Source: Bacteroidales bacterium
GTDB lineage: Bacteria > Bacteroidota > Bacteroidia > Bacteroidales > M50B96
Assembly: GCA_018401015.1 (NCBI GenBank)
Contig: JAGYLP010000012.1
Span: forward strand, 1-55,693
DNA: 55,693 nt
Reading direction: 5' to 3'
The notes beneath the pieces were generated by a model that ran no database searches, was not told the origin of the DNA, and worked only from the letters and a program-made list of their open reading frames with translations. Shown here one piece after another: positions 1 to 55,693 of this stretch (its first letter is position 1; each line of letters begins with the position of its first letter). The position numbers were made by a program, and so were the translations under genes.

Positions 1-376
1 CAACGGTGGAACAGATGGTTCGATCGATGTAAGTGTTTCCGGCGGAACAGCTCCTTACACTTTCGTTTGGACGAATAACGAAACCAGCGAAGATCTATCC
101 ACCTTAGCTGCTGGAACTTATTCTCTTACGGTGACCGATGCCAACAACTGCGTCTTCACAGCCAGCTACGAAATCACCGAACCTGCCGCCTTGATCGCTT
201 CTGCCGATGTGCTGAACGTATTGTGCAACGGCGGAACGGATGGTTCGATCGATGTAAGTGTTTCCGGCGGAACAGCACCGTATGCTTTTGTTTGGTCGAA
301 TAACGAAACCAGCGAAGATGTATCAGCCTTAAGTGCAGGAACTTATTCTCTTACGGTGACCGACGCCAACAACTGC
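1..376 (+). repeat. Near-identical 225-bp tandem coding repeats
   Basis: Bases 1-151 and 226-376 match almost perfectly at DNA level, including long identical runs such as the one beginning at 14 and 239. The period is 225 bp, or 75 codons. Later repeat units in the same gene are much more diverged. High DNA identity suggests recent duplication or gene conversion within the adhesin repeat region. The array continues beyond the left edge. Confidence 0.85.
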
Positions 377-2854
377 GAATATCTGTTTGATTATGACGTT
401 GAAGAGCCCGATATGCTCGTGGCTACTTATACCAGCCTACCGGTATCTTGTTTTGGAGGAATCGATGGAAGCATCGATGTAATGGTGAATGGAGGAACTC
501 AGCCTTATGCTTACTCATGGTCCAATGGAGAAACATCGGAGGATCTGAATTCTTTGAGTGCTAGTGTATATGAATTAAGTGTAGTTGATATAAATGGCTG
601 TTCAACCTTGTTAGCCATTTCCGTGGAGGAACCAACTGCCTTGTCGGCACAAGAAACCATAGAAATGATTTCTTGCTTTGGATTGACCGACGGATCTATT
701 TCGATACAGGCTACCGGAGGGATTGCACCTTATTTTATTAGTTGGAATACGGGTTCAAGCAATTTCAGTCTGGAAAGTTTAGAGGCAGGAAACTACACTT
801 ACACCTTGACTGATGCGAATGGTTGTAGTGTTGAAAATGCGTTGCTCGTTGAAGAGCCCGCGTTGTTAAGTATGAATGTGATTCAGGAAAATGTGAGTTG
901 CTTTGGTGCTGCCGATGGATTTATCTCCTTGAGTGGTCAGGGAGGAACAGCTCCTTATTTCTATGTTTGGAATAATGGTTTGAATGTGAACGAACGTTCA
1001 AACTTAAATCCCGGGAATTACTCAGCCACAGTTACCGATTCAAATGGTTGTATTTATAGTGTGGCGGTAAGTCTTACTCAGCCAGCCAATATTCAGATTA
1101 CAAGCGATGTTACTCCTGTAAGTGTATTTGGTGGAAGCGATGGTTCTATTAGTGTCAGTGTATCAGGCGGTGTATCGCCCTATAGCTACTTCTGGTCGAA
1201 TAGTGCTACAACGGCTGGTATTGATCAACTGACAGCAGGAATTTACACCTTAACTGTAATTGATGCTGTGAGTTGTGAGAAAGAAATTTCGGTCGAAGTA
1301 TCGGAACCAACCGGAGCTCCTGATTGGGTGGTTGAGAACACTGGTTTGATTCATCAAATGATTGTTCCATCCGGAATACCTGTCTCGATTGATGGAGTAT
1401 CCTTAGTGAACGGCGATTATCTAGGAGTTTTCTATGAAGAGCAAGGAACATGGTTTTGTGGAGGTTTTATTCAGTATCAAACTGCTCAGACCGATACTTT
1501 CCCCATTTATGGTGCTCAGTCTGGCTTGAACAATGGATTTGAGGAAAACGAAGCTTTTGTTTGGAAGGTTTGGAAGTTAGCCGAAGACGCTGAATATTTT
1601 GTAGCAGCTGAATATGCAGCGATTAATATGCCCGATATTACCCATCAGGGCGAGTTTGCAGTTGGTGGTATATCTGCCTTACAATCGATTAGCACCAATT
1701 TCCAATCGACCTTGAGTTTTACTTTACTTTCGAATTGGAACATTGTTTCTATTAATGTTTTACCGCAAGACTTTAGTTTGCCTTACGTATTATCATCGGT
1801 TGCATCGAACATCGAATTGATGAAAGATGAAACAGGTGCTGTTTACTGGCCGGCCTTCTCTATTAATTTCATTGGTGAGTGGGAGTTAGAAGAAGGTTAT
1901 CAGTTGAAAATGATCCAAAGTGATGTCTTTACATTGACTGGTTCGGTATTTAACCCGGATACACTCGATATATCGATTCCGACAGGTTGGAGCATGATTT
2001 CCTACCCGCGTCTGGAGCCGGCACCCATCGCCGATATGCTGCAGCCAATAGCTTCGGATATCATTATAGTTAAGAACCAACTTGGTTTGGTCTATTGGCC
2101 AAGCTTCAACCTGGACAATATTGGCAATATGATTCCCGGTCAAGGTTATCAAATTAATTGTTCAGCATCCAACGTGATTCAATTCCCTGCGAATGATGAA
2201 TTATTTGCTAAAAGCTATGTGCATCAGCCTCTATTTGAGATTCTCGCAGAGCCTGTTCGCACCGATGGCAACATGACCCTTGCTATTGAGCGCGATGCCT
2301 GGGAGATTCATCCTTCTATTGGTGCTGAAATAGCTGTTGTCGATCCTCAGGGTGTACTTGTTGGTCGTGCCAAATTTGATGGTGAAACCTTGGCTTTTCC
2401 TGTTTGGGGCGACGATGAGACCAGTTCTGAGAAAGATGGCTTGTATGCCGGAGAAAGCTTTCACCTGGAAGTATATGAATCCAATCATGCTGAGCCTTTA
2501 ATCTATTTCATCCAGGATTGGAAGGAAGGAAATGGTACTTATCGGACCAATTCTATTCAGATTGCCTCTTTGGTAACAAAGCAAAGCAACGAAGCATTTG
2601 AGGTGTCTGTTAGTGCCTATCCAAATCCGGCTAGCCACGTGGTTCAGTTGGAGGTAAGCTTGAATGAAGCTACCCATTGTCAGATTCGTTTGCTCAATGC
2701 CATTGGAGCTGAAGTGATGTCGGTTTGGAATGGTGAAATAAGCTCAGAATCGCACGTATTTACGGTTGATGTTAGTCAATTAGAAGCCGGTATGTATTTC
2801 TATCAAGTTCAAACCGAGCGTGAAAAACTCGTGCGACCCTTAATGGTAGAATAG
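2..2854 (+). CDS. SprB-repeat adhesin-like surface protein with T9SS sorting domain (5' truncated)
   Basis: The reading frame is open from the left edge, so the true start lies outside the window; the first internal start codon (GTG at 131) falls inside a repeat and is not the start. The first 430 or so residues are about six SprB-type repeats of roughly 75 residues, each with a CxGGxDGSI core, an APYxxxWS segment and an LTVTDxNxC end. A middle region without repeats follows. The last 75 or so residues form a T9SS type A sorting domain, with a YPNPAS start and a GMYFYQVQ segment. By family knowledge such proteins cross the outer membrane through the type IX system and stay on the surface or are released; SprB itself is the gliding adhesin. 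The adhesin role here is inferred. A strong terminator follows. Confidence 0.9.
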   Translation, partial: NGGTDGSIDVSVSGGTAPYTFVWTNNETSEDLSTLAAGTYSLTVTDANNCVFTASYEITEPAALIASADVLNVLCNGGTDGSIDVSVSGGTAPYAFVWSNNETSEDVSALSAGTYSLTVTDANNCEYLFDYDVEEPDMLVATYTSLPVSCFGGIDGSIDVMVNGGTQPYAYSWSNGETSEDLNSLSASVYELSVVDINGCSTLLAISVEEPTALSAQETIEMISCFGLTDGSISIQATGGIAPYFISWNTGSSNFSLESLEAGNYTYTLTDANGCSVENALLVEEPALLSMNVIQENVSCFGAADGFISLSGQGGTAPYFYVWNNGLNVNERSNLNPGNYSATVTDSNGCIYSVAVSLTQPANIQITSDVTPVSVFGGSDGSISVSVSGGVSPYSYFWSNSATTAGIDQLTAGIYTLTVIDAVSCEKEISVEVSEPTGAPDWVVENTGLIHQMIVPSGIPVSIDGVSLVNGDYLGVFYEEQGTWFCGGFIQYQTAQTDTFPIYGAQSGLNNGFEENEAFVWKVWKLAEDAEYFVAAEYAAINMPDITHQGEFAVGGISALQSISTNFQSTLSFTLLSNWNIVSINVLPQDFSLPYVLSSVASNIELMKDETGAVYWPAFSINFIGEWELEEGYQLKMIQSDVFTLTGSVFNPDTLDISIPTGWSMISYPRLEPAPIADMLQPIASDIIIVKNQLGLVYWPSFNLDNIGNMIPGQGYQINCSASNVIQFPANDELFAKSYVHQPLFEILAEPVRTDGNMTLAIERDAWEIHPSIGAEIAVVDPQGVLVGRAKFDGETLAFPVWGDDETSSEKDGLYAGESFHLEVYESNHAEPLIYFIQDWKEGNGTYRTNSIQIASLVTKQSNEAFEVSVSAYPNPASHVVQLEVSLNEATHCQIRLLNAIGAEVMSVWNGEISSESHVFTVDVSQLEAGMYFYQVQTEREKLVRPLMVE

Positions 2855-2882
2855 TTTTTTATTAACTAAATTGACTTAAAAG

Positions 2883-2920
2883 AAAGCAGCAAAATCATTC
2901 GATTCTGCTGCTTTTTTTTT
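2883..2920 (+). terminator. Rho-independent terminator after the SprB-repeat gene
   Basis: AAAGCAGCA (2883-2891) pairs with TGCTGCTTT (2906-2914). An inner AATC/GATT pairing extends the stem, and a run of T reaches 2920. It lies 29 bases after the stop codon at 2854. Confidence 0.9.
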
Positions 2921-2942
2921 GTAGAAAAATAATTCGGAATAG

Positions 2943-2976
2943 GCGCAAGTTCTTAAGGAGTTAGTTGTCCAATAAA
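2943..2976 (+). promoter_or_regulatory. ECF-type promoter-like element, copy 1 (before the sigma factor gene)
   Basis: GCGCAAGTT (2943-2951), a 14-base spacer, then TGTC (2966-2969) followed by an ATAAA tail. The same arrangement recurs at 3553-3586 with identical spacing. The GCAAG-like upstream box and TGTC-like downstream box resemble ECF sigma promoters, so autoregulation is the natural guess. The downstream box overlaps the TTG at 2965, which argues against TTG as start codon and for the ATG at 2989. Confidence 0.55.
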
Positions 2977-2988
2977 AGAGTTAAAATA

Positions 2989-3537
2989 ATGTGTGTGGAC
3001 AAAAAAGAGATTGAATTATTTAATCAGCGCGATCCTCGGTTCTTTCGGGAATTAGTCGATCGGTACCAGGTGAGCATTTTGAATGTTTGTTTGGCTTATA
3101 CGCATAATCGCGATGAGGCAAGCGACTTGACTCAAGAAGTGTTTATTCAGGCTTTTCGTTCGGCCTCTGAATTTAGGGGCGACTCAAGCATTAAAACCTG
3201 GTTGACCCGGATAGCTATTCATAAGAGCTTGAACTTTCTTCGTAAATCGAAACGCATCACAAGCACTGAGCTCAACGAAGCAAATCATTCTTCCTTCTCA
3301 TCCGATTCAAGCGATATACAATTATTACAATCCGAGCAAAAGAAGTGGTTTTATCGGGCACTCGACGCTTTGCCTGAAAAGCAACGCGAAGCATTTATCC
3401 TACATAAATTGGAAGAAAACTCGTATCAGGAGGTAGCCGAGATTATGGGAACGAGTGTTTCTGCGGTTGAGTCCTTAATGCATCGTGCAAAAGTTAATTT
3501 ACGAGCCTTACTTGAAAAAGTTGTAGATCGAGGATAA
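2989..3537 (+). CDS. RNA polymerase sigma-70 factor, ECF subfamily
   Basis: A 182-residue ECF sigma factor. Region 2 covers about residues 15-85 and includes the DLTQEVFIQAF core recognition segment. Region 4 covers about 120-175, with LPEKQREAFILHKLEE and a helix-turn-helix ending in SVSAVESLMHRAK. It would direct RNA polymerase to a small regulon when released from its anti-sigma factor. I chose the ATG at 2989; a TTG at 2965 would add eight residues but lies on a promoter-like box. The next genes are a putative anti-sigma factor and a Spy/CpxP-like protein, a common arrangement in envelope or metal stress modules. Target genes are unknown, though the duplicated element suggests it controls its own cluster. 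Confidence 0.93.
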   Translation: MCVDKKEIELFNQRDPRFFRELVDRYQVSILNVCLAYTHNRDEASDLTQEVFIQAFRSASEFRGDSSIKTWLTRIAIHKSLNFLRKSKRITSTELNEANHSSFSSDSSDIQLLQSEQKKWFYRALDALPEKQREAFILHKLEENSYQEVAEIMGTSVSAVESLMHRAKVNLRALLEKVVDRG

Positions 3538-3552
3538 AAAAATGGTTATCCC

Positions 3553-3586
3553 GCGCAAGTTTTTAAAAAAAGCAGTGTCAGATAAA
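3553..3586 (+). promoter_or_regulatory. ECF-type promoter-like element, copy 2 (before the anti-sigma gene)
   Basis: GCGCAAGTT (3553-3561), a 14-base spacer, TGTC (3576-3579) and an ATAAA tail, matching the element at 2943 box for box. It sits between the sigma stop (3537) and the anti-sigma ATG (3642). This would give the anti-sigma and following genes their own sigma-dependent promoter. Confidence 0.55.
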
Positions 3587-3641
3587 CAGATGCGCCGCTA
3601 CAAAGAGTTAATCGCATCAGCAAGCAAGAAAAGATGAAACG

Positions 3642-4112
3642 ATGAAATGCAGTGAAGTAAAATATCAGCTAATAGAGGGATGGGAATCCTTATCTGAACA
3701 GAGTAAGCAGCACTTAGAGCTTCATTTAGATCGTTGCTCTGAGTGCGCTTCTTTCGCCCAAAAAATGAATTCCTTTTATCAGTTTCATGCAAGGGAACGA
3801 GTCCAGGAGCTTATCCCGGGTTTAACCGAACAAATTATGGCCGAAGTAGCCCAAATAAGCGTTGAAGAAAACAAGCAATTTTCAGTGGGTTCTGAGCTAT
3901 CGGTTGAATCGGCCAAAAAACCAATTAAGCTGTTTCAGTATTTTCCCTATGCGGCAGCAGTGGTACTCGGCATTGGATTAAGTTGGCTCATAAGCATGGG
4001 GCTAGGACCTGTTACGGTTTCTGACTCCGATTCGGATTTATTACAATCCTATTTGAGTGTGACGGAAACTCACTTCGAGTGCATCGACGAAACCATTTTC
4101 GAAGGCTTATAA
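3642..4112 (+). CDS. Putative zinc-finger anti-sigma factor
   Basis: A 156-residue protein. Its N-terminal 45 or so residues contain the HxxxCxxC signature (HLDRCSEC, about residues 28-35) of zinc-binding anti-sigma domains (zf-HC2/ZAS). A single hydrophobic segment at about 102-120 (YAAAVVLGIGLSWLISMGL) probably anchors it in the inner membrane with a short periplasmic tail. By family knowledge it holds the ECF factor inactive until an envelope signal triggers its release. The gene lies 104 bases after the sigma gene and has its own promoter-like element. The C-terminal part resembles nothing I recognise. The role rests on the motif and the gene order. Confidence 0.8.
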   Translation: MKCSEVKYQLIEGWESLSEQSKQHLELHLDRCSECASFAQKMNSFYQFHARERVQELIPGLTEQIMAEVAQISVEENKQFSVGSELSVESAKKPIKLFQYFPYAAAVVLGIGLSWLISMGLGPVTVSDSDSDLLQSYLSVTETHFECIDETIFEGL

Positions 4113-4150
4113 AAGCAAAGCATTGAACCAAACCAACCAAACTAAATAAA

Positions 4151-4678
4151 ATGGAAACTTCTAGTACTAATCGGTGGCTTTATTGGATTATAATCTTCCT
4201 GATAGTCACAAACTTATCAACTATTGTGTTGATGTCGCAGCGGAAAGAGCCCATTCCGCCGGGAATTCGCGACAGAGCTCCTATGGAGCAGGGCGATGAA
4301 CAATTGATGAGCCGTGCGCTTCACCGCCGTTTAGGCCTGAGCGATGAGCAGATTGAAAAGGTTAAACCTTTTACCCAAGAGTACAGGGAGCAAGTGCATG
4401 AAATTAAACTTGCATTGAAAGAAGAGCGGGTAAAAATGTTCGATTTGCTAAACGCCAATCCAGTGAATGATAGTGAGCTGGAGTCTGCCACTCAAAGGAT
4501 TGGCAAGCTGCATACACAACTCAAACAAAAAACGGCACGCTACTACCTTGAATTAAAGGCTGAATTAACGCCCAAACAACAAGAGGAATTAGCGTACATG
4601 TTCGACAGGATGGCTCAAAATCAACCCTTCGAACCACGATCCGAAGGTCGGTTCCGGCATCGGAGAGGCAGACCATAA
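4151..4678 (+). CDS. Spy/CpxP-like periplasmic heavy-metal sensor family protein
   Basis: A 175-residue protein with one N-terminal membrane segment (about residues 9-29) followed by a helical, charged periplasmic domain. The region LGLSDEQIEKVKPF and a later LTPKQQEEL match the LTxxQ-type repeats of the Spy/CpxP/CnrX group. Members act as periplasmic chaperones or metal sensors and often regulate a nearby ECF or two-component system. The tail is Arg-rich (RFRHRRGRP). It follows the anti-sigma gene by 38 bases, so the three genes probably form one regulatory unit. The signal could be metal or misfolded protein; the sequence does not decide. Confidence 0.8.
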   Translation: METSSTNRWLYWIIIFLIVTNLSTIVLMSQRKEPIPPGIRDRAPMEQGDEQLMSRALHRRLGLSDEQIEKVKPFTQEYREQVHEIKLALKEERVKMFDLLNANPVNDSELESATQRIGKLHTQLKQKTARYYLELKAELTPKQQEELAYMFDRMAQNQPFEPRSEGRFRHRRGRP

Positions 4679-4772
4679 TCAGTAACAGGATCTTTCGGAA
4701 TTTCAAAAAACTTAGGACACAGTGTCAACCCAAATAGTTCATTTAATTCAAACCAATTCAAAATCAACAACT

Positions 4773-5621
4773 ATGAGAAAAATTCAAATTTGGCTATCTG
4801 CCACAGCAATCTTGTTCGCTTTAAGCGCATGCGACGAAAATGCGAACGAATCTCCGATCCTGACTACTGAAATTCCGGAATTCTCCGTTAAATCTGTTCA
4901 AACGACTTTTGTTCCAACCGATTCCTTATCGACCGATGAACAAGCTGGTTTGTATTTAATGCGCGAAGAAGAATTAGTTGCAAGAGATTTATATGCAGCT
5001 TTTTATGCTGATTTTAATCTCCCAATCTTTAATCGCATATCAGAATCGGAAGATCGTCATACAACCGCCATTTTGGCTCTGATCGATTTCTATCAGTTAC
5101 TCGACCCGGCAACCGGTATTGCAGGTGAGTATAACAATGCCGATTTACAAACACTTTACAACGATTTATATGCCGATGGATCTGTTGGATTGGTCGAAGC
5201 TCTGACCGTTGGAGCTTTGGTTGAAGAGGTCGATATCCTCGATTTGGAGGAATTAATGCTTGCCACTACCAATGAAAACTTACTGGTTGTGTATGATAAC
5301 CTTCTTAGTGGTTCAAAAAATCACCTCAAAGCCTTTGCAAAACAACTGGCGAATAATGGTGTAACCTATGTTCCTGTTGTATTAGACCAACTTGCCTACG
5401 ATGAAATTTTAAGCACTCCTCACCACACCAGCACTCCCGATTGTCTTGGATTAGGCGATGGCACACCTAACGGACCGGGTTATGGTAATGGTCAAGGTAA
5501 CGGACCAGGCAATGGTCAAGGTAATGGCCAAGGAAACGGCCCTGGTAATGGAATGGGTAATGGTCCGGGTCATGGAAATGGCGATGGCGTTTGCGATAGC
5601 ACGGCTGTAGCTGGCTCCTAA
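4773..5621 (+). CDS. DUF2202 (ferritin-like) lipoprotein with Gly/Asn-rich tail
   Basis: About 282 residues. An upstream in-frame start at 4722 exists, but the ATG at 4773 gives a clean lipoprotein signal (hydrophobic stretch, then LSAC), so I chose it. The next part (about residues 50-210) matches DUF2202: LYLMREEELVARDLY, then SEDRHTTAI, then paired helices, a ferritin-like fold whose Glu/His pattern could hold metal. The C-terminal 45 or so residues are a GN/GP/GQ low-complexity tract encoded by imperfect DNA repeats (about 5470-5590). It follows the Spy-like gene by about 95 bases and could be a target of the ECF factor. Its biochemical function is unknown. Confidence 0.8.
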   Translation: MRKIQIWLSATAILFALSACDENANESPILTTEIPEFSVKSVQTTFVPTDSLSTDEQAGLYLMREEELVARDLYAAFYADFNLPIFNRISESEDRHTTAILALIDFYQLLDPATGIAGEYNNADLQTLYNDLYADGSVGLVEALTVGALVEEVDILDLEELMLATTNENLLVVYDNLLSGSKNHLKAFAKQLANNGVTYVPVVLDQLAYDEILSTPHHTSTPDCLGLGDGTPNGPGYGNGQGNGPGNGQGNGQGNGPGNGMGNGPGHGNGDGVCDSTAVAGS

Positions 5622-5720
5622 AAAAAAGTAATACGAAACATCAATGTCCACACAAATCAAACTCAACAATTAAGCAATCTTTAATCTCAATCAGAATTAG
5701 TTAGTATGATGTTTCGCGAA

Positions 5721-5748
5721 AGGCGCTCTGAATGGAGCGCCTTTTTTT
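5721..5748 (+). terminator. Rho-independent terminator after the DUF2202 gene
   Basis: AGGCGCTC (5721-5728), a 6-base loop, GAGCGCCT (5735-5742), then a T tract to 5748. It lies 100 bases after the stop and ends the stress cluster. Confidence 0.92.
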
Positions 5749-5749
5749 A

Positions 5750-6212
5750 TGTATTTCAACTGTGGCTGATTATTCTTGCTAATCAATTTGGTGCTCAGGG
5801 CTGGGTCCTTGACTTTTCACTGTTCCCTGTTCCCTTTTCACTTCCGTCGTTTACTTAGAACACCGATGACACGGATTTGACGGATTTGCACAGATTTGAT
5901 TCAAGTCGAAAATCGGATCCAAGTTTAATACTGAAAACGAGCCTTTTCACTTCCAATACACTCCGTTATCGGAATTTCCGCTACGCTCCAATTTTTGGCT
6001 GTTGGCTTTCCGAAAGCGTTCGGGAGGCTGTTGGCTGTTGGCTTTTGGCTCTTGGCTTTTGTTTGGTTCATCTCGCTGACCATTCCTTGAACTAGAATGA
6101 CTGCTTTCGTTCGCCGAGTCGCCACTTCGCCCCGTCGTTTAGTAGAAATACGCAGTGCTGTCGGGAATTTCGCTTTAAAATAGGACAGTATTCCGGTCTA
6201 TCTGGTTGCTTA
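5750..6212. other. Non-coding, low-complexity intergenic region with short repeats
   Basis: No convincing gene lies here; the short open frames are overlapping and low complexity. It holds a repeated CCTTTTCACTTCC (5833-5845 and 5942-5954), a GGATTTGACGGATTTGCACAG-type run with GGATTTG-like units near 5873-5896, and a stretch of alternating TTGGCTG/TTGGCTT units (about 5997-6063). It reads like decayed intergenic repeats between the stress cluster and the convergent S8 protease gene. Confidence 0.6.
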
Positions 6213-7887
6213 TTAAAGCTTTATGACCGGGATGGATTCAAATTTATCGACAAATCGAACTTGGAGGAAATAGACGCCTGGCTTGAGATGATCCAGGGAT
6301 TGAAACTCGTATTCAATAAACGAATTCCTTTCAAATGCCTCAGGAGCAGAAGCAACAATCCGTCCCAGCGGATCGACTAGCTCGATGCGAATGTCTTGAT
6401 TCTGATTTAGAAACAGCTTCAGCCTAAAAGAATGGTTGAAGGGGTTTGGGAAAACGCGAATAAGCGAGTTTTCGCTAATGCCGGATTCGAATTGCTGGGT
6501 TTGAAGCAGCATGTTCGCTCTGGCAAAATCGGGAATTCCATAACCCAATTCATAGTCGGGTTGGTCGTATTGGTGCGCCGATTCTTCGATGGCTTTAAGG
6601 ATTTCCATATTGCTCAAGCTTCGATTGGCTTGCCAAAGACAGGCTTCTCGCTGCACCGGCAATGATTGGCGACGAAAAGGACGTTCCGCTACCAATGGCA
6701 ATGCTCCCATCGTTCGCAGCAATAACTGTGCTGGCTCCCATCGCACATACATTGGGCTTTACTCGACCGTCGTAACTAGGCCCTTTGCCTGAAAAGGCAG
6801 CGTATTCCCCCCATTCATCGACTGCCCCAACGGCTAAAACGCTGTCGCCATCGGCAGGAGCGACGATATAATTCCAAGAACTCATCCCTGTATTGCCGGC
6901 CGAATTAACCACCAACATGCCTTTCGCGGCAGCAATGTCGGAGGCAATGGTGATTCGGGTCGTATTTCCATCCATATCGGCGTAGCTATGATCGGTTGAG
7001 GAATCTTGAAAAAGATTATAACCCAGTGAGGTGTTTAAAATGTCGGCTCCAACGCTGTCGGCAAATTCAGCGGCAGCAATCCAATTATCTTCCTCGACCA
7101 GGTATTCGGTTACAGCATCTTCGCTGCGTAGCAACCAATAATGCGCTTCGGGGGCGGTTCCAATGATTTCGCCGGGAGCATTAGCAGCCATTACCGATAA
7201 CACTTTCATTCCATGGGAGAAATCTTCATAAACACTTTCTTCTTTATCGACAAAATCCCAGGTTCCCAGGATTTGTCCCTGACTTCGGAGACTATCAAAC
7301 ATGGGGATTGTATCGGTATTTAGAAATCCTGCATCGATAACAGCAATGTGTATTCCTGCTCCACGGAAACCGGAATTGTGCAAAATATGACCGTTTAGCA
7401 TTTCAATTTGAGGGAAGGCTATGCCATAATCGTAAAAGTTTTGGGTGTCGAGCTCCACTTTTAGCGAGCTAGGCGCTGGTTCTTCGGGTTCACCGGCTCT
7501 TGTCGACTGGTAACGAAGTACTTTTTGCGTGTTTGCTACAAATGGAAGGGATTGGATTGCTCCTAATACAGCGGGCTCCATTGTTTCGATGGTTATGGCA
7601 TTGAACCATTTCGATCGGGAGTGCAGCTTTACTCCGTAGGAAAGTACGCTGTCGATATAATGCGGGTTAACCGGTAAATCGTTTTCGATCAGGGGGATTT
7701 GCTGATGCATTCGTCGTTCTAGGGCACGTGGCGATAAAAAGTCCTGCGGTTGACTTAGCGAAAAAGGGCTTCCTGCTTTGTCGGTGAACTGGATCCAATA
7801 TTTGTTGGGTGCTGTTTGAGCTACTGCACGAAAGCTTGTTGAAAAAGCCAGGATAAAGAGTAAAAAGAGGAAGATGCCTTTTTTCAT
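6213..7887 (-). pseudogene. S8 subtilisin-like serine protease with T9SS tail, split by a one-base frameshift
   Basis: The first frame (7887 to 6595, 430 residues) has a signal peptide (about 1-24), a propeptide region, and the full S8 triad: Asp near 185 (IAVIDAG), His near 225 (SHGMKV) and Ser near 403 (GTSFSSP). After SPIIAGAA the frame runs into unrelated sequence. Homology resumes one frame over with ACLWQANRSL, then YGIPDFARA, and a T9SS sorting domain (VFPNPFNHSF to the end at 6213). The join is at about 6644-6648 on the plus strand, where one extra base in CTTCT explains the shift; the total span is one base over a multiple of three. There is no homopolymer at the site. It may be a real mutation, a phase variant or an assembly error. 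As read, the protease would lose its sorting tail. Confidence 0.82.
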
Positions 7888-7897
7888 GCGTGTTTTC

Positions 7898-8371
7898 TTA
7901 TTCTTGTTTGTCGGATAGTTCCGATTCGGTATCTAATTCCATTTGAATAATTTCAATGGCTGCTTTTTGTAACAGTTCTAGTCCCGCTTTGTTTCTGTAA
8001 TCGTTCGAATAAACCACTCGATTAATACCCGACTGGATAATCAATTTCGAACATTCCAAACAGGGAAGGGTGGTGACGTAAAGTGTTGCCCCATCGGACG
8101 AATTATTAGACTTGGCCACTTTCGTGATAGCATTTGCCTCGGCATGGAGCACCCACGGGTATGTGGTGAAATCTTCGTCTTCGCACTGATTCTCGAATCC
8201 GCTTGGGGTGCCATTATACCCATCGCTGATGATCATTTTGTTTTTTACGATTAGTGCGCCTACCTTTTTTCGTTTACAGTAACTGTTTTCGGCCCAAATG
8301 GTCGCCATTTCAAGATAACGACGATCGAACTGAGCTTGTTTGTCTTTATAAGGATGATTTTTATTTTTCAT
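7898..8371 (-). CDS. dCMP/cytidine deaminase-like zinc enzyme (ComEB-type)
   Basis: A 157-residue member of the cytidine/deoxycytidylate deaminase family. Zinc and catalytic motifs are intact: HAEAN at about residues 85-89 and PCLEC at about 103-107. The early KRKKVGALIV and NGTPSGF segments fit dCMP deaminases, which convert dCMP to dUMP for dTTP synthesis; ComEB proteins have the same fold. It ends ten bases before the S8 protease start, so the two are probably co-transcribed, without an obvious functional link. The acidic C-terminus (DTESELSDKQE) is ordinary for the group. Confidence 0.88.
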   Translation of the reverse strand: MKNKNHPYKDKQAQFDRRYLEMATIWAENSYCKRKKVGALIVKNKMIISDGYNGTPSGFENQCEDEDFTTYPWVLHAEANAITKVAKSNNSSDGATLYVTTLPCLECSKLIIQSGINRVVYSNDYRNKAGLELLQKAAIEIIQMELDTESELSDKQE

Positions 8372-8470
8372 CTGTATGCAATTTTATTTATAAAGGTCTG
8401 ATGGAATCCCCATCATCTATTCATCGTGGTTGGTGGGATTAATTAGTTGTAGGTGTATTTCATAAGCTTC

Positions 8471-9304
8471 TTATTTCCAGTTTAAATGAAGCAAAATGGC
8501 ATCGTGGTCGGAAAGAATGAGTTCTTGCTGAATAGAGGAGAGTATTGCATCATGGGAAGCTTTAAAATGAGGAGAATGAAAGATGAAATCGATGAGCAGG
8601 GGTTGTTTACTCTCGCCCCAATGATTAAAGCTCGATTTAATTTTGTGATCGTTGCCTGATTCGCGTCCTCCACGATACAGGAAAAAGTCCAGCTCTTGGA
8701 TGGGAGCTTCATGCGGCTGCGCGTTAAAGTCGCCGGTGAGAATAATTCCATAATCGGATGGAGCTTGTTGCGTAAACTCCAAAATAACTCTGGCACTTTC
8801 AAGCCTGGCTGTTTCGCCAACATGATCGAAATGAGTATTCAGAAAAAGGAGATTCCGGTCGAGCTCAGTATCGTAGAATGTAGCCCAGGTACAAATGCGC
8901 GGCAGGGCAGCATCCCAAGAAACACTTCCGGTGTCGGTTGGATTTTCTGCGAGCCAAAAAGTTCCTGTTTCAAGGAGGGTAAATCGATCCTTCTGATAAA
9001 AAATGGGAACGTATTCTCCTTTTGTTTTTCCATCGTCGCGACCCACTCCGACTTGCGAATAATCCGGAAGTATGCTGTCTAATTGCATGAGTTGATGATG
9101 CAAAACTTCTTGAAAACCAGCAATTCCAATCTCGTTGGCGATGATGGTTTTGGCAATTTCACCTTTTCTTTCTTGCCAAACATAAGGGTCGTTTGGATTG
9201 TCGTATCGTAGGTTAAAACTGACAATGCGATAATCCTGCGACCAGGTGTTTAAGGAGGTTAGTAGCATCCAGGACAGAATCAGAAAGCGAAATAGAAGCA
9301 TCAT
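8471..9304 (-). CDS. Secreted endonuclease/exonuclease/phosphatase (EEP) family protein
   Basis: A 277-residue protein with an N-terminal signal peptide (about 1-22) and an EEP fold: FNLRYDN near residue 32, QEV (metal-binding Glu) near 64, NTHFDH, LTGDFNA and a C-terminal SDHDAI. These carry the usual Asn, Glu, His and Asp catalytic residues. Family members hydrolyse phosphodiester or phosphomonoester bonds in nucleic acids, sphingomyelin or inositol phosphates; the exported Bacteroidota type is usually left without a defined substrate. It lies ten bases downstream of the YbaK-like gene, at the end of a run that starts at rimM. Confidence 0.88.
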   Translation of the reverse strand: MMLLFRFLILSWMLLTSLNTWSQDYRIVSFNLRYDNPNDPYVWQERKGEIAKTIIANEIGIAGFQEVLHHQLMQLDSILPDYSQVGVGRDDGKTKGEYVPIFYQKDRFTLLETGTFWLAENPTDTGSVSWDAALPRICTWATFYDTELDRNLLFLNTHFDHVGETARLESARVILEFTQQAPSDYGIILTGDFNAQPHEAPIQELDFFLYRGGRESGNDHKIKSSFNHWGESKQPLLIDFIFHSPHFKASHDAILSSIQQELILSDHDAILLHLNWK

Positions 9305-9314
9305 TATCAGGTGT

Positions 9315-9806
9315 TTAGTCGGTCGAAATAAACTCGTAGGAATTTCCTTGTTCCTCGAGGAAACGGATCAAATCGGTGTAGGCAATCACCAATGATGCTG
9401 TGTTTTCCAGCGGGTGAAAGCTAAGCCTTTCGTGTTCTTTCAGGCGTTCGTCGAGGAAGACGTGAACGGCATGATCCTGATCGTAAATCAATCCGAAAGG
9501 GGTAACTGACCCAGGTTTGACTCCCAGGTACTTTTGTAAACGAGATTCAGAAGCGAAACTAATTTTTCCTTGGCGGAGTAGTTGTTCTATCTTTTTGATA
9601 TTCAATTCGTAGCGATGGTCGAGTATTACCAGGTAATGCCGATTCCCTTTATGATTTCGAAAGAATAGATTTTTACAATGACCACTATCCATCGACTTCC
9701 AATATTCTTTTGCAATTTCGATGGTAGGAGCAGGAGGATGCTCATGATAGTCAAAGGAAATGCCTAGTTCGTTCAGTCGTTGATATAAGTGTGGATCTCC
9801 GTTCAT
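9315..9806 (-). CDS. YbaK/ProX-type aminoacyl-tRNA deacylase
   Basis: A 163-residue stand-alone editing domain. KNLFFRNHKGNRHYLVIL carries the expected lysine and beta-strand, followed by LGVKPGSVTPFGL and a FHPLENTAS segment, all typical of the prolyl-tRNA editing (PrdX/ProXp) branch. Members remove Ala or another wrong amino acid from tRNA-Pro or similar tRNAs, in the cytoplasm and in trans to the synthetase. Its start overlaps the stop of the upstream MFS gene (ATGA at 9803-9806), so translation is probably coupled. Which mischarged tRNA it edits cannot be read from sequence alone. Confidence 0.85.
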   Translation of the reverse strand: MNGDPHLYQRLNELGISFDYHEHPPAPTIEIAKEYWKSMDSGHCKNLFFRNHKGNRHYLVILDHRYELNIKKIEQLLRQGKISFASESRLQKYLGVKPGSVTPFGLIYDQDHAVHVFLDERLKEHERLSFHPLENTASLVIAYTDLIRFLEEQGNSYEFISTD

Positions 9807-11059
9807 GCTTTTCTTTTAATGCCTGTTTCTTTAACCAGCCCCCACAAGAGAGCCGAGATTGCGAGGGATACGCCGCTTAAGAGGAAGACGATACTGGCGA
9901 ATTGGTCGATGTATCGGTTAATGAGAAAACCAATTGCGAGGCTGGCAATTAGTTGAGGCAGGACCACGGAGAGATTAAATATTCCCATGAAAAAACCCAT
10001 GTTGGAACGATCGACATTCTCCGACATGATGGCGAAAGGAAGGGATACCACTGCCGACCATCCAATACTCAGAATGAAGAAGAAAGCATAAAGTACCCAA
10101 GTGCTTTCGACAAAGAAGGCGATGCCTAAATAGCCCATGGCCATGGTGGCAACCGATAAGCGATGAATTTTTACAGGTCCAAAACGTTCGCTCAAAGGTT
10201 GAAGCAGAAAAATGGGGATGAGAAAGCCTACTCCGTTGAGAATAAAAAAGGACCAACCGGTAATGGCTCCTAAGGAAGCTGCATCGCTAACCGATAAAAC
10301 TCGTTCTAAGAAAGCAAAAAGGTAGATGAACATGGTTTGAATCCCCAACCAGGAAAATCCATGGGCAAAATAAATGCGCATGAGCTGCGGCCAGTTCGTT
10401 TTGCCCGAATGGGATTCATTCTCGTTTAGGTCGGCTGAACCATTCAAGGTTTTTGGTTCCTCAATGATGAAGATAGGTAATAGCGAGAAAATCAGGATAA
10501 TACCAACACCTATGTAAATTAATTCATAATTACCAACCAGGGCACTAATGAGATAAGCCAGCGCGCCAAACAGATTCGAAATGGATTGCATCCAAGTGTA
10601 CCCTTTAGTCCGTTTTTCCCCTTCGGGAGTAACGTCGGCAATTACCGAACGGGTGGGATTAAAGCTGATGTTGATGGCTAAATCCAGCGTTAGAGCAACC
10701 GTTATGGCCACTGCCATTAAATTGGTGATTCCAAGAAAACTGCTGACTACATCGATATTCGGTAGAGCCAGGATGCTGAGGGCTGTAAGGATTCCGCCAA
10801 TCAAGATGAAAGGCCTGCGTCGTCCGCCTAAAAACCAAACTTTGTCGCTGATTAATCCTACGATTGGTTGACCAATGATTCCGGCTATTGGACCGGCAGC
10901 CCAAACGATACCTATCTCGTGAATTTCCAAACCGTATTTTGTTCGTAAAATCCAACTCAAAACAGCAATTTGAATGGATAATCCAAATCCCATGGCAGTA
11001 GCCGGTAGGCCAAGCAGCACATAAAAGGGATTACTGAGTTTTTTCTGAATACTTAGCAT
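9803..11059 (-). CDS. MFS transporter, SLC45-like (sugar:proton symporter type)
   Basis: A 418-residue protein with about twelve hydrophobic helices. The GPIAGIIGQPIVGLISDK segment (helix 2 to loop 2-3) and the following RRRPFI loop fit the SLC45/GPH-like branch of the major facilitator superfamily, which includes sucrose and maltose proton symporters. A sugar substrate is a family guess. It starts nine bases after rimM ends and overlaps the next gene, so it belongs to the rimM-MFS-deacylase-EEP run. Confidence 0.82.
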   Translation of the reverse strand: MLSIQKKLSNPFYVLLGLPATAMGFGLSIQIAVLSWILRTKYGLEIHEIGIVWAAGPIAGIIGQPIVGLISDKVWFLGGRRRPFILIGGILTALSILALPNIDVVSSFLGITNLMAVAITVALTLDLAINISFNPTRSVIADVTPEGEKRTKGYTWMQSISNLFGALAYLISALVGNYELIYIGVGIILIFSLLPIFIIEEPKTLNGSADLNENESHSGKTNWPQLMRIYFAHGFSWLGIQTMFIYLFAFLERVLSVSDAASLGAITGWSFFILNGVGFLIPIFLLQPLSERFGPVKIHRLSVATMAMGYLGIAFFVESTWVLYAFFFILSIGWSAVVSLPFAIMSENVDRSNMGFFMGIFNLSVVLPQLIASLAIGFLINRYIDQFASIVFLLSGVSLAISALLWGLVKETGIKRKA

Positions 11060-11068
11060 AGAGTGGTT

Positions 11069-11635
11069 TTATTCCGGTTTATCGAATTCATCCTGATTCT
11101 CGTCGTTGAGATAGAGGTCTAATAAGCCTGCGGGTAATTGCATGCGAAGAACTTTGGTTTCTTCGTCGATTTCGAGGAATAAGGATTCGTTGGCAGGGAT
11201 TAGAATTTCTTTTCCCTGATACTCAATTTGGAACAAGGGGTTATTAGGGATTTCAATTAGGTCGTCGATATTACCCAAGGGGATATTTTGTTCTGTAAAG
11301 AGTGAAAATCCAACTAAACTAGCCAAGCTAAGTGACTGTTCTTGGGTATTTAACTGGTTTATAGGTAGAAAAACGGCTTCTCCCAGCAGCTCGCGCGCCT
11401 GATCTTTATTGTCGATAAAACCTAGTTCAGCCAGTGCAAGGTCGTTTGTTTTGAACTCGAGCGATTGAAGCGGGTAGGGAACCAAGTGGCCTTCTCTCAG
11501 GATGAAGAGAAAATCGAGGTTGTCGGCCGAATTGGGAAATTGATCGCTTAATTGAAGGTTTAAGGCACCCTCCAAGCCATGCGTTTTGCCAATGGTAGCA
11601 ACCTGCGAATAGTCCTTTGAATGAATTACCAACAT
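11069..11635 (-). CDS. rimM: Ribosome maturation factor RimM
   Basis: A 188-residue protein. The N-terminal domain has the TIGKTHGLEGALNL motif (about residues 14-27); the C-terminal half is a PRC-barrel (GFSLFTEQNIPLGNIDDLI then ILIPANESLFLEID). RimM binds ribosomal protein S19 and assists 30S head maturation and 16S processing. In many bacteria it lies in an rpsP-rimM-trmD-rplS operon. Here rpsP is directly upstream but separated by a strong terminator, and trmD is about 21 kb away on the other strand. The short acidic tail is unremarkable. Confidence 0.93.
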   Translation of the reverse strand: MLVIHSKDYSQVATIGKTHGLEGALNLQLSDQFPNSADNLDFLFILREGHLVPYPLQSLEFKTNDLALAELGFIDNKDQARELLGEAVFLPINQLNTQEQSLSLASLVGFSLFTEQNIPLGNIDDLIEIPNNPLFQIEYQGKEILIPANESLFLEIDEETKVLRMQLPAGLLDLYLNDENQDEFDKPE

Positions 11636-11714
11636 AGCAAATTGTAACTGGTAGAATTGGTTAGAAAAAGCCCTGAAAATAAAGAAATGAATTGGATATT
11701 TCTCCGAGCGATGG

Positions 11715-11748
11715 TAAAAAAAAAGCCCGACGGATAGGTCGGGCTTTT
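11715..11748 (-). terminator. Rho-independent terminator between rpsP and rimM
   Basis: AAAAGCCCGAC (11721-11731), loop GGATAG, GTCGGGCTTTT (11738-11748). On the minus strand a long T run (complement of 11716-11724) follows the stem. It lies 20 bases after the rpsP stop and should end most rpsP transcripts before rimM. The symmetric A/T ends could allow function in both directions. Confidence 0.92.
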
Positions 11749-11767
11749 ATTAGGATAAACCGGAGGT

Positions 11768-12328
11768 TTATTCGTTGGATGTTTCTTCGGTAGTCGTTTC
11801 TGTTTGATCGGCTACTTCCTCGGTGGTTTCTTCGGCAGCTTCGCTGTTGGCTTCTGCCTCGGCGACTAATTCCGATTGTTTGGCGGCTAGCGCTTTGGCG
11901 CGCTCTTCGTTCACTTTGGCTTCGGCAGCTAAGCGTTTCTTTTCAGCTTTCGTCTTTTCATCGTCGAGATGAGCTTTCTTAGCTTCAATTTTCGCTTGCT
12001 TGGCTTCTAACCAATCTTTGAAGCGTTCTTCGGCAACCTCCAAGGTGAAGGCTCCTTTCTTTACTCCTTTAAGCAAGTGATTTTTGTAAATGATTCCCGT
12101 ATAGCCTAAAATAGCTTTAACGGTGTCGGTTGGTTGCGCTCCTTTCTGAAACCAATCCAGGGTACGATCAAAATCTAATTCGATGGTTGCCGGATTTGTA
12201 TTCGGATTGTACGAACCCACTCGTTCAATGTACTTACCATCCCGTGGTGCTCTGCTGTCTGCGATCACAATGTGGTAGAAAGGCTTTCTTTTCCTTCCAT
12301 GTCGTGCTAATCGAATTTTTGTTGGCAT
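11768..12328 (-). CDS. rpsP: 30S ribosomal protein S16 with long acidic/alanine-rich tail
   Basis: The first 80 or so residues are a standard bS16: [20 protein letters not shown], then [18 protein letters not shown]. The C-terminal 100 or so residues are a K/A/E-rich, probably coiled-coil or disordered extension ending in TTEETSNE, as often seen in Bacteroidota S16. I start it at the ATG at 12328 (186 residues): the frame stays open to 12388, but that stretch contains the promoter box at 12367-12374. S16 is an early-binding 30S protein that stabilises the body of the small subunit. Confidence 0.95.
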
Positions 12329-12366
12329 AATTTCAAATAAATGATTAATAAAAAAATTTTGCGCCG

Positions 12367-12374
12367 CAAATATA
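12367..12374 (-). promoter_or_regulatory. Bacteroidota -7 box for rpsP
   Basis: The minus strand reads TATATTTG, an exact match to the TAnnTTTG consensus of the Bacteroidota primary sigma factor. It lies 38 bases upstream of the rpsP ATG at 12328. No well-spaced TTG -33 box is evident. Confidence 0.6.
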
Positions 12375-12485
12375 GAATTAATTCTCAATTATTTCGCTAT
12401 CTGAAAAGGGCTCTTTTGCAAATTCTTACCCCTATCCGCTGGGGCGATGCAAACCGTGAAGGGTGGCAATTTATCCTAGTGGGGT

Positions 12486-13982
12486 TTACACGCTCGAAGG
12501 ACGATTCAACTTACTGACAATGAAGTAACTAAAGGTGCTAATGAGGATGCCGAAAAAAATTGGGTCTAGCCCAAAAAACAGTGGTTCGTCCCAAATAATT
12601 AAACCCAAGGTGCTTAACCCTCCGGTTAACATCGAAGTGAGTGCCGCTAACCGATTGGGTTGCTTTTGTATCAAGAGAGCCAGCACTGGAACAAAGAGTC
12701 CGGAAACCATAAAGGCATAGGAGTATAACATGAGCTCCAGCACGTTTTGCATCTTGGTTGCCAAAAGCACCGCCAAGATTCCAATGATCAAGGTAACCAG
12801 CTGTGAAAGCCGGATTGATTTTCTGTTTTTTTCGCTTTGCTCCGAAGCTTGCACTTGCTTTACTTGGCGTCGCCAAAGAGGCAGGATGTCGCCGGTTAAG
12901 TTACCCGAAGCAGCCATGAGGCAACTATCGGCTGTTGACATGATAGCCGAAAAATAAGCCGACATCATGAGTCCCATTAAGCCGACGGGCAAAATGTTAC
13001 GAAGAAAGAGCGGAAGTCCCAGCTCCGAATCAATTTCCGATCCGGGAGCGTAGCCCAGTTCGGTGAATAGACCCTGCTGGAAGGCTACTTTAGCAAACAT
13101 ACCGAGCACAATTCCCATAAAGGCCATAACAGGCCATTCAAAGAATCCGGCAATTCGCCAGGCTTTAATGGCTGTTTGCTCGTCGCGACAAGCATAAATT
13201 CGCTGGTAGAGTGTCATGCCGATGAACCAAATGGGCACAATGGTAATGAACCAATTCACCCCTTGAGCCCAGCTCAGGTTATTTAAGGTGAAGTAGGCCG
13301 GTGGTAATGCTTCATAGATGGCTTCCCATCCGCCTAATTGGACAAACCCAATGGGAATTCCGATAAATATGAGTCCCGACATGAGAATGATCCATTGGAA
13401 GGTGTCGGTGTAAATGACTGCTTTGATACCTCCTACGACCGTGTAAATTACCGCGATGACTCCCATAATGAGCACAGCATCGATGATGCGAAGGCTGGGG
13501 AAAGTTGCTGCTGCCAGTTTCGCCCCGGCTAAAATTTGTGAACTGGTAAATCCGGTGTAGCCTATCAGGGAAATGATTCCGGCTACGAGAGCAACGCGCG
13601 TATCGTATCGATCGAGGAGCATTTGAGGAAAGGTGAGGTGGTTTTTAATCCGCGAACGATGATACACCTTTGGGATAAGAAAAACGGAACTGAGCCAAGC
13701 CCCCAGCAGGCCGGTAAAGAGCATCCAACTTCCGGATAAACCCATCAAAAATCCTAAACCACCCAATCCAATTGAAAAACCTCCACCAACGTCGGTTGCC
13801 ACTACCGATAAACCAATATGCCCGGCCGACATGGATCGCCCACCTACGTAGTAATCTTCCTCCGATTTGTTTTTTCTCAGGAAGTAGAAGCCAATGCCAA
13901 GCATGAGAACGAGGTAGATGAGGAAAATGCTGAGGTCGATCCAATGAATAGTTAGGCTGAAATTATTCCAAAGTACAATCAT
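12486..13982 (-). CDS. Sodium:solute symporter family protein (SSS)
   Basis: A 498-residue integral membrane protein with about thirteen helices. The GGRSMSAGHIGLSVVATDVG region (about residues 47-66) is the typical helix-1 loop of the SSS/SLC5 family, and the later IYTVVGGIKAVIYTDTFQ segment is the family signature in the middle. Members import sugars, amino acids, organic acids or vitamins with Na+. I cannot tell the substrate. It is transcribed away from the methyltransferase gene, with a TAAGTTTG box 30 bases upstream of its start. No partner gene is linked. Confidence 0.9.
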   Translation of the reverse strand: MIVLWNNFSLTIHWIDLSIFLIYLVLMLGIGFYFLRKNKSEEDYYVGGRSMSAGHIGLSVVATDVGGGFSIGLGGLGFLMGLSGSWMLFTGLLGAWLSSVFLIPKVYHRSRIKNHLTFPQMLLDRYDTRVALVAGIISLIGYTGFTSSQILAGAKLAAATFPSLRIIDAVLIMGVIAVIYTVVGGIKAVIYTDTFQWIILMSGLIFIGIPIGFVQLGGWEAIYEALPPAYFTLNNLSWAQGVNWFITIVPIWFIGMTLYQRIYACRDEQTAIKAWRIAGFFEWPVMAFMGIVLGMFAKVAFQQGLFTELGYAPGSEIDSELGLPLFLRNILPVGLMGLMMSAYFSAIMSTADSCLMAASGNLTGDILPLWRRQVKQVQASEQSEKNRKSIRLSQLVTLIIGILAVLLATKMQNVLELMLYSYAFMVSGLFVPVLALLIQKQPNRLAALTSMLTGGLSTLGLIIWDEPLFFGLDPIFFGILISTFSYFIVSKLNRPSSV

Positions 13983-14011
13983 TTATAGCTTGATTTGGGC
14001 GTTAAAAACAA

Positions 14012-14019
14012 CAAACTTA
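14012..14019 (-). promoter_or_regulatory. Bacteroidota -7 box for the SSS symporter gene
   Basis: The minus strand reads TAAGTTTG, matching TAnnTTTG, 30 bases upstream of the ATG at 13982. I found no TTG box at the expected distance. Confidence 0.45.
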
Positions 14020-14435
14020 AGGGAACTGAATGGAAATATGAAATGGTTGATGCCCGACGGTCCGCATATCAAGGAGTAGAAGATACCCCTTAGATTCCCA
14101 AAAAGGGCTTGAATGGCTTGCTCTGCCTCCAATAGTTTTTCATGGGCGGCTAACATATTTAACGGTTCGGTTTTCTTGATTTTATTGGTGTTAGAAATAA
14201 ATCTTTAAAAGGATTCGTGGAATGCTCGGAGTTGATAATCCAAGTTTGAATGGCTTCGTTTTTATCGAAGGACAAGCATGGCATCCATTCAATTCATAGG
14301 AAGCGCCCCAAGCTACCCGGCACTGCTGCCGGAACGCCTCCTATGCTTTCAAGAAAGGAGTGGAATGTGTTACATAGTATCTTTTATTTGGGTTCCTTTT
14401 TGGCTAGGTTTGAGATTCATCTATTTATAAACCCC
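14020..14435. other. Intergenic region between symporter and methyltransferase genes
   Basis: No convincing gene. A minus-strand open frame of about 56 codons starting near 14155 has a plausible helical beginning (MLAAHEKLLEAEQAIQALFG) but turns into the symporter leader; it may be a gene remnant. A CCGGCA/TGCCGG inverted repeat lies near 14319-14334. An in-frame extension of the methyltransferase frame (14250-14435) does not look like protein of that family. Confidence 0.4.
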
Positions 14436-15260
14436 ATGATTAAAAAAAGAATTCAAAAGTTAAAGCATTTTATTGATTCAGGCTTTAGTCGGGAAGAGGT
14501 GTTAAAAGGCCTGGCATCTAGTTCGTTACGATCGGAGCAGTCGGTGTATTCTGCATACCGTCGTATAAGAAAGCGAGGTGGACTCGACCAAATTCCCGGT
14601 ATTAATGCCCTACGCGAATACGAAGCAACCTTGAAGTTGAACAACACAATGATAAAGCTGGATCCGATTCATCCCGGCAGGAGCTCGGATATTGCTACTA
14701 TTTACCAACATGCTGCTTCAAAACCTTTTTGGGCTGGTTTTTATTATTGGATTGCCAGGCAATTTAAATCACAGAGCATACTCGAACTTGGAACCAATTT
14801 GGGTGTTTCCGGACAGTATTTTTATCATGCTTTGGCCGATAATTCAATAGCTAGATTCGTAAGCCTCGAAGGAATTCCGGCATTACAGGAGTGCGCAAGG
14901 CACCGATTGGAGGGAATGACTCATGTTCAGGCATCGTATCACTTGTATACCGGTTTTTATTCCGAGTTACTTCCTCAAGTTCTTCCCGAGCATCCTGCTT
15001 ACGATTTAGTCTTCATCGATGGGCATCATCAGTACCAACCAACCTTGGATTATTTTTGGCAGATTAAGCCCTATTTGGCCGATGATGCAATTTTATTATT
15101 CGATGATATAAATTGGAATAGCGGAATGCAACAAGCATGGCTCGAGTTGCAGAAAGTGCCACACACCATTGCAATCGATTTTTTTAAAATGGGTGTTTTA
15201 ATTTATAGCCCCACTCAAATTCCTTTCAATAAATCGTACTCTCTTTTTTTGTCGTTTTAG
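14436..15260 (+). CDS. Class I SAM-dependent methyltransferase (Methyltransf_24-like)
   Basis: About 274 residues from the ATG at 14436; the open frame runs upstream to 14250 but the extra residues look non-coding. The Rossmann glycine loop is SILELGTNLGVSGQYF (about residues 112-127), the acidic strand is VSLEG, and VFIDGHHQYQPTLDYF with ILLFDDINWNSG form the later strands. This pattern fits small-molecule or sugar O-methyltransferases of the Methyltransf_24 group. The first 100 residues are helical and basic. It stands alone, convergent with nrfA; the substrate is unknown. Confidence 0.82.
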   Translation: MIKKRIQKLKHFIDSGFSREEVLKGLASSSLRSEQSVYSAYRRIRKRGGLDQIPGINALREYEATLKLNNTMIKLDPIHPGRSSDIATIYQHAASKPFWAGFYYWIARQFKSQSILELGTNLGVSGQYFYHALADNSIARFVSLEGIPALQECARHRLEGMTHVQASYHLYTGFYSELLPQVLPEHPAYDLVFIDGHHQYQPTLDYFWQIKPYLADDAILLFDDINWNSGMQQAWLELQKVPHTIAIDFFKMGVLIYSPTQIPFNKSYSLFLSF

Positions 15261-15302
15261 CCCGATTAGCTGAATAGTGGCGGAAGTCATGGATGCAAGA
15301 AA

Positions 15303-15336
15303 GCAAAAAAGCCCCTACTCAAATGAGCAGAGGCTT
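15303..15336 (-). terminator. Terminator of the nrf operon
   Basis: AAGCCCCTACTCA (15309-15321) pairs imperfectly with TGAGCAGAGGCTT (15324-15336), with two mismatches. On the minus strand a T run (complement of 15305-15310) follows. It lies 22 bases beyond the nrfA stop, between two convergent genes. Confidence 0.75.
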
Positions 15337-15357
15337 ACTGAAGAATGGATGCAATAA

Positions 15358-16857
15358 TTAATAGGTCGCTTCTCGTTGAGCAGCTTCTTCTTTCCAGTCG
15401 AGTAATAAATTTTCGAGGAAATAGGCTTTTTCTTCGTTGAGTTTATCCATGTCTAATCCAATTAGAGCCTGAGCCTTAGCTTTGGTGCTGATGTCGGGAT
15501 AGGCAAGTTGCTCGGTCATGCCAAGTTTGGCAAGTACGCGTGCTAAGGATAAACGAGTTTCCTGCGCTATTTGAATGCCGTGCCCGATAATGCGAGATGA
15601 TTCAAGGGGCGCATGGAAGGCTCCTCCGTGGCTGGCAGCTGCATAATCCCAACGCCACTGAGCTTTCCGAATACCCTGGAGTATTTCGTGCATGTCGGTT
15701 TCCGTTGCTCCTAATTCCCATGCCTTGGCTGCTTCCAAATGCAGGTAAACCAAATTGATTTCTAATTCGTCGCGAAGCTCAATCACTTTCGTTTGACGTT
15801 CGTACACATTGGCAACCAACTTATCGGTTTCCTCGCGGTGACAAACCTGACAGCTGGAGGATACATTGCTTAGAGGAGATGACATGTGATGCGAGGTGAA
15901 TTTTTGCCCACCTTCGCTGGTATAGGGCATGTGGCAATCGGCGCAAGAAACACCGCGGTCGGCATGGACTCCGGTGAGGAATATTTCGTAATCGGGATGT
16001 TGCGCTTTAAGCATAGGAGCTTTACTGAGCTTATGAGTCCAATCGCTGAATTCAATAGCATCGTAGTAGCGTTCCATATCTTCCATGGTCATCCCTTCTT
16101 TCCAGGGGAAGGTAAGGTATTGTGCTCCTTCTACTTTCGTTTTATCGAAGTAATATTCCACGTGGCATTGTGCACATACCAACGAACGCATTTCCTGGTG
16201 ACTGGCTTTGCTAATGTCCTTCCCACGAGCTTCAAAAGCTTCAACCAATGCCGGGCGTGAAATATGCAGATTCATGGTTTCGGAATCGTGGCAATCGGCA
16301 CAACCAATGTGATTCACAATTTCATGACCTTTCGACGCCCAAGTACCTTTGTAGAATTCGGCAATTCCTTCTTGTTCCATTAAGCGTGGTACATCCGGAC
16401 TCTTACAAGTCCAACAGGTAGAGGGCATGGTTTTATCGGTTTCATCTTTAGGACCGCCAGTTCGTAGGGTATTGTGCACGTCCTCAACGGCATAGTAGTG
16501 TCCACGTCCTTGCTTATAATCTTTCGAAAAGCCATAACCTGCCCAGAGAATTACCAGGCGAGGATCTTCCGCTAATACATCGACAGTAGCCGATCCCATG
16601 TATTTGCTTCTGAAGCTGGTGTCGGAGGTTTGTAAATAACTGTTATACTGTCGTGGATAGTTCTCGCCCCAAACTTCGTTGCGGGGTTCCCATTGGTTAA
16701 TTTTTACCGGTGGTGCATAGGCAAAAATGGCTTCGGCACGTCGTTCCATAATCGACGATCCTAATAATCCGATGAGAAAGACTACGATCATCGATCCCAG
16801 AAAAATAAGCCAACCTAACCAAGGTTTCTTTTCAATTCGTTCTCTAATGGTTTTCAT
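15358..16857 (-). CDS. nrfA: Ammonia-forming cytochrome c nitrite reductase, catalytic subunit
   Basis: A 499-residue pentahaem cytochrome. The catalytic haem site is CWTCK (about residues 148-152), with lysine in place of histidine as in NrfA. Four CxxCH sites follow (CADCH, CAQCH, CADCH, CQVCH). HVEYYF carries the active-site tyrosine, and the SHHMSSP segment the active-site histidine. The enzyme reduces nitrite to ammonium with six electrons in the periplasm. The N-terminus has a hydrophobic segment (about 14-34) that looks like a retained membrane anchor. It is the last gene after the porin and nrfH, 50 bases behind nrfH, so it should be expressed with them. Confidence 0.96.
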   Translation of the reverse strand: MKTIRERIEKKPWLGWLIFLGSMIVVFLIGLLGSSIMERRAEAIFAYAPPVKINQWEPRNEVWGENYPRQYNSYLQTSDTSFRSKYMGSATVDVLAEDPRLVILWAGYGFSKDYKQGRGHYYAVEDVHNTLRTGGPKDETDKTMPSTCWTCKSPDVPRLMEQEGIAEFYKGTWASKGHEIVNHIGCADCHDSETMNLHISRPALVEAFEARGKDISKASHQEMRSLVCAQCHVEYYFDKTKVEGAQYLTFPWKEGMTMEDMERYYDAIEFSDWTHKLSKAPMLKAQHPDYEIFLTGVHADRGVSCADCHMPYTSEGGQKFTSHHMSSPLSNVSSSCQVCHREETDKLVANVYERQTKVIELRDELEINLVYLHLEAAKAWELGATETDMHEILQGIRKAQWRWDYAAASHGGAFHAPLESSRIIGHGIQIAQETRLSLARVLAKLGMTEQLAYPDISTKAKAQALIGLDMDKLNEEKAYFLENLLLDWKEEAAQREATY

Positions 16858-16906
16858 ACGTTAATGATTTAAAGTGTTTTATTTAGTTGTCTGTTCGTTA
16901 CTGATT

Positions 16907-17485
16907 TTACTTCGTGGCTTTTTGAATCCATTCGGGTATTGGGCTTTGTTCAATGGGAACCCTTGTATAAGGTGCGCTGCTCAAGGAGTTGACTCGTCCA
17001 TGAGGAGTTTCCCGATGGCAATGAACGCAGGACCGATCGGTACGGAAATGGTGGAAATACTCGGTTTGAGTAAGGAGTTTTTCATCTTTGATGAGCTCCA
17101 GGTGACAACGAATACAGTTTTGTTGCACTGCTTCGCGCCCTGCTGCTCGAATTCGAATAACCTGAGGCTCGTTTCGTAAGGTGAATATGGTAGCATGGCG
17201 CAATCCATCCATCGCTTTGAAGTAGTATTTATTGAAGATATTGTCGTGCGGAACGTGGCAGTCGTTGCAGGTAGCAACCTCGCGATGAGCACTGTGTGCC
17301 CAGGAGGCATATTGAGGAGCCATGATGTGGCAGTTGACGCAGGTTTTAGGATCTTCCGACAGATACGACCAGGCTTTGGAGAAATAGATCGTGAGGATGG
17401 CAAAGCCAAGCAGGACGCCGGATAGCACTATGGCTGCTAATTTCCATCTTGCCGGAGGAGCTGTTATTTCGATGAATTTTTTCAT
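16907..17485 (-). CDS. nrfH: NrfH, membrane tetrahaem quinol dehydrogenase
   Basis: A 192-residue NapC/NirT-family cytochrome with one N-terminal membrane helix (about residues 15-36) and four CxxCH haem sites: CVNCH, CNDCH, CIRCH and CVHCH. CVNCHIMAP fits the unusual first-haem environment of NrfH, where a methionine is the axial ligand. NrfH takes electrons from menaquinol and passes them to NrfA in a membrane-bound complex. It starts 24 bases after the porin gene ends and is followed by nrfA, giving the order porin-nrfH-nrfA. Confidence 0.95.
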   Translation of the reverse strand: MKKFIEITAPPARWKLAAIVLSGVLLGFAILTIYFSKAWSYLSEDPKTCVNCHIMAPQYASWAHSAHREVATCNDCHVPHDNIFNKYYFKAMDGLRHATIFTLRNEPQVIRIRAAGREAVQQNCIRCHLELIKDEKLLTQTEYFHHFRTDRSCVHCHRETPHGRVNSLSSAPYTRVPIEQSPIPEWIQKATK

Positions 17486-17508
17486 GGGTAGGTTGGTATT
17501 TTAGTTCT

Positions 17509-18819
17509 TTAAACTTTCGGTGTTTTGAAAAACTGGGGAGTATAGGTAATCATGAGCCAAGCCCAATTACTGATGGTCTCGGTCGATCCACCTTTCAGCA
17601 ACTGCAAGGAAGAAGTTCCTTGGATTTGTGAATATCCCAGCGTGAAGCTCGCCACTTTATTTCCTTCCGGACTATGAAAGAAGTAATTGACAAATACATC
17701 GAGTTCAATGCCTAGCGGACGTTCATAGGTTTCCGTTGGATTCATTGCCGGGTTGACTGCAACGATATCGGTGGCTGCAGAAAAATGATGCAGGTGAGCG
17801 TTGAAAATTAGTTTAGGCGATGCTTTGTATTGAGTCATTAAATAAAGGTCGGATAGTCCAACAGAGTTGAGGTGATTTCCCACATAGAAATAATCCATGA
17901 GTCCATTGAACTTATGATTGGTTCCATAGAGTGGATTAAAGGCCAGGTTTCTTACCGTTCCGTCCGATTGTATTTCGGAGCCACCGCTCAATAGTTCATA
18001 TCCCAACCCGACATTCCACGGTTTGCTTACCTGATAAAATCCTTCGAGCAGCAAGTTATAGGCGGCTAACTCCTGATTGCTTGGGTCTTTCCCCAGTTGG
18101 GCGTAGGCATTGGTATTGAATCGGAAGGAATTTTTTTGATAGACAAAACGACCACCCAGGGTTTGGCTATAGGCCGTATGATAATCGCTGATGGCGCCAT
18201 TCTCGTCGTAATCGTAATATTGCATGCCGTTGTTCAAAGCAAGCAAGCTAATTTGGAAGGCTTCGCAACGTTTATTAAACCAAAGGAATTGCATGGCTTT
18301 GTAGTTCTTTCCAATATCGTAGAGGCCCGAAGTAAGGTTTTGCGCATGGTTGTTCAGCGCCCAGCCCGCGTGCATGTTGAAACTGCCCTCGTACTTTAAA
18401 AGGAAAAGATCGTGTGAGCGGGCTTGCTGTGCCCATGCCACATTCCCAAGAATTCGTGCATCGTCGTAATCCAGTTCCTGCCGACCAATCCGTAGCGAAA
18501 AGGCTTCGTTCAGATTCAATTCGGCCCAAGCTTCGTGCAAGGAACTGAATGCGTCCGATTCGTTCAGCTGTGGAGTTGATCCGAAGACACGAATATCTTG
18601 CATTACGACTTTGGTGAGGAGCGATTCATTTTGGAATTGAAAATTGAGTCGTGTTCGTTGCGAGGTGAATAATCCATAATCCATCTCGTTCGATGCCAGT
18701 TGTTTAAATCCATGGGTGTATTCGGTACGAGGACGAAATTCTCCGCTCAAGGTGAATTGAGCCATTCCGGATGAAATAGTTCCACAAAGAAGACCGATTA
18801 ACAGGAAGTAGTGTTTCAT
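17509..18819 (-). CDS. Alginate-export-family outer-membrane porin, first gene of the nrf operon
   Basis: A 436-residue protein with a signal peptide (about 1-20, ending GMAQ) and alternating-pattern beta-strands throughout. It begins LSGEFRPRTEYTHG and contains RIGRQELDYDDARILG, a segment typical of alginate-export (AlgE-like) barrels. The C-terminus ends in short strands (WLMITYTPQF). Such barrels occur widely in Bacteroidota beside respiratory genes, and the name does not imply alginate. Its place at the head of the operon suggests it passes nitrite or nitrate across the outer membrane; that is inference. Confidence 0.8.
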   Translation of the reverse strand: MKHYFLLIGLLCGTISSGMAQFTLSGEFRPRTEYTHGFKQLASNEMDYGLFTSQRTRLNFQFQNESLLTKVVMQDIRVFGSTPQLNESDAFSSLHEAWAELNLNEAFSLRIGRQELDYDDARILGNVAWAQQARSHDLFLLKYEGSFNMHAGWALNNHAQNLTSGLYDIGKNYKAMQFLWFNKRCEAFQISLLALNNGMQYYDYDENGAISDYHTAYSQTLGGRFVYQKNSFRFNTNAYAQLGKDPSNQELAAYNLLLEGFYQVSKPWNVGLGYELLSGGSEIQSDGTVRNLAFNPLYGTNHKFNGLMDYFYVGNHLNSVGLSDLYLMTQYKASPKLIFNAHLHHFSAATDIVAVNPAMNPTETYERPLGIELDVFVNYFFHSPEGNKVASFTLGYSQIQGTSSLQLLKGGSTETISNWAWLMITYTPQFFKTPKV

Positions 18820-18826
18820 TATAATG

Positions 18827-18838
18827 TGATTTAAGTCA
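18827..18838. promoter_or_regulatory. Imperfect palindrome in the porin-nrfHA leader
   Basis: TGATTTAAGTCA, an imperfect inverted repeat just upstream of the porin start and downstream of the predicted -7 box. It could be a second regulator contact or a chance A+T palindrome. Confidence 0.25.
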
Positions 18839-18851
18839 TATTAATTTTTGT

Positions 18852-18859
18852 CAAATATA
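18852..18859 (-). promoter_or_regulatory. -7 box of the porin-nrfHA operon
   Basis: The minus strand reads TATATTTG, matching TAnnTTTG, 33 bases upstream of the porin ATG at 18819. No TTG lies at the right distance, which is what an activator-dependent promoter would look like. Confidence 0.55.
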
Positions 18860-18899
18860 GGTTTAGTTTTCTTAATTTCGTTTAAAATATGATTTGAAA

Positions 18900-18920
18900 C
18901 ATACTTTTTGGTGAAGTATG
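18900..18920. promoter_or_regulatory. Palindromic operator-like site between nrf operon and crp/fnr gene
   Basis: CATACTT (18900-18906), 7-base spacer, AAGTATG (18914-18920): perfect 7-base arms. It lies about 40 bases upstream of the nrf -7 box and directly upstream of the crp/fnr -33 box, so one bound regulator could affect both promoters. It is not a classical FNR box (TTGAT-N4-ATCAA). Confidence 0.5.
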
Positions 18921-18924
18921 AATC

Positions 18925-18953
18925 TTGGATAAAACATGAAATAATTACCTTTA
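18925..18953 (+). promoter_or_regulatory. Promoter of the crp/fnr-type regulator gene
   Basis: TTG at 18925-18927, an 18-base spacer, then TACCTTTA (18946-18953), seven of eight positions of the TAnnTTTG box with defined bases counted generously. The ATG at 18972 is 18 bases further on. Confidence 0.5.
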
Positions 18954-18971
18954 CCTCGTTAAAAATGATGT

Positions 18972-19667
18972 ATGTCCTATCAGATTGATTCACGCGATTG
19001 TGTTAAGTGCAAGGAGACGAACTGTTTTTTCAAGCAGACAGCCCGTACTGAATGGCTTGAGCTATTAGGTGATCAGAAAACGACCTTGATATTTCAGCCG
19101 GGAGAGGAAATTTTTCGGGAGGGCGAGGTGATGGAAGGAGTGTATTCCATTCATTATGGTGCTGTTAAAGAAGTGATGGGTTTAGATTCCGATCAACCGG
19201 AGATTGTTTCTTTCTCGTACGATGGAATGATGATTGGTTTTCGGGGGCTTCGCAATCGCGAGAAGAAATTTCGGACAACAGCTATATCGCTTAGCAAGGC
19301 AGAGTTGGTATTTTTTCCGATGAAAGGTTTTCAGATTGCTTTGCGCTCGAATCCAACGATGTTGGAACGGCTATTTCATTTAAGTTTGGAGGAATTATAT
19401 CGGAAGGAAACACAATCCCGCTGGTTGTTGCGAGCCAGTGCCGAGGAGAAAGTCCGATATGTATTGCAGTATTTTACCGAGGTATTTGGCTTGGTGGGAG
19501 AGGGCGAAAGGAAACTTGCATTCACTCCCAGTCGCAAGGATATGGTGAGTTACTCCGGGTTGACTTACGAAACGGTGACGCGCGTACTTCAGAAGCTAAA
19601 GCAAGAGGGCTTTATCGATATCCGGGGAAAAGAAATCTACTTCGATGAGTCGTTTCGTTTCGTCTGA
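18972..19667 (+). CDS. Crp/Fnr-family transcription regulator with N-terminal CxxCxxxxC
   Basis: A 231-residue regulator. It has a cyclic-nucleotide-binding-like domain (about 30-145, with FQPGEEIFREGEVMEGVYSI) and a C-terminal winged helix whose recognition helix is SYSGLTYETVTRVLQKLKQ. Only three cysteines occur, all near the N-terminus (C10, C13, C18: CVKCKETNC). FNR uses four to hold a 4Fe-4S cluster, so a fourth ligand would have to come from another residue, a thiol or a partner. It faces the porin-nrfHA operon and is its most likely controller, responding to low oxygen, nitrite or NO. The signal is inferred from motif and position only. Confidence 0.88.
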   Translation: MSYQIDSRDCVKCKETNCFFKQTARTEWLELLGDQKTTLIFQPGEEIFREGEVMEGVYSIHYGAVKEVMGLDSDQPEIVSFSYDGMMIGFRGLRNREKKFRTTAISLSKAELVFFPMKGFQIALRSNPTMLERLFHLSLEELYRKETQSRWLLRASAEEKVRYVLQYFTEVFGLVGEGERKLAFTPSRKDMVSYSGLTYETVTRVLQKLKQEGFIDIRGKEIYFDESFRFV

Positions 19668-19706
19668 GGAAGGTTGATTTTTTTACAAATATCTGTTGAG
19701 TATTCA

Positions 19707-19735
19707 TTGTTTTTTCGAAGTTCTTACTACATTTG
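19707..19735 (+). promoter_or_regulatory. Promoter of tRNA-Arg
   Basis: TTG (19707-19709), 18-base spacer, TACATTTG (19728-19735): a full match to the Bacteroidota TTG/TAnnTTTG promoter, 11 bases before the tRNA. Confidence 0.75.
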
Positions 19736-19746
19736 CAGCCCGAAAC

Positions 19747-19820
19747 GGATCCGTAGCATAATTGGATAGTGCACTTGGTTACGGCCCAAGAGGTTGGGGG
19801 TTCGAGTCCCTCCGGATTCA
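19747..19820 (+). tRNA. tRNA-Arg (anticodon ACG)
   Basis: A complete 74-base cloverleaf. Acceptor arms are GGATCCG and CGGATTC with one G-U pair. The anticodon stem CTTGG/CCAAG encloses loop TTACGGC, giving anticodon ACG, whose first base is expected to be edited to inosine to read CGN codons. The T-arm is GGGGG-TTCGAGT-CCCTC. The discriminator is A at 19820, and CCA is not encoded. Confidence 0.95.
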
Positions 19821-19821
19821 C

Positions 19822-19860
19822 AAAAAACTCCGCAGCAATCAATGCTTTGCGGAGTTTTTT
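19822..19860 (+). terminator. Rho-independent terminator after tRNA-Arg
   Basis: AAAAAACTCCGCA (19822-19834) pairs fully with TGCGGAGTTTTTT (19848-19860) around a 13-base loop. The symmetric ends suggest it may also stop transcription from the convergent FG-GAP gene. Confidence 0.9.
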
Positions 19861-19944
19861 GTTGCTATGTCCTTATTCGGCTTTTCGAATTACAAAATTA
19901 AATATCAGAAAAATAAAACAGTTCGACCCATTACATAAAAGGGT

Positions 19945-22878
19945 TTACATCAAGATCAATAGCTTTATAATTTCATCCTCGGAGTTTACAATACGGATGA
20001 AATATACTCCCTTCGGATAGCCCATCAGATTGAAGTCTATTCGCGTTCTGTTAGTAATCTCTGGTTCATTAATTAATTCACCTGAGATAGTGTGAATCTG
20101 GACTGATTGAATGTTTGATCCGGTTATAGTAAATTTATCTCTTCCGGGATTTGGAAATAATTGTACAGGATTGATTACTGATTCATTAATCCCTAAAGGG
20201 TCATAAACAGTAATTGATGTGGAATCCTTGCCGGTACAATTTGTAATGGTATCTGTATAGGAATAAGTAATCCAAAATTCACCAGTACCAGTTAAAGAGG
20301 GATCAAATCCTTGAGAAGTTACGCCAGCACCAGCATATTCTCCTCCGGAAGGAATTCCAATTGGCAATGCAATCGCACCCGCTTGGAGGCTGGCAGAATC
20401 CGGATTAAAATCATCAATACTCACCATTGGAGCAGGAATAAGTTCTAGTGGAAGTTCAAGGATACTATCACATCCGTGAAAAGATTGAAAAGTTGCATAA
20501 TAAGTTCCAGCTGTTGTTAAATACTGACCATTGAACTCATAAAAATCACCTTCACAGATTTTAACTGTATCTATAGGAAAATAGGTTGGGTAGTTTTCTA
20601 AACGGATTATCAAAATACTATCGCTGCCTGAGCTAGTGAGCAGAGAATCCATATAGTCCCCGGGAATAGTTTGATAAGCACCAAAAATCAAGGAACTATC
20701 ATCGGCACATTTGATAATTGTGTCTATTAAATTATTTTGTGTATTCTCGTGCCACTCAATCTTGGATTTAATTCCATAAACACAAGATACGAAGTCGATA
20801 TCCTGATCATTATCTAAGTCTGCAGGGTAGAGATCAAAAGCAGAAATGTCTTTAATATCTTGCAATGATCCGAAGTTCCCTGAACCTAGGTTCTCTATCA
20901 GGTGAATCTTATTTGAACTAGTTGCTAAAATATCAGGCAAACTATCATTATTCACATCTCTGACAAAAAGATCATAGCCGCCAATATCGGGAAGGGTATC
21001 GATTAAATTAACTGTGGTGAAATTTCCGGTTCCGTCATTGGGTAACCATTTTACAACTCGTAAAGTAGTTCCTGTCAACTTACCTTTGGCAATTATGTCA
21101 TTATATCCATCCAGATTGAAATCAGCAATTTCAAAAGCATCAGCCCCTTCAGGGAAAAGTATATTTTGTAGTGGATTAAAATTTCCATTCCCGTCATTAT
21201 AGCCAAGGCTCAAGATTGAGCTACCTGAATAAACAAAATCTGGTTCTCCATTATTATTCAGATCAGCAAAGTCAAATGCTTTAAAATCGGGAGAGCTTGC
21301 AATTATGTTTCCAGTTCCAAATAGGCCGTTCCCTAAATTCTCAAACCAATATAAGGTTGGCATCCCGGAAACAGAAAGAGCGACGACGTCTTTTAAATTA
21401 TCATTATTAAGGTCTATAGCTTTAATCTGACCCCAGGCAATCTGGTTTGATATGGTTAAAGGTGCATCGAAAGCATCATTCCCAAGATTCTTTTGCCAGA
21501 TAAGGAAATCACTTTTACCACCAGAAATGACATCCGCTAAACCATCATTATCGATATCAGCGGAAAAAACACAATTGGCTTCGGATAGATCAGCATGTAT
21601 TATTTCTCGCAGTGAAAATAATTGATTACCCAAATTCTTGTACCATGATACTTTATTGTCATCTTGCGATGCCACAAGTATATCCAAAAGGCCATCATTG
21701 TTAAGATCATCAGCATGAATACTCCGCGGATTTACTGGTGCTAGACTTAGTTTTTGTCTTAATTGAAAAGTATGAATGTTATTAATCACTCTTTGTTCAA
21801 ATATTGAAATTGAATTCTCATCAGTCCCGCCGACAACAATGTCTTTTAACCCATCTCCTGTCAGATCTGCGGAACTGACTCCACCTGGCCATGCTATTGA
21901 ACTAGAAATAATCTGTTTAGGACCAAAAAATCCATTCCCTAAATTTTCCTGCCAGAAAACAGTATCCTCTAAGCTCGATGGAACGATAATATCCGTATCG
22001 TTGTCGTTGTCCAGGTCCACTGCACTTAAATATCTTGGTGCTCCTATGGCAGAATTAATGGTTAACGTACCGGCGAAATTTCCATTTCCCATGTTTTTCT
22101 TCCATGGAAGTTCAGCGTGATTTGAGTACAGAATGTCAACTAATGAGTCGTTGTCAATATCTGATGTCAACGCTATTCTTGGTAATGTAGTTACATTGGA
22201 GATAATTGTTTCGGAGCCAAATATTCCATTTCCCAAATTCTTATACCAGGCAATTTTGTTATCATTTTTCGAAGAAGAGATGATATCTATGAGATTATCC
22301 TGATCGATATCTTCTGCCCAGACACTTGATGCTCCATCTGCATTTGAGTTTACTACTTGTTGATTGCCAAATGAATCGTTGCCTAGATTTTTGTACCATG
22401 CGATTTTGTCATCAACCATAGAAGAGGATAAAACATCCACTAAACTATCATTGTCTAAGTCTTTTGCATATATCTTTGATCCGCCTGATATAGAGTCGGT
22501 TATCAGCATTGAAGAGCTGAAAAGGCCGTTGCCTAGATTCTTATACCATCGTACCGAATAGGGACTACTCGTGACAATATCTAACATATTATCATTGTTT
22601 AGATCCACAGTTATTACACTTCCCGTATAATCATCAGTATGATCATCTATTATGCGAATAATACCGTAAATTCCATATCCATCATGAGGAAACCAGGCTA
22701 ATACATTATCATTTGAATTAGCAACAATGATATCAGCGTTATTATCTCCGTTAAGATCTGCGAGTCCGATCTGTTGTGGACCAGAACCAATGGAGATGTG
22801 ATGAGTAGAAAAGTTTTGCTGGGAAAAGGAAGTTATTGAACAAAGAAGCAAAAAACTTAAAATTAGAAGTGTTCTCAT
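19945..22878 (-). CDS. FG-GAP/VCBS-repeat secreted protein with T9SS sorting domain
   Basis: A 977-residue protein with a signal peptide (about 1-20). It carries about fourteen FG-GAP/VCBS repeats, each with a calcium-binding-like loop (DLNGDNNAD, DIDNDSLVD, DLDNDNDTD and similar) followed by a WYKNLGNGxFG segment. FG-GAP repeats form beta-propellers, so two seven-bladed propellers would fit. After about residue 700 come segments of the kind found in large gliding-bacteria surface proteins (CDSILELPLEL). The end is a T9SS sorting domain (LFPNPGRDKFTITG to the stop). The gene is A+T-richer than its neighbours. Probably surface-bound or secreted; its ligand is unknown. Confidence 0.88.
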   Translation of the reverse strand: MRTLLILSFLLLCSITSFSQQNFSTHHISIGSGPQQIGLADLNGDNNADIIVANSNDNVLAWFPHDGYGIYGIIRIIDDHTDDYTGSVITVDLNNDNMLDIVTSSPYSVRWYKNLGNGLFSSSMLITDSISGGSKIYAKDLDNDSLVDVLSSSMVDDKIAWYKNLGNDSFGNQQVVNSNADGASSVWAEDIDQDNLIDIISSSKNDNKIAWYKNLGNGIFGSETIISNVTTLPRIALTSDIDNDSLVDILYSNHAELPWKKNMGNGNFAGTLTINSAIGAPRYLSAVDLDNDNDTDIIVPSSLEDTVFWQENLGNGFFGPKQIISSSIAWPGGVSSADLTGDGLKDIVVGGTDENSISIFEQRVINNIHTFQLRQKLSLAPVNPRSIHADDLNNDGLLDILVASQDDNKVSWYKNLGNQLFSLREIIHADLSEANCVFSADIDNDGLADVISGGKSDFLIWQKNLGNDAFDAPLTISNQIAWGQIKAIDLNNDNLKDVVALSVSGMPTLYWFENLGNGLFGTGNIIASSPDFKAFDFADLNNNGEPDFVYSGSSILSLGYNDGNGNFNPLQNILFPEGADAFEIADFNLDGYNDIIAKGKLTGTTLRVVKWLPNDGTGNFTTVNLIDTLPDIGGYDLFVRDVNNDSLPDILATSSNKIHLIENLGSGNFGSLQDIKDISAFDLYPADLDNDQDIDFVSCVYGIKSKIEWHENTQNNLIDTIIKCADDSSLIFGAYQTIPGDYMDSLLTSSGSDSILIIRLENYPTYFPIDTVKICEGDFYEFNGQYLTTAGTYYATFQSFHGCDSILELPLELIPAPMVSIDDFNPDSASLQAGAIALPIGIPSGGEYAGAGVTSQGFDPSLTGTGEFWITYSYTDTITNCTGKDSTSITVYDPLGINESVINPVQLFPNPGRDKFTITGSNIQSVQIHTISGELINEPEITNRTRIDFNLMGYPKGVYFIRIVNSEDEIIKLLILM

Positions 22879-22975
22879 ACGAGTCGGGATTTAGAGATTG
22901 TGAAGGAATAAGTAATTATGCTAATATGTTAATAATGAGGGATATAAATCTTTTGGGTATTTCATTGTGTTGCTA

Positions 22976-23434
22976 CTAGTATGGAGTTATTTCAAAATAA
23001 TAATTCACAGGTGTACCGTAATTATTTTCGCAATCGTAATACTTAAACAGATTACAATTTTCATTCAACTCATTTTCTGGAGCAATTTTTTTATCAATAT
23101 AGTTGGTATTATTGCAGAAACAATCAACAAAAACCTCCGCACTTTGGGGACAAGCAGTTGGATCAAATTCATAAGTGCATTTTACATAATCGATGCAAAT
23201 ATCTGTTGCCTCAAATTCTAAAGCTTCAGTATGTGTGGTTCCTCCCGAGACAAAAAAAGTCAAGCTCCCCGATAGAGGTGTGGCACTAGTTTGATGCAAT
23301 GTAATATCAATGTAATACCCAGAACTTGGTGATGAATTATTAATCACCTCAATATTAATCACAGTTCCTGGTTGAGCAAATAGCTTACTGCTCGTTATCA
23401 CAAACAAGGACAAGAGAAAAAATAAGTTTTTCAT
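22976..23434 (-). CDS. Small cysteine-rich secreted protein, unknown function
   Basis: A 152-residue protein with a clear signal peptide (about 1-20, ending LFA). The first half of the mature part is Ser/Thr-rich and looks like beta-structure. The second half holds about seven cysteines within roughly 60 residues (from ICIDYVKC to DCENNYG), suggesting disulphides outside the cell. It has no T9SS tail. It lies just upstream of the FG-GAP gene on the same strand, in the same A+T-rich stretch, so the two may have arrived together. I do not recognise a family. Confidence 0.65.
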   Translation of the reverse strand: MKNLFFLLSLFVITSSKLFAQPGTVINIEVINNSSPSSGYYIDITLHQTSATPLSGSLTFFVSGGTTHTEALEFEATDICIDYVKCTYEFDPTACPQSAEVFVDCFCNNTNYIDKKIAPENELNENCNLFKYYDCENNYGTPVNYYFEITPY

Positions 23435-23521
23435 GGTATATTAGGATTTCGGTTTATTATTGAATAAAATTACGACATTAATCGATGCTTGGCAAATAAT
23501 AATTGTGATCTAGTAAGCCTT

Positions 23522-23706
23522 CGGGCACGAGTGAATTGCTCCTTTCTAACAAAAATGATGAGTTGTTTAGGCGCTCAGTTGCAGTCCCGACAGGACGAAC
23601 CCTTTGTATAAAACTGATGAGTTGTGTGGGTCAGGTACAGTCCCGTAGGGACGAAACCTTTGTAGCTAAACGAACGAGTTGCCTTTCTAGCTCCGTAGGA
23701 GCGACA
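23522..23706 (+). repeat. Cluster of four hairpin-plus-CCTTTGTAGC-like repeat units
   Basis: Units begin at 23522 (CGGGCACGAGTG...CCTTTCTAAC), about 23584 (hairpin GTCCCGACAGGAC then CCCTTTGTATA), about 23640 (hairpin GTCCCGTAGGGAC then CCTTTGTAGC) and about 23691 (hairpin GCTCCGTAGGAGC). Spacing between the later units is about 50-56 bases, with a shared GATGAGTTG or GAACGAGTTG joint. Arms change together (GTCCC/GGGAC or GCTCC/GGAGC), so pairing is kept while the sequence varies. Confidence 0.75.
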
Positions 23707-23837
23707 CAAAAAACAAACATGGTTATGCTAACAATCAACTGATGGTCCCAATTGTAATAGAAATGAAAAATTCCTTCTCGCATACAATGCTTGACGGTGT
23801 CGCCCGGCTGGGGCTTCAGGGAATTATCCTGACGATT

Positions 23838-23869
23838 TGCTACAAAGGTTTCGCTCCTACGGAGCTATT
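23838..23869 (-). repeat. Inverted copy of the hairpin repeat unit
   Basis: The minus strand reads GCTCCGTAGGAGC followed by GAAACCTTTGTAGC, matching the unit at about 23640 over 15 consecutive bases in its tail and the unit at 23691 in its hairpin. Confidence 0.75.
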
Positions 23870-23975
23870 GCTGATCCTAAGCACTGGGCTTGCCGATTTC
23901 GCAAAAAGTTGTAATATTTTATGTATCGCCTGGATTTATTTTAGAATGCCCAAAAAATTCTCAAAGATGCCAGTT

Positions 23976-24004
23976 CGGCCACGAGTGGCTTGCTCCTTTG
24001 TAGC
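23976..24004 (+). repeat. Terminal copy of the repeat, matching 23522-23550
   Basis: Hairpin GCCACGAGTGGC then TTGCTCCTTTGTAGC. It matches 23522-23550 at 24 of 29 positions, so the non-coding block begins and ends with direct copies of the same unit about 454 bases apart. Confidence 0.7.
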
Positions 24005-24026
24005 AGAACAAACAAATTACCATGCA

Positions 24027-25217
24027 TTAAGCCAGCTCCTGGTAAAGCTTTTTTAGCGAGCGGGCTTGCAAATCCCATCGCCATTGAGTCTCGATTGCCT
24101 GCTTGGCATTCGCCGATAACTCATCATATAGTTTTTTATTCTGGTATAGCTTGAGTATTTGGGTTGCAAAATCGTTTGCATTTTGATCTTCGAAAACCAG
24201 TCCACAATTCGATTCACGAACCACATGCTCCTGAGCGTCGGAATTACTGACCAGGATTGGTTTCCCGAAGGACATGTACTGAAATATTTTGTTGGCAAAA
24301 GTGGTGTTGTGGTGCTTGTTTCGGTGAATGGGCGAGATACCGACATCGGCAGCAGCTATGTATGATTGAAATTTTTCGAAAGGTTGCCAACCCTCTAAAT
24401 CGATATGTTCCTCGAGGGATAATTCTTTTATCTTTTGGTGTAATATAACGTCGGTCCTACTTTTTCCAACAATTACCAGTTTGATGTTAGGTATGGATTG
24501 CTTGAGCAGTGCAATAGCCTTAATGGCTGTAATTAGCCCCCTTCGTAATCCGGTTTCACCTACATAGAGTAAGGTGAAGTTGTTTGCATACCTGGCAGCC
24601 ATTTGGGGGTCGAATTTGGCTTTTTCGTAAAATTCCTTTCGAACGGTATTGGGAACTACGGCGAATTTTTCCTCCGGTTCGTCGAGCTTTTCTGCATAAT
24701 AGTCTTTGGCTTCTTCGGTAACGACCACTACTTTATCGGCTTCGCGAACATACAGGCTTTCGAAATGCTCCCATCGCTCGGGACTGATTAAGTATTTGCC
24801 GGGAGCATTATATACGTGTGGATAAAACTTCATGATTTCCGGACGCATTTCGTGTAAATCGAGCACACTGGGCAGATTGAATGCTTTAGCGAGTTGAATC
24901 ACGGGTCGTGCAATGGCCATGTCGTGAATGTGAAGGGCTTCGACTCCGGTTCTTTTTATGAATTGTCGGATGGCGGGTTTCACTAGAGCGTGATACCATG
25001 GAAGCGTGTAAGCTAAAGCCGATAATTTATAGATTACTTTTCCAACTTTGTGGCGGTGAACATGTATCCCATTAATGACCTCGTAGTTTTCTGCATCTTG
25101 TTGGTAGTCGAAACAAAACAAATGAATGTCGTGCCCTTGTTGAATTAAATAAACAGCTTCATTTTCTACCCGTGGGTCGGGAGGAAAGGGGGCGTCGAGT
25201 ATCATTCCAATTTTCAT
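24027..25217 (-). CDS. GT4-type glycosyltransferase
   Basis: A 396-residue GT-B-fold enzyme. The N-terminus (MKIGMILDAPFPPDPRVENE) is the acceptor-side start typical of GT4. The C-terminal half has LLYVGETGLRRGL, VIVGKS, then HHNTTFANKIFQYMSFGKPILVSN, where the KxFxYMxxGKP segment helps bind the nucleotide sugar. It is cytoplasmic and probably adds a sugar to a lipid-linked surface glycan. It sits alone between the repeat block and an unknown gene, so its pathway partner is not evident, although more glycan genes lie 6-14 kb away. Confidence 0.9.
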   Translation of the reverse strand: MKIGMILDAPFPPDPRVENEAVYLIQQGHDIHLFCFDYQQDAENYEVINGIHVHRHKVGKVIYKLSALAYTLPWYHALVKPAIRQFIKRTGVEALHIHDMAIARPVIQLAKAFNLPSVLDLHEMRPEIMKFYPHVYNAPGKYLISPERWEHFESLYVREADKVVVVTEEAKDYYAEKLDEPEEKFAVVPNTVRKEFYEKAKFDPQMAARYANNFTLLYVGETGLRRGLITAIKAIALLKQSIPNIKLVIVGKSRTDVILHQKIKELSLEEHIDLEGWQPFEKFQSYIAAADVGISPIHRNKHHNTTFANKIFQYMSFGKPILVSNSDAQEHVVRESNCGLVFEDQNANDFATQILKLYQNKKLYDELSANAKQAIETQWRWDLQARSLKKLYQELA

Positions 25218-25315
25218 CTATCTGTTTTAATCTTTGTAGGTTTTAAGTACTGTGATTTAGTCAATTTATTGCCTAAGCGTGCGCCTAATGATTATTAAAA
25301 AGCGCGTGGTAGTCT

Positions 25316-26524
25316 TTACTTCATCCTGGAGTATGATTCTTTCAGATGTTGATAGAGACTAATGGCATTTTCCAAGTCGATGTCGGATTTTTTTGCCAAT
25401 TGCTCCAGATTTGGTTCTTTACCTGAGTTGAAATAAGGCACCAGTAAACTCATAAAGTGGTTAATTTTTTTTTCGAAATTTTCATCGCCGATATCTGATT
25501 TAGGAGTAAACAAGCGTTCGAATTGAGAGGTCCGATCTACTTTCTTTATCCCGAGTTTATCTAAAACGACAATCATGGTAGGAGTAATTCTTTCGTCGGC
25601 AAAGTCGTTTACCGGCAATCCGGCAATGCTCAATAAGTTGATGAATGCTTCGAAACCTCGATCGGTCATGGCATAGCAAATAAGTACTTCATCTTTTTCC
25701 ACGTAATAGGCATTAGCAAAATGTGGGAATTCGGTCCATTTTGGGTCACTAATCCGATAAACTCCCTGGTTCCATTCCACCTGAAAATTAGCCTTCAGCG
25801 TTTCCATATCCAAGTCAGGTATGTCGAAGTAGGAAGTGCAATGGACAACTTGGTCGGATCTATTCATGGTAATAGGATAAGCGCTACCGATGGTTGAGAG
25901 ATAAAACGGAAATGGATTGGTCCGGACGGTCTTCAGGAAATCTTCATGGGTTTCGATGGTAGGATTTAGTTCGATTGCCAGATAAAATAAATCGTCGTGT
26001 GTGATACTCCTAAACGGGATAATGGGTCCGTAAGTTTGGTAGCAATTGGCTTTCTCCGTTCTTAAGAAGAACCACATGGCATGCTCATATTCTTTGCCAT
26101 AGGCAGCAATACCTGGTGAGTATAAAGGAAATTCTTCATCGGTTAATGGATCAAACATCGTGTAATAATTGTTCCCCCAGTCTTTTTTAATGAAGCAAAG
26201 CACATAGTTCCATGGATTATCCTTAACGATGCCCAACCATCGTTTTTGATCGGCTGTAAGATTTTTGAACACTGCATGATTGGAATATTCATGAATCCAG
26301 CCATTGGGGCCCAGGCTCATTCCGGCCAGGTAGGCGGCGGTGACCCGTGGAAGAAAATCCGAGGGTAGTTCTTCGAGGACCTTTTGGTATTTTTTTATGG
26401 TGCGGTTTAATAATTGGTCCATCTTTTTTTTATCGGCAATGAAATACATAAAAGTATCATCAAAAACCGTTTGACACATTTCATTGGACCATTTTTGTTG
26501 CTCTTTGTTGATTATTGGTTTCAT
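25316..26524 (-). CDS. Conserved-looking protein of unknown function (402 residues)
   Basis: I do not recognise this protein. It has no signal peptide and no membrane segments, and is rich in aromatic and acidic residues (NPWNYVLCFIKKDWGNNYYT; EYEHAMWFFLRTEKANCY). That suggests a folded cytoplasmic protein. The start ATG at 26524 gives MKPIINKEQQKWSNEM. It stands about 100 bases upstream of the GT4 gene on the same strand, so co-transcription is possible but not obvious. Codon use looks like that of its neighbours. Confidence 0.65.
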   Translation of the reverse strand: MKPIINKEQQKWSNEMCQTVFDDTFMYFIADKKKMDQLLNRTIKKYQKVLEELPSDFLPRVTAAYLAGMSLGPNGWIHEYSNHAVFKNLTADQKRWLGIVKDNPWNYVLCFIKKDWGNNYYTMFDPLTDEEFPLYSPGIAAYGKEYEHAMWFFLRTEKANCYQTYGPIIPFRSITHDDLFYLAIELNPTIETHEDFLKTVRTNPFPFYLSTIGSAYPITMNRSDQVVHCTSYFDIPDLDMETLKANFQVEWNQGVYRISDPKWTEFPHFANAYYVEKDEVLICYAMTDRGFEAFINLLSIAGLPVNDFADERITPTMIVVLDKLGIKKVDRTSQFERLFTPKSDIGDENFEKKINHFMSLLVPYFNSGKEPNLEQLAKKSDIDLENAISLYQHLKESYSRMK

Positions 26525-26647
26525 AATTTAGGAAGATTTTAACTTCGATTGCTCATCATTTACCGTTCAATTTAAGTTATTTCGTCGCCGACAACTATTT
26601 TCAAAAATAAGCCAATGATTTGGCTTCGCAACAAATTATTTCAATCG

Positions 26648-27433
26648 ATGAAAAGCATTTTAAATCCCTTTCTTTCACTCGGATTTTTATTAATCCTGAT
26701 GTTCTCTTTTTCAGTCCTTTCGGCTCAATCTACCAACCTTTCTTCGTCCCTTCCGAAAATCGATGGTAAGATCAACGACTGGAAATTACCCTTGAGTTAT
26801 TTCGACAAGTCAACGCGGATCACTTATTCGTTTCGAAATACGGCCGATTATGTGTACTTCGTTTATCGCACCGACGACACCTTGCTTAGCGATAAAATTT
26901 TACGGGCAGGGATTGAACTTCGAATCGAACGTGAAGGTGCCGAAGGAGATTTGAAGATCTTTTTCCCTGAGCCCAATAGGAAAAACAAGGAGTTAGCGCA
27001 TCACGACGAAAAAGGAAGCCGTCCGGATTTACTCGAGCATCTTAAGCTGGCTAATCAACACATTCGTGTCGATGGTTTTCGAGCAGCCAATGGACGGGTA
27101 TCGAATCCGACCGATTTTGGATTGATGGCAGCCGTAGATCTGAGCGAGGGCCAGGAACTCATCTACGAAATTCAACTTCCTATCCGTGAATTATTTCCCA
27201 ATGGCCTAAAAACAACCGCACGAGCTGAGCTGGAGGTTGAGTTTGTCATTCCGGCCATGGAGGGAAAGTCGGAAAAAAAGAATAAAGGTCAACATGAACC
27301 ATCGATGCGTCCTGGAGGAAAAGGTTCCGGAATGGGCAAAGGCGGCGGAAAGATGGGCGGTAGCAAAGGAAAGGATGGTTCGCCAATCCTTTCGAGAGAA
27401 CAAAAAGTGAAGCAAGTATTTGTGCTGAAGTAA
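26648..27433 (+). CDS. Secreted CBM9-like-domain protein with Gly/Met/Lys-rich tail
   Basis: About 261 residues from the ATG at 26648, which begins a good signal peptide (cleavage near LSAQ); an upstream ATG at 26615 would add eleven residues. The middle part has the pattern PKIDGKINDWKLPL, then ITYSFRNTADYVYFVYRTDD and AGIELRIE, resembling the beta-sandwich of family 9 carbohydrate-binding-like domains. The C-terminal 60 residues turn into a low-complexity tract rich in G, K and M (GSGMGKGGGKMGGSKGK), perhaps binding metal or anionic surfaces. It is convergent with a surface-repeat-like gene. Function unknown. Confidence 0.65.
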   Translation: MKSILNPFLSLGFLLILMFSFSVLSAQSTNLSSSLPKIDGKINDWKLPLSYFDKSTRITYSFRNTADYVYFVYRTDDTLLSDKILRAGIELRIEREGAEGDLKIFFPEPNRKNKELAHHDEKGSRPDLLEHLKLANQHIRVDGFRAANGRVSNPTDFGLMAAVDLSEGQELIYEIQLPIRELFPNGLKTTARAELEVEFVIPAMEGKSEKKNKGQHEPSMRPGGKGSGMGKGGGKMGGSKGKDGSPILSREQKVKQVFVLK

Positions 27434-27451
27434 GCAAGCTGTCTTCCGATG

Positions 27452-28102
27452 TTATTCTTTCTTTTTTGTAAACCAGCCATTTATAAAAGGAAAAGATCTG
27501 TTTTTTGTCTTGTTCCACAAGCCTAGTTGAAATCCTTGTAAATGAGTGGTTTTGTTGAAAAGTCCAATCTGTAATCCATGGGTGGTATGGGCGGTATTCA
27601 TAAGCGCAATGCTAACCCCATTTACCTCTTCGTAATGATTCCAAAGAAGGTTCCCGGTAAGTCCATTTATTTTCGCGCCCCGGCTCATCCATAGCGACAA
27701 GGAAACTCCATTTATTTGATCGGTGAAAGTCCCCAAGAGCGATACTAGTAATCCGTGGTGAATCGCACGTTTGGGCAGCAAGCTTCGTTGAAGCGTGGTG
27801 TCGGGGTTTTCAGATTGCCTGTTGCTTAGGAGATTCGACTTGTTGAGGTAGAAGGTTTGAAAGAAGCCTTGTCCGGGAATTTGCAGATTTAAGCCATGTG
27901 AATATTTTGTGTAGGGTCGGTTGCAGATAGCTTCGGAACCAACTGGGCCAATGGCTATTCCGTAGATGTTTTGAGCCACCGAAGGGATGAACCAAATCCC
28001 GTATCGGTTTGTGTGATCGAAAATGGAATCGCTTTGGCCAATCATCCGTGTTGGTGAGACGAAAACGGCCAAGATCACTACTACTCTTTGAAGAAGGCTC
28101 AT
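27452..28102 (-). CDS. Secreted protein with LA_2272-like surface repeats, unknown function
   Basis: A 216-residue protein with a signal peptide (about 1-22). The second half repeats a short pattern of Gly-hydrophobic units, such as NGVSLSLW, NGVSIALMN, HGLQIGLFNKT and QGFQLGLWNKT, each about 20 residues apart. This resembles the LA_2272-type surface repeat, known in spirochaetes and Bacteroidota, which probably forms stacked beta-strands at the cell surface. The role is not known. It lies about 40 bases downstream of the large membrane-protein gene. Confidence 0.6.
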   Translation of the reverse strand: MSLLQRVVVILAVFVSPTRMIGQSDSIFDHTNRYGIWFIPSVAQNIYGIAIGPVGSEAICNRPYTKYSHGLNLQIPGQGFFQTFYLNKSNLLSNRQSENPDTTLQRSLLPKRAIHHGLLVSLLGTFTDQINGVSLSLWMSRGAKINGLTGNLLWNHYEEVNGVSIALMNTAHTTHGLQIGLFNKTTHLQGFQLGLWNKTKNRSFPFINGWFTKKKE

Positions 28103-28144
28103 GATTGATGAATTTGATGAGTTTAAAAATTGATTCGCATTATT

Positions 28145-30496
28145 TTACTGCCCTGAACGAGCTTTAATGCTTACCTGAAAATTATCGAGTAAGAGGGTGT
28201 CCTTACTTTGATTCCAAACAAAAACTTTTACCCGTTCACCTTCCTTCGGAAAATGGATTAGTCGGTTGCTGAAATGATTCCATTCCGCATCGTTGATCCA
28301 TTGTGGCTTAAAGGGTATGGATTGCCACGATATTGTTTTCAGGTCGTTTTCAATGCTGATTACCAGGGAAATATTCTGGCTTGCTGATTCGACCGGTAAT
28401 TTCGACCACACCTCGGCAAGAATTTCAATCGATTGTTCGCCGATACTGTCTAGTGAAAGTTGAAAGGTTGAGGAGTATCCGTCGGGTGGCAGAGCTTGGC
28501 ATCGTTCCCCTTTAAAGCTTGAACCGGCATGATACCAATCCGGTCGCTCGGACCAATTAGCTGGTTGTGCCGACTCGAAATCCAGGCTGCTTCGGAACAG
28601 CTCTGAGGCAGCCGTAAGGCGATTGATTTCAAAGAAAGCTGGCAAGGCATCTTGCTCAAAATCAATTTCTTCCCATTGAAATTCATAGCTGGAAGTCGAA
28701 GTGTAATTTACACCAGGAAACAACATAATGGCCTCAATTTGGGTTGCATGGCCCGGAGCCAGGATGTGCGGGTTTATCCATAAGCCATCGGCCGCGTTCC
28801 TGGGAACGATGCGGTATTTCATGATTTCCTGTTCCGTGGTTCTCAAATAAATCCATATAGGATCGTCTTTATACCAAAAACTCTTTACACGAGCCAGGAA
28901 AGCTTTGGGTAGTTTTAGTTTGATTCGTTGGAGTTTGTTGCTATCGCTAGGGGGGATCGATACCCATTGGAGGAACCGGGCTTGTTGCCATTCGCTCTGA
29001 TTGGCTTGAAAGGGAATGCCGACTGCCCGTTTTTTATAAAACCGCCAGTCTCCGTCGCTGATAAAATGCTGATAGCGACTAATAATTTCAAGGATGGTTT
29101 GAGGTTGATCGTTTAGCAAATAGCGATCGTCGATGCTATTGAGCAAGCCACCATTGAGGTTGTTCACTCGTTTGGTGTATTGCCATGCAAGCACATCGGC
29201 ACCTTTATTTTCTCTAAAATGAATTGCTTCCTGTTCATCGAGCCAAGAGGTATAGGCTGCATAACTGTGGGGAATTACCCGCGGTTTGAAACGGAAATCA
29301 TTAGCAGGAATTAGGGAGTAATCCCATGGATAAGCATCCACTGTTGCGTTGCCAATTGCTGTACGAGTAGCTTCGCTGACTCGGTTTACGTGAATAGCTT
29401 GTTTGGTTCTTTGCGCGTTTTCTTCCTGCAAGCTATTTCCCTCAAATACAAATCGATACCAGTCGTGGCTTCGCATCAAGGAGGTTTCAGGAACAAAATA
29501 GTTTTCCGCATGGATCATGTTCAGGCTAAAGAACAAGAGAGCCAGCATGGAGGCAAGAAAGCTGAGCAATCGTTTCTGTTCGGCAAGGGCAATAAAAACA
29601 GCAAAACCAATGAGGATGAAAAGGAAAAGTCCTTTGGTGTGAAATAGATCTTGGCGAGCCATTCCATGTTTCCATGCGCCAAAAAGCCCCAATGCGAGGA
29701 GGTATGGAAACGCTCCTGTAATTTTTTTTCGGTTAATCCAGAACAAGGCAGCCGTAGCCAGTAAAAAGCCAAGCAGTAAGAAGCCGTTATTGTGCGGGTA
29801 ATAGGCTGCTGCGGCAGAATTATCGCTACTCAGTTGTATCATCCCATATAAGTATCGGAAAAAGCCGTTGAATTGGCCGTAAAGCAAGAGCCAACCTAAT
29901 AGAACAAAGGCAAGCAGTACGAGATTTTGGATCAATAATTCCCGGTAATTCCTCTTTCTAATCCAATCGTAAACTTGAAATCCGACCCAGAATAATCCGG
30001 TTAAAATGGCTATGTAAGCTTTGATGTAGAATGCCCAGGCAGTGAGTAACGCGATGAGAAAGCGATAATAAGCGAACTCTTTTCGGTCGTTCAAAGCATA
30101 GAGCAAGAGCACATTAGCCAGCAGGATATGGGTGAAAGGCGCAACTAAGGCAATGATGAAACTCAGCAAAAAAGCAGTTAGGTAACCTTCGCTATTTTGT
30201 TTGCTGTCAATTAGATGTGCGAAAAGTAGCCACATACCGGTAATGAGGAAGCCATGCATTACACGGGTAAGGACAATCTGCTCTTTCAGCGGATACATGA
30301 GGAAGGCCAGGGGGCCATGTGGGAAGAGAATCTCTTTGCCAAGAGAAAAACCGTTAGAAGCAAAATAATTATAAAGCCAAAGCAGTGGTTCGTCAACGCC
30401 GGGTTTAAACCACCACTGATTCACCGGAAAGGTAATGATAATCAATATTCCGGCGGCAATTGTGAGCAGCAAAGGATGTTTTAATCGGCTGAACAT
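28145..30496 (-). CDS. Large polytopic membrane protein with C-terminal soluble domain, unknown
   Basis: A 783-residue protein. The first 340 or so residues contain about ten hydrophobic helices with short loops. An early loop reads KPGVDEPLLWLYNYF, and the order helix-loop-helix resembles GT-C-type glycosyltransferases or other polyprenol-linked envelope enzymes, though I see no diagnostic catalytic motif. The rest is a beta-rich soluble domain ending in LLLDNFQVSIKARSGQ. Position among glycosyltransferases fits a role in surface glycan assembly. That is inference. Confidence 0.6.
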   Translation of the reverse strand: MFSRLKHPLLLTIAAGILIIITFPVNQWWFKPGVDEPLLWLYNYFASNGFSLGKEILFPHGPLAFLMYPLKEQIVLTRVMHGFLITGMWLLFAHLIDSKQNSEGYLTAFLLSFIIALVAPFTHILLANVLLLYALNDRKEFAYYRFLIALLTAWAFYIKAYIAILTGLFWVGFQVYDWIRKRNYRELLIQNLVLLAFVLLGWLLLYGQFNGFFRYLYGMIQLSSDNSAAAAYYPHNNGFLLLGFLLATAALFWINRKKITGAFPYLLALGLFGAWKHGMARQDLFHTKGLFLFILIGFAVFIALAEQKRLLSFLASMLALLFFSLNMIHAENYFVPETSLMRSHDWYRFVFEGNSLQEENAQRTKQAIHVNRVSEATRTAIGNATVDAYPWDYSLIPANDFRFKPRVIPHSYAAYTSWLDEQEAIHFRENKGADVLAWQYTKRVNNLNGGLLNSIDDRYLLNDQPQTILEIISRYQHFISDGDWRFYKKRAVGIPFQANQSEWQQARFLQWVSIPPSDSNKLQRIKLKLPKAFLARVKSFWYKDDPIWIYLRTTEQEIMKYRIVPRNAADGLWINPHILAPGHATQIEAIMLFPGVNYTSTSSYEFQWEEIDFEQDALPAFFEINRLTAASELFRSSLDFESAQPANWSERPDWYHAGSSFKGERCQALPPDGYSSTFQLSLDSIGEQSIEILAEVWSKLPVESASQNISLVISIENDLKTISWQSIPFKPQWINDAEWNHFSNRLIHFPKEGERVKVFVWNQSKDTLLLDNFQVSIKARSGQ

Positions 30497-30560
30497 TTTT
30501 GAAAATTTCCTCGAAAGTAATGCTTTTTAATGAGGATAGGGTTTTTTACTTTCGTGCCCT

Positions 30561-31079
30561 ATGACAGCAGCAGCAATTGTCCGGGAGTTTGGCTTAGAAC
30601 CACACCCGGAAGGCGGTTTTTTTCGGGAGACCTATCGGGCACAGGACGAAGTTCAGACAAAGGAAGGTAAGTCCTATTCGGCGGCTACCTTGATTTATTT
30701 CTTATTACAAGGAAGCGATGTTTCTCATTTTCATCGGATTGCAAGCGATGAAATGTGGTTGTTTCATTTAGGAGGCCCCTTGCGTTTGTTTTGGATCGAT
30801 GGGAAGGGTCGTCTTGATTCGGTGCTGTTAGGAAGCAATTGGCAAGCGGGAGAGCAGTTGCAGTGGGTTGTTCGGGCTAACACTTGGTTTGCTGCCCGCT
30901 TGGAGCAACCTGCGTCGTATGCTCTGGTAAGTTGCGCCGTTGCTCCGGGATTCGATTTTACCGATTTTGAAATGGCCAACCATGAAACCATGCGGGAATC
31001 CTACCCAAGGCTTTATGAAGAAATTTTACCTTTAATTCTCGATTCACGGAGTCGGGAATCCGGAATAAACCAATCATGA
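30561..31079 (+). CDS. Cupin-domain protein, DUF985 family
   Basis: A 172-residue single-domain cupin. It shows LEPHPEGGFFRETYR (about residues 12-26), SAATLIYFLLQGSDVSHFHR with the histidine pair, DEMWLFHLGGPLRLF, and a C-terminal PGFDFTDFEMA. DUF985 proteins are small cytoplasmic cupins often compared with sugar epimerases or isomerases, but with no settled reaction. A TACTTTCG box ends seven bases before the ATG, so the leader would be very short. Its stop overlaps the next start (31076-31079), giving coupled translation with a glycosyltransferase. Confidence 0.85.
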   Translation: MTAAAIVREFGLEPHPEGGFFRETYRAQDEVQTKEGKSYSAATLIYFLLQGSDVSHFHRIASDEMWLFHLGGPLRLFWIDGKGRLDSVLLGSNWQAGEQLQWVVRANTWFAARLEQPASYALVSCAVAPGFDFTDFEMANHETMRESYPRLYEEILPLILDSRSRESGINQS

Positions 31080-32383
31080 AAAAGGTCCTCATCATAACTC
31101 ATTACTGGCCACCGGCTGGAGGCGGGGGAGTACAACGCTGGTTAAAATTTAGCGCGTACTTGCCTGAATTTGGATGGGAACCCGTGGTGGTTCACCCTGT
31201 AGGAGCCGATTACCCAAACCTGGATTCCTCGCTACTCGCCGATGTGTCGGATCACTTGCAAACCATTCCGGTACCCATTTGGGAGCCTTATCAGCTTTTC
31301 AAGCGGTTTACCGGAGCTAAAAAGGATGAGAAAGTGAATGCCGGTTTCCTTTTCGACGATGCTCCTTTGAATTGGAAGCAACGATTGGCTCTCTGGATTC
31401 GGGGTAATTTACTGATTCCCGATCCGCGTGTATTCTGGGTGCGTCCTACCATTCGTGCCATTCGGAAGCAACTCGATCAGATACAGCCCGATGCAATTGT
31501 AACTACTGGTCCACCGCACAGTGTTCATCTCATTGGCAAGGCTATTCATCGACGCTATGGCGTACCGTGGTTAGCTGATTTTCGCGACCCCTGGAGCACC
31601 ATCGATTATCTGGAAAAGTTTCCCTTAAGTTCTTTGGCACGCAAGCTTCAGAGTCGCTTGGAGCGTTCGGTCTTGCGGGAAGCCGATTTGGTTCTCACCG
31701 TTTCGGCGGAGTGGGAACAAGAACTAAAAAGCCTTGGTGCCGCACAAAGTACATATATTACCAATGGATACGACGAAAAGGATTTTTCTGCCTACCAACC
31801 TCGGCGTGTTCCGAGTTTTAGTCTGGCTCATTTAGGATTTATATCTTCCTTCCGTAATCCAACCGCATTATGGAACGCAATTGATCAGTTTATGCATCAT
31901 GCATCGGGTCAGGATGCTATTCGCTTAGTCTTGGCAGGAAATGTCGATCGAGCTGTTTTTAACTCCCTCGAAAAGCATCGAAGTTTGGCAAAGGGCTATG
32001 ATTACCTTGGTTATTTGCCTCATAGCGATGTGTTTAAAGCTTATGAGGAAGCTTCGGTATTAATCTTATTGTTGAATAATTCCAGTAACTCAGGAGGGCA
32101 TATCCCGGGGAAACTCTTTGAATATTTGCGGGCTGGAAAGCCGATTTTGGCTCTTGGCAAACCAGGAGGCGACGTAGATCGGATTTTGCAGGAAACCGGC
32201 TGTGGACAATGCTTCGCTTTCGACGATGAAAAAGGAATTCGTTCTTTCTTGGAGAGCATTTATCATTTTGAATGGGCTTATGAACCGAATCACGAAAAGA
32301 TTCGACGGTTTGAACGAAGGGCGTTAACAGGCGAACTGAGTAAGCATCTAAATCAGCTGGTAACAGCCACACGAGAAAAATGA
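31076..32383 (+). CDS. GT4-like glycosyltransferase
   Basis: A 435-residue GT-B enzyme. It starts MKKVLIITHYWPPAGGGGVQ, the acceptor-side loop of GT4-like enzymes in surface polysaccharide clusters. The donor side has SRLERSVLREADLVLTVS, then SGGHIPGKLFEYLRAGKPIL, with the usual basic and glycine residues near the sugar nucleotide. It overlaps the DUF985 gene and is followed 33 bases later by trmD on the same strand, so all three may share a transcript. Confidence 0.9.
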   Translation: MKKVLIITHYWPPAGGGGVQRWLKFSAYLPEFGWEPVVVHPVGADYPNLDSSLLADVSDHLQTIPVPIWEPYQLFKRFTGAKKDEKVNAGFLFDDAPLNWKQRLALWIRGNLLIPDPRVFWVRPTIRAIRKQLDQIQPDAIVTTGPPHSVHLIGKAIHRRYGVPWLADFRDPWSTIDYLEKFPLSSLARKLQSRLERSVLREADLVLTVSAEWEQELKSLGAAQSTYITNGYDEKDFSAYQPRRVPSFSLAHLGFISSFRNPTALWNAIDQFMHHASGQDAIRLVLAGNVDRAVFNSLEKHRSLAKGYDYLGYLPHSDVFKAYEEASVLILLLNNSSNSGGHIPGKLFEYLRAGKPILALGKPGGDVDRILQETGCGQCFAFDDEKGIRSFLESIYHFEWAYEPNHEKIRRFERRALTGELSKHLNQLVTATREK

Positions 32384-32416
32384 GCTGTGCTGCTTTTTAC
32401 ATTAAATCGATAAAGG

Positions 32417-33103
32417 ATGAGAATTGATATTGTAAGTGTATTGCCTGAATTGCTGGATAGTTTTTTTGCACATTCTATATTGAAACGGGCGCGCGACAAG
32501 CAACTGGCAGAGGTCGCTATCCATAATTTGAGAGATTACAGCACAGATAAATTCCGCAGAACCGACGATTATGCTTTTGGCGGAGGAGCTGGAATGGTGA
32601 TGACGATTGAACCGATTGATAGGGCATTGGAGCATTTGAAGAGCCTCTATTCCTACGACGAAATCATCTATACCTCGCCCGATGGAAAACCGTTCAATCA
32701 GTCGATAGCTAATGAATTGTCCACTAAAAAGAATTTATTGATTCTATGCGGGCATTATAAAGGAATCGACCAACGCGTGCGCGATCATTTGGTGACGCGC
32801 GAGATCAGCATTGGCGATTATGTGCTAACGGGAGGAGAGCTCGCTGCAGCTGTTATGAGCGATGCAATTATTCGGCTTATCCCGGGGGTTATATCGGACG
32901 AAACGTCGGCCTTATCCGACAGTTTTCAAGACAATTTATTGGCACCGCCGGTTTATACTCGTCCGGCAGAATATCGTGGATGGAAGGTGCCCGATGTGCT
33001 TTTAAGTGGGCATGCAGCCCGGATTGAGCAGTGGAGGCACGATCAATCGTTGGAGCGCACCAAACGCTTGCGTCCTGATTTGCTGGATGGCGCAGACAAC
33101 TAG
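32417..33103 (+). CDS. trmD: tRNA (guanosine(37)-N1)-methyltransferase TrmD
   Basis: A 228-residue SPOUT methyltransferase of normal length. N-terminal [20 protein letters not shown], the [11 protein letters not shown] loop and [11 protein letters not shown] precede the trefoil-knot segment [15 protein letters not shown] that binds S-adenosylmethionine. The end (RRxD-like RLRPDLLDG) is also typical. TrmD methylates G37 of tRNAs reading CNN and some other codons, preventing +1 frameshifts. In many bacteria it follows rimM; here it follows a glycosyltransferase and no rplS is seen. Confidence 0.96.
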
Positions 33104-33118
33104 TTGGTATAGATTGAA

Positions 33119-33343
33119 TTACGGTTTTTGATTTGAAGAAGTATGTTTCGGGTTTCCCAAGATTTTGGCGGTAAAATAGCCCAGGAAAAAAAGGCTAAGC
33201 ACCAGTACTACCATGGGTAACTCGAATCCGTAAAACAAAAAACGAACTTTGACTGCGTGCAGATTCTGAGCGATAAATAAAATCACGATGCCGATTAGAA
33301 TGGCATTTAGAATTTGCTGGATAGAGAGATTTTTGAACGACAT
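33119..33343 (-). CDS. LapA-domain (DUF1049) small membrane protein
   Basis: A 74-residue protein from the ATG at 33343; the open frame extends to 33394 but that adds a non-family leader. Two membrane helices (about 10-28 and 38-58) with a short polar loop (HAVKVRFLFYGFELP) match the lipopolysaccharide-assembly-protein-A-like domain. In Proteobacteria LapA/LapB control LpxC turnover, but most distant members have unknown roles. It ends 15 bases after trmD, convergent with it. Confidence 0.75.
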   Translation of the reverse strand: MSFKNLSIQQILNAILIGIVILFIAQNLHAVKVRFLFYGFELPMVVLVLSLFFLGYFTAKILGNPKHTSSNQKP

Positions 33344-33420
33344 AAAATATTTGTTTAAAAGCCTAGTTTCATAAAACAAGATGCAACTTTGCAAAGACTT
33401 CTAAATTACTGAAATATCCG

Positions 33421-34299
33421 ATGAACCTTATCTTTTTGAGAGAAATTTTTAGTGCCCGATGGAAAGCATTTGTGCTTGTTGGGAGTTTCCTGGTTTTGTT
33501 TTCTGCCTGCGATTGGATTAATCCGGTTGAACCTATTCCTGCCTATTTGCGAATAGAACAGTTTCAGTTGCAAACCAACGTTCCCTTTCAAGGGCCATCG
33601 AATCATAAAATTTCCGATGCCTGGGTTTATGTCGATGGAAAATTGTTAGGTGTTTTCGAGATGCCTTTCGAGGTTCCGGTCATTGCAACGGGCAGTTCAG
33701 AGGTGGTGGTGTATGGTGGAATAAAAAACAATGGGATAGCCGCTTCGAGAGTGGTTTATCCCTTCTATACAGCTTTTCGAACAAGGGTTGATTGGGAAGA
33801 GCTTCAAACCATTACGCTGGACCCTGTGGTTCAGTACCACGATATAACCCAAATAAGCTGGTTGGAAACTTTCGAAGATCCGGGAATATCGCTCGACACG
33901 ACTCTGTTAAGCAATGTTGCTTTAGGCGATAGCCTGGTAGGCGGTAGTAGGGTAGGTCGCATCGTGTTAACTCCCGGCCGCGATAGTTTCGAAGCGGAGA
34001 CCGTCGATTTTTACGAATTTCCTGCCGATAATCCGACTACTTATATTGAAATGGATTATCTCGCCAACAATGAGTTTGCGGTAGGGATTAATATGCGATT
34101 GCCGGAAACGGTTATCATTCAGCCACTTATTTATATCAGGCCCAATAGCGAATGGAATAAAATTTATATCGATGCCAGTTATTATGCTCAGAGCACAGCC
34201 GAAGCCGAAGATTTTAAAATTTTTTTTCGAGCTGTTCGCAACGATACGGTGCCAAAAGCAATCATACTAATTGATAACCTGAAACTGGTTCATTTTTAG
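33421..34299 (+). CDS. Lipoprotein of unknown function
   Basis: A 292-residue protein with a signal ending LVLFSAC, a good lipobox at about residue 30, so probably lipid-anchored. The mature part is beta-rich: AYLRIEQFQLQTN, SDAWVYVDGKLLGVFEMPFE and a carboxy-terminal AIILIDNLKLVHF. I know of similar uncharacterised Bacteroidota lipoproteins but no function. It is divergent from the LapA-like gene and 45 bases before the sugar transferase, so it may be co-transcribed with it. Confidence 0.7.
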   Translation: MNLIFLREIFSARWKAFVLVGSFLVLFSACDWINPVEPIPAYLRIEQFQLQTNVPFQGPSNHKISDAWVYVDGKLLGVFEMPFEVPVIATGSSEVVVYGGIKNNGIAASRVVYPFYTAFRTRVDWEELQTITLDPVVQYHDITQISWLETFEDPGISLDTTLLSNVALGDSLVGGSRVGRIVLTPGRDSFEAETVDFYEFPADNPTTYIEMDYLANNEFAVGINMRLPETVIIQPLIYIRPNSEWNKIYIDASYYAQSTAEAEDFKIFFRAVRNDTVPKAIILIDNLKLVHF

Positions 34300-34344
34300 T
34301 ATCTGAATCCGGGACGCGAATCCCGGAACGTTGGCTCGTAGTGC

Positions 34345-35769
34345 ATGAAGAAAAAAAATACATTTTGGCAAGTTGCCTGGTACATAGGTTTTGATGTAAT
34401 CGCATCGGTTGCGGCATGGACACTCTTTTTCGTTTATCGGAAGCGAGTGATTGAACCCGAAAAGTTCGGCTACGAAGTGCCCCTTCATTTTGACGAAAAT
34501 TTCATTCTTGCACTTATTATCCTGCCTGTGTTTTGGGTTTCCCTATATTTTTTAACCGGCCAGTACAAAGATATTTACCGTAAAAGTCGCCTAAAGGAAT
34601 TAGGAAATACATTTCTGGTGAGCGTTTTTGGCGTTGTTGTAATTTTCTTTTCGGTCATTCTCGACGATTGGATTGTGGACTACAAATCCTACTACCGACT
34701 ATTCTATATTCTGCTCGTCTTTCAGTTTTTTCTCACTTATCTGCCCCGTTTAATCCTGACGACTCGAACGAATCATCGAATTCAGAATCGAGTGATTGGA
34801 TTCAACACCATCCTTATTGGAAATAATGGAAAAGCCTTGGAGCTGTATGAGGAATTGAAATCGAAGAAGAAATCGGCCGGCAATGTGTTCATTGGATTCG
34901 TCCCGGTGAATCCTACCGGACATTTGAGTTTAAGCAATCATTTGGAGCGTTTAGGTGAGATTAGCGATTTGCATCGTTTGGTCAGGGAGAACAACGTTGA
35001 GGAAATTATTATCGCTCTGGAAGGTCAGGAGAATAAGCAAATAGGCCGAATAATTTCGGTTTTGGAAGGATTACCCATCATTGTAAAAGTGATTCCCGAT
35101 ATGTATGATATTTTAGTAGGTCGCGTGCGTATGTCGTCGATATACGGAACGCCACTGATTCAAATTTCTGAAGATTTAATGCCTAGTTGGCAGGTAAACT
35201 TGAAAAGAATGATCGATGTAGTTTTTTCGATTATTGCTTTGTTGTTTTTAATGCCGATTTATTTGTTAGTAGCCATCGGTGTAAAGCTCTCGTCGCCCGG
35301 TCCGGTGCTTTATTCGCATGAGCGAATTGGAAAAGGTGGCAAAGGATTCATGATTTACAAGTTTCGGAGCATGTATCAGGATGCCGAAAGCAAGGGACCT
35401 GCCTTGAGCTCCGACGACGATCCGCGAATTACTCCTTTTGGCCGCTTCTTACGGAAGAGTCGTTTGGATGAAACTCCACAGTTTTTCAATGTATTGCGCG
35501 GCGATATGTCGCTGGTTGGTCCACGACCGGAACGGCAATTTTATATCGATCAAATTGTGGAGCAAGCTCCACACTATGTTCATTTACAAAAAGTGAAACC
35601 GGGCATAACTAGCTGGGGACAAGTAAAATTTGGGTATGCCGAGAATGTAGAAGAAATGATTAAACGCCTGAAATACGACCTTATTTACATCGCAAACATG
35701 AGTTTGTATCACGATTTTAAAGTGCTCATCTATACCGTGCTAATTGTCTTGCAGGGTCGGGGTAAGTAA
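34345..35769 (+). CDS. Polyprenyl-phosphate sugar-1-phosphate transferase (WbaP/PglC-type)
   Basis: A 474-residue protein with four or five N-terminal helices, a soluble Rossmann-like middle domain (about 140-280), a further helix, and a C-terminal bacterial sugar transferase domain (about 285-470). The domain carries LYSHERIGKGGKGFMIYKFR, KSRLDETPQF, MSLVGPRPE and KPGITSWGQV, the complete set of signature motifs. These enzymes load the first sugar phosphate onto undecaprenyl phosphate to start capsule, O-antigen or exopolysaccharide synthesis. The sugar is unknown. It points to a polysaccharide pathway in this region, although I see no flippase or polymerase nearby. Confidence 0.9.
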   Translation: MKKKNTFWQVAWYIGFDVIASVAAWTLFFVYRKRVIEPEKFGYEVPLHFDENFILALIILPVFWVSLYFLTGQYKDIYRKSRLKELGNTFLVSVFGVVVIFFSVILDDWIVDYKSYYRLFYILLVFQFFLTYLPRLILTTRTNHRIQNRVIGFNTILIGNNGKALELYEELKSKKKSAGNVFIGFVPVNPTGHLSLSNHLERLGEISDLHRLVRENNVEEIIIALEGQENKQIGRIISVLEGLPIIVKVIPDMYDILVGRVRMSSIYGTPLIQISEDLMPSWQVNLKRMIDVVFSIIALLFLMPIYLLVAIGVKLSSPGPVLYSHERIGKGGKGFMIYKFRSMYQDAESKGPALSSDDDPRITPFGRFLRKSRLDETPQFFNVLRGDMSLVGPRPERQFYIDQIVEQAPHYVHLQKVKPGITSWGQVKFGYAENVEEMIKRLKYDLIYIANMSLYHDFKVLIYTVLIVLQGRGK

Positions 35770-35776
35770 TTTTCTT

Positions 35777-36970
35777 TCAGTGAGTTTGAAGGGGTTTTGA
35801 GCGTCCGGCTTTTTCCCAGTTCACCGATTGTTTTCCCTTCAGGTAGCGGAATATTCCCACCAATTGAGCGTAGTTCATAAAACAGAAGTAATAGGGAACA
35901 AAGATTAGTTTGGTTTTCGTTTGTTTTCCCTGCAGAAACCAACCCACTGCAGCCAGCAGGTAAAAGAATGCCTGTGCCAGTCCTAAAGTCCAATAGAGTT
36001 TATTTTCCGGTCCACCCAGCATGAGGTAGGCATTTAAAGGAACCAGCAAGGCGATGGAAACTGGAGTAAGGGTCCATCGCAAGACTTTATGCGATAGGTA
36101 CTGCCATGAAAGAAGAGGATACTGGAAAGGGTTAAGCAAGGCTTTCAGTCGAAGAATCGATTGAATGGATCCGCTGGCTATTCGCACTTTTCGTTTCATT
36201 TCTTCTTTTACATTCAGGCTGGCAGCTTCAATAGCATAAGCATTTGGATGATACGCAATTTTGTAGCCTCTCATGGCAATACGCATCGAAATGATGAAAT
36301 CGTCGAGGATGGTATCGGGCTCCACTTCTTCGAAGAGTTCGGTTCGAATGGCAAAGAGCTCGCCGGCAGCCCCAATCGTTGTGTGTAAGGAGGCTTCCCA
36401 ATGCTTTACGGCCGATTCGTACTGCCAATAAATTCCTTCGCCACTTCCCGAGGCGGTGTCGGTCTTTTTACCGAAAATGCGCTTTTCGCCCGAAACGCAG
36501 CCAACCTCTTTATCTTCAAATAAATGGGCGATAGTTAAGAGCGAGTTTCGGCCCAAATAGGTATTGCAATCGGTAAAAACCACATAAGGTGTTTTAACCG
36601 ATTTCATTCCTCGGTTCATCGCGTTTATTTTCCCTTTTCGTTCCGGTTCATGGATTACCTGAACTCGTTCATCCTTTCGGAGGTATTCATAACTACCATC
36701 GTCGGAACCGTCGGTAACGAAGAGGATGGTCAGTTTTTCCTGTGGGTAATCGAGGTCGAGGCTATTCAGGATTTTTTCCTCGAGGTATTCGTACTCATTG
36801 TAGGCAGCAATAAAAAGGGTTATTTCCGGCAAGCTTTCCTCGTCAATCGTTTCCCCTGAAGGGTGATCATTGTTCTTTTTTTGAAAAGAGTACCAGGTAT
36901 AAAGAACTAGTCCATAGCCTATGTAGGAATAGAAAATGATGATAAGTAGGATCCAGAATAGAAATTCCAT
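35777..36970 (-). CDS. GT2 family glycosyltransferase, membrane-bound
   Basis: A 397-residue protein. A short N-terminal helix is followed by a GT-A domain (about 50-285): PEITLFIAAYNEYEYLEEKI, VTDGSDDGS, VVFTDCNTYLG (DxN in place of DxD) and DDFIISMRIAMRGYKIAYHP, containing the catalytic acid region. The C-terminal 90 residues have two or three helices. Such processive-type or polyprenol-linked GT2 proteins extend surface polysaccharides at the inner membrane. It is convergent with the sugar transferase, seven bases apart. Confidence 0.88.
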   Translation of the reverse strand: MEFLFWILLIIIFYSYIGYGLVLYTWYSFQKKNNDHPSGETIDEESLPEITLFIAAYNEYEYLEEKILNSLDLDYPQEKLTILFVTDGSDDGSYEYLRKDERVQVIHEPERKGKINAMNRGMKSVKTPYVVFTDCNTYLGRNSLLTIAHLFEDKEVGCVSGEKRIFGKKTDTASGSGEGIYWQYESAVKHWEASLHTTIGAAGELFAIRTELFEEVEPDTILDDFIISMRIAMRGYKIAYHPNAYAIEAASLNVKEEMKRKVRIASGSIQSILRLKALLNPFQYPLLSWQYLSHKVLRWTLTPVSIALLVPLNAYLMLGGPENKLYWTLGLAQAFFYLLAAVGWFLQGKQTKTKLIFVPYYFCFMNYAQLVGIFRYLKGKQSVNWEKAGRSKPLQTH

Positions 36971-36992
36971 TGTGCGTGTGTCTTTGGGTTTC

Positions 36993-38252
36993 TTATTGGG
37001 GGGCTTTTGTTAAGGCATTTTCGTAGAATGCACTCCATTTCTCCACAATCGAACGAGCAGCATACTTCTCCTGCACGAGCCTGAAGGCTGCTTTCCCTAA
37101 GTGTTCAGTTTTTAATGGATTCATAATAAGCTGATTAATGGCGTTTATCCACGCTGATTTATCGTTCGCAATGATACAATTTTTATCAGGAGAAACCGCT
37201 ATTCCTTCCATTCCAACGGGAGTACTGATGATTGCACGTTCATGCATCATTCCTTCCATCATTTTAACGCGCATGCCACTCCCCGATAATAAAGGTACAA
37301 TCATGATGGGGTAGGACAAGATGAAGGCTTTGGAGCTGGGTACTTCGCCATGAAAAATCACTCCTGGAAGGTTGCTCCATCGTTTTGCAATCGATGCGGG
37401 TGCATTCCGTCCTGCTAAGTGTAGTTTTAATCCCGGGTGTTGGTGACGGACCACTGGCCAAATTTCGTTTAAGAACCATTCGAGTCCTTCGATGTTGGGG
37501 GGCCAATCCATTGCTCCTAAGTGAAATAGTTCGGGAAGTTTGGCCGATTGCAGAGTTTGGGTTGGTTTTGTTTCGGCAGGTTTGCTTTGGCGAGCTAAAC
37601 CGGAGGCATTGAGTTGCTCCGAAACACCGACCGGAGCCACAAAAACAGCTTGTTTGCTTCCCAATCGTTGGTAATAATCGGCATCGCGTTGCGTAATGGG
37701 TATCAACAAGTCGAAGCTGTCGAGATACTGAAGCTTAAACTCCAAGATCCGATTGCTAAGGTTGTTTAAATACCAGCCTTTTAAAAGATTCGATTGTCCG
37801 GCAAGACGTTCCCAAATTTCATGTTCGATGTTATGTGCTCTCAAGGCGATAAGCGCCTTACTGTGTTTTCTGATTACACTTGTGTATGGAAGTAGGTAGA
37901 GACCTTCCAGCTGAACCAGGTCGTATTTTTTTCCCTGTAAAAGATGAATCAGTTTTTTCTCAAATGCAGGATGAATAAACCGACTTGCGGTATAGGGTAA
38001 GGAGGAGAATAATAAATTCCTCAACATACCCCATGGAGTAATGCGCGCAGGAACATCGACCATTTCGAGCGTAAGGTTTTCTGGAAATTGGGAAGGATCG
38101 ATCGATGTTGCCCGATGCTTGGCCGTTTGCATACAAAGAATGTTCAGCTCATGGCCCAGTTCGGCAAAACCGGCAGCCGCTTGCCACATGGCAATGGTTC
38201 CTCCATCGCTGGGAGGAAAGGGTATTTTGTTCGTTAATTGAAGGATGCGCAT
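36993..38252 (-). CDS. GT4-type glycosyltransferase
   Basis: About 419 residues from the ATG at 38252 (MRILQLTNKIPFPPSDGGTI), which is the usual start of this group; the open frame runs on to 38348 but that would overlap the TonB-domain gene. Family landmarks are the N-terminal PSDGG loop, LGAMDWPPNIEGLEWF, and VPLLSGSGMRVKMMEGM with the acidic residue that contacts the sugar nucleotide. It lies 22 bases upstream of the GT2 gene on the same strand. Confidence 0.9.
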   Translation of the reverse strand: MRILQLTNKIPFPPSDGGTIAMWQAAAGFAELGHELNILCMQTAKHRATSIDPSQFPENLTLEMVDVPARITPWGMLRNLLFSSLPYTASRFIHPAFEKKLIHLLQGKKYDLVQLEGLYLLPYTSVIRKHSKALIALRAHNIEHEIWERLAGQSNLLKGWYLNNLSNRILEFKLQYLDSFDLLIPITQRDADYYQRLGSKQAVFVAPVGVSEQLNASGLARQSKPAETKPTQTLQSAKLPELFHLGAMDWPPNIEGLEWFLNEIWPVVRHQHPGLKLHLAGRNAPASIAKRWSNLPGVIFHGEVPSSKAFILSYPIMIVPLLSGSGMRVKMMEGMMHERAIISTPVGMEGIAVSPDKNCIIANDKSAWINAINQLIMNPLKTEHLGKAAFRLVQEKYAARSIVEKWSAFYENALTKAPQ

Positions 38253-38257
38253 TGCCG

Positions 38258-38704
38258 TTAGGATAGGGTAATGGTATAGCCGTAACCTGAGTTTGAGTCC
38301 TTTGGATTTGCATCCGACTCCTCCGAGGAATTGGCATCTGAAACCCAATCGTAGGTAATTTGAAAGCTTTCGGCTTTTCCATCAAAGGGTATATTCAGAT
38401 TGATGCGACGACCAACCCTAAGATTCCGATTATGGGCAGGCAGAAAAACCAGCATCCAAGCTAATCGGATTGCCTCTTCGTCGCAACCGAAACCCAACCC
38501 TTGAAGCACATGAACCTTGGTGATTTTACCGGTAAATTCGACATCTAACTGTAGTCGGACAACTCCTTTAACTTGCTGCCGGATAGCCTCTTCCGGGATA
38601 CGGATATGGGTTTTTATGAACTGGTTCAGCGCTTTGGAACCACCCGGATATTCCGGAGGTTTCAGAAAAGCTTTGGGCCGATGGTCGCGTTGGTTTTTAC
38701 TCAA
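38258..38704 (-). CDS. TonB C-terminal-domain protein lacking a membrane anchor
   Basis: A 148-residue protein. The TonB_C-like domain begins almost at once: KPPEYPGGSKALNQFIKTH (about 15-33), RLQLDVEFTGKITKVHVLQG, then DEEAIRLAWMLVFLPAHN and INLNIPF. TonB_C domains normally follow a membrane helix and a periplasmic linker. Here I see neither a signal peptide nor a membrane helix. It could act in the cytoplasm, use an unknown export route, or be an N-terminally truncated gene. It ends five bases before the GT4 start. Confidence 0.75.
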   Translation of the reverse strand: MSKNQRDHRPKAFLKPPEYPGGSKALNQFIKTHIRIPEEAIRQQVKGVVRLQLDVEFTGKITKVHVLQGLGFGCDEEAIRLAWMLVFLPAHNRNLRVGRRINLNIPFDGKAESFQITYDWVSDANSSEESDANPKDSNSGYGYTITLS

Positions 38705-38798
38705 TGTTAAAAATCTGGAAAGGTTTCGTGGCTTTAAAACTCAAAGATAAATATTAATTACTTTCGACCGTGTCTAATAAGGAATTCCGCCAATCAAC

Positions 38799-40037
38799 AT
38801 GAGATTATACTTGTCTTTTATAGCCATTGCTTTTATCATCATACTCATCGATACCTACTTTTATCTGGGCCTTCGAACCCTCTTTTGGAACTCGGTAAAG
38901 CGAAAAATGATTCGTAGCTTGTATATTTTGCATTGGCTAATTTCCCTGGTCTTTCTATCCGGTATGGTGGTGATATTTTACAAACGGCCAGATTATCAGG
39001 ATGTAGGCTATTTTCAACAAATCTTCTGGTTTTTGTCGGTCATGCTTAGCATTTACTTACCCAAGCTCATGTTTCTAAGTTTTAGGTTTCTCGACGATCT
39101 AAACCATTGGTCGCGGAAATTGCTTTTCTCCGAGCGTTATCAGCTTAATTTTAACCGACGGAAATTGTTCTCTCAAATTGCCTTACTTCTGGCCTTAATT
39201 CCGATGTTGAGTTCATTTTACGGGGTGTTTATCGGGAAGTTTCAGTTTAAAGTGTACGAGGAAACCATCCATTTCGAAAACCTTCCGGAAGAATTTGATG
39301 GATTGCGCATCGTTCAATTATCCGATTTCCATATTTCGGCTTTTTATCGAAACGAGGACAAATTAGAAAAGGTGGTAAACATGGTTCAGGAGTTGAAACC
39401 CGACTTGATTGTGTTTACCGGCGATATGGTTAACAACACGGCTGCTGAGTTTGAACCCTTTGTCGATTATTTGAAAGGATTATCGGCGCCATTAGGCAAA
39501 TTCGCCATTTTAGGGAATCACGATTACGGCGACTACATGCAGTGGGAGAACGACAGCGTGAAACAAGCTGATGTAGCACAACTAATTGCGATGGAAATCG
39601 AAGCTGGATTTCAGGTCTTGTTGAACGAATCCTACCCCTTGGTGATTCATACCGACACCATTTATTTGCTCGGATTAGAGAATTGGGGAAAACCTCCATT
39701 TCCTCAGTATGGAAATTTGGAATTAACCATGCGACGAGTCCCGGAAAATAGTTTCGAGGTTTTATTGTCGCACGACCCCTCGCATTGGGATGCCGAGGTA
39801 CTTGGTAATACGGCCATTGAACTCACACTTAGCGGTCATACACATGGAATGCAGGTTGGCATAGAGAATGACTGGTTCAAGTGGAGTCCGGTTAAGTATA
39901 AGTATCCGCGTTGGGCGGGCTTGTATCAGGAGGCTTCGCAATATTTGTATGTAAATCGAGGAATTGGGTTTATTGCCTACAGCGGTCGGGTAGGGATTTT
40001 ACCGGAAATTAGCTTACTCACTTTGCATCGAAAATAG
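38799..40037 (+). CDS. Membrane-anchored metallophosphoesterase (YaeI-like)
   Basis: A 412-residue protein with about four N-terminal helices and a calcineurin-like catalytic domain from about 165. Metal ligands are in place: QLSDFH (D, H), FTGDMVN, LGNHDYG, LSHDP and LSGHTHG. Exported or inner-membrane members of this class hydrolyse phosphodiester or UDP-linked lipids, such as UDP-2,3-diacylglucosamine in YaeI/LpxG-like enzymes, but the substrate cannot be fixed here. A TACTTTCG box lies about 30 bases upstream. Confidence 0.87.
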   Translation: MRLYLSFIAIAFIIILIDTYFYLGLRTLFWNSVKRKMIRSLYILHWLISLVFLSGMVVIFYKRPDYQDVGYFQQIFWFLSVMLSIYLPKLMFLSFRFLDDLNHWSRKLLFSERYQLNFNRRKLFSQIALLLALIPMLSSFYGVFIGKFQFKVYEETIHFENLPEEFDGLRIVQLSDFHISAFYRNEDKLEKVVNMVQELKPDLIVFTGDMVNNTAAEFEPFVDYLKGLSAPLGKFAILGNHDYGDYMQWENDSVKQADVAQLIAMEIEAGFQVLLNESYPLVIHTDTIYLLGLENWGKPPFPQYGNLELTMRRVPENSFEVLLSHDPSHWDAEVLGNTAIELTLSGHTHGMQVGIENDWFKWSPVKYKYPRWAGLYQEASQYLYVNRGIGFIAYSGRVGILPEISLLTLHRK

Positions 40038-40063
40038 CCTGCTGAATGAGGATCGTATCTTTC

Positions 40064-40723
40064 TTATTGGCTTAAATCGACCAACTTATTTTTAACCGCA
40101 TAGGCCAGCAGGCCAACAGTATTCTTGCATCCGGTTTTTGCTAATAAGTTGGTTTTATGGCCTACAATGGTTCGCTCCGAAACGAATAATCGGTCGGCAA
40201 TTTCTTTGTTTGATAATCCTTCGACTAAAAGCGATAAGATTTCGCGCTCCCTGCGTGTAAAGTCTATTTCCGGAGCATCTGACGACGGTTTTGGCGCAAT
40301 TTTTTTCGTGAAGTAATCGAACAGTTCTTCTGAATAATAGTTTCCTCCCATGTTGACCATTTGAATGGCTTTATCGAGGGTGTCTTTATTGATGTTTTTA
40401 ATTAAAAAGCCTTTTACACCCGCATCGAGCATCGATTGAATGTAATCCTCGTCGTTGAACATGGTTAGGGTTATGATTTTTAGGTCGGGGAACTTTTGCA
40501 GTGCGAGGCGGGCTGCATCAATTCCATTCATTACCGGCATCTCGATATCTAATAGGACGATGTCAGGTTTTTCCGTGTCGAGCAGGTACAGAAACTCCTT
40601 CCCATTCGAGGCTTCTCCTATCACTTTTAAGTAGGATAATTTTGTTAAAACCATCTTAAGACCGCTTCGGAAAATTTCGTGGTCGTCGACGATGATGATT
40701 TTTATTCCGGCTTCGTTGGTCAT
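40064..40723 (-). CDS. LuxR-family (NarL-type) response regulator
   Basis: A 219-residue regulator. The receiver domain has acidic D13-D14, phospho-acceptor D59 (IVLLDIEMP), a threonine near 87 and lysine near 110 (FLIKN). The C-terminal LuxR helix-turn-helix (about 150-215) reads LVEGLSNKEIADRLFVSERT. Phosphorylation by the adjacent kinase should promote dimers and DNA binding. It is the last gene of a MORN-kinase-regulator run, about 70 bases after the kinase. Targets are unknown. Confidence 0.93.
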   Translation of the reverse strand: MTNEAGIKIIIVDDHEIFRSGLKMVLTKLSYLKVIGEASNGKEFLYLLDTEKPDIVLLDIEMPVMNGIDAARLALQKFPDLKIITLTMFNDEDYIQSMLDAGVKGFLIKNINKDTLDKAIQMVNMGGNYYSEELFDYFTKKIAPKPSSDAPEIDFTRREREILSLLVEGLSNKEIADRLFVSERTIVGHKTNLLAKTGCKNTVGLLAYAVKNKLVDLSQ

Positions 40724-40792
40724 ACTTTAAATGGTATTAAACGGAATCAAAGATAACTTCATTTTCCGCCCAGGTGTTTGACCTTTGTCATA

Positions 40793-41926
40793 CTAGATTT
40801 CAAATTCAATATCGATAGCAAAACCTTTTCCCGGGCTGGAATGCATTTCTGTTCTGCCGCTGATGGACGAAATGCGGCTCAGGATATTTTTTAAACCGAT
40901 ACCACTCTCTTTAGAGTTTAGGACAGCTTGCACATCGAACCCGATTCCATTGTCGCGGAAAGTAAGTTTAACCAGCGGGAGGTCCGACATGTTCAAACGA
41001 ATGTCGATATGGCTGGCACGAGCATGCTTGAGGGTATTATTGATAAGTTCACTGATTACGCGAAACAAGATGAGCTGGACATTCGCATTCAGGTCGGGTG
41101 GTAATTCGTCCGATTCGAATTGAATGGTAATGGTTCCAGCATGATTTACCTTTCGGCAGAAAGAATCAACCGCTTTGATGAGACCGTATTCATGAATAAC
41201 TCGCGGCATCAGGTTGTTCGAAATGGTTCGGGTGCTACTCACCGCTTCGTCGATGAGTTCGTTTATGTATTTTAGGAAACTGCTCCGTTCCTCCCCTTTC
41301 AACTCTTGGCTGCCCAGTTCGTTTACATACAGTTTGATAGTCGATAAAAGTGGCCCCAAGCCATCGTGCATGTCTTTCGAGAATCGTTCACGTTCTTTTT
41401 CTTCCGTTTGAATGACAACCGACAGGAGTTTTCGTTCCAATTCTTTTCGTTGAATGGTATTTCGGGAAATACTCAACACGACTTCTTCGCCATTTAGTTC
41501 AATGATACGGGATTTTAGTTCCACCGGGATGATTTCGCCCGATTTGGTAAGATGTTCCGATTCGAAGGTTTTTTCCCGGGCTGTTTGCAAGGAGGCTCGG
41601 TTCTCATCGACTTTTTTTCGGTAACGAGGCGATTTAATGTCTTTTACATTCAGTTTTTGGAACTCATCGAGCCGATAACCCAGCGAATCGCAAGCTTGCT
41701 GATTGACAATGATAAAACGACCATCCATGCCCGAAACGAATATTTCGTCGGAGGTACTGTTGAAAAGTAATTTGAAGTTTGCTTCCGATTTCTTTAGCGC
41801 CTCCTGGGTCGATTCTAGCTTCAGTTTTGATTCATGCAAGGCTATCAAATATGTGGTAATTCCCTGATAACCAAGCAGGATTAGATAGATGATAAATAAG
41901 GCGATGAAGAGGATGAAAAGCGTCAT
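40793..41926 (-). CDS. PAS-domain histidine kinase (HisKA_3 type)
   Basis: A 377-residue kinase with one N-terminal membrane helix (about 2-25) and a short coiled segment. A PAS domain follows (about 45-160, with NSTSDEIFVSGMDGRFIIVN). Next comes the HisKA_3 region with phospho-acceptor His in SKDMHDGLGPL, and a HATPase with N-box ELINNTLKHA and G-boxes DNGIGFD and GIGLKNI. No periplasmic sensor domain is visible, so PAS may sense an internal cue. It begins ten bases downstream of the MORN gene and precedes its cognate regulator. Confidence 0.92.
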   Translation of the reverse strand: MTLFILFIALFIIYLILLGYQGITTYLIALHESKLKLESTQEALKKSEANFKLLFNSTSDEIFVSGMDGRFIIVNQQACDSLGYRLDEFQKLNVKDIKSPRYRKKVDENRASLQTAREKTFESEHLTKSGEIIPVELKSRIIELNGEEVVLSISRNTIQRKELERKLLSVVIQTEEKERERFSKDMHDGLGPLLSTIKLYVNELGSQELKGEERSSFLKYINELIDEAVSSTRTISNNLMPRVIHEYGLIKAVDSFCRKVNHAGTITIQFESDELPPDLNANVQLILFRVISELINNTLKHARASHIDIRLNMSDLPLVKLTFRDNGIGFDVQAVLNSKESGIGLKNILSRISSISGRTEMHSSPGKGFAIDIEFEI

Positions 41927-41935
41927 ACGGCTGGG

Positions 41936-42520
41936 TTATAAAGGGACATCGTATTTAAGCTCACCATTTTCATAAAAGACTTCGCGGACTAATTGCCCGG
42001 TGGGATCGTAGAATTTCCACCAACCTTCTTCGCTCGCATCCACGAATCTGCCTTTCTTTTCGAGACTGCCATCTTCTCGATAGAAATACCACCAGCCATC
42101 TTCCTTGCAATCTTTGTAATTTCCTTTGCTTTGTATTCCTTTTCCAGGATGATAATACTCTGCCGGACCATTCAGGTAATCTTTTTCATAGCTGAGTTTA
42201 GCACTGAGATGACCGCTCGAATCGATGTGCGTTATCAAGCCGTGCAAGAGACCATGCTCATATTCTTCAATGCTTTGGATCTTACCCCATTCGTAATAAG
42301 TAATGGTTTTCCCGTGGGGTTTTCCTTTCTTGTATTCAGCGTGAATCATGATGGCTCCAGATTCATAGGGAGTAAAAGCACTGCCAGTAAAAGGGACGTT
42401 TTCGCCAATAACATACTGCAAGCCATCTCGTTCATCCAATCGGTCGCTCATGATATCCTGACCATTTACGATTCCCGCAAGGAGTAGGAGCAACAGGCTC
42501 CAAAATCCACTTCTTACCAT
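41936..42520 (-). CDS. Secreted MORN-repeat protein (YwqK-like), kinase operon
   Basis: A 194-residue protein with a signal peptide (about 1-21, ending VNGQ). It has about six MORN-like repeats, with units such as HGKTITYYEWG, HGLITHIDSSGHL, NGPAEYYHPG and DGWWYFYREDGS. In Bacteroidota such proteins are often labelled YwqK-family antitoxins, but the label is weak. It sits directly upstream of the kinase, so it may supply an envelope signal to it. It lacks a T9SS tail. Confidence 0.75.
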   Translation of the reverse strand: MVRSGFWSLLLLLLAGIVNGQDIMSDRLDERDGLQYVIGENVPFTGSAFTPYESGAIMIHAEYKKGKPHGKTITYYEWGKIQSIEEYEHGLLHGLITHIDSSGHLSAKLSYEKDYLNGPAEYYHPGKGIQSKGNYKDCKEDGWWYFYREDGSLEKKGRFVDASEEGWWKFYDPTGQLVREVFYENGELKYDVPL

Positions 42521-42575
42521 GCTACATTGTATTTCAATTGAAAGCCCAAATAAATGAAATTTTAGGGCAAAGAAA

Positions 42576-42612
42576 TAAAAAAGCTTTCATTGGAACGAGT
42601 CCAATGAAAGCC
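42576..42612 (-). terminator. Rho-independent terminator after the TonB-dependent receptor
   Basis: GCTTTCATTGGA (42584-42595) pairs perfectly with TCCAATGAAAGC (42601-42612) around a 5-base loop. On the minus strand the complement of 42578-42583 gives a T run. It lies 46 bases past the receptor stop. Confidence 0.93.
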
Positions 42613-42658
42613 GGGTGGAATCCTTTTAGGAAACCAGAGGAAAATTAAATGTACGTGT

Positions 42659-45085
42659 TTAATGGTAAAGATTTACGTTTACGCCCAGGTAAAACATGGT
42701 TCCGTAAATGGGAGCATATAAAAAGGCTGGATCGTCGAGGTAGCGGATGGGTTGAACAAAATTCAGCAGGTTATTAATTCCTCCGTGTATGCGAAACTGT
42801 TTGATGGTATGTGAAACTCTCATGTTTACTAAAACGAAGGGATTGGTGCGAATAATTTGTGTTTGATCGCCTACCTGCGGGTTGATGTCTTCATTGAAAT
42901 AGTCGATATACATACTGCCTTGATAATTAGCCATTACGATGAAGCTCCAATTGTTGGGAGCCCACTCTAGCCTGGTATTCACGGTGCTCGTGGGAAAGCG
43001 GGAGATGAATTTGCTTTGTTCAGCATACGCTGTTTCGGCCCATTCCTCGCGCACACCCTGGTATCGGCCATCGTTCAGGGTAATGTCGATTCCTGCTTCC
43101 AGATGATAATTGAAATTTCGAATGACGGAGAGTTCAATTCCTTGTACGAAAGCATCGTTCATGTTCACCCATTCGTAGTCGTAGCCAAGCGAGGCAACAC
43201 CTGCCGAGGCGGTGGTGAAGGCAATTTTGTCTTTTAAATTCGTACGGAATATATTCGAGCTGATACGGTATTTATAGCCATAATAATCGGCTGATAGGTT
43301 GAAGGAAACGGAGGTTTCCGGGTTGAGGTTCGACGATTTCCAAACGCGCGGCGATCCGCTGCATAAATGTAAATCTTCCGAGAAACCGTAGGGAGCTCTA
43401 AAGCCGGTTCCGGCATTGGCTCGTAGGGTAAGTTTATCGCTAAGCTGATATTTGATGGCAACGCGGGGATTAATTGCATTGCGTTGAAAATGAGTCTCAG
43501 GAAACAGAGCCGAAGTGAACACTTGTTCGCTCGAAGTATATTGCTCATTCGATCGATGCACGTCGAATCGGATTCCCGGAACTACCACTAAATGGTCGTT
43601 TACACTCCATTCGTCTTGCAGGAAGATTCCTAATTCGGCAGCATTTTTATTGGATGTGGAGAGGTAAGATGCTCCGTAGTACGGATTTTCTTCATCGACC
43701 ACCACATATTTTCCGGTTTCGGTTAATCGGTCGTAAAAGGTTTGGACCCCAAGTACCAACGAATGCCGCTCGATTTTATACGACATCGAGCCGGTTAATG
43801 CAACTAATTGTTCGTTAGCAACATACGGACGCATCGTGAGTACATCGGGACTTTCACCCTCGTGGGTGTCGATGTAATCGCTCAGATAGGAGTCGTTGGT
43901 AGCTTGCCGAGCATGATTCACATAATTGAAGCTCGAAGTGAAATTCAATTGCTTGCTGAATCGACGTTTGTAGGTCAGTTCACCTTCGTAGCGATTGGTT
44001 TTAATACTTTCGGTGCCATCGGTATAGGGGTTTAAGTAGTAATTGTTGTCAAGGATTCCGCCATCGCGTTGCTCTACAATCGATTTGCCCCGAACGATGA
44101 GCTGGTCGTTTTTCGACAGCAGATTGTTCACGAAAAGCGAGAATCCGGTGTTGGTCAGGTTCGTTGAAACCCGATCGGAGATTCCATCGGCCTGTTTCAC
44201 TTCGTCCTGTGTGGTTCCGGCTCCTGTTTCGTCGATAATCCCTTCGTTGTAGCGTTGAGCAAATACCTGAAGAGCAATGTTCCCTTTTTCGTTTCGGATC
44301 GAAGAGTTGAGGTCGAAGCGTTGTGTTCCAAAATTGCCCGCCTGAATGCCGATGGTGGTTTCCGGTATGTTCGATGGTTCTTTCGAAACCACATTAATGG
44401 CTCCGGCAACAGCTCCGCTACCGTAAAGGGCTGAACCTGCCCCTTTCACTACTTCGATTTTTTCGATATCGATAGTGCTCAGTTGCTGCAATCCGTAAAC
44501 ACTGGCCAAGCCCGAATACATGGGTTGACCGTTCATGAGTATTTGTGTGTGTTCGGAACCCAGTCCTTGCATCCGTATTTGAGTGAAATTGCAGCTTTGA
44601 CATTGGCTTTCCACACGAATACCAGGTATGCCATCGAGAGCTTCGAATAAGTTGGTTGCGTTTTTCTTTTCGAGCGCTTTGGAGGTAATGATTTCCGTCC
44701 GGATGGGAACATCCTTGACATAGTGTGCGGTACGAGTTGCTGTAACGACAACTTGCTCCAGATTGAATACATCGGGTGCTAAGTTGAATAAGATGGGATC
44801 GGAGGAGCTAATAGCCGGAGAAATGATTTTTTCTTGTCGTTTATAGCCTAAGGCTTGAGCTATCAGGACAAATTCACCTGGTTCGTCGATGGTAAGTTGG
44901 AATCTGCCCGCATCATCGGCGGTGGTTCCGGTTTCACTATCTTTTACACTGATGTTGGCGAAGGGGATAGCCTCACCTTTTTCGGTAAGAATAGTTCCGG
45001 AAAGTTGGGTTTTAAATGAATCCTGGGCTGAGAGAAATAAGCTAATCAGCAAAAAATGAACGCTAAAGAGAATGAATCGTTTCAT
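42659..45085 (-). CDS. TonB-dependent outer-membrane receptor
   Basis: An 808-residue receptor. Signal peptide (about 1-20), a carboxypeptidase-regulatory-like domain (about 25-105, SGTILTEKGEAIPFANISV), plug domain (about 115-230, ending GAGSALYGSGAVAGAINVVS) and a beta-barrel to the end. The plug contains CQSCNFTQIRMQGLG, and a barrel loop has LCSGSPRVWKSSNLNP. Paired cysteines in plug and loop may be structural or bind ligand. It resembles vitamin B12, haem or siderophore importers rather than SusC. No SusD-like partner lies beside it. The cargo is unknown. Confidence 0.9.
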   Translation of the reverse strand: MKRFILFSVHFLLISLFLSAQDSFKTQLSGTILTEKGEAIPFANISVKDSETGTTADDAGRFQLTIDEPGEFVLIAQALGYKRQEKIISPAISSSDPILFNLAPDVFNLEQVVVTATRTAHYVKDVPIRTEIITSKALEKKNATNLFEALDGIPGIRVESQCQSCNFTQIRMQGLGSEHTQILMNGQPMYSGLASVYGLQQLSTIDIEKIEVVKGAGSALYGSGAVAGAINVVSKEPSNIPETTIGIQAGNFGTQRFDLNSSIRNEKGNIALQVFAQRYNEGIIDETGAGTTQDEVKQADGISDRVSTNLTNTGFSLFVNNLLSKNDQLIVRGKSIVEQRDGGILDNNYYLNPYTDGTESIKTNRYEGELTYKRRFSKQLNFTSSFNYVNHARQATNDSYLSDYIDTHEGESPDVLTMRPYVANEQLVALTGSMSYKIERHSLVLGVQTFYDRLTETGKYVVVDEENPYYGASYLSTSNKNAAELGIFLQDEWSVNDHLVVVPGIRFDVHRSNEQYTSSEQVFTSALFPETHFQRNAINPRVAIKYQLSDKLTLRANAGTGFRAPYGFSEDLHLCSGSPRVWKSSNLNPETSVSFNLSADYYGYKYRISSNIFRTNLKDKIAFTTASAGVASLGYDYEWVNMNDAFVQGIELSVIRNFNYHLEAGIDITLNDGRYQGVREEWAETAYAEQSKFISRFPTSTVNTRLEWAPNNWSFIVMANYQGSMYIDYFNEDINPQVGDQTQIIRTNPFVLVNMRVSHTIKQFRIHGGINNLLNFVQPIRYLDDPAFLYAPIYGTMFYLGVNVNLYH

Positions 45086-45200
45086 GGTTCCTTGTGTTAA
45101 TTAAGTCTAAACAAAGGAACTGGTAAACGCAGATTACGACAATACCTAGAACTTGGGAATCGCTAGGTTGGCCGGTATGTTATAGAATAGCTTTTGTGGA

Positions 45201-45830
45201 TTAGCGGATTATTCGGAGCTTTTCTTCCACCGGTTTGCGTTCTTTAGGAGAGGGTTTAGCGGCGGCTTTGCCTATGGCCACGAAAGCAATGAGTGAATCG
45301 GGGTGATGGATTTCGAGGACTTCTTCCAGTTCCGATTTGGCGACCATGGGGCCGGTAAGCCAGCAGGTGCTATACCCTATATTTTCGGCAGCCAGCATTA
45401 GGGTTTGAATGGCAGCCCCCATGGTTTGAATATTCGGATGGTTTCGGAACTGATTAATTTCCTCGCTCGAGTAACCTGTTTGCTGAGCTAATTCGTCGAT
45501 TACAGATTCGTACGGTTCCGAGATGCAGGCTATTACCATGGGTGAGTCTACAAAAAAAGACGAGAATAGTTTAATTCGCTCTAAGATTCGGGCTTTCATT
45601 TCGGCCTGACTCCCTTCGAGTAGTTCATCGTATTTGGCAATAACCATTTCGCTCATCCTGGCCAGGAGGTCGCTGTTGCTTATGGCAATGAATTTCCACA
45701 ATTGAGAGTTGGCTACACTGGGTGCCAGCATGGCTTGTTCAATGAGGAGGCGTAAGTTGTTCTCATCTACTTTTTCGTTGGTGAACTTCCGCACACTCAC
45801 TCGATTTTTAAGGACATCTGTAAATTCCAT
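45201..45830 (-). CDS. Nitroreductase family protein
   Basis: A 209-residue FMN-dependent enzyme of usual length. It begins VLKNRVSVRKFTNEKVDENNL, where the RxSVRKF arginine contacts FMN phosphate. MLAPSVANSQLWKF and AENIGYSTCWLTGP are further family segments. Such enzymes use NAD(P)H to reduce nitroaromatics, quinones or flavins; the true substrate is rarely known. It is divergent from fabG with a 200-base gap, and upstream of the TonB-dependent receptor on the same strand, with no clear functional link. Confidence 0.88.
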   Translation of the reverse strand: MEFTDVLKNRVSVRKFTNEKVDENNLRLLIEQAMLAPSVANSQLWKFIAISNSDLLARMSEMVIAKYDELLEGSQAEMKARILERIKLFSSFFVDSPMVIACISEPYESVIDELAQQTGYSSEEINQFRNHPNIQTMGAAIQTLMLAAENIGYSTCWLTGPMVAKSELEEVLEIHHPDSLIAFVAIGKAAAKPSPKERKPVEEKLRIIR

Positions 45831-45938
45831 AACCCGAAAAGGAAATTAGAAAGGTTTGAATACTAGGTTGAGACTGATTGTTAATCAAGCCTACAAAATA
45901 GGAATAATTTTTACACTTAGCGGTATCATTTATTCTGC

Positions 45939-45946
45939 TATTTTTG
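45939..45946 (+). promoter_or_regulatory. -7 box upstream of fabG
   Basis: TATTTTTG matches TAnnTTTG, 82 bases before the ATG at 46029. A TAG (not TTG) lies 18 bases upstream, a weak -33 match. Confidence 0.45.
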
Positions 45947-46028
45947 AACCGATTTTAAAAACAGATGAGTTGCCGGATACTCATTTTCCCGGTAGCTTAC
46001 TGCGATTTTTAATTAAATCTTGATTCAT

Positions 46029-46775
46029 ATGAAATTATTAGAAGGAAAAACGGCCATAGTTACCGGAGCTGCCCGGGGAATTGGTAAATCGATTGCTTTA
46101 GCTTTTGCCGATCAGGGAGCGAATGTTGCTTTGACCGATTTGAGCGTGACCGAAGAGTTCGAAGCATTGATTGCCGAGCTAGAAGCTAAAGGAGTGAAAG
46201 CGAAAGCCTATGCTTCCAATGCAGCCGATTTTGAACAAACTCAACAAACTGTCGATGCCATAGTAGCCGACTTTCAGCAAGTAGATATTTTGGTGAACAA
46301 TGCCGGTATTACCCGCGATACCTTGCTAATGCGCATGACCGAAGAGATGTGGGATTTGGTGATGGATGTGAACCTTAAATCCGTCTTCAATTTTACCAAA
46401 GCGGTTCAAAAAACCATGCTCAAGCAGAAAAATGGTTCCATTATCAATATGAGCTCGGTGGTTGGTGTTTCTGGAAATGCCGGACAGTCGAATTATTCCG
46501 CTTCTAAAGCCGGAATAATTGGTTTTACAAAATCCATTGCTCGCGAACTTGGTTCCAGAAACATTCGTTGCAATGCCATAGCTCCGGGATTTATTATTAC
46601 CGAAATGACCGATAAAATTCCAGCCGATAAACGGAAGGAATGGGAAGAAAGCATTCCTCTCAAAAGAGGAGGAACTCCCCTCGATGTTGCGAATGCCTGC
46701 ATCTTTTTGGGATCCGACCTCTCGTCGTACGTGAGCGGTCAGGTTCTCAACGTTTGTGGTGCCATGAATACCTAA
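46029..46775 (+). CDS. fabG: 3-oxoacyl-[ACP] reductase, SDR family
   Basis: A 248-residue short-chain dehydrogenase. I use the ATG at 46029; a TTG three codons upstream is less likely. Landmarks are the NADP loop VTGAARGIGKS, LVNNAGIT, the catalytic INMSSVVGVSGNAGQSNYSASK (S, Y and K), and NAIAPGFIITEMT. The length and the NxGxTRD-like segment (NAGITRDTLLMRM) fit FabG, which reduces 3-oxoacyl-ACP in fatty acid synthesis. No other fab gene is near. A terminator follows, so it is a single-gene unit. Confidence 0.9.
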   Translation: MKLLEGKTAIVTGAARGIGKSIALAFADQGANVALTDLSVTEEFEALIAELEAKGVKAKAYASNAADFEQTQQTVDAIVADFQQVDILVNNAGITRDTLLMRMTEEMWDLVMDVNLKSVFNFTKAVQKTMLKQKNGSIINMSSVVGVSGNAGQSNYSASKAGIIGFTKSIARELGSRNIRCNAIAPGFIITEMTDKIPADKRKEWEESIPLKRGGTPLDVANACIFLGSDLSSYVSGQVLNVCGAMNT

Positions 46776-46795
46776 AAAATTACTATTCAAGCCTT

Positions 46796-46825
46796 AAAAA
46801 ACCAACGAGCTTTCGTTGGTTTTTT
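46796..46825 (+). terminator. Rho-independent terminator after fabG
   Basis: AAAAAACCAACGA and TCGTTGGTTTTTT pair around a GCTT loop, with a T tract ending near 46825. It lies 20 bases after the fabG stop. Confidence 0.93.
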
Positions 46826-46909
46826 ACTTTTCAGCCTCTTACTTTGTTAATTGCTGTTAAGGCATGAACATCTAATCGTTTACTTGTTATTCTAGAGGTT
46901 AAAACATTC

Positions 46910-49003
46910 ATGGTGGAACTAAAATTCGATACTGCTTATTCCTGGCTTTGGCTGATTGTCTTTCTTGTGGCTTCGCTTGCTTATGCCTGGTTTTTCTATC
47001 GTAAGGATAGGAACACCAATACCTTTAGCCCTTTTTGGCTGTACACGCTCACCTTCGTTCGGGCAACTGCCTTTTTTACAATCTTGTTTCTACTCCTCGG
47101 ACCCATACTTGAAGTGCTGCGCAAAGAGGTGGAAAAGCCCATTGTTATCTTACTACACGACGACTCCGAATCGATTATAAAGAACAAAGATTCCCTGTTT
47201 TACCAAACTACTTACCGGGAAGCCTGGGACGATTTTCGCACCGATTTAGCGAATCAGTTCCTGGTGCATTCCTATTCGCTTGGTGCCTCGATCGAGGAGC
47301 AGTCCGATTTGCAGTTTAATCAGTCGGCTACTCGGTTGTCGGGAATCAATGCCTTACTCGAAGAGAACTATTATCAGCGTAATGTGGGAGCGGTTGTGTT
47401 GGCCACCGATGGCATTTTTAATCGGGGGAGCAACCCGGTTTATGAGCTGGAGGCTGGTAGAATTCCTGTTTATACAATTGCTCTGGGCGATACCACTATT
47501 TATCCCGATTTGCGGATTAATCAAGTGGTTTACAATAAAATGGCCTTTCTTGGAAACCGTTTCCCGGTTCGCATTGAAATGAGTGGTAAGCGTGCGCCTG
47601 CAGGAACTTACTACTTACGACTCACCCAAGAAGGAAAAGAAATTAGTAAAACACCGGTAGAGTTTTCAGGGGGGACTGTTCTGAGCGAACTGGAGCTGGA
47701 ATTGCTTGCCTCGGAAACGGGAATCTTGTCGTTCGAGGCTGAATTAATTGGTTTTGAAGAAGAAATGAACCTTCTCAATAATAGCTACCAATTTGTAGTA
47801 GAGGTGCTCGACCAAAAACAAAAAATATTATTCCTCGCTTTAGCTCCCCATCCCGATGTGGCTGCTATTCGTCAGGCAATCGAGGTGAAGCAACATTATG
47901 AATTGGAATTTTCTCTCCTACAAGACTTTAGAGGAGAGTTGAAGGATTATAATTTGTTGATTCTCCATCAGGTGCCGGGAGCTGACAAAGTTGCCTCCGG
48001 ACTGAATGAAGCGATTGCAAATAGTCGTATTCCTGTTTGGTATGTCGTAGGAAACCAGACGAATATAACTCAATTCAATCAATGGAAAACCGGTACATCC
48101 ATCGTTCCAATGGGTACTTCGACCGAGGAAGTTTTTGCCAGGCATAATCCGGATTTCAATCTGTTCGATTTGGAATCCGAACATCTTGAATTGATATCCT
48201 CTCTGCCTCCCTTAAGTGTTGTATTGGCTAATTATCAGCTTTATCCGGGAGCACAAGTCTTTGCTTATCAAAACGTGTTAAACCTGGAAAGCGATAAGCC
48301 CTTGTTCCATTTTTACATCCGAAACGAACAAAAAATGGCGTTAACCTTGGGCGAAGGATTATGGCGTTGGCGCTTAAAGAATTATCAGCTTACCGAAAAC
48401 CATGCAGCCTTCGATGAGCTAATTCAAAAAACAGTTCAATATTTATCGCTTAAGGTGAAGAAGGATCGCTTGTTGGTGAGTACGCAAAAACTATGGATGC
48501 AAGGTGAATCGATCCAATTCCTGGCAGAGGTGTACAATCCGAGTTACGAGAAAGTAAGAGGGCAGGCTGTTAGTTTGAGTGTGTTCAATAGCGAGGGATT
48601 ATCCTACGATTATCTCTTTGGGACCGACGAAGATCAGTATTTCCTGGAAATTGGTCGATTCCCCGAGGGAGATTATCGCTATCGGGCCGAGGTTGAAATG
48701 GAAGGAGAACTGTTTGTTCAGGAAGGAAATTTTTCGGTCGCACCGGTCAACGACGAAGTGTTCAATACGGAAGCAAATCATCGATTGCTAACACAATTAG
48801 CCTCGGTTACACAGGGAGCTTTCTTTTATCCCGATGAATTATCCAGCTTGAGCGATAGTTTAAGGAAGGATACTCGATTGGCTAATGTAGCCCGAACGGA
48901 AAAATCTCGCTTGGAGCTAATCGATATTCGTTGGATTCTCATTGCTTTGCTTGCCCTGATGAGTGTTGAGTGGTTCGTAAGAAAATTTAAAGGAGCTTAT
49001 TAA
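46910..49003 (+). CDS. VWA-domain membrane protein
   Basis: A 697-residue protein with two N-terminal helices (about 12-32 and 45-68) and one near the C-terminus (about 673-690). Between them is a VWA-like domain: the DDSES stretch fits the DxSxS metal site, and VVLATDGIFNRGS supplies the second site. Beta-rich domains follow up to the final helix. It resembles the large VWA membrane proteins found in many Bacteroidota, distantly like Bat proteins, whose function is open. Its stop is one base from the M48 gene start, so the two are an operon. A role in envelope proteolysis is inferred from context only. Confidence 0.75.
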   Translation: MVELKFDTAYSWLWLIVFLVASLAYAWFFYRKDRNTNTFSPFWLYTLTFVRATAFFTILFLLLGPILEVLRKEVEKPIVILLHDDSESIIKNKDSLFYQTTYREAWDDFRTDLANQFLVHSYSLGASIEEQSDLQFNQSATRLSGINALLEENYYQRNVGAVVLATDGIFNRGSNPVYELEAGRIPVYTIALGDTTIYPDLRINQVVYNKMAFLGNRFPVRIEMSGKRAPAGTYYLRLTQEGKEISKTPVEFSGGTVLSELELELLASETGILSFEAELIGFEEEMNLLNNSYQFVVEVLDQKQKILFLALAPHPDVAAIRQAIEVKQHYELEFSLLQDFRGELKDYNLLILHQVPGADKVASGLNEAIANSRIPVWYVVGNQTNITQFNQWKTGTSIVPMGTSTEEVFARHNPDFNLFDLESEHLELISSLPPLSVVLANYQLYPGAQVFAYQNVLNLESDKPLFHFYIRNEQKMALTLGEGLWRWRLKNYQLTENHAAFDELIQKTVQYLSLKVKKDRLLVSTQKLWMQGESIQFLAEVYNPSYEKVRGQAVSLSVFNSEGLSYDYLFGTDEDQYFLEIGRFPEGDYRYRAEVEMEGELFVQEGNFSVAPVNDEVFNTEANHRLLTQLASVTQGAFFYPDELSSLSDSLRKDTRLANVARTEKSRLELIDIRWILIALLALMSVEWFVRKFKGAY

Positions 49004-49004
49004 A

Positions 49005-50258
49005 ATGGTTCAAATGGAGGTTTACCTATTTTACGCGATTGTAGTCATTTTGGTGGGTGGCTATCTGTTGGAACGCTTGCTCGATTGGTTGAATTTAAAC
49101 CATCGATCGACCAAACTGCCGGTTGAATTGGAGGATGTATATTCCGCAGAGCAATATCGAAAGCAACAAGCCTATGAGACGACCAACGAGCGGTTTTATT
49201 TTCTCACTGCTACCTTCTCGCTGATCGTTATCCTGCTCATGTTATTCTTCGAAGGCTTTGCTTTGCTCGATAGATGGTTGAGGTTACTCACCGAGCATCC
49301 CATTTTACTCACGCTGATTTACTTTGCCACTATCGCTGTTCTAAGCGATATTATCAATATCCCTTTTGCTTGGTACAAAGTTTTTTCCATCGAAGCTCGG
49401 TTTGGTTTTAATAAAACAACCCCGGGCACTTTTTTTAGTGATAAACTAAAATCATGGGTAGTGGCAGGAATCATTGCAGGTGGGCTTTTATCCGCTATGC
49501 TCATCTTTTTTCGATTTGCGGGTAAAGACTTCTGGATATATGCCTGGATTCTAACAGGACTCTTCATGTTTTTCATGAACCTGTTCTATAGTCGGCTCAT
49601 TGTACCGCTATTCAACAAACAAAGCTTGTTGGAAGAAGGAGACCTAAAGGAAGCCATCCAATCTTTTGCTCGAAAAGCCGATTTTGAAGTCGAGAACATT
49701 TATGTAATCGATGGTTCGAAACGCTCTACGAAGGCTAACGCTTATTTTACCGGTTTAGGGAAACGCAAACGAATTGTATTGTACGATACGCTGATTCAGG
49801 ATTTAAATATTCCCCAAATCATTGCCGTTCTTGCTCATGAGATTGGGCATTATCGTCATAAACATACGCATTCGGCCTTGATCCTTTCCTTGTTGCAAAT
49901 TGGTTTCACGCTGTTTCTGTTATCTCTTTTTATTGAATTGCCCCAATTTTCCTATGTGTTGGGCGCCGAGAAACCTGGCATTCATCTTTCCTTGCTTGTT
50001 TTTAGTTTGTTATACAGTCCTATTTCCATGGTGCTCGGAATTGCGCTCAACGGATGGTCCCGCAAGAACGAATATGAAGCCGATGCTTTTGCTGCTTCCT
50101 TTGGCTTAGCCGACGAACTTATTGCGGCCTTGAAGGCTTTGAGTGCTAATAATTTGAGTAATCTTACTCCCCATCCGTGGTACGTTTGGTTGCATTTTTC
50201 TCATCCTACACTACTGCAGCGTATTCGCGCTCTTAAATCTACCTCACAAGAATCATGA
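49005..50258 (+). CDS. M48 family metalloprotease (Ste24/CAAX prenyl protease 1-like)
   Basis: A 417-residue integral-membrane zinc protease. The HEIGH motif (LAHEIGHYRHKH, about residues 277-288) supplies two zinc ligands, and the glutamate in NEYEADAFA the third. An N-terminal M48_N domain (ERFYFLTATFSLI, GFNKTTPGTFFSDKLK) and about seven helices match the Ste24 branch. In eukaryotes these trim prenylated proteins; bacterial members are thought to clear misfolded membrane proteins. It lies one base after the VWA gene and its stop overlaps the anmK start (50255-50258). Confidence 0.92.
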   Translation: MVQMEVYLFYAIVVILVGGYLLERLLDWLNLNHRSTKLPVELEDVYSAEQYRKQQAYETTNERFYFLTATFSLIVILLMLFFEGFALLDRWLRLLTEHPILLTLIYFATIAVLSDIINIPFAWYKVFSIEARFGFNKTTPGTFFSDKLKSWVVAGIIAGGLLSAMLIFFRFAGKDFWIYAWILTGLFMFFMNLFYSRLIVPLFNKQSLLEEGDLKEAIQSFARKADFEVENIYVIDGSKRSTKANAYFTGLGKRKRIVLYDTLIQDLNIPQIIAVLAHEIGHYRHKHTHSALILSLLQIGFTLFLLSLFIELPQFSYVLGAEKPGIHLSLLVFSLLYSPISMVLGIALNGWSRKNEYEADAFAASFGLADELIAALKALSANNLSNLTPHPWYVWLHFSHPTLLQRIRALKSTSQES

Positions 50259-51313
50259 AAGGTGTTGGTTTGATGTCGGGTACCAGCCTCGATGGATTGG
50301 ATATCGCATTAGTCGATTTTACGCACGAGAACAAGGAATATTCCTTTACGGTTATAGAGGCTGAAACCATAACTTATACTGCAAGCCGGCGATCTGCCTT
50401 GCAAGCGGCGCCTTCGCTGAATGGATATCAGCTGTTGCAACTGCATCGCGACTACGGAAAATGGCTGGGAGAGCAGGTGCAGCAATTCTTAATGAATCAT
50501 GATCAAACGGCTGATTTTATTGGAAGCCATGGACACACCCTTTTTCATGATCCTCAAATTGGATTCAATTTTCAGTTGGGCGAGGGTAGCGCGCTTGCTG
50601 TAAGCGCCGGTATTCCAACATATTGCGATTTTCGATCGCTCGATATTTTGTTGGGTGGGCAAGGGGCTCCGCTGGTTCCCATTGGCGATAAGTATTTGTT
50701 CCCTGAATATCGGTTTTGTTTGAACTTGGGAGGCTTCGCAAACCTATCGGTTAATGCAGGTGCTGGAATGTTAGCTTATGATATCAGCGCTTGTAATTTA
50801 GTCTTGAATTATTTTGCACAACGGTTCGGTGTTGAATACGATCAGGGTGGTAGTTTAGCGCGATCCGGAAAATTTCGATCCGAACTATTTCAAGCCTTGG
50901 AAGCAATGGAATATTACTCGAAAACTCCGCCTAAGTCATTAGGTAGAGAGTGGTTCGAGGCTGAATTACTTCCTGTTTTGGAAGCTTATGCCGATTCTCC
51001 ACAGGATGTGCTGCATACTTTTACGGAACATTTAGCAGGGCAAATCGCCCAGTCGATAAAACCGCATTGTCGGCCAAACGATAAACTTTTAGTTACGGGT
51101 GGAGGTGCTCATAACGATTACTTAATGAGCAGGTTAGTTCAGTTGGCCCCCATCGAAATTATCAAGCCTTCCCGGATGATCATTGATTTTAAAGAGGCGA
51201 TCGTTTTCGCATTTTTAGCCTATTTGCGTCAAATTGGTCAGGCGAATGTTTTACGTTCAGTTACCGGAGCACGCTTCGACCATTTTGGAGGTACTTTTCA
51301 TTTGCCCCGTTAG
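50255..51313 (+). CDS. anmK: Anhydro-N-acetylmuramic acid kinase
   Basis: A 352-residue ASKHA kinase. Motifs are GLMSGTSLDGLDIALVDF (phosphate loop, residues 4-21), GSHGHTLFHDP, GGQGAPLVPIGDKYLF with the catalytic aspartate, LNLGGFANLS and VTGGGAHNDYLM. It phosphorylates and opens 1,6-anhydro-MurNAc to MurNAc-6-phosphate in peptidoglycan recycling. The start overlaps the M48 stop, so translation is coupled. The usual partner MurQ is not in the window. Confidence 0.95.
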   Translation: MKGVGLMSGTSLDGLDIALVDFTHENKEYSFTVIEAETITYTASRRSALQAAPSLNGYQLLQLHRDYGKWLGEQVQQFLMNHDQTADFIGSHGHTLFHDPQIGFNFQLGEGSALAVSAGIPTYCDFRSLDILLGGQGAPLVPIGDKYLFPEYRFCLNLGGFANLSVNAGAGMLAYDISACNLVLNYFAQRFGVEYDQGGSLARSGKFRSELFQALEAMEYYSKTPPKSLGREWFEAELLPVLEAYADSPQDVLHTFTEHLAGQIAQSIKPHCRPNDKLLVTGGGAHNDYLMSRLVQLAPIEIIKPSRMIIDFKEAIVFAFLAYLRQIGQANVLRSVTGARFDHFGGTFHLPR

Positions 51314-51323
51314 CGAACATGGG

Positions 51324-51803
51324 TTAGTTGCAAAGTGGAACACTAAACGATCCGTTCAAGTAATTTGATCCATCGTAACGTGCATCGATTTGACCGCTCA
51401 CAATCCCTTCAACGCTATCGATTTGAAGAATTTCGATCGCCCCACTCAGAGCCGGATATTCGGCTTCTCCCCGGTATAAGCTGATTACTTGATAGGATTG
51501 AGCGATGCTGCTTAACAAGTATAAACCGGGTTGTGCAGGCACCGTAAAGCGAGCACCGCTTTCACTAATCAGGTAATCGCAGGGGGTGGGTCTCGATTCA
51601 TTAAAAAGTTGAATAAAGAGGGTGTCCTCATTAAAAATTGAGGAGCGTGCCACCCCTTCTACAAAGAGCCAATCTTGGTTATCGATAAGACCTTGAATGG
51701 GTTGCGATTTAAACTCGTAAGGTAATTTTACCTCGTTGTTGCATGCACTCAGGAAGACGATTAGTCCAAGACTAAGAGTTAAAAAGTAGCGGTTATTACG
51801 CAT
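51324..51803 (-). CDS. Small lipoprotein, unknown function
   Basis: A 159-residue protein. The signal ends LIVFLSAC, a lipobox, so the mature part (about 140 residues) is probably membrane-anchored. It is beta-rich with short strands such as DWLFVEGVARSSIF and EIDARYDGSNYLNGSF-like patterns and ends SVPLCN with a lone second cysteine. I do not recognise a family. It is convergent with anmK and 42 bases downstream of the decarboxylase beta subunit gene. Confidence 0.65.
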   Translation of the reverse strand: MRNNRYFLTLSLGLIVFLSACNNEVKLPYEFKSQPIQGLIDNQDWLFVEGVARSSIFNEDTLFIQLFNESRPTPCDYLISESGARFTVPAQPGLYLLSSIAQSYQVISLYRGEAEYPALSGAIEILQIDSVEGIVSGQIDARYDGSNYLNGSFSVPLCN

Positions 51804-51844
51804 AAGGATCGAAGATGAAGGAACAATTCACCTCCCGAAGATAG

Positions 51845-53173
51845 TTATAGCAGGAAACTTAACAAAATACCAGCAGCCACTGCCGAACCAATTACTCCCG
51901 ATACATTCGGAGCCATGGCGTGCATGAGTAAGTGGTTGGTTGGATCGGCTTTAAGTCCTTCTGCCTGCACAACGCGGGCACTGTCGGGAACGGCACTCAC
52001 ACCCGCAGCTCCAACCAGCGGGTTAATTTTATGACCTTCCTTCAGGAATAAATTCATCACCTTCGAGAAAAGGATTCCGCCGGCTGTGGCCACCATGAAA
52101 GAAACGGCACCAAGAATGAAAATTAGAATCGACGAGGGAGTTAAGAAAACATCGGCCTGAGTAGAGGCACCTACGGTTAGTCCGAGTAGAATCGTAACAA
52201 TATCAATCAGGCTATTGCGAGCGGTATCGGCCAGTCGTTTGGTAACCCCTGATTCTTTTAAAATATTGCCGAAGAACAACATGCCCAACAGAGGCAATGC
52301 ACTCGGAGCAATGTATCCGGTAAGGATAAGTCCTACAATGGGGAAGAGGATTTTCTCCAGCTTAGAAACGGCTCGAGGCGGTTTCATGCGGATTTTTCTT
52401 TCCTCTTTATTCGTAAGTAACTTCATGATGGGCGGCTGAATAACCGGCACCAGCGCCATGTAGGAGTATGCTGCGATAGCAATTGGCCCAATCAGGTTTT
52501 TCACAGTCGTTCCATCGGGTAAAATATTGATTCCATTGGCCAGTTTGGAAGATAGGAAGATAGCGGTAGGTCCGTCGGCTCCTCCAATAATGCCAATTGC
52601 ACCTGCCTCCGGGAGTTTGAATCCTAACATAATAGCTCCCAAAAAGGTAATAAATATACCAACCTGAGCCGCCGCTCCTAACAACATTAACCGTGGATTG
52701 GAAATGAGCGACGAGAAATCGGTCATGGCTCCAATGCCCAGGAAAATAAGCGGAGGATAAATCCCTTTCACTACTCCGAAATAGAGGTAATTCATCACGG
52801 AGCCACTTTCATAGATTCCTAATTGAAGGTCGATATCCGGACCTTGAAAAAAGGGAATATTTCCGATTATGATTCCTGTCCCGATGGGAACCAACAAAAG
52901 CGGTTCGTAGTCGTATTTAATTGCCAGGAAGATGAAGAAAAGTCCAACCGCCAGCATGATTAAGTGGCCGGTGGTAGCGTTGGAGAATCCTGTGAAATCG
53001 ATAAATCGTTTTAATCCGCTGAAACTCTCTTCGAATTCATCGTCTGGCTCGTCGATTACTTCATTTTGGGGTAGGAGGGTATGCGCCTGGGTTTTAAGTT
53101 GATGGTGATTAACAATGAACGATGCCAGCGAAAGAATGCCAATCAAGCTTAATACGGTGAGTAGTTTTTTCAT
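51845..53173 (-). CDS. Na+-translocating decarboxylase beta subunit (OadB/MmdB-like)
   Basis: A 442-residue membrane protein with about ten helices. The GGADGPTAIFLSSKLA motif (about residues 198-213) contains the aspartate that takes part in Na+ transport, and DSARVVQAEG is the second conserved element. An N-terminal hydrophobic segment (about 4-24) precedes an acidic linker. The beta subunit uses decarboxylation energy to pump Na+ outwards. Its start overlaps the stop of the biotin carrier gene (53170-53173). Confidence 0.92.
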   Translation of the reverse strand: MKKLLTVLSLIGILSLASFIVNHHQLKTQAHTLLPQNEVIDEPDDEFEESFSGLKRFIDFTGFSNATTGHLIMLAVGLFFIFLAIKYDYEPLLLVPIGTGIIIGNIPFFQGPDIDLQLGIYESGSVMNYLYFGVVKGIYPPLIFLGIGAMTDFSSLISNPRLMLLGAAAQVGIFITFLGAIMLGFKLPEAGAIGIIGGADGPTAIFLSSKLANGINILPDGTTVKNLIGPIAIAAYSYMALVPVIQPPIMKLLTNKEERKIRMKPPRAVSKLEKILFPIVGLILTGYIAPSALPLLGMLFFGNILKESGVTKRLADTARNSLIDIVTILLGLTVGASTQADVFLTPSSILIFILGAVSFMVATAGGILFSKVMNLFLKEGHKINPLVGAAGVSAVPDSARVVQAEGLKADPTNHLLMHAMAPNVSGVIGSAVAAGILLSFLL

Positions 53174-53601
53174 TGTTCCACTTCCATTTCAATTAATATA
53201 TCGCCTTGCAGTACATTTGAGCCGGCGTTAACCAGAATCGATTTGATGGTACCTGCTTTATCGCTTTGGATGTTGTTTTCCATCTTCATCGCTTCCATTA
53301 CCAATAAGCGCTGATTTAGTTTGACGGTATCGCCAGGTTTTACGTTCACTTCCAGGATTAGACCTGGCAGTGGAGCTTGGATTTTGTGCAAGCCCGTCGG
53401 TGCATTCGCCGGAAGACTCCCTTTTCCGTTCGAATCGACCGGCTTTCGAATGAGCCGTGGTGTTTTCGAAACGGGTTTATTGGAGTGTACTTCAACTTGG
53501 TAACGAGTTCCGTTTACCTCTACTTCGGCCAGGTTGTCTTCGAATTTTCGAATCTCTACCGAATAGTTATTACCTGATATGGTGAATTCAAATTTTTTCA
53601 T
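53170..53601 (-). CDS. Biotin carboxyl carrier protein of the decarboxylase (gamma/MmdC-like)
   Basis: A 143-residue protein. The C-terminal biotinyl domain (about 75-142) has the AMKMEN motif whose lysine is biotinylated. Before it is a Pro/Ala-poor linker, and the N-terminal 60 residues (FTISGNNYSVEIRKF) form a small beta-domain often seen in this subunit. Biotin carries CO2 from the alpha carboxyltransferase to the beta subunit. It lies between the delta-like and beta genes, with overlap to the latter. Confidence 0.93.
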   Translation of the reverse strand: MKKFEFTISGNNYSVEIRKFEDNLAEVEVNGTRYQVEVHSNKPVSKTPRLIRKPVDSNGKGSLPANAPTGLHKIQAPLPGLILEVNVKPGDTVKLNQRLLVMEAMKMENNIQSDKAGTIKSILVNAGSNVLQGDILIEMEVEQ

Positions 53602-53634
53602 AATGTGTGTTTTCTACGGTATCGGACATGTTTG

Positions 53635-54012
53635 CTAGTGTAGGTCGCTTGGTCGGGTGCGCATGCTGTAAATCTTTGAGCTCCAGGGAGAATAATTCTT
53701 CGAGGCACGTTTAATGGTAATCATATTCGACTCATTATCGTGAAAGTCGTTCATGTGAAGGTAAAGGGCCATGGTGATGGCTGCGCTCACTTCGCCGGAA
53801 ACACTCAAGCTTGCCTCGTCGGGCATTTCTTTGCCTTCCTCGCGGAATCGTTTTCGGATTTTCAGATGAATAATTTTCGGCAGATTATGAAAGACGAAAT
53901 AAAGAGCTACCAAAGCGCTGAACACGATAATGTACCCAACTGCTGCGATGAGGATGGAATGTTGGTTGATATTTTCAGTCGAGATTTGAATATCGGCTAG
54001 TGTGAAAATCAT
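53635..54012 (-). CDS. OadG-like small membrane subunit of the decarboxylase
   Basis: About 125 residues from the ATG at 54012; a longer frame to 54099 would overlap the carboxyltransferase gene and lacks family residues. One membrane helix (about 19-42) is followed by SGEVSAAITMALYLHMNDFHD, characteristic of the OadG-type delta subunit in Bacteroidota. It is thought to hold the alpha and beta subunits together. It begins 11 bases after the mmdA-like gene ends. Confidence 0.85.
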   Translation of the reverse strand: MIFTLADIQISTENINQHSILIAAVGYIIVFSALVALYFVFHNLPKIIHLKIRKRFREEGKEMPDEASLSVSGEVSAAITMALYLHMNDFHDNESNMITIKRASKNYSPWSSKIYSMRTRPSDLH

Positions 54013-54023
54013 ACAGTGTTTGC

Positions 54024-55583
54024 TTAAAGTGGGATGTTTGAATGTTTTTTTGGTGGATTGACATCTTTTTTGGTGGCCAGCATTTTGAGTGCTCTGCAAA
54101 CCCTGAAGCGGGTGTTACGAGGTTCAATCACATCGTCGATGAATCCGAATTTAGCGGCTTGATATGGATTAGCAAAGCGTTCGGTGTATTCCTTCTCTTT
54201 TTGAGCAGCGTAGGCCAGCCTGTCTTCTTCGCGCTCGAGAGCACTTATTTTTCGGCCTTCCAAAACCTCGATTGCTCCTTTAGCGCCCATGACCGCAATT
54301 TCGGCACTAGGCCAGGCATAGTTCAGGTCGCCTCGCAACTGTTTTGAGCTCATTACATCGTGGGCTCCTCCGTAAGATTTTCGGAGTGTGATGGTTATTT
54401 TCGGTACGGTTGCTTCGCCATAGGCAAACATGAGTTTTGCACCATGAGTAATAATGCCGCCGTACTCCTGAGATGAACCGGGTAAAAAACCAGGCACATC
54501 CACTAAAGTAAGAATGGGCACATTGAAGCAATCGCAAAAGCGAACAAATCGAGCTGCTTTTCTACTGGCATTTATATCGAGCACTCCGGCAAGATAATTC
54601 GGCTGATTGGCCACGATTCCAATTGGCTGACCACTCATCTTTGCAAAACCTACAATGATGTTTTTGGCATAGTGCCGATGAATTTCCAAAAATTCCTCCC
54701 GATCAACAATTTCATGAATCACATCCATCATGTCGTAAGGCAGATTCGGGTTCTCGGGAATGATTTCATTCAACGGGTCGCAAATACGGTCGAAGGGATC
54801 GTCGCAAATGGTTGTAATCGGTTCTTCCAAATTGTTTTGTGGAAGGTATTCCAATAATTTCCGAATGAGCAGCAGGCCTTCTTCTTCCGACTCGACCCTG
54901 AAATGAGCTACTCCCGATTTTTCGGTATGAACGCTTGCTCCGCCTAGATCCTCAGTGCTAATATTTTCGCCGGTAACGGTTTTTGCCACCTTGGGCCCGG
55001 TTACAAACATATAGCTGGTTTTTTCACTCATGATGATGATATCGGTTAGTGCAGGGGAATATACTGCCCCTCCGGCACAAGGACCGAAAATGGCTGATAT
55101 TTGCGGAATTACTCCGCTTGCCATAATGTTCCGTTGGAATATTTCGGCATACCCGGCTAAACTTTGCACACCCTCTTGAATACGCGCTCCACCACTATCG
55201 TTGATTCCAATTACCGGAGCACCTACTTTCATGGCTTGATCCATGACTTTGCAGATTTTTTTTGCAAAGGACTCGGATAAGCTTCCTCCAAATACGGTGA
55301 AATCTTGCGAAAAGACGTACACAATGCGTCCGTCGATGGTGCCATATCCGGTTACAACTCCATCGCCCAGGTAGGATTCACTCTCAATGCCAAAGTCGTT
55401 GCATCGATGCTGAACAAACATATCGAATTCTTCGAAGCTGCCTTCGTCGAGTAATATTTCAATGCGTTCGCGGGCTGTGTATTTCCCTTTTGCATGTTGG
55501 GAATCGATACGCTTTTCGCCACCTCCTAACTTTGCCTGAACGCGTAGGTCGATGAGCTGTTTTATTTTGTCGGTTTTATTCAT
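54024..55583 (-). CDS. mmdA: Acyl-CoA carboxyltransferase (methylmalonyl-CoA decarboxylase alpha-like)
   Basis: A 519-residue biotin-dependent carboxyltransferase of the propionyl-CoA/methylmalonyl-CoA type. Two crotonase-like halves show [50 protein letters not shown] and, in the second half, [18 protein letters not shown]. Linked OadG, biotin carrier and OadB-like genes identify it as the alpha subunit of a Na+-pumping decarboxylase, and the upstream epimerase points to methylmalonyl-CoA as substrate. The reaction yields propionyl-CoA. A role as part of a propionyl-CoA carboxylase is the alternative. Confidence 0.92.
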
Positions 55584-55607
55584 GATGAAACGGTTTTTTT
55601 TTGGTCT

Positions 55608-55693
55608 TTATTTACTGCAAAATTCCATGAGTACACCACCGGTGCTTTTCGGATGAAGGAAGCCAATGTTCAATCCTTCAGCTCCTTTTCTTC
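55608..55693 (-). CDS. mce: Methylmalonyl-CoA epimerase, C-terminal end (truncated by window edge)
   Basis: Only the last 27 codons lie in the window, ending in TAA at 55608-55610. They encode GLNIGFLHPKSTGGVLMEF and a CSK end, matching the C-terminus of methylmalonyl-CoA epimerase. Known members interconvert the R and S forms of methylmalonyl-CoA. The stop is 24 bases upstream of the carboxyltransferase start, so both belong to one operon. The start is beyond the right edge. Confidence 0.85.
   Translation of the reverse strand, partial: RKGAEGLNIGFLHPKSTGGVLMEFCSK

Follow-up and report, generated by a model that had tools for sequence, protein, structure and literature searches.

We found the same two-box element on both sides of an ECF sigma factor gene in the window, a 55,693-nucleotide stretch of Bacteroidales DNA (contig JAGYLP010000012.1), and the two copies are very probably two promoters of the sigma factor encoded between them. 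The first (P1) would autoregulate the sigma gene, and the second (P2) would add transcripts of the anti-sigma, Metal_resist and DUF2202 genes. Comparison with related loci lends the promoter reading good support. We further infer that both promoters are active, that this sigma factor reads them, that transcription reads through an operon of the extent listed here, and that the arrangement has the braking effect described below. The features of the locus are as follows.

2943–2976, + strand: element P1, GCGCAAGTT-N14-TGTC-N2-ATAAA; predicted autoregulated promoter of the sigma gene
2989–3537, + strand: ECF sigma factor gene, ATG start, 182 aa (Sigma70_r2 1e-16, Sigma70_r4_2 5.9e-19)
3542–3637, + strand: 31-codon open frame containing P2, basic peptide; probably not a conserved gene
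3553–3586, + strand: element P2, GCGCAAGTT-N14-TGTC-N2-ATAAA, before the anti-sigma gene; predicted second promoter for the same sigma factor
3642–4112, + strand: likely gene for the anti-sigma factor, 156 aa, showing by eye Hx3Cx2C (HLDRCSEC) and a single hydrophobic stretch
4151–4678, + strand: Metal_resist / CpxP-Spy-like protein with an N-terminal hydrophobic stretch (PF13801 1.5e-12)
4773–5621, + strand: DUF2202 protein gene (PF09968 2.7e-46), last of the putative operon, with no element of its own found
5718–5745, + strand: terminator-like hairpin 3' of the DUF2202 gene, a possible operon end, only suggestive

Two elements in the window

The first-pass annotation of this DNA had described one box pair with a 14-base spacer at two places, and both were confirmed exactly. 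P1 consists of GCGCAAGTT (2943–2951), N14, TGTC (2966–2969), CA and ATAAA; P2 consists of GCGCAAGTT (3553–3561), N14, TGTC (3576–3579), AG and ATAAA. The elements share 23 of 34 positions overall. Their spacers had been described as different in sequence, which is true of 9 of the 14 spacer positions; they are not wholly different, because the remaining 5 agree, including a TTAA directly after the first box that P1 and P2 have in common. A T-run at that place is frequent in relatives.

The pattern GCAAGTT-N13..16-TGTC occurred twice in the window against 0.11 matches expected, and two of 100 shuffles reached two. Across the whole genome (2.88 million bases), GCAAGTT-N14-TGTC had four matches and the reversed-pattern control had none. 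Two of the four were P1 and P2, but the other two lay inside open frames (L003, 110 codons; L004, 437 + 217 codons). Looser versions were at chance level: allowing two mismatches gave 662 matches genome-wide versus 734 for the control, CAAGTT-N13..15-TGTC gave 16 versus 15, and CAAGTTTT-N11..13-TGTC summed over 60 genomes gave 164 versus 162. The frequency of the motif is therefore above chance for the exact pattern but not for its loose forms, and the pattern alone is no regulon finder.

Position-specific scores separated the two elements from shuffled sequence. With the window locus left out of the matrix, P1 scored 20.2 bits and P2 28.6 bits, compared with a 99% shuffle level of 4.6 and a maximum of 10.5 among 710 shuffles. 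A genome sequence model of 36 positions, built from 42 sites of which two were the window's own, ranked P2 first (24.8 bits, E 8.6e-5) and P1 second (18.9) among the 150 of 1971 first-look candidates that were scored; the next scored 12.7.

Genes of the putative operon

The 182-aa protein has the domains that define ECF (group IV) sigma factors: PF04542 plus PF08281/PF04545, with region 2 and region 4 only. It scored 109.3 bits on the sigma70-ECF profile TIGR02937 (cutoff 42.9), and among NCBIfam profiles it reached 108.8 bits on Sig70_bacteroi1, under the cutoff of 126.4. Among 21 PDB sequences its best matches were 6in7 and 8z6g, with sigma-E 1or7 and 6jbq also among the best. Residue 82 is an asparagine and the region 4.2 helix reads SVSAVESLMHRAK. 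The suggestion that the promoter element decides the sigma start is reasonable: a TTG at 2965 falls partly within the TGTC box, ahead of where transcription would start, so that ATG 2989 is favoured, with a leader of roughly 10–14 bases.

The gene at 3642 likely encodes the anti-sigma factor, judging by its Hx3Cx2C motif, its hydrophobic stretch and its position. Its family matches were weak and under the cut-offs (NCBIfam antisigma 2.5e-5, zf-HC2 0.12), and as a query at E ≤ 1e-5 in 60 genomes the protein matched itself only. The window has a Metal_resist gene behind the anti-sigma gene. Of 21 listed relatives 17 were tested for the same order, and 14 of the 17 had it at E ≤ 1e-3, 11 of them above the Pfam cut-off. 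Five terminator-like sites were found in the window versus 3.4 in shuffles.

A weaker AGTGTCA-type box had been proposed before the DUF2202 gene near 4717. The string is present (4721–4727), but the box is unsupported: the best score in an element scan of 4600–4790 was −15.3 bits, and when the window was scanned with the full model, no site up to E 10 came up before this gene on the + strand. We rejected a separate box for DUF2202 on these grounds. Likewise, locus L129 had no element within 150 bases upstream of its DUF2202 gene.

Other features of the surroundings were recorded. The tail of the DUF2202 protein (window 5470–5590) is a Gly/Asn/Gln-rich repeat (GNGQGNGPGN...). Directly upstream of the locus, at 131–2854, lies a large protein with DGSIDVSVSGGTAPY-type repeats that is adhesin-like by eye. 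A hairpin at 2883–2914 is listed on the − strand, with a T-run after it on the + strand by eye.

Recurrence in related sigma loci

The upstream regions of related sigma genes were compared at 71 loci, the window included. Of these, 57 were places from a search of 149 genomes, in which 50 genomes, including that of the window, matched at E ≤ 1e-25; the places were taken in three sets (30 + 20 + 7), and one is the window. The remaining 14 came from 52 loci of another search, whose other 38 (mostly from other phyla, L050 among them) stand outside the element counts. Counts out of 71 include the window and counts out of 70 exclude it. Gene starts in the relatives were chosen by script and left as chosen, and some are doubtful (e.g. 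L095, L105, L108). The sigma factors of the related loci were 30–48% identical.

A strict pattern was found upstream of sigma at 18 loci, between sigma and the next gene at 21, and at both places at 11, window included; the window's P1 misses this pattern. Scored by a leave-one-locus-out matrix at the 1% shuffle level, 33 of 70 relatives had an element upstream of sigma, 39 had one before the next gene, and 28 had both. Adding the window brought these counts to 34, 40 and 29 of 71, and 26 of the 71 had a canonical element at neither place. A pair placed as in the window is present in 28 of 70 relatives, which speaks against a chance likeness.

The consensus in relatives, upstream of sigma or between sigma and the next gene, is CGCAAGTTTTT-N~11-kTGTCWAA. 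Several columns that were unused in the site search are nonetheless conserved: C at −2 (33/37) and G at −1 (29/37) before CAAG, and A as the third base after TGTC (31/37). An A-rich stretch follows the second box in relatives. Among 20 relatives with a strict site, 14 have 42–48 bases from the start of the second element to the ATG of the next gene; the window has 86. Loci without a canonical element often carry an altered pair; at L038, L039, L104, L123 and L128, for example, TAGGAAA...TGTCTAA stands ahead of sigma and is repeated ahead of the next gene. At three loci (L036, L037 and L040, one of them titled Chitinophagaceae) an AAGG...CGTC element was seen before the second gene and none was found before sigma.

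Likeness of the two regions within a locus

We compared the two regions of each locus with a motif-blind search for the best two-box match. Over 68 loci the sum of matches was 1117.2, versus 1006.1 ± 11.7 when the regions were re-paired between loci, and 0 of 20000 permutations reached the real value. The 23 loci without a canonical element gave 367.8 versus 329.7 ± 7.1 (again 0/20000). These 68 loci include the window and leave out L035 and L082, where no next gene was found, and L043, which was taken out by hand. When the upstream sequence was shuffled, the mean match was 13.95 ± 0.13 versus 16.43 for the real sequence, and the match peaked at a box spacing of 12–13 among the spacings tested (6–19). 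With one motif common to many loci, an upstream region had the second region of its own locus as single best partner in just 4 of 68 cases, where 1 was expected.

At the 28 loci where both boxes were called, the first box was identical in 23 (12.4 expected, 0/20000) and the second in 25 (19.2 expected, 1/20000). The box caller missed the window's P2 and miscalled the downstream element of L120, and both errors were left uncorrected in these counts. Permutation and Fisher tests count loci and ignore kinship, so that the loci are not independent events. The earlier proposal of two promoters for one sigma factor is supported by the 28 of 70 loci with both elements, the likeness within loci, the one best spacing, and a link to sigma residues that rests on one or two changes.

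Box type and the DNA-reading residues of sigma

In a comparison of PDB sequences, residue 82 of the window sigma factor fell opposite the TAKN asparagine (N84) of E. coli sigma-E. At 48 of 48 loci an asparagine at this residue went with a T-type second box and an aspartate with a C-type second box. Counted by element, upstream boxes were 28 T to 0 C for N and 0 T to 3 C for D, and downstream boxes were 33 T to 1 C for N and 1 T to 8 C for D. Sigma factors with the helices xEGAxEQLL / xEGAVEALI had a TAGG first box at all eight called loci; AGG-type first boxes also occurred at six loci whose sigma factors lack the E-type helix. The N/D and T/C changes need two steps each on the tree, with one independent pair on supported branches and two on all branches; the residue–box link therefore amounts to one or two independent observations. 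Box type follows the DNA-reading residues of the sigma factor, and we regard this as support, not proof. Second-box variants in relatives were CGTC, CATC and TTTC, and the window has CAAG and TGTC in place of the early textbook ECF boxes AAC (−35) and CGT (−10).

This link bears on the idea that the elements are sites of another regulator, a repressor or an activator governing both transcripts, and that they are not sigma promoters. Two conserved half-boxes at a fixed spacer would also fit the site of such a regulator. However, box type tracks the residues of the adjacent sigma factor, an A-rich stretch follows the second box, and the start codon lies at a set distance in 14 of 20 relatives; we consider a second regulator improbable.

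The 31-codon frame over P2

P2 lies inside a 31-codon open frame that begins 4 bases past the sigma stop and stops 4 bases ahead of the anti-sigma start. These 4-base gaps are what a coupled operon gene would have, and one could propose that P1 is the sole promoter and that the second element is a coding part of this gene, like P1 by chance or through an old duplication. Yet relatives preserve the element without the frame: of 18 relatives with a gap element, just one (L099) had an ATG-led open frame running through it in the same phase. The short frames of 11 relatives with long or odd gaps did not resemble the 31-codon frame, which had no Pfam or NCBIfam match. We rejected a conserved small gene under P2 given its presence in 1 of 18 relatives and its lack of a family match, and a sole promoter at P1 is very unlikely. 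The frame was unconserved among the relatives compared, a set from which close relatives are absent.

A chance likeness of the two stretches, for which the chance-level counts of the loose patterns might speak, can be dismissed given the exact double match (two versus 0.11 expected in the window), the left-out scores, the 0 of 20000 permutations, and the presence of both elements at matching places in relatives.

Possible further targets

A check on whether the motif lies before envelope genes had been proposed, and it found such sites in several relatives but no wider regulon in the window genome. In a model search of 12 relatives the best site was at a sigma locus in 11; most of these sites had gone into the model as rows. 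In the remaining genome (G085) the best site lay before another gene; this gene and its like in G013, G130 and G053 encode a protein that has or resembles CarboxypepD_reg, Plug and OMP_b-brl_3. Relatives of this outer-membrane receptor-like gene were present in 18 of 20 genomes searched. Scanning up to 200 bases upstream of them gave scores above 20 in 8 of the 18 genomes (G053, G042, G085, G105, G064, G027, G013, G140), whereas the maximum of 1200 shuffles was 12.9. The scan covered 30 of 32 places; the upstream region of L240 was trimmed to 33 bases, and the start of L242 was misplaced. In G130 and G072 an element was seen farther upstream of the receptor-like gene, by eye and by model match. 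Loci with an element before this gene (L208, L213, L217, L218, L229–L231, L233, L237, L241, L243, L249) mark it as a candidate regulon member.

The window organism's own receptor-like copy (L238, G000:C28) scored −7.8 within 200 bases, and no element was seen by eye within 420. The regulon here may therefore be the operon alone. A further envelope target may lie at L223 (G064:C99), where the model has a site across the start of a frame that weakly matches the DUF5777 membrane barrel.

Discussion

If P1 and P2 are promoters of the sigma factor between them, the circuit could work as follows. Sigma factor released from its anti-sigma factor would transcribe its own gene at P1, a positive feedback, and the P1 transcript would read through into the remaining operon. 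P2 would supply extra mRNA starting at the anti-sigma gene and running on into the Metal_resist and DUF2202 genes. As activity rises, P2 would tilt the balance towards the inhibitor and the effectors, more than towards sigma itself; because of this the positive loop would be limited and the response shut off fast.

Comparable arrangements exist elsewhere: in E. coli a separate sigma-E promoter serves rseA, and the CnrYXH cluster of Cupriavidus metallidurans joins an ECF sigma factor, an anti-sigma factor and a periplasmic protein of the Metal_resist family. The window sigma factor matched the CnrH chain 4cxf at 8e-10, and like CnrYXH the putative operon includes a Metal_resist protein, as do most of the relatives tested. 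It differs in that the likely anti-sigma factor of the window has, by eye, the zinc motif Hx3Cx2C, given for class I in PMC7406223, which places CnrY in class II.

The closest parallel to P2 is the SigH–RshA system of Corynebacterium glutamicum. According to excerpted text of PMC3489674, sigH and rshA are cotranscribed there from housekeeping promoters, and a SigH-controlled promoter inside the operon drives rshA alone; such an anti-sigma promoter for the cognate sigma factor is predicted in the window. The defining feature, a sigma-type element directly upstream of the anti-sigma gene, was found in the window (3553–3586) and in 39 of 70 relatives. In contrast to C. glutamicum, where by the same excerpt sigH relies on housekeeping promoters, a sigma-type element precedes both genes here; the two systems belong to different phyla. 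As in E. coli rpoE-rseABC, where an excerpt of PMC8103513 describes an ECF sigma gene with an autoregulated promoter and an adjoining anti-sigma gene, autoregulation is predicted here; unlike the AAC-type first box given for E. coli in that excerpt, the first box here is CAAG-type. The excerpt also puts autoregulated ECFs at around 55%, and has the boxes AAC (−35) and CGT (−10) as an early textbook definition from which they were later dropped. For Flavobacterium psychrophilum, an excerpt of PMC9723704 lists SM6 promoters that include one at an ECF sigma/anti-sigma pair; it differs from the window in the single promoter given there for that pair.

An anti-sigma promoter for its own sigma factor was thus already known from C. 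glutamicum, and what appears to be new is a widely conserved matched pair in Bacteroidota with CAAG-type boxes. No description of a matched promoter pair in Bacteroidota, of its breadth of conservation or of CAAG-type boxes was found among the open-licence papers searched.

We lean towards the view that a Bacteroidota ECF family has kept a hard-wired promoter pair, one for sigma and one for the anti-sigma gene and envelope effectors, over order-level distances, with both promoters changing together with the DNA-reading residues of sigma. If so, the loci would amount to a naturally occurring set in which each sigma factor has its fitting promoter type (CGCAAG/TGTC, CGTAGG/TGTC, CGAAGG/CGTC, CGCAAG/CATC), and they would allow a specificity code to be worked out whose first box is CAAG-type and not AAC-type. 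The boxes would also supply target sites for this sigma group, which is represented here mostly by uncultured genomes, with the outer-membrane receptor-like gene of the relatives as a first guess at its regulon. Drawings of ECF circuits normally show a single autoregulated promoter and a ratio of sigma to anti-sigma that is fixed; a conserved second promoter at the anti-sigma gene would make that ratio depend on sigma activity, and would thereby act as a testable brake.
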